Below are positions 1-31,019 of a DNA stretch of 31,019 nt, one piece after another. Position numbers and translations under genes: made by a program. The notes beneath the pieces were generated by a model. That model worked only from the letters and a program-made list of their open reading frames with translations, had not been told where the DNA came from and made no database searches. This stretch comes from a virus, in IMG/VR virus record IMGVR_UViG_3300023184_000369, positions 1 through 31,019 of that record. One strand, 5' to 3'. How positions within the stretch are numbered: the first letter of the stretch is position 1; the number at the start of each line of letters is the position of its first letter.

Positions 1-87
1 AGGGATAGCCTGAACCGTATCGAAGGCGACCTTCGCGAACTGCGGAAGCGGATTGATGATCACGTTGAATGGCATCTTGACAACTGA
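1..87 (+). CDS. 3' end of a small coiled-coil-like phage protein (partial)
   Basis: The window opens inside a reading frame. The last 28 codons are seen, ending in TGA at 85-87. They encode a highly charged, heptad-like helix (RIEGDLRELRKRIDDHVEW) with alternating Leu/Ile and Arg/Glu, as in the C-terminal helix of small phage proteins that often precede holin genes. The holin Shine-Dalgarno (GAGGGAG, 86-92) overlaps the stop codon, so the two genes are probably co-transcribed and translationally coupled. The start is outside the window. The function cannot be named; a tail-associated or lysis-accessory coiled coil is a guess from position. Confidence 0.6.
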   Translation, partial: RDSLNRIEGDLRELRKRIDDHVEWHLDN

Positions 88-97
88 GGGAGCGGCT

Positions 98-328
98 ATG
101 TGGTCTGGGAAGTTTTGGCGTGATGCGATTGAGCGAACGGTTAGGACGATGGCGCAGACCCTGTTGGCGTTGCTTGGTAATCAGGCGGTGAATGTTGTGG
201 CCCTTGACTGGGGGCAGATGCTGAGCATCACGGTCGGTGCTGGGGTTGTTTGTGTGTTGACTGCAATTGTTGCCACCGGTATGGGTGATCACGAGTCTGC
301 GAGTTTCCATGATGCGTCCGGAGTTTGA
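98..328 (+). CDS. holin (phage r1t-like family)
   Basis: A 76-residue membrane protein. The N-terminus (WSGKFWRDAIERTVRTMAQT) is an amphipathic helix typical of r1t-type holins. It is followed by a segment carrying the family-like V-A-L-D-W pattern, then a hydrophobic span (LSITVGAGVVCVLTAIVATG) and a short polar tail. Holins of this family form pores in the inner membrane so that the endolysin reaches the wall. I chose ATG 98 over an ATG at 53 because GAGGGAG lies directly upstream and the family starts at this Trp-rich segment. The 3' end overlaps the start of the endolysin gene, the usual lysis-cassette arrangement. Family assignment is by pattern recognition. Confidence 0.85.
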   Translation: MWSGKFWRDAIERTVRTMAQTLLALLGNQAVNVVALDWGQMLSITVGAGVVCVLTAIVATGMGDHESASFHDASGV

Positions 329-860
329 TGTGGCTGAGATATCCTTGAACGGCTGGCCCGTTATTCAATCTTCGACCAACACCCTGCTGCGTACCGGGAG
401 CGTGCCGGGTACGAATCGCAGGCTGACGACGCGTAAGGAAGCGCTGCCGTTGTTTCTGGCGATCGCTGCTGACTGGCATCGGTGGATTCATCCAATAGAC
501 GAAGGCCCGGTGGATACTGGCGGCTATGCGAACCGCGACGCCAGAGCAGTCCCGGGCCGCAAGTCGAATCACGCATCAGGCACCGCGATAGATATTGACT
601 GGAGTGGGGTTGGTGCGCCGACTGCGCGTAACCGTATCTTCTGGCGGTCGAAGGAAGCGCAGATGAAACGGATGCTGAAGATCTATTCAATCATTAAATG
701 GGGTGGGGATTGGTCCCCGGCGTATTGGGATCCGATGCACATCGAACTGGCCCCGGGTACGAACCTTGGGAATGTCGCTTTCATAACGCAAAAGTTAGGG
801 ATCAGCCACGACGGCGAGCGGAGTAAGAATAGGTTCGGGCTACCAATCGGGACGCCGTGA
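309..860 (+). CDS. endolysin, peptidase M15 family (VanY/D-Ala-D-Ala type)
   Basis: About 183 residues. The M15 zinc-peptidase signature is clear: H88-x6-D95 in NHASGTAIDID, then WGGDW (131-135) and H144-I-E in DPMHIEL. H88, D95 and H144 should bind zinc and the acidic residues near them should serve catalysis. M15 enzymes cut stem-peptide or cross-link bonds in peptidoglycan, so this is the wall-degrading partner of the upstream holin. No separate cell-wall-binding domain is obvious; the last 35 residues are basic and may help wall contact. Tandem ATGs at 309 and 312 overlap the holin end. The stop overlaps the next GTG by 4 bp. Confidence 0.9.
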   Translation: MMRPEFDVAEISLNGWPVIQSSTNTLLRTGSVPGTNRRLTTRKEALPLFLAIAADWHRWIHPIDEGPVDTGGYANRDARAVPGRKSNHASGTAIDIDWSGVGAPTARNRIFWRSKEAQMKRMLKIYSIIKWGGDWSPAYWDPMHIELAPGTNLGNVAFITQKLGISHDGERSKNRFGLPIGTP

Positions 861-1087
861 ACCTAGAAAAAGCCTTCAACGATCACGAAGCGCTGCAGCG
901 CGGTGGGGTCTGCACGATCTGCAAGGCGCTCGACGAGCTGCCCGAAGCCGACGCGAACGCGCTGCGGGCCGCCCTCGCTGACCGCGATCGCTTTAGCGGC
1001 GTCAGTATCGAGCGGCTGCTACGCGCTGAGGGTATCCACGCCGGGACTGGCGCCGCGAATCGGCACCGGCGGGCGGAATGTAAATGA
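857..1087 (+). CDS. small CxxC/HTH-like protein
   Basis: A 76-residue protein starting at GTG in a GTGA overlap with the endolysin stop. It has a CTIC motif (C19, C22), an acidic helix, and a segment (VSIERLLRAEGI) that looks like the helix-turn-helix half of small actinophage DNA-binding proteins, ending with HRRAEC. Similar short proteins often sit beside a phosphoesterase gene in actinobacterial phages, as here, where it overlaps that gene by ATGA at 1084-1087. A DNA-binding or partner role for the downstream enzyme is inference. The Cys residues could bind metal, but four clear ligands are not all visible. Confidence 0.65.
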   Translation: MNLEKAFNDHEALQRGGVCTICKALDELPEADANALRAALADRDRFSGVSIERLLRAEGIHAGTGAANRHRRAECK

Positions 1088-2268
1088 GCCTGGGCGACCG
1101 GCTAGCCGAACTCGCCGACGCTGGCAGCACTGTCGACCAGATCAAGGGCGCCCCCGCTGGCTGGGAACCGGGCGTCAAATATGAACCGGACGGCTCAAGG
1201 ATCGTCACCCTTCCACCTTCGCCGGCGCTCGCTGACGAGTCTGGCTGGGCTGAGGCGGTTCGCGGGCTCGGCGTTGACGTGCCCGACGGCTACCGGGTTC
1301 GGCTAGTCGAAGCGAAGTATGACCCGGCAGCCTGGCACCGGGACGAGGAAACCAGCAAGGCCGTCACTCGGGCGATCTGGCGGTATCGTTTCGTGGTCGA
1401 AGTGGCACCGGCGCGCATTGATGTGGCCGAGCTGCTGGCTTCGGTGAAGCGCCGGCGCAAGCCGGCAGCGCCGAGCAACATCGCTGCGGGCTACGTCTTT
1501 GCGGTCGGCGACATGCAACTTGGCAAGAGCGACCACGACGGCAGCGCCGGCACGGTGCGCCGATTTTACGATTCCCTTGATGCTGCCGTTACCCGATACA
1601 AGGCGCTGCGGAAACTTGGCCGCTGCGGTCCGGTGACTTTGCTGGTGGCTGGCGACTGCATCGAAGGCGTCACCAGTCAGGGCGGCAACCTGATCGCCCG
1701 TAATGACCTGACCCTGACCGAGATGGTCAGGGTCTATCGCCGTTTATTGGCTGATGAGGTCGCGGCCTTCGCTGAACTTGGCGACGCCGTGACAGTCGCC
1801 GTGGTGCCCGGCAACCATGATGAGGCGATACGCACCGGCAATCAGATGAGCAGCCGCTATGACGACTCGTGGGCGATTGAAGGCGCCAGCCAGGTAGCCG
1901 ACGTGATGGCTGCAAAGGGCTACGACGTCGGCTGGATCTTCCCCGGCCGCGACGAGATGCACCTGACCATCGACGTGGCCGGCACCCGCGTCGGGCTGCT
2001 GCACGGCCATCAGACTCGGGGCAAGATGCAGAACTGGCTCGCAGCTAAGGCGATGAGCAGAGACGCGATCGGCACCGCCGATGTGGTGATAAGCGGCCAT
2101 TATCATCACCTGCGCCTTGAGCAGATGGGGCCGACGACTTGGCTCCAGACCGGGGCAATGGATGGCGGTTCGGTGTGGTGGGCGCACAAGGGCGGGCTCG
2201 ATTCGCCGCCGGCTGCGATCACGCTGGTCACCGCCGGTGGCCTTTGGTCTGGGCTGGAGATCGTCTGA
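1084..2268 (+). CDS. calcineurin-like metallophosphoesterase (MRE11-like)
   Basis: 394 residues. The C-terminal two thirds carries the metal-binding motifs of calcineurin-type phosphoesterases in order: GDMQ (D143), GDCIEG (D191), GNHDE (N244-H245), HGHQ (H307, H309) and GHYHH (H339, H341). All conserved ligands seem present, so an active two-metal phosphoesterase or nuclease is expected. Residues 1-130 are a less conserved leader with a basic linker (VKRRRKP). Such genes in actinophages are often labelled MRE11-like nucleases, but substrate (DNA, nucleotide or phosphoprotein) cannot be told from sequence. It follows the lysis genes in the same operon and ends just before a bidirectional terminator. 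Confidence 0.85.
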   Translation: MSLGDRLAELADAGSTVDQIKGAPAGWEPGVKYEPDGSRIVTLPPSPALADESGWAEAVRGLGVDVPDGYRVRLVEAKYDPAAWHRDEETSKAVTRAIWRYRFVVEVAPARIDVAELLASVKRRRKPAAPSNIAAGYVFAVGDMQLGKSDHDGSAGTVRRFYDSLDAAVTRYKALRKLGRCGPVTLLVAGDCIEGVTSQGGNLIARNDLTLTEMVRVYRRLLADEVAAFAELGDAVTVAVVPGNHDEAIRTGNQMSSRYDDSWAIEGASQVADVMAAKGYDVGWIFPGRDEMHLTIDVAGTRVGLLHGHQTRGKMQNWLAAKAMSRDAIGTADVVISGHYHHLRLEQMGPTTWLQTGAMDGGSVWWAHKGGLDSPPAAITLVTAGGLWSGLEIV

Positions 2269-2275
2269 CGGCAAA

Positions 2276-2316
2276 GAAATAGCCCGCGACCTTTGATGAA
2301 GGCCACGGGCTATTTC
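2276..2316. terminator. bidirectional hairpin terminator between convergent operons
   Basis: A perfect 11-bp inverted repeat, GAAATAGCCCG (2276-2286) and CGGGCTATTTC (2306-2316), with a 19-nt loop that can itself fold (CCTT/AAGG). The A/T-rich outer ends give a U-run on either strand. It lies between the stop of the rightward phosphoesterase gene and the stop of the leftward HTH gene, so it can end both transcripts. Confidence 0.85.
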
Positions 2317-2320
2317 GTTG

Positions 2321-2800
2321 TCAGAGCTTGCCGAGCGCTCGCCGCACCGTCATACGATCGACGCCAAGGGCTTCGGCGATCTTCGTCTCTGGCATTGTGT
2401 CGGCTGCTGATCTGATCACCGCGCAGGCTTCAAACGCAATCTGGCGCTCAGTGCTGCGGGCGTTCTTCCAAACGATGCCTTGAATCCGTAGGCGCATTTC
2501 AGGATCGCTGATTTCGCCTATGTGATACTTGAGTTCACCAAGCAGTACCAGACTTTCGGCGATGCCCATGCGGTGCCAGCCGCTCAAGAAAGACGCGGCA
2601 GCACCGTCGGTACTCTCAAACATTGTCAGATCTTGCAAGCCTTCGGCAAGGTATCGGCACGCTTCGCTGTAGGTGGCATCTTCGCGCAGCGCTTCGCGCT
2701 TGGTGCCGGAGTCGGCAAGGCCGATAAACATTTGCTCATCGTCGGCGACCCAGCACATGGGCGCGCCTAGTTGTGGTGTTTCGATGACGTAGATGCTCAT
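2321..2800 (-). CDS. HTH-containing protein, last gene of leftward operon
   Basis: 159 residues from ATG 2800, chosen because GAGAGGAACGAA precedes it and it overlaps the upstream stop by ATGA. The body is acidic and helical with no family I recognise. The last 22 residues (TKIAEALGVDRMTVRRALGK) are a convincing helix-turn-helix of the resolvase/AsnC type, suggesting DNA binding through the C-terminus. As the distal gene of a leftward cluster facing the lytic genes it could be a regulator, but no operator can be assigned. An upstream in-frame extension to 2884 has no ribosome site and runs inside the preceding gene, so I rejected it. Confidence 0.7.
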   Translation of the reverse strand: MSIYVIETPQLGAPMCWVADDEQMFIGLADSGTKREALREDATYSEACRYLAEGLQDLTMFESTDGAAASFLSGWHRMGIAESLVLLGELKYHIGEISDPEMRLRIQGIVWKNARSTERQIAFEACAVIRSAADTMPETKIAEALGVDRMTVRRALGKL

Positions 2801-2979
2801 TTCGTTCCTCTCGCTGGGTTGTAGTCCACATATTCGCCATCGCCTATTTGCTCGCCGGTGGCATTGACTTTGTACAGATACCATTCTGGCTGGCTACCTT
2901 CGACCCGATACCAACGTTGATCGCCATTCGCGTAAACGTGATACTGGCCAACGAATTGGCCAGTCCTTTGGTGTGTCAT
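2797..2979 (-). CDS. hypothetical 60-residue protein
   Basis: A short protein (starts MTHQRTGQFVGQYHVYANGD) rich in Tyr, Trp and Gly, with a repeated strand-like pattern (QRWYRVEG, EWYLYKV) suggesting a small beta-sheet fold. Start ATG 2979 shares one base with the upstream TAA and has GAGGT at a suitable distance. The stop overlaps the next ATG by 4 bp, so it is translationally coupled on both sides. No known family is recognised. Confidence 0.65.
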   Translation of the reverse strand: MTHQRTGQFVGQYHVYANGDQRWYRVEGSQPEWYLYKVNATGEQIGDGEYVDYNPARGTK

Positions 2980-3236
2980 TAGTTCGACCTCATTACCTGA
3001 GCGGTGACGTGCTGATTCTTGCCGAACAGGATTCGCGCGAATGATTCCGCCGCTTCCCAAGTCTCGAAAGTGACGACGCCACCCTCGTCCTCGCTGTAAT
3101 AGAACGGCGCAGGGTCAGCCCACTTGCTGGGGCTGATGAAGGTCAACTTGATGTAGAAAACCGGCGCCGCGTATTCGTTGCACGGGCAGATGCTTTCGTC
3201 CTCATCGCAGATGCTGCACTGTAGGTTGGTGGTCAT
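2979..3236 (-). CDS. hypothetical Cys-rich protein, 85 residues
   Basis: Starts at ATG 3236 with GGAGG upstream. The N-terminus has four closely spaced cysteines (C7, C10, C17, C19 in QCSICDEDESICPCN), a likely zinc knuckle. The rest looks like a small alpha/beta fold (VFYIKLTF, VVTFETWEAAESFARIL) similar in feel to small phage proteins of unknown function. It is the fourth gene of the leftward operon and touches the next gene by one base. No function is proposed. Confidence 0.65.
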   Translation of the reverse strand: MTTNLQCSICDEDESICPCNEYAAPVFYIKLTFISPSKWADPAPFYYSEDEGGVVTFETWEAAESFARILFGKNQHVTAQVMRSN

Positions 3237-3241
3237 TTCGT

Positions 3242-3493
3242 TCACGCCTCCAGTGTTAGGGATCGCCTGCTGATGCGTGTTGGGCATACACCACGCCGCG
3301 CCATGTATACAGCCACGGTGATTGTCTTGAATGGTGTGCTGCGTTCTCCGCGCTTAAACATTGGCGCGTTCAGCGCGTAGGTATCGCAGATCCTTGCGGC
3401 TTCCCCTCGCGTGATTAGGTCGGGTACACCTTTCGCGGTGAGTTCTGCGCGTAGTGCGGTCAATTCGCGCATCTGTACTTTGGTTAGTTTCAT
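3242..3493 (-). CDS. hypothetical protein, 83 residues, HTH-like
   Basis: Starts at ATG 3493 with AGAAGGGGAAACCAA upstream, a close match to the leader used by several genes in this region. The sequence is basic. One segment (LITRGEAARICDTYALNAP) resembles the first helices of an excisionase/MerR-type winged HTH, and the C-terminal part (TVAVYMARRGVCPTRISRR) is Arg-rich. DNA binding is plausible but unproven. Its start overlaps the upstream stop by 4 bp. Confidence 0.6.
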   Translation of the reverse strand: MKLTKVQMRELTALRAELTAKGVPDLITRGEAARICDTYALNAPMFKRGERSTPFKTITVAVYMARRGVCPTRISRRSLTLEA

Positions 3494-3909
3494 TTGGTTT
3501 CCCCTTCTGGTTGGTTGATCCTGATGTTTGCTTGTGCGGTGTAGACAACATCACCGGAATCGGTGCGGATGCCTACCCTTGGATTAAGCCAGTTATCTAT
3601 GCCGATCCAAGTGATCGTGCCAGTGGTGCCCACGGGAACTTTCCGGCCCTTGAACACGATGACCGGGGCGTTCTTGACGATGTTGCCTGCGGCTAGGTCA
3701 GCCGCGAACTGCGCGGCAACGATGGCTGCTGCTTCTTCTTTCCATGTCGGGTTTGGTGTGCAGCGGTGTGATCCGTGAATGGTCTTGGTGTGAAGCGAGT
3801 AGTCGCCACCTTGCCATTCCCACGGCTGATCCAGATACCGCTTGCCCGACTTCGCTGTGCGCCACTGCACTTGAACTCCGCAGTCACGGCACGGGAACTG
3901 GGTGGTCAT
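3490..3909 (-). CDS. hypothetical protein with zinc-ribbon N-terminus and KOW/SH3-like C-terminus
   Basis: 139 residues from ATG 3909, preceded by GAAAGGGGAAACGAA. The N-terminus has CRDCG (C7, C10) and later H-x2-H-R-C, suggesting a zinc ribbon spanning about the first 50 residues; its K-R-Y-L-D-Q-P-W stretch is typical of small phage zinc-ribbon proteins. After an Ala-rich helix, residues 85-131 (VFKGRKVPVGTTGTITWIG and following strands) look like an SH3/KOW-type barrel, a fold common in RNA- or transcription-associated proteins. Function unknown. It overlaps the next gene by 4 bp. Confidence 0.65.
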   Translation of the reverse strand: MTTQFPCRDCGVQVQWRTAKSGKRYLDQPWEWQGGDYSLHTKTIHGSHRCTPNPTWKEEAAAIVAAQFAADLAAGNIVKNAPVIVFKGRKVPVGTTGTITWIGIDNWLNPRVGIRTDSGDVVYTAQANIRINQPEGETK

Positions 3910-3931
3910 TTCGTTTCCCCTTTCAAGATTG

Positions 3932-3959
3932 GTGGCGGGGACCGGTTGGCCCCCGCCGG
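3932..3959 (-). other. intergenic hairpin
   Basis: GGCGGGG (3934-3940) and CCCCGCC (3951-3957) form a 7-bp GC stem with a 10-nt loop in the 54-bp gap between two leftward genes, just upstream of the ribosome site of the 3909 gene. It has no U-run, so partial attenuation or an mRNA end stabiliser is more likely than a full terminator. Confidence 0.4.
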
Positions 3960-3963
3960 TGAC

Positions 3964-4170
3964 CTAGATGCTTTTTGCTCTATTGATGCAGCGCTTGCAG
4001 GTGGCTTCAGTTGCTGTCGACTTGCGAACCTTGGATGGGCGGCGAACGCTTCCCATTAGATTCCCACCAAATTCGCCTAGGCCGCAAAGCGTCCAGAGTG
4101 CTTGGCCTTCACGTTCGCGGGTAATGTGCTTTGAGTTTCCTTGGCCTGCGGTAGTGATAATCATGTTCAT
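3964..4170 (-). CDS. hypothetical zinc-binding protein, first gene of leftward operon
   Basis: 68 residues from ATG 4170, chosen over an in-frame ATG at 4200 because CAAAGGGGAACCAA lies directly before it. Potential metal ligands are H15, C29, C58 and C61, in an H...LCG...CKRC arrangement that I have seen in short actinobacterial and actinophage proteins of unknown role; the C-terminus is basic. It is nearest the divergent promoter region, so it should be the first protein made from the leftward transcript. Function unknown; anti-host or regulatory roles are only guesses. Confidence 0.65.
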   Translation of the reverse strand: MNMIITTAGQGNSKHITREREGQALWTLCGLGEFGGNLMGSVRRPSKVRKSTATEATCKRCINRAKSI

Positions 4171-4207
4171 TTGGTTCCCCTTTGTCTCGTTGGCTTCCAT
4201 GTAGATG

Positions 4208-4235
4208 ACACTACGCCTATCTGTAGACCGCGCAA
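4208..4235 (-). promoter_or_regulatory. candidate leftward promoter
   Basis: Read on the minus strand: TTGCGC (-35, 4235-4230), a 16-bp spacer, then TAGTGT (-10, 4213-4208). It lies about 38 bp upstream of the first leftward ATG (4170), in the only divergent gap of the region. The match to a vegetative actinobacterial sigma site is moderate. Confidence 0.4.
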
Positions 4236-4279
4236 CACCAAACCGCCCTTCGTTACCGAATCGTTATAAAGGGGAGTCG

Positions 4280-4534
4280 ATGGCCTGCCGATTCAAAGTC
4301 AAGGCCGGCCCCGTAGTTATTGACCTGAGCCACGCCGACCACGCCGGCCCCTGTCTCCTATATAGAAGGGCCAACGCGCTGCTTCTGAGGGCCGCTGCGG
4401 TCGCTGCTACCCTAGAAGGGGAGGAAGCCGAAGCGGAGCCTGACAAGGCCCAGATCGGCTTCACAGCCCATATTGAGCGCGCCCCCGATTTCATTGACCG
4501 CGACCTGTCCGACTATTTTGAGGAATCTCCCTAG
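4280..4534 (+). CDS. hypothetical acidic protein, first rightward gene
   Basis: 84 residues from ATG 4280, picked over an ATG at 4205 because AAAGGGGAG precedes it and the 4205 extension would run through the promoter region. The protein begins MACRFKVKAGPVVIDLSHAD, has an Arg/Ala helix, and ends in a strongly acidic segment (IDRDLSDYFEES). No family is recognised. A TATAAA box at 4265-4270 just upstream could give a very short leader. The gene is followed at once by a strong terminator, so it seems to be expressed as a single-gene unit from the divergent region. Confidence 0.65.
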   Translation: MACRFKVKAGPVVIDLSHADHAGPCLLYRRANALLLRAAAVAATLEGEEAEAEPDKAQIGFTAHIERAPDFIDRDLSDYFEESP

Positions 4535-4537
4535 ACC

Positions 4538-4596
4538 GCCCCCGGGCGCTCGGCCTTTACCCCTTTGGCCTAGAGCGCTCGGGGGCCTATTTCTTT
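4538..4596 (+). terminator. rho-independent terminator
   Basis: A 14-bp stem (4538-4551 with 4573-4586; one G-U pair), GCCCCCGGGCGCTC against GAGCGCTCGGGGGC, with an inner GGCC/GGCC pairing, followed by TATTTCTTT. It sits 4 bp after the stop of the 4280-4534 gene. Confidence 0.85.
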
Positions 4597-4650
4597 GACC
4601 TTCGGCGATTCGCCGACATTTTCGAGCGCTTCGGGTATACGTTACGCACA

Positions 4651-4679
4651 CCCGGCAGCGACCTGCCGCCGCTGTCGGG
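4651..4679 (+). other. 5'-UTR hairpin before membrane-protein operon
   Basis: CCCGGCAGCG (4651-4660) pairs with CGCTGTCGGG (4670-4679) over 10 bp with one G-U pair and a 9-nt loop. It ends about 10 nt before the AAAGGGGAA ribosome site of the 4700 gene. A weak -10-like TATACG (4636-4641) upstream would place the hairpin at the very 5' end of the mRNA, as a stabiliser or control element. Confidence 0.45.
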
Positions 4680-4699
4680 TCCAAACAAAGGGGAACGAA

Positions 4700-4933
4700 A
4701 TGAGTCAAGATCTGATCGTGTTCACCGTCGTGATGGTGTTCACCGGCTTCGGCGTTTTCTTGGGGTATTGGTCGGGCGTCAGCAAAGCTGAGGCCGCAGC
4801 CGCCGCAAGGATTGACCACCTGCTAGACGAATTAGACGAGGCTTGCGAGACGATCGCCGACATGCTCGAAACTTCGGCGATCTCTCGCCACCCGTCTGCG
4901 CGCTCGCTGTCCTTAGTTAAGGATGGAGCGTGA
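4700..4933 (+). CDS. small membrane protein with coiled-coil tail
   Basis: 77 residues from ATG 4700, with CAAAGGGGAACGAA upstream (an upstream in-frame ATG at 4595 lacks a ribosome site and lies inside the terminator). One N-terminal transmembrane span (LIVFTVVMVFTGFGVFLGYW, about residues 5-24) is followed by an Ala/Glu/Asp-rich amphipathic helix (residues 28-58) likely to be a coiled coil in the cytoplasm. It begins a chain of four overlapping genes, each with a hydrophobic N-terminal segment, and ends in a GTGA overlap with the next. Function unknown. Confidence 0.75.
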   Translation: MSQDLIVFTVVMVFTGFGVFLGYWSGVSKAEAAAAARIDHLLDELDEACETIADMLETSAISRHPSARSLSLVKDGA

Positions 4934-5076
4934 TCCTGCTCGCCGCTTTCGCTGCGGGCTTCGCTGTCGGCGCGTCATCGATGATCTTGATGCAGCGCCG
5001 CACCGCAGCCAGGCAGCACCGCGACCGGCTGGCGATTGTCCGGCACCGGGCAATGATCAGGGTGCTTGGCAAATGA
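4930..5076 (+). CDS. 48-residue single-span membrane microprotein
   Basis: A short gene starting at GTG 4930 in a GTGA overlap with the gene before it. The product has an N-terminal transmembrane span (ILLAAFAAGFAVGASSMIL) followed by a strongly basic helix rich in Arg and His (residues 23-47). It ends in an ATGA overlap with the next microprotein gene. Two overlaps and continuous coding make it credible despite its size. The shape (short span plus basic cytoplasmic tail) resembles small holin-like or membrane-anchoring peptides, but no family can be named. Confidence 0.7.
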   Translation: MILLAAFAAGFAVGASSMILMQRRTAARQHRDRLAIVRHRAMIRVLGK

Positions 5077-5162
5077 TGCGGGCCATCTTTGAACTTGGCC
5101 TGCTGCTGACCGTCATCTGTTGCTTCATCATCATTTACATTGACCGAAAGGAACCGAAATGA
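5073..5162 (+). CDS. 29-residue single-span membrane microprotein
   Basis: ATG ATG at 5073/5076, overlapping the upstream stop. The product begins with Arg and Glu, crosses the membrane once (LGLLLTVICCFIIIYI) and ends with a charged DRKEPK tail. It is nearly all transmembrane segment, like known phage membrane microproteins. The ribosome site (CAGGG) is weak, so translation probably depends on coupling. Its last codons hold GAAAGGAACCGAA, the ribosome site for the following ATG at 5159. Confidence 0.6.
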   Translation: MMRAIFELGLLLTVICCFIIIYIDRKEPK

Positions 5163-5197
5163 ACATGCCTATCCCTCACAGCTCTGGGGCCGAGTGA
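5159..5197 (+). CDS. 12-codon minigene in the leader of the lysozyme-like gene
   Basis: ATG 5159 has the best ribosome site in this stretch (GAAAGGAACCGAA, matching the leader motif of several genes here) but the frame closes after 12 codons at TGA 5195-5197. That stop overlaps the ATG of the secreted lysozyme-like protein (TGATG). It may be a leader peptide that loads ribosomes for the next gene. Alternatively, a single-base sequence error could have split one longer N-terminus. Confidence 0.45.
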   Translation: MNMPIPHSSGAE

Positions 5198-5673
5198 TGG
5201 CCGCCGCAGCCCTCGCGGTTGCGCTAATCCTTGCGCCCGTTCCATCCGATCCACAGCCGCAAGTCCCTGCGCAGTTGCAACTATTTGCGCCGAAGTCGGC
5301 TGCTTTAATGTCTGGCACCAGATTGCCCTACCGTGGAAAGTATTGGCGCGACGAGCAGGCCGACTTCACGCGCTGCGTTCTGGAACGCGAAAGTAACGGG
5401 CACTGGTATTCGACGAACCGCGCCAACGGCTACTTCGGCGCCTTCCAATTCAATAAGGCGCTCGCCGTTGGCGCGTCATGGATGATGCGCGACGAGTTGC
5501 GGGAGATGTACGGCCACAAGGTCGGCACCTTGGTTAGTCAGCAACTTCGCGCAACCGAGATGCATAAATGGGTGCCACTGTTCCAGCAGATGGCGTTCGC
5601 GACTGTGCTGAACTGGCGCGGCGACTACAGTGGCGTGCAGCATTGGAACGGCGGGCGGTGGACCTGTGGCTAA
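5197..5673 (+). CDS. secreted lysozyme/transglycosylase-like protein (Rpf-like fold)
   Basis: 158 residues from ATG 5197 (GTG 5194 or TTG 5140 are possible). The N-terminus is a hydrophobic signal or anchor segment (AAAALAVALILAPVP). The C-terminal domain has C60-V-L-E-R-E65-S-N-G, then NGYFGAFQFNKAL and an end with RWTC. This is the layout of actinobacterial resuscitation-promoting-factor/transglycosylase domains, with E65 as the likely catalytic acid and C60-C157 as a possible disulfide. Such proteins cleave peptidoglycan glycan strands. It follows three membrane microproteins, so it could act in wall remodelling, entry or an accessory lysis set, in addition to the M15 endolysin. Substrate specificity is inferred. 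Confidence 0.75.
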   Translation: MAAAALAVALILAPVPSDPQPQVPAQLQLFAPKSAALMSGTRLPYRGKYWRDEQADFTRCVLERESNGHWYSTNRANGYFGAFQFNKALAVGASWMMRDELREMYGHKVGTLVSQQLRATEMHKWVPLFQQMAFATVLNWRGDYSGVQHWNGGRWTCG

Positions 5674-5824
5674 TTTTACCGACGATGGCCGGGAGATCCT
5701 TGCCGCTGAACATTCGCAACGCTGCTGCGAGTGCACATTTCTAATCGCAGCCGGAGATCCAATCGTGATGGACAAGTGGGGCTGGGTTCACCCGCTGTGC
5801 ACCGTCGGAGATGATGCGGCGTGA
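5666..5824 (+). CDS. small zinc-finger protein
   Basis: 52 residues from GTG 5666, overlapping the previous gene by 8 bp. The metal ligands are C20-C21-x-C23 and H42-x2-C45 in the pattern C-x2-C...GDPIVMDKWGWVHPLC. This matches the small PARP-type-like zinc motif often found in actinophage proteins (CPxC...I-x2-GD.I...G-x-W-V-H-x2-C). The role is unknown; it probably binds nucleic acid or protein. The stop overlaps the next GTG by 4 bp. The longer frame from 5630 lies wholly inside the lysozyme-like gene and was not used. Confidence 0.7.
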   Translation: MANFTDDGREILAAEHSQRCCECTFLIAAGDPIVMDKWGWVHPLCTVGDDAA

Positions 5825-6006
5825 GAGACGTGGAGCGGCGTAGTCCTAGCCGGCAGGTGTCAATAAATATCCGCATGTCTGTCGAACAGCGCGAAGAACT
5901 GCGGAAGCACGCCGCGGCCCAAGGGGTCGCCGTTAGTGACCTAATTCTGCGTCTTATTGCATGGACGAAGATAGGACTCTGGGCAGACGGCGATGATGCG
6001 GCGTGA
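5821..6006 (+). CDS. ribbon-helix-helix (CopG/Arc-like) DNA-binding protein
   Basis: 61 residues from GTG 5821. After a basic N-terminus the sequence QVSINIRMSVEQREELRKHA followed by AAQGVAVSDLILRLI gives one strand and two helices, the ribbon-helix-helix fold of CopG/Arc repressors, where dimer strands enter the major groove. The start overlaps the zinc-finger gene (GTGA) and the stop overlaps the methylase GTG. It may regulate the modification genes that follow; no operator could be identified. Confidence 0.75.
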   Translation: MRDVERRSPSRQVSINIRMSVEQREELRKHAAAQGVAVSDLILRLIAWTKIGLWADGDDAA

Positions 6007-6989
6007 AGGCCACGATTCTTGTCGGAGACGTTCGCAAACGACTATCAGAGATTGTCGATGGAAGCGTGCAGACCTGCATCACTTCGCCGCCTTATTGGGG
6101 CCTGCGCGATTACGGCCATGACGATCAGATCGGCCTTGAACAAACGCCAGAGGCTTACGTTGCTGAGCTCGTTGACGTGTTCCGCGAGGTGCGCCGCGTT
6201 CTTGCCGACGACGGCACGCTATGGCTCAATCTCGGAGACTCATACGCGGCTGCGCGTGGAGGCACCTACCAGCCCGCAGAGACATTGGCAGGCGGCACGT
6301 CTGGACGCATGGACGACGGCAGCATTGTCAACCGTGGCCGAACTGAGAACTACAGCCCAAGCCGCAACGCGACCGCGATCGGACTCAAGCACAAGGACCT
6401 TGTCGGAATCCCGTGGCGGGTGGCCTTTGCGTTGCAGGCTGACGGCTGGTGGCTGCGCCAAGACATTATCTGGGCCAAACCAAACCCAATGCCGGAGTCG
6501 GTGACCGACCGCTGCACCAAGGCGCACGAATACCTGTTCTTGCTGACGAAGTCGGCTCGCTACTACTACGACGCGGCGGCTGTAAGCGAAGGTGCGATCT
6601 CATCTGGCGAGTCTCGCGGAGGTGGCAAGAAATACAGCAGCGAGGCGGGCGGAGTCGCCATCATCGGCGACAAGCACAACCTAGACAAGTACGGAACTAC
6701 ACCGGACACGCGCAACCGCCGGTCCGTCTGGACCATCGCCACCAAGCCTTTCTCCGGCGCGCACTTCGCTGTCATGCCCGAGGCGCTGGTCGAGCCTTGC
6801 ATCTTGGCCGGCTCGCGCATAGGCGACTCAGTGCTTGACCCGTTCATCGGCAGCGGCACGGTCGGAGTCGTCGCACTCAAGCATGGCCGCGACTTCATCG
6901 GGGTAGAGCTGAACCCAGAGTACGCGGCACTTGCCGAGGGGCGAATCCACGACGACGGACCGCTATTTAACGAGGTCGCAGTCGCATGA
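6003..6989 (+). CDS. DNA methyltransferase, N4-cytosine/N6-adenine class (beta type)
   Basis: 328 residues from GTG 6003. The catalytic motif TSPPYW (S28-P-P-Y31) lies near the N-terminus and the AdoMet-binding motif DPFIGSGTVG (279-288) near the C-terminus, followed by GVELNPEY. This order (motif IV before motif I) defines beta-class amino-methylases. SPPY is most typical of N4-cytosine enzymes but is also found in N6-adenine ones. The variable middle (about 80-230) holds the likely target-recognition region. No partner restriction enzyme is adjacent, so a protective orphan methylase is likely. It is flanked by coupled genes on both sides. Confidence 0.92.
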   Translation: MKATILVGDVRKRLSEIVDGSVQTCITSPPYWGLRDYGHDDQIGLEQTPEAYVAELVDVFREVRRVLADDGTLWLNLGDSYAAARGGTYQPAETLAGGTSGRMDDGSIVNRGRTENYSPSRNATAIGLKHKDLVGIPWRVAFALQADGWWLRQDIIWAKPNPMPESVTDRCTKAHEYLFLLTKSARYYYDAAAVSEGAISSGESRGGGKKYSSEAGGVAIIGDKHNLDKYGTTPDTRNRRSVWTIATKPFSGAHFAVMPEALVEPCILAGSRIGDSVLDPFIGSGTVGVVALKHGRDFIGVELNPEYAALAEGRIHDDGPLFNEVAVA

Positions 6990-7327
6990 GCCAGCACCGG
7001 AAGCATCGCGGTTACGAGAGCCAGCGCATCGTTGCCGAATATCTGCGCGCTCGTGGATGGCCGCACGCTCGCAGCGTTGGCGCCGGGGGGTCTGGCAGCG
7101 ACATCGTGGAGGTGCTCGACATTGATGTTGAAGTGAAGGCGCGGCGTGGCTTCGATCCGTTGGCAGCTATGCGTCAGCAGGAGGCCCGCAACGATGGGCG
7201 GCTACCGTTCGCGGTGCTGCGCATGGATGGCAGCGGGCCGGCGTCAATACCGGGCTGGCCTGTCGTCATTCGCTTCGATGCCTTCGTTGATTTGTTAAGG
7301 GCCGCCGGCTATGGGGGCAAGGAATGA
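6986..7327 (+). CDS. PD-(D/E)XK nuclease, Holliday-junction-resolvase/VRR-NUC-like
   Basis: 113 residues from ATG 6986, overlapping the methylase stop. The N-terminal helix (GYESQRIVAEYLRARGW) and the following G-S-D-I and V-E-V-K-A-R motifs fit the small PD-(D/E)XK core of Hjc-like resolvases and VRR-NUC proteins: a Glu in the first helix, Asp in GSDIV, and E-x-K. These enzymes cut branched DNA or mismatched structures. In phages they resolve replication or recombination junctions before packaging. It could alternatively be a restriction-like nuclease paired with the methylase. The stop overlaps the next ATG by 4 bp. Confidence 0.75.
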   Translation: MSQHRKHRGYESQRIVAEYLRARGWPHARSVGAGGSGSDIVEVLDIDVEVKARRGFDPLAAMRQQEARNDGRLPFAVLRMDGSGPASIPGWPVVIRFDAFVDLLRAAGYGGKE

Positions 7328-7905
7328 AACTTTGCATTGCGGATCCGCCATATTTAGGCCGGGCAGCCGTTTGGTACGGCGACGGTATGACAAAGGGACA
7401 ACTATCAAAGAAAGATGGAGGAACTTCAAAAACTGGGGTCAGACCGGCAGACAATAACCCCGAAGCACATCTTTGGGATGACATTGAAAAACACAGATCA
7501 TTAGTCAATGATTTGATAGATAACTTTGATGGGTGGGCGATCGCAATGGCCCACGATAATCTGCGTGACTATTTACCATTGATCCCAAATACGATTCCTA
7601 TTCGCATTGGCATTTGGACGAAACCTCAGGCAATGCCTAGCGGCGCCAGAGTAATGAACGCATATGAACCTGTTATTTTGCGGATACCGGAAGGACGGCG
7701 CGCTTCAAAGGGGCACAAGATATTTCCTAGGGATAGCGTCAGCATTTCCAGATTAAACAATGGTTTCCCCGGCGCTAAGCCGCCGGCTTGGACGCGGTGG
7801 GTTCTGGACATGCTCGGATATGATGCCCAATCTGATGAAGTCGATGACTTATTTCCCGGCTCTGGCGCCATTAGTGCAGAGTTGGCCCAATGTTCACTGA
7901 TATGA
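7324..7905 (+). CDS. DPPY-type DNA adenine methyltransferase-like protein
   Basis: 193 residues. IADPPYLGRA near the N-terminus (D7-P-P-Y10) is the catalytic motif of N6-adenine methylases, and DLFPGSGA (175-182) near the C-terminus is the AdoMet site, giving beta-class order. It is short for the class and resembles compact DPPYLGR-type methylases of actinophages, which also have H-x-W-D-D and D-G-W-A-I segments as here. The coding sequence is visibly AT-richer than the genes before it, which suggests separate acquisition. Its target base and site are unknown. A 14-bp gap leads to the next gene. Confidence 0.85.
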   Translation: MKLCIADPPYLGRAAVWYGDGMTKGQLSKKDGGTSKTGVRPADNNPEAHLWDDIEKHRSLVNDLIDNFDGWAIAMAHDNLRDYLPLIPNTIPIRIGIWTKPQAMPSGARVMNAYEPVILRIPEGRRASKGHKIFPRDSVSISRLNNGFPGAKPPAWTRWVLDMLGYDAQSDEVDDLFPGSGAISAELAQCSLI

Positions 7906-7919
7906 AAAGGGGAAGCACC

Positions 7920-8207
7920 ATGAAAGAGATCGACGACATCGCGGGCTGGCTTGACCTGCTGCGCGAAGCGACGCACCGCAAAGGTATCGAAGATGAGCAG
8001 ATCAAGATGTGCCGGGCGAAGATTGAGGAAGCGCTTGGCGAGTCGGAGATAGGCACCGTGAACGGTATGCCGGTGGTCTCGTGGCGTTGGGTGAAGTCGA
8101 ATCGCCTAGACCAGACCCTCGCCAAGCAGGTGCTGACCCCGGCGCAGCTGCAAAGTTGCATGACCGAGGTCAGCAGCCGGCGCTTCGTTTTGGTTGGCAA
8201 TGAGTGA
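7920..8207 (+). CDS. small protein resembling the C-terminal part of YqaJ-type recombination nucleases
   Basis: 95 residues from ATG 7920 (AAAAGGGGAAG upstream). The N-terminal half is helical. The second half (GTVNGMPVVSWRWVKSNRLD, then a helix, then SSRRFVL) resembles the tail of phage YqaJ-like exonucleases, where G-x-V-x-W-K...LD...RRF follows the catalytic domain. Here it stands alone, two genes before a Cas4/RecB-like nuclease, so it may be a separated accessory subunit. This is pattern-based inference. Its last 8 bp overlap the next small gene. Confidence 0.6.
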   Translation: MKEIDDIAGWLDLLREATHRKGIEDEQIKMCRAKIEEALGESEIGTVNGMPVVSWRWVKSNRLDQTLAKQVLTPAQLQSCMTEVSSRRFVLVGNE

Positions 8208-8334
8208 CCACCGGCCGGGGTGCTGGCTTCACGGCCATGACATGCGGCATGAAATAACACCGGACATGGGCCGATGCGGTTGCTTAGTCAAAAGTTTGCC
8301 AGACGAAGTGATTGACGAGGTGCCAAATGACTAG
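8200..8334 (+). CDS. 44-residue Cys/His-rich protein
   Basis: A short frame from ATG 8200, overlapping the previous gene by 8 bp and the next by 8 bp. Ligand-like residues cluster in the first part (CWLHGHDMRH, then GRCGC), so it may bind a single zinc. The C-terminus is acidic. Its position inside a tight chain of overlapping genes, with the ribosome site of the next gene (GACGAGGT) within its 3' end, supports it as real. No family is recognised. Confidence 0.55.
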   Translation: MSDHRPGCWLHGHDMRHEITPDMGRCGCLVKSLPDEVIDEVPND

Positions 8335-9064
8335 CGACCTGCTCTGTTACGACTCGCCCCTTGACAACATGCTGGACGAGATGCGCGACGTCGTGCGCTG
8401 GTATGAATCGAGCCGGCCGCGCTCACTACAGACCAGCATCGGGCCGAGCGATGCCGGCACGCCATGCGCTCGCCGGCTCGCCTATAAAATGCTGGGAGTT
8501 GAGCAGGTCAATACAGCCACCGACCCGTGGGCAGCGATCATCGGCACCAGCGTTCACGCCTGGCTAGATAAAGCCTTCAGCGATGCCAACGCGCTGCTCG
8601 CTGAGCCGCGCTGGGAAGTCTCCACCAAGATTGAGATACCGACTTACATGAGCGGCACCATCGACCTATTCGACCACGCCACCGGCACAGTGATTGACCA
8701 CAAAGTTATCGGCGCAACAGCGATGGCAAAAGTGAAGAAGGGGATCACCTCAGAGCAGTATCGAACTCAAGGCCACCTGTACGGCCTTGGCCTGATCGCT
8801 GCGGGCTTCAACGTGAAGCACATTGCCATCTGTTACTGGTCGCGCACTGGCGCGTTGAAGGATGCGCAGTACTGGACCGAGCCTTACGACGAAGCGATTG
8901 CCGAATCGGCGCTGCAACGTATCGACGCGCTGCGGATCATCACCGCGAACGGTGCCGACGCGCTCGCCGAGATACCAACCGCCGACGGCTTCTGCCTGTA
9001 CTGCCCTTATTTCTCGCCAGCAAATACCGACATCGCCAACGCTTGCCCGGGCCATGTCAAATGA
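8327..9064 (+). CDS. Cas4/RecB-like PD-(D/E)XK exonuclease with Fe-S cluster
   Basis: 245 residues from ATG 8327 (a TTG at 8312 is less likely; GAGGT precedes the ATG). Motifs in order: C47 (GTPCARR), H77 (GTSVHAWLD), D113 (SGTIDLFD), D124-H-K126 (VIDHKVIG), Q148-x3-Y152, then C223-x2-C226 and C240 near the end. The four cysteines fit the iron-sulfur cluster of Cas4/AddB-type nucleases and the others the PD-(D/E)XK active site. These enzymes trim 5' or 3' strands. In a phage it likely serves recombination-dependent replication. No cas1 or repeat array is nearby, so a CRISPR role is not supported. Confidence 0.85.
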   Translation: MTSDLLCYDSPLDNMLDEMRDVVRWYESSRPRSLQTSIGPSDAGTPCARRLAYKMLGVEQVNTATDPWAAIIGTSVHAWLDKAFSDANALLAEPRWEVSTKIEIPTYMSGTIDLFDHATGTVIDHKVIGATAMAKVKKGITSEQYRTQGHLYGLGLIAAGFNVKHIAICYWSRTGALKDAQYWTEPYDEAIAESALQRIDALRIITANGADALAEIPTADGFCLYCPYFSPANTDIANACPGHVK

Positions 9065-9756
9065 AAATTATAAATGAAAACTTATTTGACGTCTCCGAGC
9101 AGCAAAACTTTAGTCCTGTGCGAGAAATGAAAGTCGGACCAGCATCTGATAAAGACCTGAACGAGTTCTGTCGCCGTTGGCATTATATGAATCGGGCGGG
9201 GACAGCAATGAACATTTTTGGATTATGGGATTCTCATACCCTAGTGGGTTGTGTTTCATACAATCTCCCAACGATGCAAACATGCGCTTCAGTCTTTGGT
9301 CAAGAACGATGGAATTCAGTTATTCATATGAGTCGATTAGTTTGCGCCGAAAAAGCGCCGCGAAATACTGAGAGCAAACTTATCGCGGCCTCACTGAAGT
9401 TATTAAAGAAGAAAAGGCCGTACCTCAGATGTGTAATTACTTTTGCGGCGCAGTCTGAGGGTCACATTGGTTATGTTTATCAAGCAACAAACGCGCTTTA
9501 TACGGGAACTGGTGGGGAAAATTATCATTACCGAGATCAGCAAGGTAATCCGCGCAGCACAAAGCAACATACTCGCGTTTCATTGTTACGTGCGAAAGAA
9601 ATGGGTTGGGAACGGGTTCCAGACCTGCCAAAACACCGATACGTGTATCTATTAGGAAACAAGACCGAAAAGGCTGAGTCCAAAAAATTATTATTATTAC
9701 CAATTCAGCCCTATCCCAAAAACTTCGGCGCAGCCAGCGCCGAGAGCAAAAACTAA
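9061..9756 (+). CDS. Mom-like DNA-adenine hypermodification protein (GNAT fold)
   Basis: 231 residues from ATG 9061 (ATGA overlap). The family pattern is HYMNRAGTAMNIFGLWDS (41-58), LVGCVSYNLP, MSRLVCAEKAPRNTESKLIA (90-109) and GHIGYVYQATNALYTG (134-149), then KHRYVYLLG near the end. This fits phage Mu Mom and relatives, acetyltransferase-fold proteins that convert adenine to a carbamoylmethyl derivative and shield DNA from restriction enzymes. Mom-like proteins I recall usually have Asp before the GH-x-G segment; here it reads FAAQSEGHIG, with Ala at that place. The gene is markedly AT-rich compared with neighbours, suggesting horizontal gain. Confidence 0.8.
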   Translation: MKIINENLFDVSEQQNFSPVREMKVGPASDKDLNEFCRRWHYMNRAGTAMNIFGLWDSHTLVGCVSYNLPTMQTCASVFGQERWNSVIHMSRLVCAEKAPRNTESKLIAASLKLLKKKRPYLRCVITFAAQSEGHIGYVYQATNALYTGTGGENYHYRDQQGNPRSTKQHTRVSLLRAKEMGWERVPDLPKHRYVYLLGNKTEKAESKKLLLLPIQPYPKNFGAASAESKN

Positions 9757-9783
9757 CCAACTAACTAGAAAAGGAAACCTGCC

Positions 9784-10188
9784 ATGTCAGTATGGGATAT
9801 ACCAGAATTGCAAAGTACTTCAGCCTATGTGAAGTTCGAGAATCCGGGCGACAGCGTTACCGGAACGGTGATCAACATCAGCGCGCACAAGTGGGATGAT
9901 GGAAGCGTATCGCCGCAGATACTATTGCAGACCGCCGACGGCCAGCAGACCGTGACCGCTGGCCAAGTTCGGCTGAAGGCGATGCTTGCCGAACGCCGGC
10001 CAGAAGTTGGCGACACGCTCACCATCACGCACACCGAAGTAGAAAAGCGCGCAGGCGGTAAGACGCTGAAGCTCTGGACTGTCGACGTGATGCGCAGCAG
10101 CGAAGGCGCACCGATCGTTGCAGGCGAAGCACCGAACGCCGAGCAACTCGCCGCAATGAAGTTATTGGGTATGGCTGCACCGTTCTAG
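9784..10188 (+). CDS. probable OB-fold single-stranded-DNA-binding-like protein
   Basis: 134 residues from ATG 9784 with AAAAGGAAACC upstream. The middle region (GDSVTGTVINISAHKWDDGS, then SPQILLQTAD, QTVTAGQVRL, VGDTLTITHTE and KTLKLWTVDVMR) reads as five strands with a helix, as expected for an OB-fold. It lies just before the PrimPol-helicase gene, where an SSB would be useful. It also ends in a conserved-looking hydrophobic C-terminus (LLGMAAPF), reminiscent of SSB tails though not acidic. Sequence identity to classical SSB is not evident, so the assignment is inference from fold and context. Confidence 0.55.
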   Translation: MSVWDIPELQSTSAYVKFENPGDSVTGTVINISAHKWDDGSVSPQILLQTADGQQTVTAGQVRLKAMLAERRPEVGDTLTITHTEVEKRAGGKTLKLWTVDVMRSSEGAPIVAGEAPNAEQLAAMKLLGMAAPF

Positions 10189-10195
10189 TCGTATC

Positions 10196-10240
10196 CCCTG
10201 CGCTCGCTGACGGCGGCGACGGTTCGCGACCGGCGCAGGG
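10196..10240 (+). other. intergenic stem with long loop
   Basis: CCCTGCGC (10196-10203) and GCGCAGGG (10233-10240) are perfect inverted copies flanking a GC-rich loop in the 78-bp gap before the primase gene. It could be an attenuating or protein-binding structure. It has no U-run, so it is not a standard terminator. Confidence 0.4.
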
Positions 10241-10266
10241 ACTCACCGCAACTGAAGGGCGACCAC

Positions 10267-12471
10267 TTGACCATGACTAGCATCGCCGACCCTTACGCCG
10301 AAGCCTTCGCCGACTATTGGGCTGCCGGTTGGCGCGGAATCCTGCCCTTGCCATACGGCCAGAAAACGCCGCCGCCGGCTGGCTACACCGGCCATGATGG
10401 CGTAGACCCGTCATACGCCGATTGCCATGCGATGGCTGAGGAAGGCCCGGCGAACATCGCCCTGCGGTTACCTGCCGACGTGATCGGCATTGACGTAGAC
10501 GATTACAACGGCAAAGCAGGCGGCGCGACCCTTTCGGAGTTGGTCGCGCAGTTCGGGGCACTGCCGCCGACCTGGCTCAGCACCAGCCGATCTGATGGCA
10601 TTAGCGGCATCCGTATATATAAGGTGCCGCCGGGAACTGTGCTGCCGACGAAGCTCACCGGCATCGAGTTTATTCAGCACTGGCACCGGTACATCGTGGC
10701 GGCGCCCTCGCTGCACCCGGAAGGCGCCACCTACGGCTGGGTCGATGAGCGGGACGCCAGCACCGGGCAGGTGCCGATCTTCGACCAGATCCCGGCATTG
10801 CCGGCGCGATGGCTCGCTGGGCTGGTGCAACTGCCACGCGAGGCCGCGACGAAGGCTGACCTGACCGACGCCGAACTGCTGGCCACGCTCACCGGCCTAC
10901 CGAAGGGCGAACCGTGCCAGCATGTGCTACGCGCTGCCGGGCTCGCTAGTGCCGGCGGTGACCGGCACGACAGTTACCTAGCCGCGGTGCTCGCCGTGGC
11001 CGGTGCTGGGCGCAGGGGTTGCCCGGGGGCGCCGGGAGTACTGGCGCGACTTGAGGAAAGTTTCGTCTCAGAGTTGACCGACGAGATCAAAGGCAGGGCG
11101 ACGCGGGGCGAAGCGGTCGCCGAGTTCAAGCGGGGGCTGGTCGGCGCGTTGCAGATCATCGCCGGCGAATCTCAAGGGGCCGGATGTCCCGATGATGTGC
11201 TCGACTGGCTGGAGATCGCCACGGCGCTGCCAACCGATGAGGCCGGCGACCCGATAGAGCTCACGCCGTACGAACAGGCGGTGCACCGCCGATACGGTGA
11301 GATGCGGGTCCACGACGACGCCAAGGCGATGCTCGCTGCCGCGAAGGCCGGGCAGGCGCCCAGCCTTGACGGGCTAGCCCTTGGGGCGTTTCTTGACCAG
11401 CCGGACGAGAGCGAGCGGTATCGGGTCGAAGGATTATGGCCAGCCGAAGGCCGCGTGCTGCTCGCAGCTGCCGCGAAGTCTGGCAAGACAACAATGGTGG
11501 TTGGCAACCTGATCCCGGCGCTGGTGGACGGTCGGCCATTCCTTGGGCGGTTCGATGTTCACCCGGTTGCCGGGCGCGTCGTGCTGTTCAATATGGAGGT
11601 GGGGCCGCGAACCCTGCGAGGCTGGATGCGCCGGGCGGGCATCGCTGCCACCGATCGGGTGGAGGTGGTCAACCTGCGCGGGAAGTCGTCGGCGCTAGCG
11701 CTTGGCAGCGAACAGGGGCGGCGCAGGCTCGCCGGCTACCTGCGCGGGGAAGGCGCCGAGGTTGTCATCCTTGACCCTTTGGCCCCGGTGCTCGCCAGCC
11801 TAGGCCTAGATGAGAACAGCAACGCCGACGTGGCGCTGTTCTTCGCTTGGTGGTCTGAGGCGCTAGGGCTCGCCGAGGTCGCTGATGATCTCGTGGTGCA
11901 TCACACGGGCCACGCGGGGGAACGATCGCGGGGCGCCAGCCGGCTGCTCGATGAGCCTGACGCCATCTGGACATTGACCAAGATGAAGGACATTGACGGG
12001 GATGAGGGTGACCCGATCGGGATGGCCGGGCCACGATTCTTGGCAGCGTACGGCAGGGACGTTGACCTGATCGCCGAGGGGCTGGCCTTCGATTCGGCCA
12101 CCGGGGGGCTCACCTTGACGGGGAAAGGGCGGCGCGAAACTGGCGGCGGCATGGTCGAAGATCTGATCTGGGAGGCGCTGCAAGATGGCGTGCCAAGGTC
12201 GAAAAATGAGATTGTGACCCTACTCGGGAGGAAGCGGGACATCGTATTACCGGCGATAGATCGGCTGGCTGGGGCGGGTCGAATCACCGAAACTGGGGCC
12301 GGAAAATGGCCCAAATATGCAAGTGGTTCCCAGTGGTTCCCACTGGTCTCGGAACCACCCAACCAAGGTGGTTCCCGCCTTACTAGGGAACCACTTGGAA
12401 TCACCACTTTACGAGGGAAGGATTTAGACGAAGTTGGGAACCACTTGGGAGACCCTTGGGAGGAAGCATGA
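10267..12471 (+). CDS. bifunctional DNA primase-polymerase/helicase (PrimPol + RepA-like AAA ATPase)
   Basis: 734 residues. The N-terminal PrimPol (AEP) domain (about 10-200) has the metal motif IGIDVDD (D76, D78) and QHWHRYIVAAPSLHPEG. The central RecA/RepA-like ATPase has Walker A AAAKSGKTT (about 401-409) and Walker B VVILDPLAP (about 499-507), followed by VVHHTGHAGERSRGASRL, typical of AAA_25 proteins. A C-terminal winged helix (SKNEIVTLLGRKRDIVLPAI) follows. It should prime, extend and unwind at the phage origin. The start may be TTG 10267 (GAAGGG 7 nt upstream) or ATG 10273. The last 50 codons are low-complexity and hold a GGTTCC/GGAACC repeat cluster. The stop overlaps the next ATG. 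Confidence 0.88.
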   Translation: MTMTSIADPYAEAFADYWAAGWRGILPLPYGQKTPPPAGYTGHDGVDPSYADCHAMAEEGPANIALRLPADVIGIDVDDYNGKAGGATLSELVAQFGALPPTWLSTSRSDGISGIRIYKVPPGTVLPTKLTGIEFIQHWHRYIVAAPSLHPEGATYGWVDERDASTGQVPIFDQIPALPARWLAGLVQLPREAATKADLTDAELLATLTGLPKGEPCQHVLRAAGLASAGGDRHDSYLAAVLAVAGAGRRGCPGAPGVLARLEESFVSELTDEIKGRATRGEAVAEFKRGLVGALQIIAGESQGAGCPDDVLDWLEIATALPTDEAGDPIELTPYEQAVHRRYGEMRVHDDAKAMLAAAKAGQAPSLDGLALGAFLDQPDESERYRVEGLWPAEGRVLLAAAAKSGKTTMVVGNLIPALVDGRPFLGRFDVHPVAGRVVLFNMEVGPRTLRGWMRRAGIAATDRVEVVNLRGKSSALALGSEQGRRRLAGYLRGEGAEVVILDPLAPVLASLGLDENSNADVALFFAWWSEALGLAEVADDLVVHHTGHAGERSRGASRLLDEPDAIWTLTKMKDIDGDEGDPIGMAGPRFLAAYGRDVDLIAEGLAFDSATGGLTLTGKGRRETGGGMVEDLIWEALQDGVPRSKNEIVTLLGRKRDIVLPAIDRLAGAGRITETGAGKWPKYASGSQWFPLVSEPPNQGGSRLTREPLGITTLRGKDLDEVGNHLGDPWEEA
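12321..12446. repeat. iteron-like cluster of AAGTGGTTCCC repeats, candidate replication origin
   Basis: Inside the 3' end of the PrimPol-helicase gene. AGTGGTTCCC occurs twice in tandem (12322-12331, 12332-12341) and related GGTGGTTCCC at 12367-12376. Inverted copies GGGAACCACTT lie at 12386-12396 and 12436-12446, each a perfect 11-bp match to the complement of 12321-12331, plus GGAACCAC at 12351-12358. Six copies in both orientations within 126 bp is far beyond chance. Position within a replication initiator gene suggests binding sites for that protein. Confidence 0.75.
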
Positions 12472-12806
12472 GCGCGGTCAATAGTCGGCGGAAGGCGATC
12501 TGGGGAAGGTGTGGAAAATGCCGCGCCGAGATCATCACCGGACCAGACGCGAACCTTGCCGCGATCAACGCGCAGGCCGACGTCGTAGACCTGTCGACAA
12601 GGGGCGAACTGTTGGCGGTGATCGCCCGGCGCGAAGTTTATGAACTCGACCACGCCGACCGGCTGCACCATCGAACCGCGAAGGCGATCATCTTCGGACC
12701 GGCCGCGAAAAGTTCTAGTCTGCACGCCGCGCACACCTGCGAACCGGTCCCCGCCAATTGGAGGGCCGTAGCGGGCCTAGGTTCCAAGGTGGTGCTGGGG
12801 TGTTAA
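12468..12806 (+). CDS. hypothetical protein with CxxC and His-rich motif
   Basis: 112 residues from ATG 12468, with a perfect GGAGG 6 nt upstream inside the primase gene and an ATGA overlap. C15-G-K-C18 near the N-terminus and YELDHADRLHHR plus HAAHTC near the C-terminus give possible zinc ligands. Proteins of this pattern are common next to PrimPol genes in actinophages, but their role is unknown. The H-x2-D-x2-H spacing does not fit a complete HNH site. Confidence 0.65.
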   Translation: MSAVNSRRKAIWGRCGKCRAEIITGPDANLAAINAQADVVDLSTRGELLAVIARREVYELDHADRLHHRTAKAIIFGPAAKSSSLHAAHTCEPVPANWRAVAGLGSKVVLGC

Positions 12807-13054
12807 GTCCCTCCACTCCGCTGCCGTGGGCCGACGAGGCGGCCTGCGCGGGGCATCCTACGCCGGACATGTGGTTTCCGTTCCGGGATATCTACGACGC
12901 CAGCAAGCGGCGCCGCGCGAAAGAGATCTGCTTCGGCTGCCCGGTGCGCGTTCAATGCGCCGAATATGCGCAAGCCAGGTGGTGGATCGATGGCATCTGG
13001 GGCGGAATAGATGCCGAAGAGCGGCGAGAACTAAGACGAAAGGGGAGACAGTGA
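12800..13054 (+). CDS. WhiB-family Fe-S transcription regulator
   Basis: 84 residues from GTG 12800 (AAGGTGG upstream; overlaps the previous stop). The four cluster cysteines C16, C44, C47 and C53 (ACAG...CFGC...VQC), the G65-I-W-G-G69 turn and the basic C-terminal tail (EERRELRRKGR) are all present. WhiB proteins are confined to actinobacteria and their phages, bind a 4Fe-4S cluster and the primary sigma factor, and control promoters or block host programmes. This is the strongest single clue to the host phylum. A 4-bp overlap joins it to the next gene. Its likely target could be late phage promoters or the host WhiB network. Confidence 0.93.
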   Translation: MLSPSTPLPWADEAACAGHPTPDMWFPFRDIYDASKRRRAKEICFGCPVRVQCAEYAQARWWIDGIWGGIDAEERRELRRKGRQ

Positions 13055-13815
13055 CCTGCACCATATGTCGGCGAGGCTCAGACCTGATGGCCTGCCAGCC
13101 CTGCCAAAACGTCATGACCCGGCAGCTGGACGACCTGCTGACGTTTTACGCCCTCGCCGGCGATGAACTTATACCGGGGATCGGCGGCGACGGCAGATCA
13201 ACCGAGCGCGGCCTAGGGGTGCGGATCGATGCCCTAGACTTCGTGGCCGGCTTTACCATCGTCGATGTGCTCGAACTGTGGGAGCGGGACTGGCGCGAGA
13301 CCTTCGGCCTTGGGCCGTTCGGCCCGGCGAGCGAAGCCAGAGCCGCCGGCAAGGTCAATCAAGCGGCGACCACGCTGACCGAGGTCGTGCGATTCCTGCG
13401 GATCTGGATGGCCAAGGCCGCAGCCGAGCACCCGGCGATCGACGACTTCGCCGGCGAACTCCGGGGCTGCTGGCGCGAAGCCCAACGCGCTGCGAATCAG
13501 ATGCCGCGCACAACTTGGCGGGTGGCCTGCCCGACCGATGACTGCGCCGCGCCGCTGTCGGTAGGCGGCCAAGACTTAGCCGGCACGGTAACCTGCAAAG
13601 GATGCAAAACGGTCTGGAGCGTCGATAGGCTGCTGCTGATCGTGGCCGCCGAAAGCGAAGGGGCGATCTGGATGGACTCCGAGACCTGCGCCATGCGCGC
13701 TGGAGTCGATGAGCGCACACTACGGCGCTGGGCGAAGGCTGGAAAGATCGCCAAGAAGGGCGGCGCCTACGATTACAAGAGCATCAGGGCTGCGATTACG
13801 GGGGCGACGGCATGA
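13051..13815 (+). CDS. zinc-finger protein with C-terminal MerR/excisionase-like HTH
   Basis: 254 residues from GTG 13051 (AAAGGGGAGACA upstream). Paired CxxC motifs open the protein (C3-T-I-C6, C15-Q-P-C18), a helical region spans 20-150, a second zinc ribbon (CPTDDC...VTCKGC, about 160-185) follows, and the end (SETCAMRAGVDERTLRRWAK, then GKIAKKGGAYDYKSIRAA) is a winged HTH of the excisionase/MerR type. This architecture is frequent in actinophages downstream of WhiB-like genes. It is likely a DNA-binding regulator, but no target is known. Stop and next ATG overlap by 4 bp. Confidence 0.78.
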   Translation: MTCTICRRGSDLMACQPCQNVMTRQLDDLLTFYALAGDELIPGIGGDGRSTERGLGVRIDALDFVAGFTIVDVLELWERDWRETFGLGPFGPASEARAAGKVNQAATTLTEVVRFLRIWMAKAAAEHPAIDDFAGELRGCWREAQRAANQMPRTTWRVACPTDDCAAPLSVGGQDLAGTVTCKGCKTVWSVDRLLLIVAAESEGAIWMDSETCAMRAGVDERTLRRWAKAGKIAKKGGAYDYKSIRAAITGATA

Positions 13816-14132
13816 CATACGAGCAGCCTTGGGGCGATGAGGTCGGCGAAGGCTGGGGGCCGATCGTCATGGAATGTCACCGGCAACTGAATCACCTTGA
13901 TCCGGGATACCGTATCGGCCAGATCAAGGAAAAGTTCGGCGGCCTCCGATACTACTTTTACAGCACACTACCCTTTGACTCAATCACCTATGACATCATG
14001 CATTACATCGTAAACGAAGCAGAAAGGCAATGTGCTCGCACCTGCGAAGTCTGCGGAACTGGCGGGCGACTGCGCAGCAATTCCGGCTGGTATAAAACCC
14101 TATGCGACGACCACGCGAAGGAGCAGCGATGA
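13812..14132 (+). CDS. hypothetical phage protein with GGLRYY motif and zinc finger
   Basis: 106 residues. The stretch GWGPIV...L..LDPGYRIGQIKEKFGGLRYYF followed by AERQCARTCEVCGTGG and GWYKTLCDDHA is a widespread small phage family: a helical N-terminus, a conserved K-E-K-F-G-G-L-R-Y-Y core and a C-x2-C...C-x2-H zinc site. Its function is unknown in the literature I know. The gene overlaps both neighbours by ATGA. A strong AAGGAG near its 3' end serves the next small frame. Confidence 0.72.
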   Translation: MTYEQPWGDEVGEGWGPIVMECHRQLNHLDPGYRIGQIKEKFGGLRYYFYSTLPFDSITYDIMHYIVNEAERQCARTCEVCGTGGRLRSNSGWYKTLCDDHAKEQR

Positions 14133-14218
14133 AAGTCTTTGGCGGCAAATGGAAGTGGAGCAAGAAACAGCAGGCCTTGATCTGGAAATGGAAACTGCGG
14201 AAGGTGCGAAAGCCATGA
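14129..14218 (+). CDS. 29-residue Lys/Trp-rich peptide
   Basis: ATG 14129 lies 6 nt after a perfect AAGGAG and overlaps the upstream stop; the frame ends at 14218 overlapping the next ATG. The product (starts MKVFGGKWKWSKKQQ) is about one third Lys/Arg with four Trp, so it is strongly cationic and amphipathic. It could bind nucleic acid, RNA polymerase or membranes. The excellent ribosome site makes translation likely. Confidence 0.6.
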   Translation: MKVFGGKWKWSKKQQALIWKWKLRKVRKP

Positions 14219-14394
14219 CTGAGCACCAAGCCGCCTTCGACGCGGCCCTTGCTAAGTGGCAGGCCGATCCCAGCGCCGCTAACTATTGGGATGCTTGCGC
14301 CGCTGAGGAAACTTTACATAGCGGGAAACTGTTTGTCAGCACCTATTACAAGTACGACACGACTCACCGAGAAATGAAAACGGGCAAACCATGA
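14215..14394 (+). CDS. hypothetical 59-residue protein
   Basis: ATG 14215 (ATGA overlap; GGAAGG about 10 nt upstream). The product is a helical, Ala-rich sequence with ANYWDACAAEE and STYYKYDTTHRE segments. An upstream in-frame ATG at 14032 lies inside the GGLRYY gene and was rejected. No family recognised. The stop overlaps the ATG of a 15-codon frame. Confidence 0.6.
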   Translation: MTEHQAAFDAALAKWQADPSAANYWDACAAEETLHSGKLFVSTYYKYDTTHREMKTGKP

Positions 14395-14438
14395 CATGCG
14401 ATGTCAGATATCCGGCACAAAGTTTGGACAGGCGATGA
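14391..14438 (+). CDS. 15-codon minigene linking two genes by ATGA overlaps
   Basis: ATG 14391 overlaps the previous stop and TGA 14436-14438 overlaps the next ATG (14435). The 15-residue product has no recognisable feature and the ribosome site is weak. It may only be a reinitiation bridge that carries ribosomes 44 nt downstream. Confidence 0.35.
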   Translation: MTCDVRYPAQSLDRR

Positions 14439-14686
14439 GCGGCCACAGTCCCGGAGCGCGTAGCCCCGAGCGGTTTGAGTTGCATCGGCTGCTTGGCGTG
14501 GAAACCGTTGACGGCATCGTGATTTTGACTGTGCAGATTGCCTACGATCCTTGGGACGGCGGCAGCATTTATGACCACCTGCACGCCTTCAACGGCCTGC
14601 ACGAGATATTAATTAGGGCAACCATCGTTGCCGAGGAAGTGCGGGGCCGGCAGTACGATGACCTGAGCGACGAACTAGGTATTTGA
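14435..14686 (+). CDS. hypothetical 83-residue protein
   Basis: Starts at ATG 14435 (GGACAGG upstream); an in-frame ATG at 14396 would add 13 residues but has no ribosome site. The product has strand-like (VETVDGIVILTVQIAYDP) and helix-like (DHLHAFNGLHEILIRATIVA) parts, an alpha/beta small protein without a recognised family. Its stop codon lies inside the -35 box of the following promoter, so it closes the early/middle transcription unit. Confidence 0.6.
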   Translation: MSGHSPGARSPERFELHRLLGVETVDGIVILTVQIAYDPWDGGSIYDHLHAFNGLHEILIRATIVAEEVRGRQYDDLSDELGI

Positions 14687-14712
14687 CTTTGGCTAGAAAT
14701 GTCCACTAGTCT
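14683..14712 (+). promoter_or_regulatory. strong candidate promoter for the packaging/structural region
   Basis: TTGACT (-35, 14683-14688), 18-bp spacer, TAGTCT (-10, 14707-14712): the best sigma70-like match I found in the window. The -10 sits inside inverted repeats (GTCCA...TGGAC, 14701-14719, and AGTC...GACT), which could be an operator. It is ideally placed to drive the rightward small genes, HNH and perhaps later genes. Confidence 0.65.
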
Positions 14713-14734
14713 GTGATGGACTTGTAAAGACTGC

Positions 14735-14767
14735 GACCATATACCCCGGCAACCGCTGGGGTTTCGT
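14735..14767 (+). terminator. short hairpin between promoter and first gene (attenuator-like)
   Basis: ACCCCGG and CTGGGGT (with a G-U pair) form a short stem around CAACCG, followed by TTTCGTC. It lies between the promoter at 14683 and the ATG at 14784, so it could act as an attenuator of this transcript, or as a terminator for read-through from upstream genes. Confidence 0.45.
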
Positions 14768-14783
14768 CATATCTGGAGATGGC

Positions 14784-14933
14784 ATGAGCATTACCAGCAG
14801 TGACGAAATCACCGACCTAGACGAAGCCCTGCGGCATCTGTCGCTCGTGCCAGAAGCCGAGCGCGGGCCAGCATGGCGCGCATACTCCGATGCGATCCTT
14901 GAGCGCCGAAGATTGGATGAAGATGCTAACTAG
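14784..14933 (+). CDS. 49-residue acidic helical protein
   Basis: ATG 14784 with CTGGAGATGG upstream. The product (starts MSITSSDEITDLDEALRHLS) is mostly helix with many Asp/Glu and ends RRRLDEDAN. It is the first gene after the 14683 promoter and overlaps the next frame by 17 bp. Small acidic proteins of this type occur near terminase genes in actinophages; the role is unknown. Confidence 0.6.
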   Translation: MSITSSDEITDLDEALRHLSLVPEAERGPAWRAYSDAILERRRLDEDAN

Positions 14934-15090
14934 AGAAAGCATTGCGGCGGTCATTGCCGATGCTGTAGGCAATCCAACCAACGGCGCTGTTGCCGAAGTC
15001 CTGCCCGCGATTACCGATGCCGTTGATGAGTTAGTGAACCCCAAGGCCAAGGAAGAGATCCGCGTGCTAGAGGTACCCGAGACGCGCTAG
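14917..15090 (+). CDS. hypothetical 57-residue protein
   Basis: Starts at ATG 14917 (or ATG 14923), overlapping the previous frame. The product MKMLTRESIAAVIADAVGNP and following residues form two helices with a central Pro, then a short charged end. Ribosome sites are weak for both starts, consistent with coupling. It ends 2 bp before the HNH gene. No family recognised. Confidence 0.55.
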   Translation: MKMLTRESIAAVIADAVGNPTNGAVAEVLPAITDAVDELVNPKAKEEIRVLEVPETR

Positions 15091-15092
15091 CG

Positions 15093-15407
15093 ATGGCGCT
15101 GCCAAAGCCGTGCCTGGACTGTGGCCGGCTGACTGCTGGCCTTGGTAGATGCGAACCTTGCCGACTCACCGAAGGTCGCCGGGCTGACGCTGCAAGGCCA
15201 GTGCGCGAACACTATCGAGGGAACTATCAAGCCGAAGCGCGAAAGGTCAGAGCTGCCGCCGAGGTCTGCTGGCTATGTGGCCAAGGCCCCAAGGTCGGAG
15301 ATCCTTGGCAGGCCGATCACGTGATATCCGGTCAGCCTGGCAGCTTCCTAGCCGCGGCCCATCGATCCTGCAATATCCGCAGATCGAAAACGAAAAACGA
15401 AAAATGA
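15093..15407 (+). CDS. HNH endonuclease
   Basis: 104 residues. Zinc ligands come in pairs C7/C10, C20/C23 and C59/C62 with C93; the catalytic part reads CWLCGQG...QADH76VISG...AAH90RSCNIRRS, the usual H-N-H order (D75-H76, H90, N94). HNH proteins next to terminase are needed for cos cleavage in several HK97-like phages, by nicking with the large terminase. The first pair of CxxC motifs may form a separate zinc knuckle. The location upstream of both terminase genes supports the packaging role, though a homing-type nuclease cannot be ruled out. Confidence 0.88.
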   Translation: MALPKPCLDCGRLTAGLGRCEPCRLTEGRRADAARPVREHYRGNYQAEARKVRAAAEVCWLCGQGPKVGDPWQADHVISGQPGSFLAAAHRSCNIRRSKTKNEK

Positions 15408-15675
15408 AAAATATATTTACGGCAAAAAATACGGGGAGTGGGGCAAAACTCCGGCGACACGCCCGGGAAATACCCTGATCCTAGCCATGCGTGCATCGCC
15501 GCATTTGGTGGCGGTGCCTAGGTGGCCCGTAGGCGATCCGTAGCGCATGATCGAACCATAGCACGGCAACCTAGTCATTGTTCGGCTTATTCGTGCGCCA
15601 GCGTGGCTCAGATTGATACGGCCTATTTTATCCGTTACAAGAATCTAGCCCCGGCTTATCTGTTACAATCGGCCC
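15408..15675. other. non-coding gap between HNH and PrimPol-like genes; possible cos region
   Basis: This 268-bp stretch has no credible gene. It holds two hairpins: GGAGT/ACTCC (15435-15452) and GCATCGCC/GGCGGTGC (15493-15517), the latter framed by CTAG on both sides. A pair of TTATCYGTTACAA repeats follows at 15628 and 15656. Non-coding DNA with inverted repeats beside HNH and terminase genes is where cos sites are found, but ends cannot be mapped by reading alone. Confidence 0.4.
15628..15669 (+). promoter_or_regulatory. direct repeats and extended -10 promoter (leaderless)
   Basis: TTATCCGTTACAA (15628-15640) and TTATCTGTTACAA (15656-15668) are spaced by exactly 28 bp. The second includes TGTTACAAT, an extended -10 (TACAAT, 15664-15669), 6 nt before the ATG at 15676. 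Transcription would thus start at or beside the ATG, and no ribosome site is present, which indicates a leaderless mRNA. Confidence 0.55.
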
Positions 15676-16218
15676 ATGACCTGCGAAGTCTGCGGCGCTC
15701 CGTTCACCGCGCGAGCTGATGCGAGATTCTGCTCTGGTCGCTGCCGGGTGGCCGCGCACCGGCGCGAGATCTTGCCGGCAGATCTGACCAACCGCGCTCG
15801 CTGGGTTCGACATCGCGCCAAGGTTCCGCTGACCGTCGAAGGCCGCTGCGCATCTTCAACCGATCCGGCGACTTGGGCGAGTTACGCCGACGCCAAGGCC
15901 AGCGAGATCGGCGACGGCTTGGGCTTCGTGTTCAATGGTGACGGCATCGCCGGCATTGACCTTGACCATTGCCTAGCCGATGGCGTGCTGGATCCTTGGG
16001 CGCAGCAGATCCTTGACCGCTGCCCTGCCACTTATGTTGAGATCTCGCCATCAGGTACCGGCCTGCACATCTTCGGCCGCGCAATAGTTGGCGCTGGCCG
16101 GCGCCAAGATGGTGTCGAAGTCTACGATCGCGGCCGTTATTTCACTGTCACTGGCCGGCCGTTCGGCAAGCCGACGCGCAAGTTGGCCGACATCACCGGC
16201 CTTATCGCTTCGCTGTAA
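15676..16218 (+). CDS. stand-alone PrimPol-type (NrS-1 polymerase N-domain-like) protein with zinc finger
   Basis: 180 residues. A zinc knuckle opens the protein (C3-x2-C6...C19-x3-C23). The rest matches the catalytic core of NrS-1-type primase-polymerases: GFVFNGDGIAGIDLDHC (D95, D97), EISPSGTGLHIFG (S126/H131) and EVYDRGRYFTVTG (148-160). These are the metal-binding and nucleotide-binding motifs of the AEP superfamily, but the helicase that normally follows is absent. It could be a dedicated primase or a terminase-associated factor. It is a second AEP-like protein in this phage besides that at 10267. The mRNA is predicted leaderless. Confidence 0.78.
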   Translation: MTCEVCGAPFTARADARFCSGRCRVAAHRREILPADLTNRARWVRHRAKVPLTVEGRCASSTDPATWASYADAKASEIGDGLGFVFNGDGIAGIDLDHCLADGVLDPWAQQILDRCPATYVEISPSGTGLHIFGRAIVGAGRRQDGVEVYDRGRYFTVTGRPFGKPTRKLADITGLIASL

Positions 16219-16251
16219 TTCAATCCAACCTGCGAGATTAGGGACACAGCC

Positions 16252-16695
16252 ATGTCACAATTACCCAAGCCAGTCGAGCGGCAGCGCCGCGCCGGTAATC
16301 CCGGCAAGCGGCCCATGCCATCGCTCGCATCTGTCCACGGTATCCCAGGCGCCGAAGGCGTACCTGATCCGCTGCGGCCCTTGGACGTTGAAGGTCGGCG
16401 AATGTGGGAACGCATCTGGACCAGCGGCCAGAACTGGATCGGGTCGACCACCGACATTGAATTTGTGCAATTGACCTGCGAAACCTTGGACGAGCGGCTT
16501 CGACTTCGCGCCCGCATTATGATTGACAGCGAAGTAGACCGGGCCGACCGGTCGGCGCTGCGCTCCCTTGACGATCTATTTCAGAAGCAACTCCAGCAGC
16601 TCGGCTACACGCCAGTCGAGCGCAGCCGCATCGGTGTCGCCGAAGTCAAGCGCGCCAGCAAGATTGATGAAATCTTGGCGGCGCGTGGGGCGTGA
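16252..16695 (+). CDS. terS: terminase small subunit (P27-like)
   Basis: 147 residues. The N-terminus RQRRAGNPGKRPMP is typical of P27-type small terminases, followed by PLRPLDVEGRRMWERIW and a long helical region ending in a basic segment. It recognises the packaging site and recruits the large subunit. Ribosome site AGGGACA lies upstream of ATG 16252. Its stop overlaps the GTG of the large subunit, as usual for the pair. Confidence 0.88.
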   Translation: MSQLPKPVERQRRAGNPGKRPMPSLASVHGIPGAEGVPDPLRPLDVEGRRMWERIWTSGQNWIGSTTDIEFVQLTCETLDERLRLRARIMIDSEVDRADRSALRSLDDLFQKQLQQLGYTPVERSRIGVAEVKRASKIDEILAARGA

Positions 16696-18200
16696 GCACC
16701 TGGCCCCCTGCGCTGCTCACCAAGGTTCCTGCCGCCGATCGCAAGCGCGGCCAAGGCGCCGAGGTTGCCACGTTCATCGAAGGTCTCTGTACTCAGGTGA
16801 AGGATTCGGTCGGCGGTCACGCCGGCGAACCGCTGCTGCTGCGGCCTTGGCAAGTCTCCCTGCTGGATCATGTCTACGCCCGGCGCCCTGACGGTCGCCT
16901 TCGGCATAAGACTGCGCTGATCGGGCTGGCGCGTAAGAATGGCAAGAGCGCGATCGGCTCAGGCATCGCGCTGCACGCGCTGCTAACCGGGCCGCAAGGT
17001 GGCGAAGTTTACAGCTGCGCCGCTGACCGTGATCAGGCGCGCATTGTATTCGGCACCGCGAAGGCGATGGTCGAAGCAAACCCGGACATGCTGAGCCGGG
17101 TCAGAATCTTCCGCGACATTATTGAAGTCCCCAAGACTGGCAGCATTTACCGGGTACTAAGTTCTGAGGCGTACAGCAAGGAAGGTCTCAGCCCAACCTT
17201 GGTGATTATGGATGAAGTCCACGCGCTGCCGAAGCCTGATCTTTGGAACGTGATGACCCTCGCGCAGGCTGCGCGCCATGACGCGCTAACGATCGGGATT
17301 ACAACTGCTGGAGTGAAGGCAGACAGCACCGGCCAAGACTCAGTTTGCTATCGGCTGTTCCAATACGGTATGCAGGTTGCAAGCGGTGAGATTGACGACC
17401 CCAGTTTTTTCATGTCGTGGTGGAAGTCGCCCGACGATGCGAACCACCTAGACCCCAAGTCTTGGCTCTCAGCGAATCCGGGCTTTGGCGATCTGCAAGA
17501 CCCCGAGGACTTTGCCAGCGCAGTAAAGCGCACGTCGGAAAACGAGTTTAGAACGAAGCGCATGAATCAATGGGTCAACGCTCAGACCGCGTGGCTATCT
17601 GCCGGGGCCTGGGCTGCGCTCCCAGATTGCGAAATGCCCGACAATAAAGTGCCCGTGGTCCTCGGCTTTGATGGTTCATTTTCGAACGACTCCACCTGCA
17701 TCGTTGGCGTGACCATCGAAGATAAGCCGCGCATATGGTTGGTGGCATCGTGGGAAAAAGGACCGACCGATACGGCAGACTGGCGCGTGCCAGTCAGCGA
17801 AGTTGATGCGGTAATGATGCGAACCTGCGGCGCCTTCAACGTTGTCGAAGTTGCGTGCGATCCGTTCCGCTGGTCGCGCGAAATGCAAGACTGGGCAGCG
17901 GCTGGGCTACCCATCACCGAATATAATTCGAGCAGCCCAGGTCGAATGGTTCCAGCAACGGCAAAGTTCTATGACGCGGTTGGCTCTGCTGGAATATCTC
18001 ACGATCATAACCCGACGCTTGAGCGACATATTGATAACTGCGTAATCAAGACCGACCGGCTAGGCCCGCGCATAGTGAAGGAACATCGGGGCAGCCCGCG
18101 CAAAATTGATGCCGCAGTTTGTGCGGTCATGGCCTTTGATCGGGCTACGCAAGTGCGCGAACAGCCGGCCCCGATGCCTGTTCCATTCTTTATTTCATAG
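16692..18200 (+). CDS. terL: terminase large subunit (HK97-type)
   Basis: 502 residues from GTG 16692. Walker A is GLARKNGKS (78-86), Walker B is LVIMDEVHA (D174-E175), the coupling motif region has ITTAG (203-207), and the RNase H-like nuclease has GFDGSFSNDST (D327) and a C-terminal Asp in KIDAAVCAVMAF. It is the ATP-driven motor and endonuclease that packages DNA into proheads at the portal. Length and motif order fit the HK97 type used by cos phages. The downstream gene begins after 8 bp with its own GGAG site. Confidence 0.95.
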   Translation: MSTWPPALLTKVPAADRKRGQGAEVATFIEGLCTQVKDSVGGHAGEPLLLRPWQVSLLDHVYARRPDGRLRHKTALIGLARKNGKSAIGSGIALHALLTGPQGGEVYSCAADRDQARIVFGTAKAMVEANPDMLSRVRIFRDIIEVPKTGSIYRVLSSEAYSKEGLSPTLVIMDEVHALPKPDLWNVMTLAQAARHDALTIGITTAGVKADSTGQDSVCYRLFQYGMQVASGEIDDPSFFMSWWKSPDDANHLDPKSWLSANPGFGDLQDPEDFASAVKRTSENEFRTKRMNQWVNAQTAWLSAGAWAALPDCEMPDNKVPVVLGFDGSFSNDSTCIVGVTIEDKPRIWLVASWEKGPTDTADWRVPVSEVDAVMMRTCGAFNVVEVACDPFRWSREMQDWAAAGLPITEYNSSSPGRMVPATAKFYDAVGSAGISHDHNPTLERHIDNCVIKTDRLGPRIVKEHRGSPRKIDAAVCAVMAFDRATQVREQPAPMPVPFFIS

Positions 18201-18208
18201 GAGACAAG

Positions 18209-18355
18209 ATGATTGCAGCAGCAGCGCAAATCGTAGGGCTGGTGGCCGTAAGTATAGGCGCCGCAATCATCGCCCCCGCTGCTGGTTTCATTGTTGGCGG
18301 CTTGCTGCTGATCTTGCTTGGCGTTGCGTTGGCGCGCCCGAAGGGTAGTGCCTGA
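18209..18355 (+). CDS. 48-residue two-span membrane protein between terminase and portal
   Basis: ATG 18209 with TAGGAGACAAG upstream. The product is almost wholly hydrophobic: span one (AQIVGLVAVSIGAAIIAPAA) and span two (GFIVGGLLLILLGVALA), then a short basic tail (ARPKGSA). It overlaps the portal ATG by one base (TGATG). Tiny membrane proteins at this position occur in other actinophages but have no known role; it could be holin-like or a docking factor for prohead assembly at the membrane. The good ribosome site makes it credible despite its small size. Confidence 0.75.
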   Translation: MIAAAAQIVGLVAVSIGAAIIAPAAGFIVGGLLLILLGVALARPKGSA

Positions 18356-19701
18356 TGCTGGAAAGATTACTGCGGCCAAGTTCTGACGCTCGCGCCGTTT
18401 CGTTCCAGACTATCTGGGGCTCAGGCGCGGAGATGTTGCCGCGCAGTTGGTCGGGCGCTATCGTCACCAGCGACACTGCTTTTCGTATCGGCGCGCTTTA
18501 CGCTTGCGTAAGGTTGCTGTCGGATTCTATTTCATGCCTGCCCGCTGATACCTTCTACCGGTTCAACGGCGAGCGCCTACCGTTTCGGCCAAAGCCTGCA
18601 TGGGTAGACAATCCCGATATCGGCACGAGCCGCGAAGATCACATGCAGCAAGTCATGGTTTCGCTGCTGATTGATGGCAATAGTTTCACGCGAGTCTTTC
18701 GCGCACCTGATGGCAGCGTTGCAGCGCTGACAGTCCTTGACCCTTCGCGGGTGAAGATTCGCCGTAATTATGAGAACGGCGATATTGAATATTTACACGA
18801 TGATAAAACGGTAATTAGTTACAAAGATATCCTGCACGTTACAGAACTGCGGCGCCCCGGTGCGATGCGCGGCATCAGTCGTATTGAGGAAGCGAAGCAG
18901 ACCCTAGGCTTGGCAACAGCGTTGGAAGAGTTCAGCGCCAGATTCTTTGGCCAAGGTTCAGTCACTTCTGGCATTATTGAAACCCCAGCCAGTCTCACCG
19001 CCGAGCAGGCGCTAGAACTCAAGACCGCGTTCGAGTCAACTCACAAAGGATTATCGAAGTCGAATCGCGTTGGCGTTCTCGGCGGCGGCGGTAAGTTTGT
19101 CAAGACTGGCGTGGACCCTAACGAAGCACAAATGCTGGAGTCGCGACAGTTCGCTGTTGAGGAGGTCGCGCGCCTGTTCCGGGTGCCTTTGCATCTGCTG
19201 CAAGTATCGACGCCGGGAGCGATGTCGTATGCCAGCGTGGAGCAAAACGCGATCCAGTTTGCGCAATATACTTTGCGGCCTTATCTCACGAAGATTGAAA
19301 CGGCCTATTCAACTCTGCTGCCAGGTGGCGCGTTCCTTAGATTCAATATGGATGCGCTCATGCGCGGAGATCTCACTAGCCGATTCGCTGCCTATTCCAC
19401 AGGCCAGCAGTCCGGTTTCCTTTCGGTCAACGATATTCACCGGCTGGAAGATATGCAGCCAGCCAATGGCGGCGATGAATACCGCGTGCCGTTGGCGAAC
19501 GTGAACCTTGCTGCTGCCAACATTGTTGAGACTGAGAAAAAAACAATGATGGCGCAGCGGCTGATCGGTTCGGGCTTCGACCCGGCAGACACTTTGAAAA
19601 TGCTGGGCCTTCCGCCGATCGTCCATACCGGCGTGCCGCCGGTGATGCTGCAAGGCGTTGCGCAGATTGACCCAATCGACCCCGGGAGCGTTTACCCGTA
19701 A
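18355..19701 (+). CDS. portal protein (HK97 family)
   Basis: 448 residues. Typical HK97-portal features are the N-terminal segment with FRIGALYACVRLLSDSISCLP, LLIDGNSFTRVFR with VAALTVLDPSRVKIRR, DILHVTELRRPGAMRGISRI, and the later LESRQFAVEEVARLFRVPLHLL. The protein forms the dodecameric ring at one capsid vertex through which DNA passes and to which terminase and connector bind. The start overlaps the membrane-protein stop and the stop overlaps the protease start (TAATG), so these genes are translated in series. Confidence 0.94.
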   Translation: MLERLLRPSSDARAVSFQTIWGSGAEMLPRSWSGAIVTSDTAFRIGALYACVRLLSDSISCLPADTFYRFNGERLPFRPKPAWVDNPDIGTSREDHMQQVMVSLLIDGNSFTRVFRAPDGSVAALTVLDPSRVKIRRNYENGDIEYLHDDKTVISYKDILHVTELRRPGAMRGISRIEEAKQTLGLATALEEFSARFFGQGSVTSGIIETPASLTAEQALELKTAFESTHKGLSKSNRVGVLGGGGKFVKTGVDPNEAQMLESRQFAVEEVARLFRVPLHLLQVSTPGAMSYASVEQNAIQFAQYTLRPYLTKIETAYSTLLPGGAFLRFNMDALMRGDLTSRFAAYSTGQQSGFLSVNDIHRLEDMQPANGGDEYRVPLANVNLAAANIVETEKKTMMAQRLIGSGFDPADTLKMLGLPPIVHTGVPPVMLQGVAQIDPIDPGSVYP

Positions 19702-20930
19702 TGCCATATTTCATTTCTGATTCTGCCGACGGTTGCAGCGGGTGGGCAACCGTTAAAGATGACGGCGAAGTAATCGGCTGCCATACCACGAAGCAGGCTG
19801 CAATAGACCACATGGTGGCAATCAGCATTGCGGAAGATACAGAGCCGGGCGGGATGGTGCGCGTGCTTGAAGATCGAGCGCCATCGCTGCCGCAGTATAT
19901 TCGCGCCGCAGCTGCGAAGGGCTTGGAATATAACAGGGCCGGGCGTGGTGGCGACGGCCTAACCGATCAGACATTACGCGAGGCGCGGCTGCTCGCTGAT
20001 GGCACAGTTTCCGATGACAAGATTGTACGCGCCGCAGCGTGGGGCGCACGGCACGCGGTAGACCTTGAGCCGGCAAAAAACAGCAACAGCAATGACCGAG
20101 AGTTTCCGGGCGCCGGCGCGGTCGCGCATTATCTCTGGGGAATCAATCCCCTTGACCCGATGCCGGCGCGTGATTGGTTTGAGCGGCAGGCCGACATGAT
20201 CAAAGAAGCGAGCAGAGGAATCGACATGACAAAAATTGAGACGCGCGAAGTCCAGGTGCAAGACTTGGAACTCCGCGAAGCGCCGAGTGGTGGCATGACG
20301 TTCCGCGGCTACGCTGCCGTATTCAACTCCGACAGTCAGCCGCTCCCATTCATTGAACAGATCAGCCCCGGCGCGTTCAATCGGACCCTTGCGAATCGCC
20401 GGAATAACGTCAAGATGTTCGTGAACCACGATGACACGATGGTGCTGGCGACTACGCGGGCGGCGACCCTTCGACTGTCTGAAGATTCTCGCGGCCTGAT
20501 CGCCGAAGCCGATCTGCCGGACACCACCTACGGGCGTGACCTTTCGGTGCTAATGCAGCGCGGCGATGTTGATTCAATGTCCTTCGGTTTCAGCGTTCCG
20601 AGCGGTGGCGACCAGTGGAGCAATGACGGCGGGCGGCGAACATTGAACGAAGTGCGCCTGCATGAGGTTTCCATTGTTACCGGGTTCCCTGCGTATGAAG
20701 CGACCACGGCGACGGTTCGCAAAGTCCAGCACCTGGCTACGCGAACCGCGACCGATGCCGAAGCTTTGGCCGATGCGATGCTGGCACTTGAGGCCGGCCA
20801 ACTCACCGACGATCAGGCCAACCTTCTGCGGAGCGTGGTCGACAAGATCGGCCCAGAAATGGAAGCGCAGCCAGCCGCGCCGCTTTCATTACTGTCGCAA
20901 AAGTTAGATCTAATGCTGAAAGCAGTCTAA
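19701..20930 (+). CDS. prohead maturation protease with two-part N-terminal extension
   Basis: 409 residues. The C-terminal part (about 176-350) is an HK97-type serine protease: EVQVQDLELREAPSGGMTFR, GYAAVFNS, ISPGAFNRTL, VNHDD (H243), and GDVDSMSFGF (S294). It cuts the scaffold part of the capsid protein. Residues 1-50 (GWATVKDDGEVIGCHTTKQA) and 60-170 (QYIRAAAAKGLEYNRAGRGG, then DDKIVRAAAWGARH and PGAGAVAHYLWG) are two extra domains that I have seen fused or adjacent to capsid-morphogenesis genes. An internal ATG at 20226 with AGAGGA upstream would make the protease alone. Confidence 0.88.
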   Translation: MPYFISDSADGCSGWATVKDDGEVIGCHTTKQAAIDHMVAISIAEDTEPGGMVRVLEDRAPSLPQYIRAAAAKGLEYNRAGRGGDGLTDQTLREARLLADGTVSDDKIVRAAAWGARHAVDLEPAKNSNSNDREFPGAGAVAHYLWGINPLDPMPARDWFERQADMIKEASRGIDMTKIETREVQVQDLELREAPSGGMTFRGYAAVFNSDSQPLPFIEQISPGAFNRTLANRRNNVKMFVNHDDTMVLATTRAATLRLSEDSRGLIAEADLPDTTYGRDLSVLMQRGDVDSMSFGFSVPSGGDQWSNDGGRRTLNEVRLHEVSIVTGFPAYEATTATVRKVQHLATRTATDAEALADAMLALEAGQLTDDQANLLRSVVDKIGPEMEAQPAAPLSLLSQKLDLMLKAV

Positions 20931-20959
20931 GATTTCGACCCTTAACCGGGTCGCTTCAC

Positions 20960-21002
20960 CAGTTGCGGTGCCGCGCTGGTGGTCAGTTGCGGTGCCGCGC
21001 TG
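20960..21002 (+). repeat. 19-bp tandem direct repeat, 24-bp period
   Basis: CAGTTGCGGTGCCGCGCTG occurs at 20960-20978 and again at 20984-21002, identical over 19 bp with a 5-bp spacer. Each copy holds a GCGG-TG-CCGC mini-palindrome. It lies in the 109-bp gap between protease and major capsid genes, so it may be an mRNA structure, a regulatory site for capsid expression, or a duplication. Confidence 0.8.
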
Positions 21003-21039
21003 ACGTTATTTATCACCCAAAACTATCAAAGGATTAATG

Positions 21040-22239
21040 ATGAGCGATTACATCAAGACCCAACTTGACGAGCGCGTGCGCGCTTTCGAGTCGGCCAAAG
21101 AAATCATTGACCGCGCACAAGGCGAGAATCGTAGCCTTGACGCGACCGAGCAAGAGTCAGTCGATCGGGCCATGGAAGATATGGACCGCCGCGGCGCGAT
21201 TGTTGCCGACATGCGCGCCCTCGATGCGCGTGAAGCCGAAGTGCGCGCCGCTGTTGCAAACCATGCAGAAGCTCGCGCCGTTGTCGAAACTGCGAAGCCT
21301 GTCACGGATGACGCGGACACAATCCGCAGCCTTGCCCGTGGGGAGATTCGTTCGGCCACGTTCGAAAAGCGCGATGTTACGAAGTCGAGCACTGGCTCAC
21401 CGGTACCGACTTCGTTCTACGATCAGGTGATTCTGCTTGCTCGTGCAACTGGCCCGATGCTTTCACTTGGTACCGAGTTGGCGACAGCCGGTGGCGAGAA
21501 TCTTCAGATCCCAAGACTGTCCACCTACTCGGTTGGAACAGTCAACTCTGAGGCCGCCACCTTCGGCGAGTCCGATCCGGCCTTCAGCGCGTTCATCACA
21601 CTTGGCGCCTTTAAGTACGGCTTCCTCACGCAGGTATCGCGCGAACTTTTGGAAGATTCAGGCGTAGACGTGCTCTCGCTGCTGGCCACGAACTGTGGAA
21701 ACGCTCTCGGCTTTGCCGTGAATACTGCGCTCACGACTGGCACCGGGACTGTCGAGCCGACCGGGATCGTTACCGCGTCAGGTTCGGGTCTTATCGGCGG
21801 CACCGGAGCTGCAACGACTGGCGCTTTCACCTACGCGAATCTTGTCAGCCTCGCGTATTCAACCGATGCGGCTGCGCGTGCGCTTCCCGGTTTCGGTTTC
21901 ATGGCGAAGGGTTCGAGCATCGCTGCGATGCGCGTACTGCAAGACGGCTCGGGCCGGTTCGTATTCGAGCCGTCAATGAGCATGGCAACCCCAGATCGGG
22001 TGCTTGGCTATCCGCTTTACGAAAACCCAGCGATGGCAGCAATCGCAGCCAGCGCCAAGTCTGTTATTGCCGGACATTTCCCAAGTTACTACGTTCGCAC
22101 CGTTGGCGGGATTCGTTTGGATCGCTCAGACGACTTCGCGTTCAGTGCCGACCTAGTTACCTTCCGGTGCTCGTATCGGGTTGACGGCAACCTTCCACAG
22201 ACTTCACATGTGAAGCATTTTGTGGGCGCCGCAACCTAA
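21040..22239 (+). CDS. major capsid protein (HK97 fold) with N-terminal scaffold domain
   Basis: 399 residues from ATG 21040 (AAAGGA 6 nt upstream; ATG 21037 is adjacent). Residues 1-105 are a charged coiled-coil delta/scaffold region (DERVRAFESAKEIIDRAQGE, then VRAAVANHAEARAVVETAK). After a likely protease cleavage zone near 105-125 the mature part begins: VPTSFYDQVI, LSLGTELATAGGENLQIPRL, FITLGAFKYGFLTQVSRELL, GFGFMAKGSSIAAMRVLQD, then LGYPLYENPAM. These follow the HK97 fold order (N-arm, E-loop, P-domain, A-domain). It forms the icosahedral shell and is followed by a stem-loop terminator-like structure. Confidence 0.93.
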   Translation: MSDYIKTQLDERVRAFESAKEIIDRAQGENRSLDATEQESVDRAMEDMDRRGAIVADMRALDAREAEVRAAVANHAEARAVVETAKPVTDDADTIRSLARGEIRSATFEKRDVTKSSTGSPVPTSFYDQVILLARATGPMLSLGTELATAGGENLQIPRLSTYSVGTVNSEAATFGESDPAFSAFITLGAFKYGFLTQVSRELLEDSGVDVLSLLATNCGNALGFAVNTALTTGTGTVEPTGIVTASGSGLIGGTGAATTGAFTYANLVSLAYSTDAAARALPGFGFMAKGSSIAAMRVLQDGSGRFVFEPSMSMATPDRVLGYPLYENPAMAAIAASAKSVIAGHFPSYYVRTVGGIRLDRSDDFAFSADLVTFRCSYRVDGNLPQTSHVKHFVGAAT

Positions 22240-22248
22240 CCAAATTGT

Positions 22249-22284
22249 CTGGCTGGCGTCGGCGCGCAGGACGGCGCCAGCCAG
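22249..22284 (+). terminator. hairpin after the capsid gene (partial terminator)
   Basis: CTGGCTGGCG (22249-22258) and CGCCAGCCAG (22275-22284) form a perfect 10-bp GC-rich stem with a 16-nt loop, 10 bp after the capsid stop. There is no U-run. It may lower read-through into the glycosyltransferase genes or protect the abundant capsid mRNA 3' end. Confidence 0.55.
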
Positions 22285-22311
22285 GCTTCACCCTGCGAAC
22301 AAAGGACAAGA

Positions 22312-23526
22312 ATGTCGAAACCTGCAAAGCGACCCGGCAAACCTGCGCGCCGTGTCGTCAATCAACGTGCGATTCTTTGGGCGAGCAATTCACCTTGGGC
22401 GCCGACCGGATACGGAACGCAGACCGCGCAAGTCACTAAGCGGCTGAAGGATGATCGGCACCGCGTAGCAGTTGCCAGCAATTACGGGCTTGAGGCCTTC
22501 AGTTTCGAGTGGAACGGGATCAAGCAATTTCCTCGCGGCTTCGACATGTATTCCAATGACGTAGTGCCAGCGCACATGGCAGCGTGGGAGCATGAAAACC
22601 CCGGCTTCGATCCGCTGTTGATGACCCTTTATGACGTGTGGATTTACAAGGGCAAGCAGTGGGATCTGCTGCCGAGCATCGCGTCTTGGGTTCCGATAGA
22701 TCACATGCCCGCGCCGCCGATTGTGATGAAGTTCCTCAGCAAGCCGAATGTCACGCCAATCGCGATGAGCCAATTCGGCAAGGCGATGATCGAGCGCGAA
22801 GGCGTCGAATGTTTGTACGTTCCGCACGCCATCGAAAAAGTCTTTATGCCAACCGCATCGGTGCCACTGCCGAAGGGCGGCGCGCTAACTGGTCGCGGAT
22901 TCATGGAAGTCGGCGAGGATAAGTTTGTCGTCGGAATGAACGCCGCGAACAAAGGCAAGGTGCCGAACCGCAAGGCGTTCCCTGAGGCGTTCCTTGCCTT
23001 CGCGCTATTCGCGAAAAAGCACGACGATGCGGTGCTTTATATCCATACCGAGGACCGTGGCGGCATGGGCGGAATCAACTTGCGGGAACTAGCCGAAGCC
23101 TGCGGCATACCTGATCACCAGATCACGTTCGTTGACCAGTACGCGTACCGCATCGGGATTCCGCAGGAGATGCTCGCGGCAATCTATACCGCGATTGATG
23201 TCTTGCTAATGCCGAGCATGTCGGAAGGCTTCGGCATCCCGATCATCGAAGCGCAGGCCTGCGGCACTCCGGTTATCGTCACCGATTCAACCGCGATGCC
23301 AGAGTTGCTGGGCGATGGCTGGCTGGTCTCTGGGCAGCCGTGGTGGGATTCTTTGCAGAACGCCTGGATGGTCGCGCCCTCGGTGCCGTCGATTGTTGAG
23401 GCGTTGGAAGATTCGTACCAACGGGGCCGGCAGCGCTCGCAGGTGGCCATTGACTTCACGGCGCAATATGACGCGGATTATGTTTTCGAGACGTACTGGC
23501 GCCCGGCGATTGCGGCCATACCGTGA
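22312..23526 (+). CDS. GT4-family glycosyltransferase (GT-B fold)
   Basis: 404 residues from ATG 22312 (AAAGGACAAGA upstream). An N-terminal Rossmann half begins at RAILWASNSPWAPTGYGTQT (donor/acceptor loop). The C-terminal half carries LLMPSMSEGFGIPIIEAQAC and GTPVIVTDSTAMPEL (about 298-335), the E-x7-E signature that binds the nucleotide sugar in GT4 enzymes. It transfers sugar from an activated donor with retained configuration. Its place right after the capsid gene suggests it glycosylates virion proteins or attached glycans. The stop overlaps the next GTG by 4 bp. Confidence 0.9.
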   Translation: MSKPAKRPGKPARRVVNQRAILWASNSPWAPTGYGTQTAQVTKRLKDDRHRVAVASNYGLEAFSFEWNGIKQFPRGFDMYSNDVVPAHMAAWEHENPGFDPLLMTLYDVWIYKGKQWDLLPSIASWVPIDHMPAPPIVMKFLSKPNVTPIAMSQFGKAMIEREGVECLYVPHAIEKVFMPTASVPLPKGGALTGRGFMEVGEDKFVVGMNAANKGKVPNRKAFPEAFLAFALFAKKHDDAVLYIHTEDRGGMGGINLRELAEACGIPDHQITFVDQYAYRIGIPQEMLAAIYTAIDVLLMPSMSEGFGIPIIEAQACGTPVIVTDSTAMPELLGDGWLVSGQPWWDSLQNAWMVAPSVPSIVEALEDSYQRGRQRSQVAIDFTAQYDADYVFETYWRPAIAAIP

Positions 23527-24149
23527 TTCCGGTGATGATTGTGCCGATACTTGCCGGGCCGAAGATCCTGTACGCGATGCTCGACTCTATCGACTACCCG
23601 GTGGCGAAACTGATCATTATTGACAACGGGGATTGCCTGAACACTTCGACCGGCTGGCCTGTCGAGCATGTTCAATCGACGAAGGTGATCAAGATGCCGG
23701 CCAACTTAGGCGTTGCCGGTTCATGGAATCTGGGAATCAAGGCGGCACCCTTCGCGCCTTGGTGGCTGATCGTGAACTTCGATATCACTTGGCCCCCGGG
23801 GTCGCTGAAGATGTTTGCCGAGCAGGGCAGCGCCGACGAGATCCTGCTGAGCCGATGCCCTCAGCCGTGGTCGGCTTTCACCATCGGCGAGAACGTGGTG
23901 CGCCGTGTCGGCCTGTTCGATGAAGGATTCCACCCGGCCTATTTTGAGGACAACGATTACGCACGCCGCTGCGCTGATGAGATCATCAGGCCGGCGCCGA
24001 TACCAGTACGACATGAAAACTCCAGCACCCTAGCTGCTGCCGATTACGGCGAAAAGAACAACCGCACCTACCTGTCGAACTTGGATTATTTCCAAGGCGG
24101 CGGGGGCGGCTGGAGCCTTGACCGAAGGCGGGCCAACTCGTGGGATTGA
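23523..24149 (+). CDS. GT2-like glycosyltransferase (GT-A fold)
   Basis: 208 residues from GTG 23523. The N-terminal nucleotide-binding region reads IPVMIVPIL...KLIIIDNGDC, then KMPANLGVAGSWNLGIKAA, a NFDI in place of the usual DxD, and later GLFDEGFHPAYFEDNDYARR, the catalytic ED motif of GT2 transferases. It is shorter than full GT2 enzymes and has no transmembrane part, as expected for soluble phage enzymes. It probably adds a sugar in the same pathway as the neighbouring GT4. Its end overlaps the next gene by 10 bp. Confidence 0.85.
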   Translation: MIPVMIVPILAGPKILYAMLDSIDYPVAKLIIIDNGDCLNTSTGWPVEHVQSTKVIKMPANLGVAGSWNLGIKAAPFAPWWLIVNFDITWPPGSLKMFAEQGSADEILLSRCPQPWSAFTIGENVVRRVGLFDEGFHPAYFEDNDYARRCADEIIRPAPIPVRHENSSTLAAADYGEKNNRTYLSNLDYFQGGGGGWSLDRRRANSWD

Positions 24150-24805
24150 CTTTGCCGAAAGACGTGACCGGCTTCTGCGATTCGCGCAAGGGTGAGACCG
24201 CTTGGGTGTTAGGTTCAGGTGCAAGTCTTAACCATGTGCCGCGCTGGTTCTGGTCTGATCGGTTGGTGGTCGCCACCAACTTTGTCGGACTTCGGCTAGA
24301 CATTCCAGACTTCTACGCTGTCACGCATTACCACTGCGATGCGGCAATAATCGCGGCGCAGCGGCCCGATGTCCCGGTGATCGCACCGATCATAGATCAG
24401 GGTGGTATCGCCGCGATACCAGTGCCACCGCAGGCTGAGAACATTTACTACATGAAAACAGGGACGCAAGCCTACGCGCAGTTCGATTGCGCAGAGTTGT
24501 GGCCGAGCGAACCTGACACGCTCGTGGTCGGCCCGACATCGCTCCACATGACAATGCACTTTGCCGCCTACCTTGGTGCACGGCATATCATTCTTGCCGG
24601 TGCTGACTGTGGGACGTTAGATGACGCGAGCAACTTTGATGGGTATGCGCCCGGTGATAATCCGATGGGTGTTTGGGAGCGTTCACTTCGCGATGTCGCC
24701 AACCAGTTCCGAAGTCAAGGCGTGTCGGTGATGTCGCTGAATCCGTTTGCTAATTTTAACCTTGAGGGCCACCAGTTTCGTTCCAGTTCTGTCAGCATAA
24801 ATTAG
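24140..24805 (+). CDS. DUF115/MAF-like protein (putative sugar transferase)
   Basis: 221 residues from GTG 24140 (a few nearby alternative starts). TAWVLGSGASLNHVPRWFWS and LVVATNFVGL near the N-terminus, VVGPTSLHMTMHFAAYLGAR and HIILAGADCG later, give the Rossmann-like pattern of the DUF115/MptE-like and motility-associated-factor (MAF) family, some members of which glycosylate flagellin. In this cassette it may transfer an acidic or nonulosonic sugar or modify a glycan precursor. Other DUF115 members have different roles, so this is inference. The next gene has its own AGGAG after the stop. Confidence 0.7.
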   Translation: MGLTLPKDVTGFCDSRKGETAWVLGSGASLNHVPRWFWSDRLVVATNFVGLRLDIPDFYAVTHYHCDAAIIAAQRPDVPVIAPIIDQGGIAAIPVPPQAENIYYMKTGTQAYAQFDCAELWPSEPDTLVVGPTSLHMTMHFAAYLGARHIILAGADCGTLDDASNFDGYAPGDNPMGVWERSLRDVANQFRSQGVSVMSLNPFANFNLEGHQFRSSSVSIN

Positions 24806-24813
24806 GAGTATCC

Positions 24814-25410
24814 ATGACGTTATACGCGAGCGCGGCGCAGATCAAAGCAGCGCTGCGAATAACTGACAGCGTAGATGACACTCTAATAACTATGGCTGGT
24901 AGTGCCGCATCAGATTTAATCGACGGTTATTGTGGTCGGCATTTCCATCTCAGTGGAACGGCCACGCGATTCTACGCGCCGAACGACAATTATGTTTTGC
25001 AGACTGATGACCTGGCCGGCACAGCAGTAGCGATCCAATCTTCGACCGGGGCTGATGGCGTTTACGATGTCACTTGGGCCGCTACCGATTACCAACTTGA
25101 ACCGCTGAACGGTGTCACCGCTGGCCAGGTTGTCCCTTACTCGCGCATCAGGGCAGTTGATAATTATTTCTGGCCAGTTGCTGGCGGTGAGGCCACCGTC
25201 AAAGTCACAGCGCAGTTTGGCTTCCCGGCGGTTCCCGTCGTGGTCGTGCAGGCCGCGGTGCTTCAGGGGAGTCGGATCTTCACGCGGCTTCAATCGCCGC
25301 TAGGTATTGCCGGGTTCGGGGATATGGGCGTGGTCAGAGTTTCGCGACAACTTGACCCTGATGTTGCGCAGCTAGTCGAGCCGTTCCGAAGAATGATGGG
25401 TATCGCGTGA
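24814..25410 (+). CDS. head-tail connector (HK97 gp6-like adaptor)
   Basis: 198 residues from ATG 24814 (TTAGGAGTATCC upstream). The N-terminus (ASAAQIKAALRITDSVDDTL) and ASDLIDGYCGRHF are the helices typical of gp6-like connectors, with a beta-rich insert (TRFYAPNDNYVLQTDDL onward) in the middle and a C-terminal helix (VAQLVEPFRRMMGI). The ring binds under the portal after packaging. It resumes the structural order after the glycosylation cassette. The stop overlaps the next GTG (GTGA). Confidence 0.85.
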   Translation: MTLYASAAQIKAALRITDSVDDTLITMAGSAASDLIDGYCGRHFHLSGTATRFYAPNDNYVLQTDDLAGTAVAIQSSTGADGVYDVTWAATDYQLEPLNGVTAGQVVPYSRIRAVDNYFWPVAGGEATVKVTAQFGFPAVPVVVVQAAVLQGSRIFTRLQSPLGIAGFGDMGVVRVSRQLDPDVAQLVEPFRRMMGIA

Positions 25411-25811
25411 CCACGATGACCACGATTCGCACCGGACTGGCCGCGAACCTTGCCACCATCACTGGGCTGCGAACTGCTGCGATTATGCCTGACGCGATAA
25501 CCCCGCCGGTCGCGATCGTGGTCGCCGAAGGAATCACCTTTGACAGTGTTATGGCCCGCGGCTTAGATGAATACTCATTCACTGTGATGGTGATTGTTGG
25601 CCGCGCTGATGCGCGTACTTCGCAGAATAAGGTTGACGACTTCTGCAATCCTACCGGCGCCGGTTCAATCAAAACGGCGATCGAATCCGACCGCACCCTC
25701 GGCGGTGCGGCTCAAACTCTTCGTGTCACCGAGATGCGAAGTTACACCAGCATCACTGCTGGTGATGTTGTCTATCTGGCCGCAGAGTTTGCGGTCACCG
25801 TTTACGCCTAG
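25407..25811 (+). CDS. probable tail terminator / head-tail joining protein
   Basis: 134 residues from GTG 25407. TIRTGLAANLATITGLRTAA then PPVAIVVAEG and EYSFTVMVIVGRADARTSQN are in the order of small tail terminator proteins (an N-terminal helix, strand, beta-hairpin, helix), ending with strands GDVVYLAAEFAVTVYA. It should cap the tail tube and join it to the head. A separate head-tail stopper gene is not seen between this and the connector; this protein or the connector may fill that task, so the exact role is uncertain. Confidence 0.65.
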   Translation: MTTMTTIRTGLAANLATITGLRTAAIMPDAITPPVAIVVAEGITFDSVMARGLDEYSFTVMVIVGRADARTSQNKVDDFCNPTGAGSIKTAIESDRTLGGAAQTLRVTEMRSYTSITAGDVVYLAAEFAVTVYA

Positions 25812-25824
25812 GAAGGGCTAAGAC

Positions 25825-26232
25825 ATGGCTAAGTTCGTAACGACTGATTACAAAGTCACAATCAATGGCACTGATTTCTCCACCTCGCTCGCCAGTGTTG
25901 AATTGGCTATCGAATCCGATGATGTCGAGACCACGGCATTTGGTTCGACATTTCGCACCCGCATTGGTGGATTAAAAGCCGCCAGCCTAACGCTAGAGTT
26001 CATGCAAGACTTCGGCGCCTCATCCGTAGACGCGACGCTGTTTCCCTTGCTGAACACCTTGGCAACCGTCGTGATGGTGCCAACATCCTCGGCAGTATCC
26101 GCGACGAATCCAAGCTACACGGCGTCGTGCTTGGTCAATCAGTACTCGCCTTTGGCGTCATCTGTTGGCGATCTCGCCACCTTGTCGGTAACTTGGCCGA
26201 CGTCTGGCACCGTTACCCGCGCAACTGCCTAA
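25825..26232 (+). CDS. major tail (tube) protein
   Basis: 135 residues from ATG 25825 (GAAGGGCTAAG upstream). The sequence is almost all beta: YKVTINGTDFSTSLASVELA, ESDDVETTAFGSTFRTRIGG, LKAASLTLEFMQDF, and SPLASSVGDLATLSVTWPTS. The D-V-E-T-T-A-F-G-S and G-G-L-K-x-A-S-L-T-L-E-F patterns are typical of small tail-tube proteins in actinophage siphoviruses. Position before the tail chaperone and tape measure supports this. Multiple rings of this protein form the tail shaft. Confidence 0.8.
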   Translation: MAKFVTTDYKVTINGTDFSTSLASVELAIESDDVETTAFGSTFRTRIGGLKAASLTLEFMQDFGASSVDATLFPLLNTLATVVMVPTSSAVSATNPSYTASCLVNQYSPLASSVGDLATLSVTWPTSGTVTRATA

Positions 26233-26262
26233 CCCTTCGACCCTTCCATAGGAGAGCCTGCG

Positions 26263-26547
26263 ATGAAAATGAAACTCGATGTGAAATACAACGATGGTGC
26301 CACCGCTGTGGCCGTAGCCGCAGCGGTGGACTTCGTTAGGTTCGAAGAAACGTTTGACCGTTCTGTTGCAAAGTTTGGCACGGAACTGAAGTTTACCGAT
26401 CTGTGCTGGCTGGCGTGGCACGCTCTCCAGCGCAAAGACAAAAACCTCGGCGAGTTCCACGAATGGCTTGACGATGTTGAGGGCGTCACGTTTGGGGAAG
26501 ATTCTGAGATCGTCCCTTTGGAGAGTCCAGCCAGCATTGGGGAATAG
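26263..26547 (+). CDS. tail assembly chaperone, upstream (G) part
   Basis: 94 residues from ATG 26263 (AGGAGAG upstream). A helical protein (KFGTELKFTDLCWLAWHALQ) with an acidic end, the typical G component that coats tape measure protein during tail assembly. Near its end lies CCCTTTG (26514-26520) in the correct phase for -1 slippage. A fraction of ribosomes should continue into the overlapping frame to make a 138-residue GT fusion. Confidence 0.88.
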   Translation: MKMKLDVKYNDGATAVAVAAAVDFVRFEETFDRSVAKFGTELKFTDLCWLAWHALQRKDKNLGEFHEWLDDVEGVTFGEDSEIVPLESPASIGE

Positions 26548-26558
26548 TCCATCTGGCT
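26514..26558 (+). promoter_or_regulatory. -1 programmed ribosomal frameshift site with hairpin
   Basis: The heptamer C-CCT-TTG (26514-26520) fits X-XXY-YYZ in the zero frame (GTC CCT TTG). Eight nt downstream AGCCAG (26529-26534) pairs with CTGGCT (26553-26558), with an inner TGGG/TCCA stem (26538-26541 with 26548-26551). The zero-frame stop TAG (26545-26547) lies inside the loop. This is the standard layout for tail chaperone frameshifts. Confidence 0.88.
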
Positions 26559-26678
26559 TACGAGTTCCACCTTGCGCCGTCAGTGATCTTGGCTGAGTCT
26601 GATCGAATGATTGTGACGATGCACAGATACTTGCGCTGGCGTAGTGTCGAAATGAATAAAGGCAGAAGGAAGGGCTAG
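26520..26678 (+). CDS. tail assembly chaperone, T part (made only by -1 frameshift)
   Basis: The -1 frame is open from the slippery site to TAG 26676-26678 and adds 52 residues to the G protein: GESSQHWGIVHLAYEFHLAP, then SVILAESDRMIVTMHRYLRW and a basic end. The A-Y-E-F-H-x-x-P-S and M-x-x-Y-L-R-W-R motifs are those of the T domain of actinophage tail chaperones. It has no ribosome site of its own. The next gene starts 2 bp after its stop. Confidence 0.85.
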   Translation, partial: GESSQHWGIVHLAYEFHLAPSVILAESDRMIVTMHRYLRWRSVEMNKGRRKG

Positions 26679-26680
26679 CC

Positions 26681-27223
26681 GTGCCGCTTAGTTTCCACGT
26701 TGAAGGCGTGCCCGAGTTGATTAACCGGATCAGCAAGTTCGACAAGGAAGTTGCGAAGATACTGAATCGCGAAGTGAAAGAGGGCGCCGACGTCGTGGGC
26801 GCCTATGCGCGGAGCCTTGTGCCGGGCGGTAACGCGCTGGAAAACTGGGGCCAGTGGAATCTTAAGACCGGCAAGGCTGGCACCGTTGGCGTTGTCTCGC
26901 TGTCTCAGGGCAGCCGAGATCTTTCGTTTGATGGTTCGGCGGTTGCTCGCGGTATCAAACCCCAGGCAGTGAAAAGCAACAAGCGCGGCGTCGTTGTGGG
27001 GTACAAGGCCCGCGTGGTGATGTCGACAGCTGCGGGCTCGATCTGGTCTTTGGCCGGGTCTCGGAACAAAAGCAAGTCAACGATGGGGCCGAATCTTAAT
27101 CGGGCGTTCCCTGATCCGCGTTGGCCGCGAGCGCTAACCCCGGCGCTGCACGCCAAGGGGCCGCAGGCTCGCAAAGAAATTGAAGATGCAATCGACCGCG
27201 CAATAGCAGCCGTGAACAGATAG
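26681..27223 (+). CDS. HK97 gp10-like tail component
   Basis: 180 residues from GTG 26681 with GAAGGAAGGG upstream. The N-terminus (VEGVPELINRISKFDKEVAK) and GADVVGAYARSLVP match the helical start of HK97 gp10-like proteins; a basic mid region (IKPQAVKSNKRGVVVGYKAR) and an NRAFPDPRWPRAL segment with a C-terminal helix complete it. In most phages this family lies before the tail tube; here it sits between chaperone and tape measure. A role in tail completion or as a minor tail part is likely, but the exact position in the virion is uncertain. Confidence 0.6.
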   Translation: MPLSFHVEGVPELINRISKFDKEVAKILNREVKEGADVVGAYARSLVPGGNALENWGQWNLKTGKAGTVGVVSLSQGSRDLSFDGSAVARGIKPQAVKSNKRGVVVGYKARVVMSTAAGSIWSLAGSRNKSKSTMGPNLNRAFPDPRWPRALTPALHAKGPQARKEIEDAIDRAIAAVNR

Positions 27224-27234
27224 GGAGCAGCGAA

Positions 27235-29601
27235 GTGGCTAAGGCACCTATCAATGTTTCAATTGCCGGCGATTACAATGACAAAGATATCAACCGCGCA
27301 ATCAGAGATCTGAACAGCCTCAAGGTCGGTGGCACCGATACTACTGGCGCGTTCAGTAAACTTGGTGTTGCGGGCATCGCGATGGGGGCAGCGATTGGAA
27401 CGGCCGCAATAGGGGCTGCTGCTGCTGGCGCAAGAATGGCTGTCCAGTTTGGCGTTGATTCTGTTGGAGCCTTTTTAGAAGATGAAGCCGCAGCCACAAA
27501 ACTAGCGACAACCTTGAACAACCTTGGGTTCAGTAAAGCGACACCTGAAGTTGAGGCGATGATAGACGCGCAGCAACGCTTGACAGGGATCGCCGACACC
27601 GAACTACGCCCCGCTTTTGACCGCTTGATAAGAGCCACTAGGGACGTCGGTCAAGCCTCACAACTGCTGGTCCTTGCGCAGAACGTTGCTGTAGGAACCA
27701 GCAACGAGCTCTCGGCAGTGACAGCAGCGTTGAGCAAGGCTGCGGTGGGATCGACGACTGCTCTTGGGAAACTCGGTACAGGCATAACCGCAGCAGAATT
27801 GAAAGCAAACAGCTTCGAGCAGAACATTCAACGACTGAACGAGATCTTCAACAATCAAGCACAAACCGCTGCACAAACTTACCAAGGCCAGATAGCCCGG
27901 CTTGGTGTCGCGTTCGGTGAATTGCAGGAGTCCTTCGGTCGTGGATTCGTGCAGCAGCTTGGTAACACGACTGACAAGACTAACGAACTGATGACCGCGA
28001 TGAAAAACGCGGAGCCCGGTATTCAGCGGCTCGGCGCGACCGCAGCAGATGCGACTATCGGTGTGGTTGATTTGGCCGGGTCTCTTGGTAGGGCTGACGC
28101 TGCAACGCAAGAGTTCGGGCGCCGCATCACTAGCGGTTTATCCCTGAATCTAATCGCTCTTGGCAATGCGTTCGGTGTAGTCACTGATAAGGAGTTCCTA
28201 GCAGCGCAGGCAGATCGTGATTACTACATACAGACTGGCAAGACAAGTCGCGCCGTGAGTGTCAGCTTAAGCGCGATACAGCTTCAGCAGCGCGTGCTGG
28301 CGAAACTCAAAGGCGAGTACGTTACAGCCTCTGGCGCTGCTGCTGGATTTAGTGCAGCGCAAACCGATATGGCTGTTGAGATAAGCGATGCAAGCGCCGC
28401 GATCATTAAACAGTTCGCTGCAATAAATTACTTGCAGCAAGATATGCAAGACGCTGGAACTAGGGCTATTGCTTTAGCCGGGGCCGATGATACTTTGCGG
28501 CTTGAGTCTGATCGGGCAGCGGCAGCCGCTACCGCTCTGGGTTCGTCTACTGGTGGCGCAGCAACAGCATCAGACACATTAACCAAGGCGCAAGAGCGCG
28601 TGGCGAAAAAGATTGAAGATGCTCGCACAAAAACTGATGCAGCAATCCAAACCTTTAAGGGCTACCGCGATTCAATAGCCGAATCTTTAGTGGGGATGCT
28701 TGACCTAGGTGCAGCATTTGAGGCGTTCACTACACGTCAAACAAATTTGGCGACAGCACAAAAGGAACTGACCGACTTCCAAACCACCATCGTCGGTGAG
28801 GCTACAGATTCACAGATCGTAAGTTTGACAAAACTGCAAGCGGCATACCATGATGCTTCGGCAGCATCAGCAAAAGGTTCGCAGAATGTTGTGGAAGAGT
28901 TTGAGGCCCAGGGCAGGAAGTTGGCCGAGTTCGGACAAAACTTGTCATTACTTCTTGCTAACAACTTGGGCAAGCCTGCCTTTCATGCGATAGTCAGTAT
29001 GGGTGCTGACCGTGGTGCTGAAGTCGCTGCTGCGCTAGTCGGTGGAATAATCAGCGAGAACGTTGCGCGAGTAAATTCGGTTTACGATTCAATAGACAAA
29101 ATGGCGCTGTCTGTCGCCAATCAAGGCGTGACGGCTTTCGAGCAAGTCGGATTAACTATTGCTTCGGCGATGATTGAAGCGATGCTTGTTGTCGTGAACG
29201 GTAAGGGCCGTGCAAGGTTGAAGGCAATGCTTGACGACTTGAACAATGCGATGAATGTGGCTGCTGCTGGTGGACCAATGCCAGCAGCACCTGTTGGCGG
29301 TTCTAGCAGGGCGCCAGCGGTTCCGTTCGTAGATGCTGGAGGCGTTACTAGATTGCTCACGCCTCGCGCCGAAGGTGGCCCGGTGTCTGCTGGGCGTTCC
29401 TACATGGTGGGCGAAGTCGGCCCGGAACTGTTCACCCCTTCGCGCTCCGGGAACATTACGCCGAACAGCGCGATGGGTGGCAACACTTACCAGATCACGG
29501 TGCAGGCCGGTGTCGGTGATCCTCGCGCTATCGGCCAGCAGGTTGTCGAATACATCAAGAAGTTCGAGAAGGCCAACGGGCCTGTCTTTACGGCAGCGTA
29601 A
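27235..29601 (+). CDS. tape measure protein
   Basis: 788 residues from GTG 27235 (TAGGGAGCAGCGAA upstream). The early hydrophobic stretch (GIAMGAAIGTAAIGAAAAGA, about 44-63) is followed by long helices rich in Ala, Gln and Thr and further small hydrophobic parts, then a Gly/Pro-rich linker (near 690) and the end motif EGGPVSAGRSYMVGEVGPEL typical of tape measures. It sets tail length; with about 0.15 nm per residue the tail would be near 120 nm. It lies directly after the chaperone genes that keep it soluble. Its stop shares one base with the next ATG. Confidence 0.94.
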   Translation: MAKAPINVSIAGDYNDKDINRAIRDLNSLKVGGTDTTGAFSKLGVAGIAMGAAIGTAAIGAAAAGARMAVQFGVDSVGAFLEDEAAATKLATTLNNLGFSKATPEVEAMIDAQQRLTGIADTELRPAFDRLIRATRDVGQASQLLVLAQNVAVGTSNELSAVTAALSKAAVGSTTALGKLGTGITAAELKANSFEQNIQRLNEIFNNQAQTAAQTYQGQIARLGVAFGELQESFGRGFVQQLGNTTDKTNELMTAMKNAEPGIQRLGATAADATIGVVDLAGSLGRADAATQEFGRRITSGLSLNLIALGNAFGVVTDKEFLAAQADRDYYIQTGKTSRAVSVSLSAIQLQQRVLAKLKGEYVTASGAAAGFSAAQTDMAVEISDASAAIIKQFAAINYLQQDMQDAGTRAIALAGADDTLRLESDRAAAAATALGSSTGGAATASDTLTKAQERVAKKIEDARTKTDAAIQTFKGYRDSIAESLVGMLDLGAAFEAFTTRQTNLATAQKELTDFQTTIVGEATDSQIVSLTKLQAAYHDASAASAKGSQNVVEEFEAQGRKLAEFGQNLSLLLANNLGKPAFHAIVSMGADRGAEVAAALVGGIISENVARVNSVYDSIDKMALSVANQGVTAFEQVGLTIASAMIEAMLVVVNGKGRARLKAMLDDLNNAMNVAAAGGPMPAAPVGGSSRAPAVPFVDAGGVTRLLTPRAEGGPVSAGRSYMVGEVGPELFTPSRSGNITPNSAMGGNTYQITVQAGVGDPRAIGQQVVEYIKKFEKANGPVFTAA

Positions 29602-30815
29602 TGGCGACCCGCGTCCAGATCGCCTTCGACCTAAGCGCAACAGCCGGGGTCAACTTCTTCACCCTAGATGACACAGATAAGGGCGTGCTCGATAACACGG
29701 CCTATCTGCTTGGCGGTGACGTACTCATTGACGTGACCAGTTATGTGCGCGACTTCTCGGTGAAGCGTGGCCGGTCAACAACGTTGGCCAAGTTCACCGC
29801 AGGCCAAGCGAACGTCACCCTCGACAACCGCAGCAGGATCTTCGACCCAACCTTTACGACGGGCACCTACTACGGGCAGATACTTCCGCGGAAACAGATC
29901 GTCATAGACCGCGACAGCGAAACGATCTACACCGGACTGGTGGAGGATTGGAACTTTAACTATGACGTCAGCGGGCAGAGCCTCGCTGAGGTGTCGGCGT
30001 CCGATGGTTTCACTCTCATCGCGAATCAGACTCGGACCGCTGGCACCGCGACCAGTGAACTTACTGGGGCGCGCATCGCTGCGGTCTTGACTGAGATCGG
30101 CTGGCCACTAACGCAGCGCGTCATCTCTGTCGGGCAAGCAACGCTAGATGCTGACGTGGTGAAAGCGACAGACAACGCACTGACCTACATGCAGCAGGTG
30201 GAGTTGAGCGAACCGGGGGCGCTGTTCATTGGCAAAGCAGGTGAAGTCGTATTTAAGGACAGGGCGGACCTGCAACTATTCACCGCAGGTCTCACCTTCG
30301 GCGGCACCGGTATTCCCTTTACCGAGATGGGCGTCGTGTTCGGGTCTGAGGAACTGCTGAACACTTCAGCAGTGACCTTCACCAGCGCCGGGGTTATCGC
30401 CGGGACCGCAATCGCAACCGACGCGACGAGCGTCACGCAATACGGAACGATAGACGAAACGTTGAACACGCTGCTAAGCACTAGCGCGCAAGCCGACGCC
30501 CTCGCCGCTAATCGTGTCGGCACGTTATCGCAGCCGAAGTATCGCATCGATGCGGTGACCGTTTCGTTGGAAGGCTGCACCAGCGCGCAAGCATTGCAGG
30601 TGCTGGATGTTGAACTTGGTGATGTCGCAACGGTGACGTGGACTCCGAACAGTGTTGGATCGGCAATCTCGCAGATTGTTACCGTCGATCAGATCGAACA
30701 TCAGGCTGCACCTGATCGGCACAACGTGACGTTCACGATGTCAGAAACGATCGCCGCGTTCATTCTTGATGATGCCAACTTTGGTGTGCTCGATGAAGAT
30801 ATTCTCGGATTCTAG
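29601..30815 (+). CDS. minor tail (tail-tip/distal tail or hub) protein
   Basis: 404 residues from ATG 29601. The N-terminal part has VTSYVRDFSVKRGRSTTLAK, ANVTLDNRSRIFDPTF and KQIVIDRDSETIYTGLVEDW, the strands seen in tail-tip hub proteins of actinophages. The middle is alpha/beta and the C-terminal part is beta-rich. FTLDDTDKGVLD at 20-31 and FILDDANFGVLD at 387-398 are near copies at the two ends. It probably forms the tail tip ring on which the fibre proteins assemble. Exact structural role is inferred from position after the tape measure. Confidence 0.78.
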   Translation: MATRVQIAFDLSATAGVNFFTLDDTDKGVLDNTAYLLGGDVLIDVTSYVRDFSVKRGRSTTLAKFTAGQANVTLDNRSRIFDPTFTTGTYYGQILPRKQIVIDRDSETIYTGLVEDWNFNYDVSGQSLAEVSASDGFTLIANQTRTAGTATSELTGARIAAVLTEIGWPLTQRVISVGQATLDADVVKATDNALTYMQQVELSEPGALFIGKAGEVVFKDRADLQLFTAGLTFGGTGIPFTEMGVVFGSEELLNTSAVTFTSAGVIAGTAIATDATSVTQYGTIDETLNTLLSTSAQADALAANRVGTLSQPKYRIDAVTVSLEGCTSAQALQVLDVELGDVATVTWTPNSVGSAISQIVTVDQIEHQAAPDRHNVTFTMSETIAAFILDDANFGVLDEDILGF

Positions 30816-30828
30816 GAAAGGAAAATAG

Positions 30829-31019
30829 ATGGTCGCCTTTGTTGCTTCAACCGTGTTGACTGCCGCTAACCTCAACTCGGCATTTAACGCGCTTACCATT
30901 CGGACAGTCACGGGAACCTCCGACACTCTGGTGCTCGCCGACAACGGCGGCGCAGTCACCTACAGCAATGCGAGCGCGACCACATCGACCATCCCACCTA
31001 ACTCGTCGGTTGCTTACGC
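30829..31019 (+). CDS. tail fibre/appendage-like protein (partial, runs off the window)
   Basis: Starts at ATG 30829 with AGGAAAGGAAAATAG upstream; 63 residues are visible before the window ends. The start (VAFVASTVLTAANLNSAFNA) is the type of N-terminal module found in phage minor tail/fibre proteins, and the next part (TGTSDTLVLADNGGAVTYSN, then TSTIPPNSSVAY) is a beta-rich module recurring in phage fibres. The rest of the protein, including any receptor-binding domain, is outside. Confidence 0.7.
   Translation, partial: MVAFVASTVLTAANLNSAFNALTIRTVTGTSDTLVLADNGGAVTYSNASATTSTIPPNSSVAY

Follow-up and report, generated by a model that had tools for sequence, protein, structure and literature searches.

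Do the DNA-modifying enzymes and nucleases encoded at positions 6003–9756 of this viral DNA form a single system? The window (the whole 31,019-nucleotide stretch analysed) probably belongs to a small phage of an actinobacterium. The preliminary description saw here three different base-modifying enzymes and several nucleases, which might make up a layered anti-restriction system with the nucleases serving recombination or destroying unmodified DNA. The region proves to be mostly ordinary phage biology, plus one overlooked minimal-methylase family. All the genes named in the island are open and intact at the coordinates in Table 1, and their overlaps of a few base pairs were confirmed as 4-nt stop/start overlaps at 6003–6006, 6986–6989, 7324–7327, and 9061–9064. 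YQ starts at ATG 7920, 15 nt past the DPPY stop (the frame is also listed from 7890), and CAS4 starts at either ATG 8328 or TTG 8312.

Table 1. Genes of the modification and recombination region.
Gene	Description	Coordinates	Strand	Matches or basis
RHH-like gene	61 aa, ribbon-helix-helix-like, possible regulator	5821..6006	+	
M1	beta-class DNA methylase, SPPY motif IV	6003..6989	+	PF01555, phrog_67, PADLOC MTase_II
NUC	small PD-(D/E)XK Holliday-junction resolvase (Hjc/RusA-like), backbone	6986..7327	+	phrog_244
DPPY	minimal beta-class methylase, predicted adenine-N6, cargo	7324..7905	+	fold and motifs
YQ	resembles C-terminal tail of YqaJ/RecE exonucleases, backbone	7920..8207	+	phrog_1956, phrog_434
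Small ORF	Cys/His-rich, 46–47 aa	8191..8334	+	no match in family searches
CAS4	Cas4-like PD-(D/E)XK exonuclease, backbone	8312..9064	+	phrog_1674, PF12705
MOM	Mu Mom-family GNAT DNA-modification enzyme, cargo	9061..9756	+	PF25680, phrog_1384, PDB 8bv8
P9784	backbone gene after CAS4, 134 aa	9784..10188	+	phrog_1911
PRIM	primase-polymerase/helicase, closes replication-recombination block	10267..12471	+	phrog_11515 (8e-55)

The first modification enzyme, M1, matched the N6_N4_Mtase family PF01555 (E 1.7e-49; 169 bits against a cut-off of 26.7), phrog_67 (1.3e-74), and the PADLOC model MTase_II (1.5e-107), and phage methylases up to 58% identical to it were found. Its SPPY motif IV precedes the motif-I region, the arrangement of beta-class N6/N4 methylases, and the SPPY sequence suggests N4-cytosine as the target. 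No strong homologue was present among the core relatives searched, from which we infer that M1 is independently loaded cargo. The ribbon-helix-helix gene reported ahead of the island is in place and RHH-like, its matches (NikA-like, 1.9e-5; RHH_10, 1e-3) both lying under the curated cut-offs. An exact direct repeat of 15 nt, GATGATGCGGCGTGA (repeat family D3), bounds the gene, and no homologue was found in related loci; it may or may not belong with the modification genes. A promoter search for these genes returned two weak sites, a number not above that in shuffled sequence.

Judged by its sequence, the gene at 9061 is a true Mom homologue. The protein matched PF25680 over profile positions 2–202 of 202 (E 2.1e-34; 119.4 bits, cut-off 27.1), the Mom-like phrog_1384 (4.4e-43), and the structure of Mu Mom (PDB 8bv8; 1.8e-8), with which it aligns over 41–220 and shares the HY, PRN, GxxYQAxN, and RY positions. 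Across 10 Mom proteins including that of Mu, H41, Y42, G54, G63, R92, P100, N102, A129, G137, Y140, A142, and Y194 are invariant. Peptide patterns taken from this sequence by itself retrieved no relatives among viruses; those from an alignment including the relative L003 retrieved three. As a Mom enzyme, the protein would be expected to convert adenine to N6-carbamoylmethyladenine in phage DNA. The setting differs from that in Mu, where mom lies beside an invertase gene near the genome end; in the window it lies within a recombination operon, and no com gene is apparent.

The protein encoded at 7324, here called DPPY after its motif IV, gave no significant match in Pfam, NCBIfam, PADLOC or PHROG, and a sequence profile of its family gave chance-level matches only against the PDB. 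PF01555 matched 9 of 16 relatives weakly (best E 0.018, below the Pfam cut-off) and the window protein not at all, so its fold and motifs, and not PF01555 membership, are the grounds for classing DPPY as methylase-like. Placement by HMM in methylase and Mom families, which the preliminary description had proposed as a check, thus succeeded for M1 and Mom and failed for DPPY, and the count of three different base-modifying enzymes stands with PF01555 for M1, PF25680 for Mom, and fold and motifs for DPPY. The AlphaFold2 model (pLDDT 84, pTM 0.82) was matched by Foldseek to CcrM (3e-6), M.BceJIV (6e-5), and MboIIA (1e-4), and its fold also matches MTA1, with moderate TM-scores of 0.5–0.6 against known methylases. 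ADPPY and FxG are invariant in the family alignment A4 (59 rows), and among 76 distinct members 74 carry the DPPY motif and 75 the motif-I pattern.

The family combines a methylase fold with the permuted order also found in CcrM, M.BceJIV, MboIIA, and RsrI, in which DPPY motif IV comes first and the FxGxG motif I lies near the C-terminus; the fold is shared with these enzymes at Foldseek values of 3e-6 to 5e-4. Their chains, however, run to about 230–370 aa; at about 190 aa, DPPY has scarcely any space in which a target-recognition domain could fit. The median over the 76 distinct members is 189 aa (193 aa in the window), and the sole segment of the model at an insert-like position, residues 24–39, has a pLDDT below 50. 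On the evidence of size and model, the family apparently lacks a target-recognition domain, and DPPY is predicted to be a beta-class adenine-N6 methylase. At least 154 relatives were found in IMG/VR and at least 69 on bacterial contigs; among cultured phages, Microbacterium phage Wyvern carries a member as its gene 42. The family is uncatalogued in the protein-family libraries searched; very small proteins of this kind are common in actinobacterial phages and mobile elements, and these libraries miss them. Clustering of the neighbours at 76 loci gave no fixed partner, only general phage genes, the commonest at 18 loci.

The nucleases between the modification genes belong to recombination families. 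NUC matched the Holliday-junction resolvases of phrog_244 (1.5e-10), with D39, E49-V-K51, and Q64 invariant. YQ matched phrog_1956 (4.1e-20) and the C-terminus of the RecE-like phrog_434 (9.5e-5), and it precedes CAS4 in core relatives. CAS4 matched the exonucleases of phrog_1674 (1.7e-66) and PF12705 (6.9e-6); D118, D129-H-K131, C52, C228, C231, and C245 are invariant in four relatives, and with these PD-(D/E)XK residues and four cysteines its description as a Cas4/RecB-like Fe-S nuclease is fair. P9784 is 54–59% identical in relatives and adjoins CAS4 there. In L090 the order is NUC–YQ–CAS4–P9784–PRIM with neither a methylase nor Mom in between, and L097 and L102 retain YQ–CAS4–P9784–PRIM; in all three, none of the modifying enzymes lies near the backbone nucleases. 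The resolvase, YQ, CAS4, P9784, and the primase are a conserved recombination operon that is also present without modification genes. An endonuclease coupled to a methylase across relatives, the mark of restriction-modification, was not found, because the nucleases are backbone genes that occur without methylases. The suggestion that they destroy unmodified DNA is not supported, and cultured Mom phages likewise show no fixed nuclease neighbour that would tie such an arm to modification.

The modification genes, by contrast with this operon, are exchanged. L002 and L102 have 94–96% identical flanks, and the DPPY gene of L002 (8001–8582) is swapped in L102 for a PAPS-reductase-like gene (phrog_424, 1.2e-60), with identity breaking at 7992 and 8596. 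Between L093 and L094 (flanks 93–94% identical, breaks at 8218 and 8914), the L094 mom (8228–8914) is swapped for a gene of 149 aa and 36% GC whose PHROG matches are endonuclease-like. Similarity of DPPY and mom is discordant with the backbone: the window and L002 are 74% identical in DPPY, 41% in CAS4, and 55% in P9784, and L002 and L008 are 51%, 65%, and 73% identical in the same proteins. The two genes are AT-richer than the rest, as first noticed; Mom has the lowest GC content of 33 genes (43.7%) and DPPY the second lowest (48.6%), against a mean of 58.9 ± 3.4% for the others, and outside 7324–9756 no 696-nt stretch is as GC-poor as Mom. AT-richness is not, as a rule, intrinsic to either kind of gene: gene-minus-flank GC averaged −0.006 over 76 DPPY loci, and the Mom genes of L003 and L088 lie within 2% of flank GC. 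Separate acquisition of DPPY and Mom, originally proposed from composition, gains from empty sites and is supported because the genes are replaced in 94%-identical pairs and their similarity does not track the backbone. Such gene-for-gene exchange is direct evidence of trading, and it separates conserved recombination genes from traded modification genes in an uncultured phage group.

Nor do the two genes form a conserved combination. Mom was found in 1 of 50 DPPY-bearing records, and among the Mom-bearing records checked DPPY was present only in the window and the same relative, a 15.2-kb contig, so a layered system acting as a unit is not borne out. At least two of the three modification genes are exchangeable cargo, not parts of one dedicated machine.

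We consider it likely that a small actinobacteriophage-like phage here carries modification genes as independent cargo within its replication/recombination operon, and that this cargo would widen resistance to host restriction. M1 would methylate a specific site during infection, N4-cytosine by its SPPY motif. DPPY would methylate adenine at N6 largely or wholly regardless of sequence, since hardly any of its chain is left over for a target-recognition domain, and Mom would attach a bulkier group at adenine N6. Jointly the three would leave fewer host restriction enzymes able to cut the phage DNA, and the nucleases would process recombination and replication intermediates and not act as a restriction arm. 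An anti-restriction role is plausible. The window has fewer 6-mer palindromes than expected (observed/expected 0.64), a depletion close to that in its Mom-less relatives phiPsal1 (0.66) and L090 (0.62). The genome thus gives no sign of release from type II restriction; Mom carriers and Mom-less phages look alike in this respect, and palindrome avoidance was dropped as an indicator of protection. It also counts against the proposal that Mom and DPPY would have one adenine position as their common target and be in competition for it.

Methylation by M1 and DPPY might instead serve replication, packaging or the timing of phage genes and not protection, as in the Dam-dependent packaging of P1, which requires methylation at its pac sites (PMC12707154). 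The genes do lie in the replication block, and control of the replication cycle is a possible role of many orphan methylases in phages (PMC12707154). However, Mom of Mu is known for protection, and DPPY and Mom, being replaced by unrelated genes in near-identical phages, are not essential there; this account is unlikely.

For the DPPY family as a whole, our tentative suggestion, held with some doubt, is of widespread, overlooked minimal adenine methylases that are sequence-independent (perhaps preferring single strands), movable cargo of actinobacteriophages and integrative elements, and a general anti-restriction layer beside or instead of Mom. The Hin1523/Hia5-type non-specific adenine methylases of prophages, reportedly the subject of Drozdz et al. 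2012, are thought to be broadly protective and replace mom in Mu-like prophages. DPPY is set beside them by description, not by sequence, and its non-specificity is something we infer. Drozdz et al. 2012 is cited in PMC5537653, and M.EcoGII is a prophage non-specific adenine methylase (PMC12707154). If active and non-specific, DPPY proteins would offer an explanation for broad restriction resistance and possible methylation reagents. That the protein is instead degenerate, inactive, or a methylase of RNA or small molecules would fit the weak PF01555 homology, the Foldseek match to the RNA methylase METTL3, and the lack of an apparent recognition domain, but appears rather improbable given near-universal catalytic motifs, top fold matches to DNA adenine methylases, and genes sitting within phage DNA-metabolism blocks.

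Least probable is a dedicated system in which phage DNA is marked by the enzymes while DNA of the host or of competitors, lacking the marks, is destroyed by the Cas4-like or Hjc-like nuclease. In its favour, jumbo phages have Mom domains joined to domains of restriction-endonuclease fold, for which an attack on unmodified DNA is predicted (PMC7824862); Mom adjoins a nuclease gene in the window, in L003 (overlapping an Hjc-like gene), and in Roseobacter phage CRP-902 (a VRR-nuclease); and in L071 a single reading frame encodes a DPPY relative together with a domain resembling PD-(D/E)XK. Against it, the nucleases and the modification genes each occur without the other, the matched families are recombination proteins, and most of the cultured phages examined have neighbours of Mom other than PD-(D/E)XK nucleases.

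Two named phages resemble parts of the locus. Pontimonas phage phiPsal1 has a 31-kb genome, similar in size to the window, and a TerL 50% identical to that of the window; it too encodes an N6 methylase and a resolvase of Hjc-like type, with glycosyltransferase genes behind the capsid gene, but it carries no DPPY gene and its recombination genes differ (lambda exonuclease). In Polaribacter phage P12002L a DNA methylase adjoins Mom, although it is of the D12/Dam type (PF02086) and not of the DPPY family.

The three base-modifying enzymes claimed in the preliminary description are borne out, M1 by PF01555, Mom by PF25680 and the DPPY gene by motifs and predicted fold, and the genes lie exactly where it had placed them. 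SPPY in motif IV is usual for N4-cytosine methylases and DPPY for adenine-N6 methylases. The closest cultured relatives of M1 are phage methylases (identity at most 58%), and the window Mom retains the residues common to ten Mom proteins, Mu included. HMM family searches placed both proteins; the DPPY gene had no match in Pfam, NCBIfam or PADLOC and a marginal one in PHROG (E 0.03).

Features of the modification and recombination region
Feature	Position	Strand	Assignment and basis
Gene block	5821–12471	+	All genes rightward; 4-nt stop/start overlaps at several junctions
M1	6003–6989	+	Clear PF01555 methylase; motif IV is TSPPY
Resolvase NUC	6986	+	Holliday-junction-resolvase-like; conserved D, ExK and Q
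DPPY gene	7324–7905	+	Predicted beta-class methylase core (AlphaFold2 model, motifs)
YQ	7920	+	Like C-terminal tail of RecE/YqaJ exonucleases
CAS4	8312	+	Cas4-like exonuclease; PD-(D/E)XK residues and four conserved cysteines
Mom	9061–9756	+	PF25680 match end to end; PHROG 1384; Mu Mom structure 8bv8

Because the library searches gave no clear match, the DPPY family was built up from 14 relatives found by single-sequence search and at least 154 by alignment search, with further relatives in 9 phage records and 69 bacterial contigs, the latter mostly actinobacterial. ADPPY and FxG are invariant in all 59 aligned members. The AlphaFold2 model (pLDDT 84, pTM 0.82) matches the structures of CcrM, M.BceJIV, MboIIA, RsrI, MTA1 and METTL3, indicating that the protein is a beta-class methylase core; the median family length of only 189 aa leaves little room for a target-recognition domain. 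The methylase idea is not wholly new, since 'DNA methyltransferase' is the existing annotation of one relative from a cultured phage, Wyvern gp42. The family is missing from the protein-family libraries searched and is the part of the region worth pursuing. At another locus (L071, 8001–9767), a DPPY methylase and a PD-(D/E)XK nuclease-like domain (PF12705, weak, below cut-off) are encoded in the same uninterrupted reading frame. Distant members in Nonomuraea, Actinoplanes and Actinomadura (L152–L169) neighbour primase-like, FtsK-like and integrase-like genes, which suggests actinobacterial integrative elements.

The resolvase, YQ, CAS4, P9784 (the 134-aa product of the gene at 9784) and the primase form one conserved block. 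Among relatives gathered from other viral contigs with the Cas4-like protein as bait, YQ-CAS4-P9784 was found in L002, L003, L008, L020, L090, L093–L098 and L102; L090 carries all five block genes with neither methylase nor Mom in between. The nucleases are ordinary recombination genes that occur without modification genes, and their suggested role in destroying unmodified DNA found no support. In jumbo phages, Mom domains fused to endonuclease domains have been proposed to attack unmodified DNA (PMC7824862).

DPPY and Mom are separately acquired cargo, as the preliminary description had supposed, and two near-identical pairs of loci are decisive. L002 and L102 are 94–96% identical on both flanks of a site occupied by the DPPY gene in the former and a PAPS-reductase-like gene (6959–7858, phrog_424) in the latter, possibly a nucleic-acid modification gene of a different type. 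L093 and L094 (flanks 93–94% identical on both sides) likewise differ at one site, where L094 carries mom and L093 a gene of 36% GC whose PHROG matches are endonuclease-like. The identity stops no more than about 15 nt from the gene boundaries; the exception is the PAPS-reductase-like ORF, which starts slightly further upstream. Protein similarities agree with these swaps: window and L002 share 74% identity in DPPY and 41% in CAS4, L002 and L008 51% and 65%. Placement also varies, with Mom 5' of the resolvase and DPPY 5' of CAS4 in L003, DPPY preceding the resolvase in L020, and Mom following P9784 in L094. Both genes are AT-richer than the rest, as had been noticed; Mom (43.7% GC) and DPPY (48.6%) rank lowest among the 33 genes (the rest average 58.9 ± 3.4%), and no stretch of Mom's length in the window outside 7324–9756 is as low. 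Since DPPY genes on average equal their flanks in GC across 76 loci, low GC is not intrinsic to the families and points to recent import into this genome.

The combination of M1, DPPY, Mom and nucleases is rare and no conserved layered system. DPPY and Mom occur together in one of 50 DPPY-bearing records (that of L003). Among 25 records checked, most bearing Mom or backbone genes, DPPY is present in four (the window and those of L003, L092 and L101). Both counts are lower bounds, since many records are fragments. In Mu and a dozen further Mom-bearing phages from the databases, which represent different groups, the genes next to Mom differ: polymerase, ParB-like protein, RNA ligase, methylase, VRR-nuclease and terminase. 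Overall, the earlier observations held, together with half of their interpretation (real enzymes, separate acquisition); the nuclease role and the layered system as a unit found no support.

The three enzymes would be expressed with the replication block and act on replicating DNA, M1 probably adding a site-specific methyl to cytosine, the DPPY enzyme a methyl to adenine and Mom its group to adenine, so that one or another modification might stop most host endonucleases. Across the window, palindromic 6-mers reach 0.64 of the expected frequency and AGCT 0.31, which is a strong sign of restriction avoidance. The 6-mers are as strongly depleted in Mom-less relatives (0.62–0.66), which does not speak for protection by the three enzymes. 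Equal depletion with and without Mom indicates a lineage apparently long under restriction with no relief so far, which would fit recent acquisition of the modification genes.

A 15-nt exact direct repeat, GATGATGCGGCGTGA, at 5810–5824 and 5992–6006 marks the ends of, respectively, the ORF preceding the ribbon-helix-helix-like (RHH) gene and the RHH gene itself, each copy providing a stop/start overlap; an insertion or duplication that involved the RHH gene seems to have left it as a scar. The record is linear in IMG/VR (31,019 bases). The terminase it encodes shares 50% identity with the terminase of the 31-kb actinobacteriophage phiPsal1 of Pontimonas. Directly behind the major capsid gene come an MptE-like gene and two glycosyltransferase genes (22312–24805), and phiPsal1 likewise has glycosyltransferase genes behind its capsid gene; capsid glycosylation is possible. 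A second, short primase-polymerase N-terminal-like gene (15676–16218; PF09250, weak; phrog_8643, 3.9e-60) lies away from the main primase (10267).
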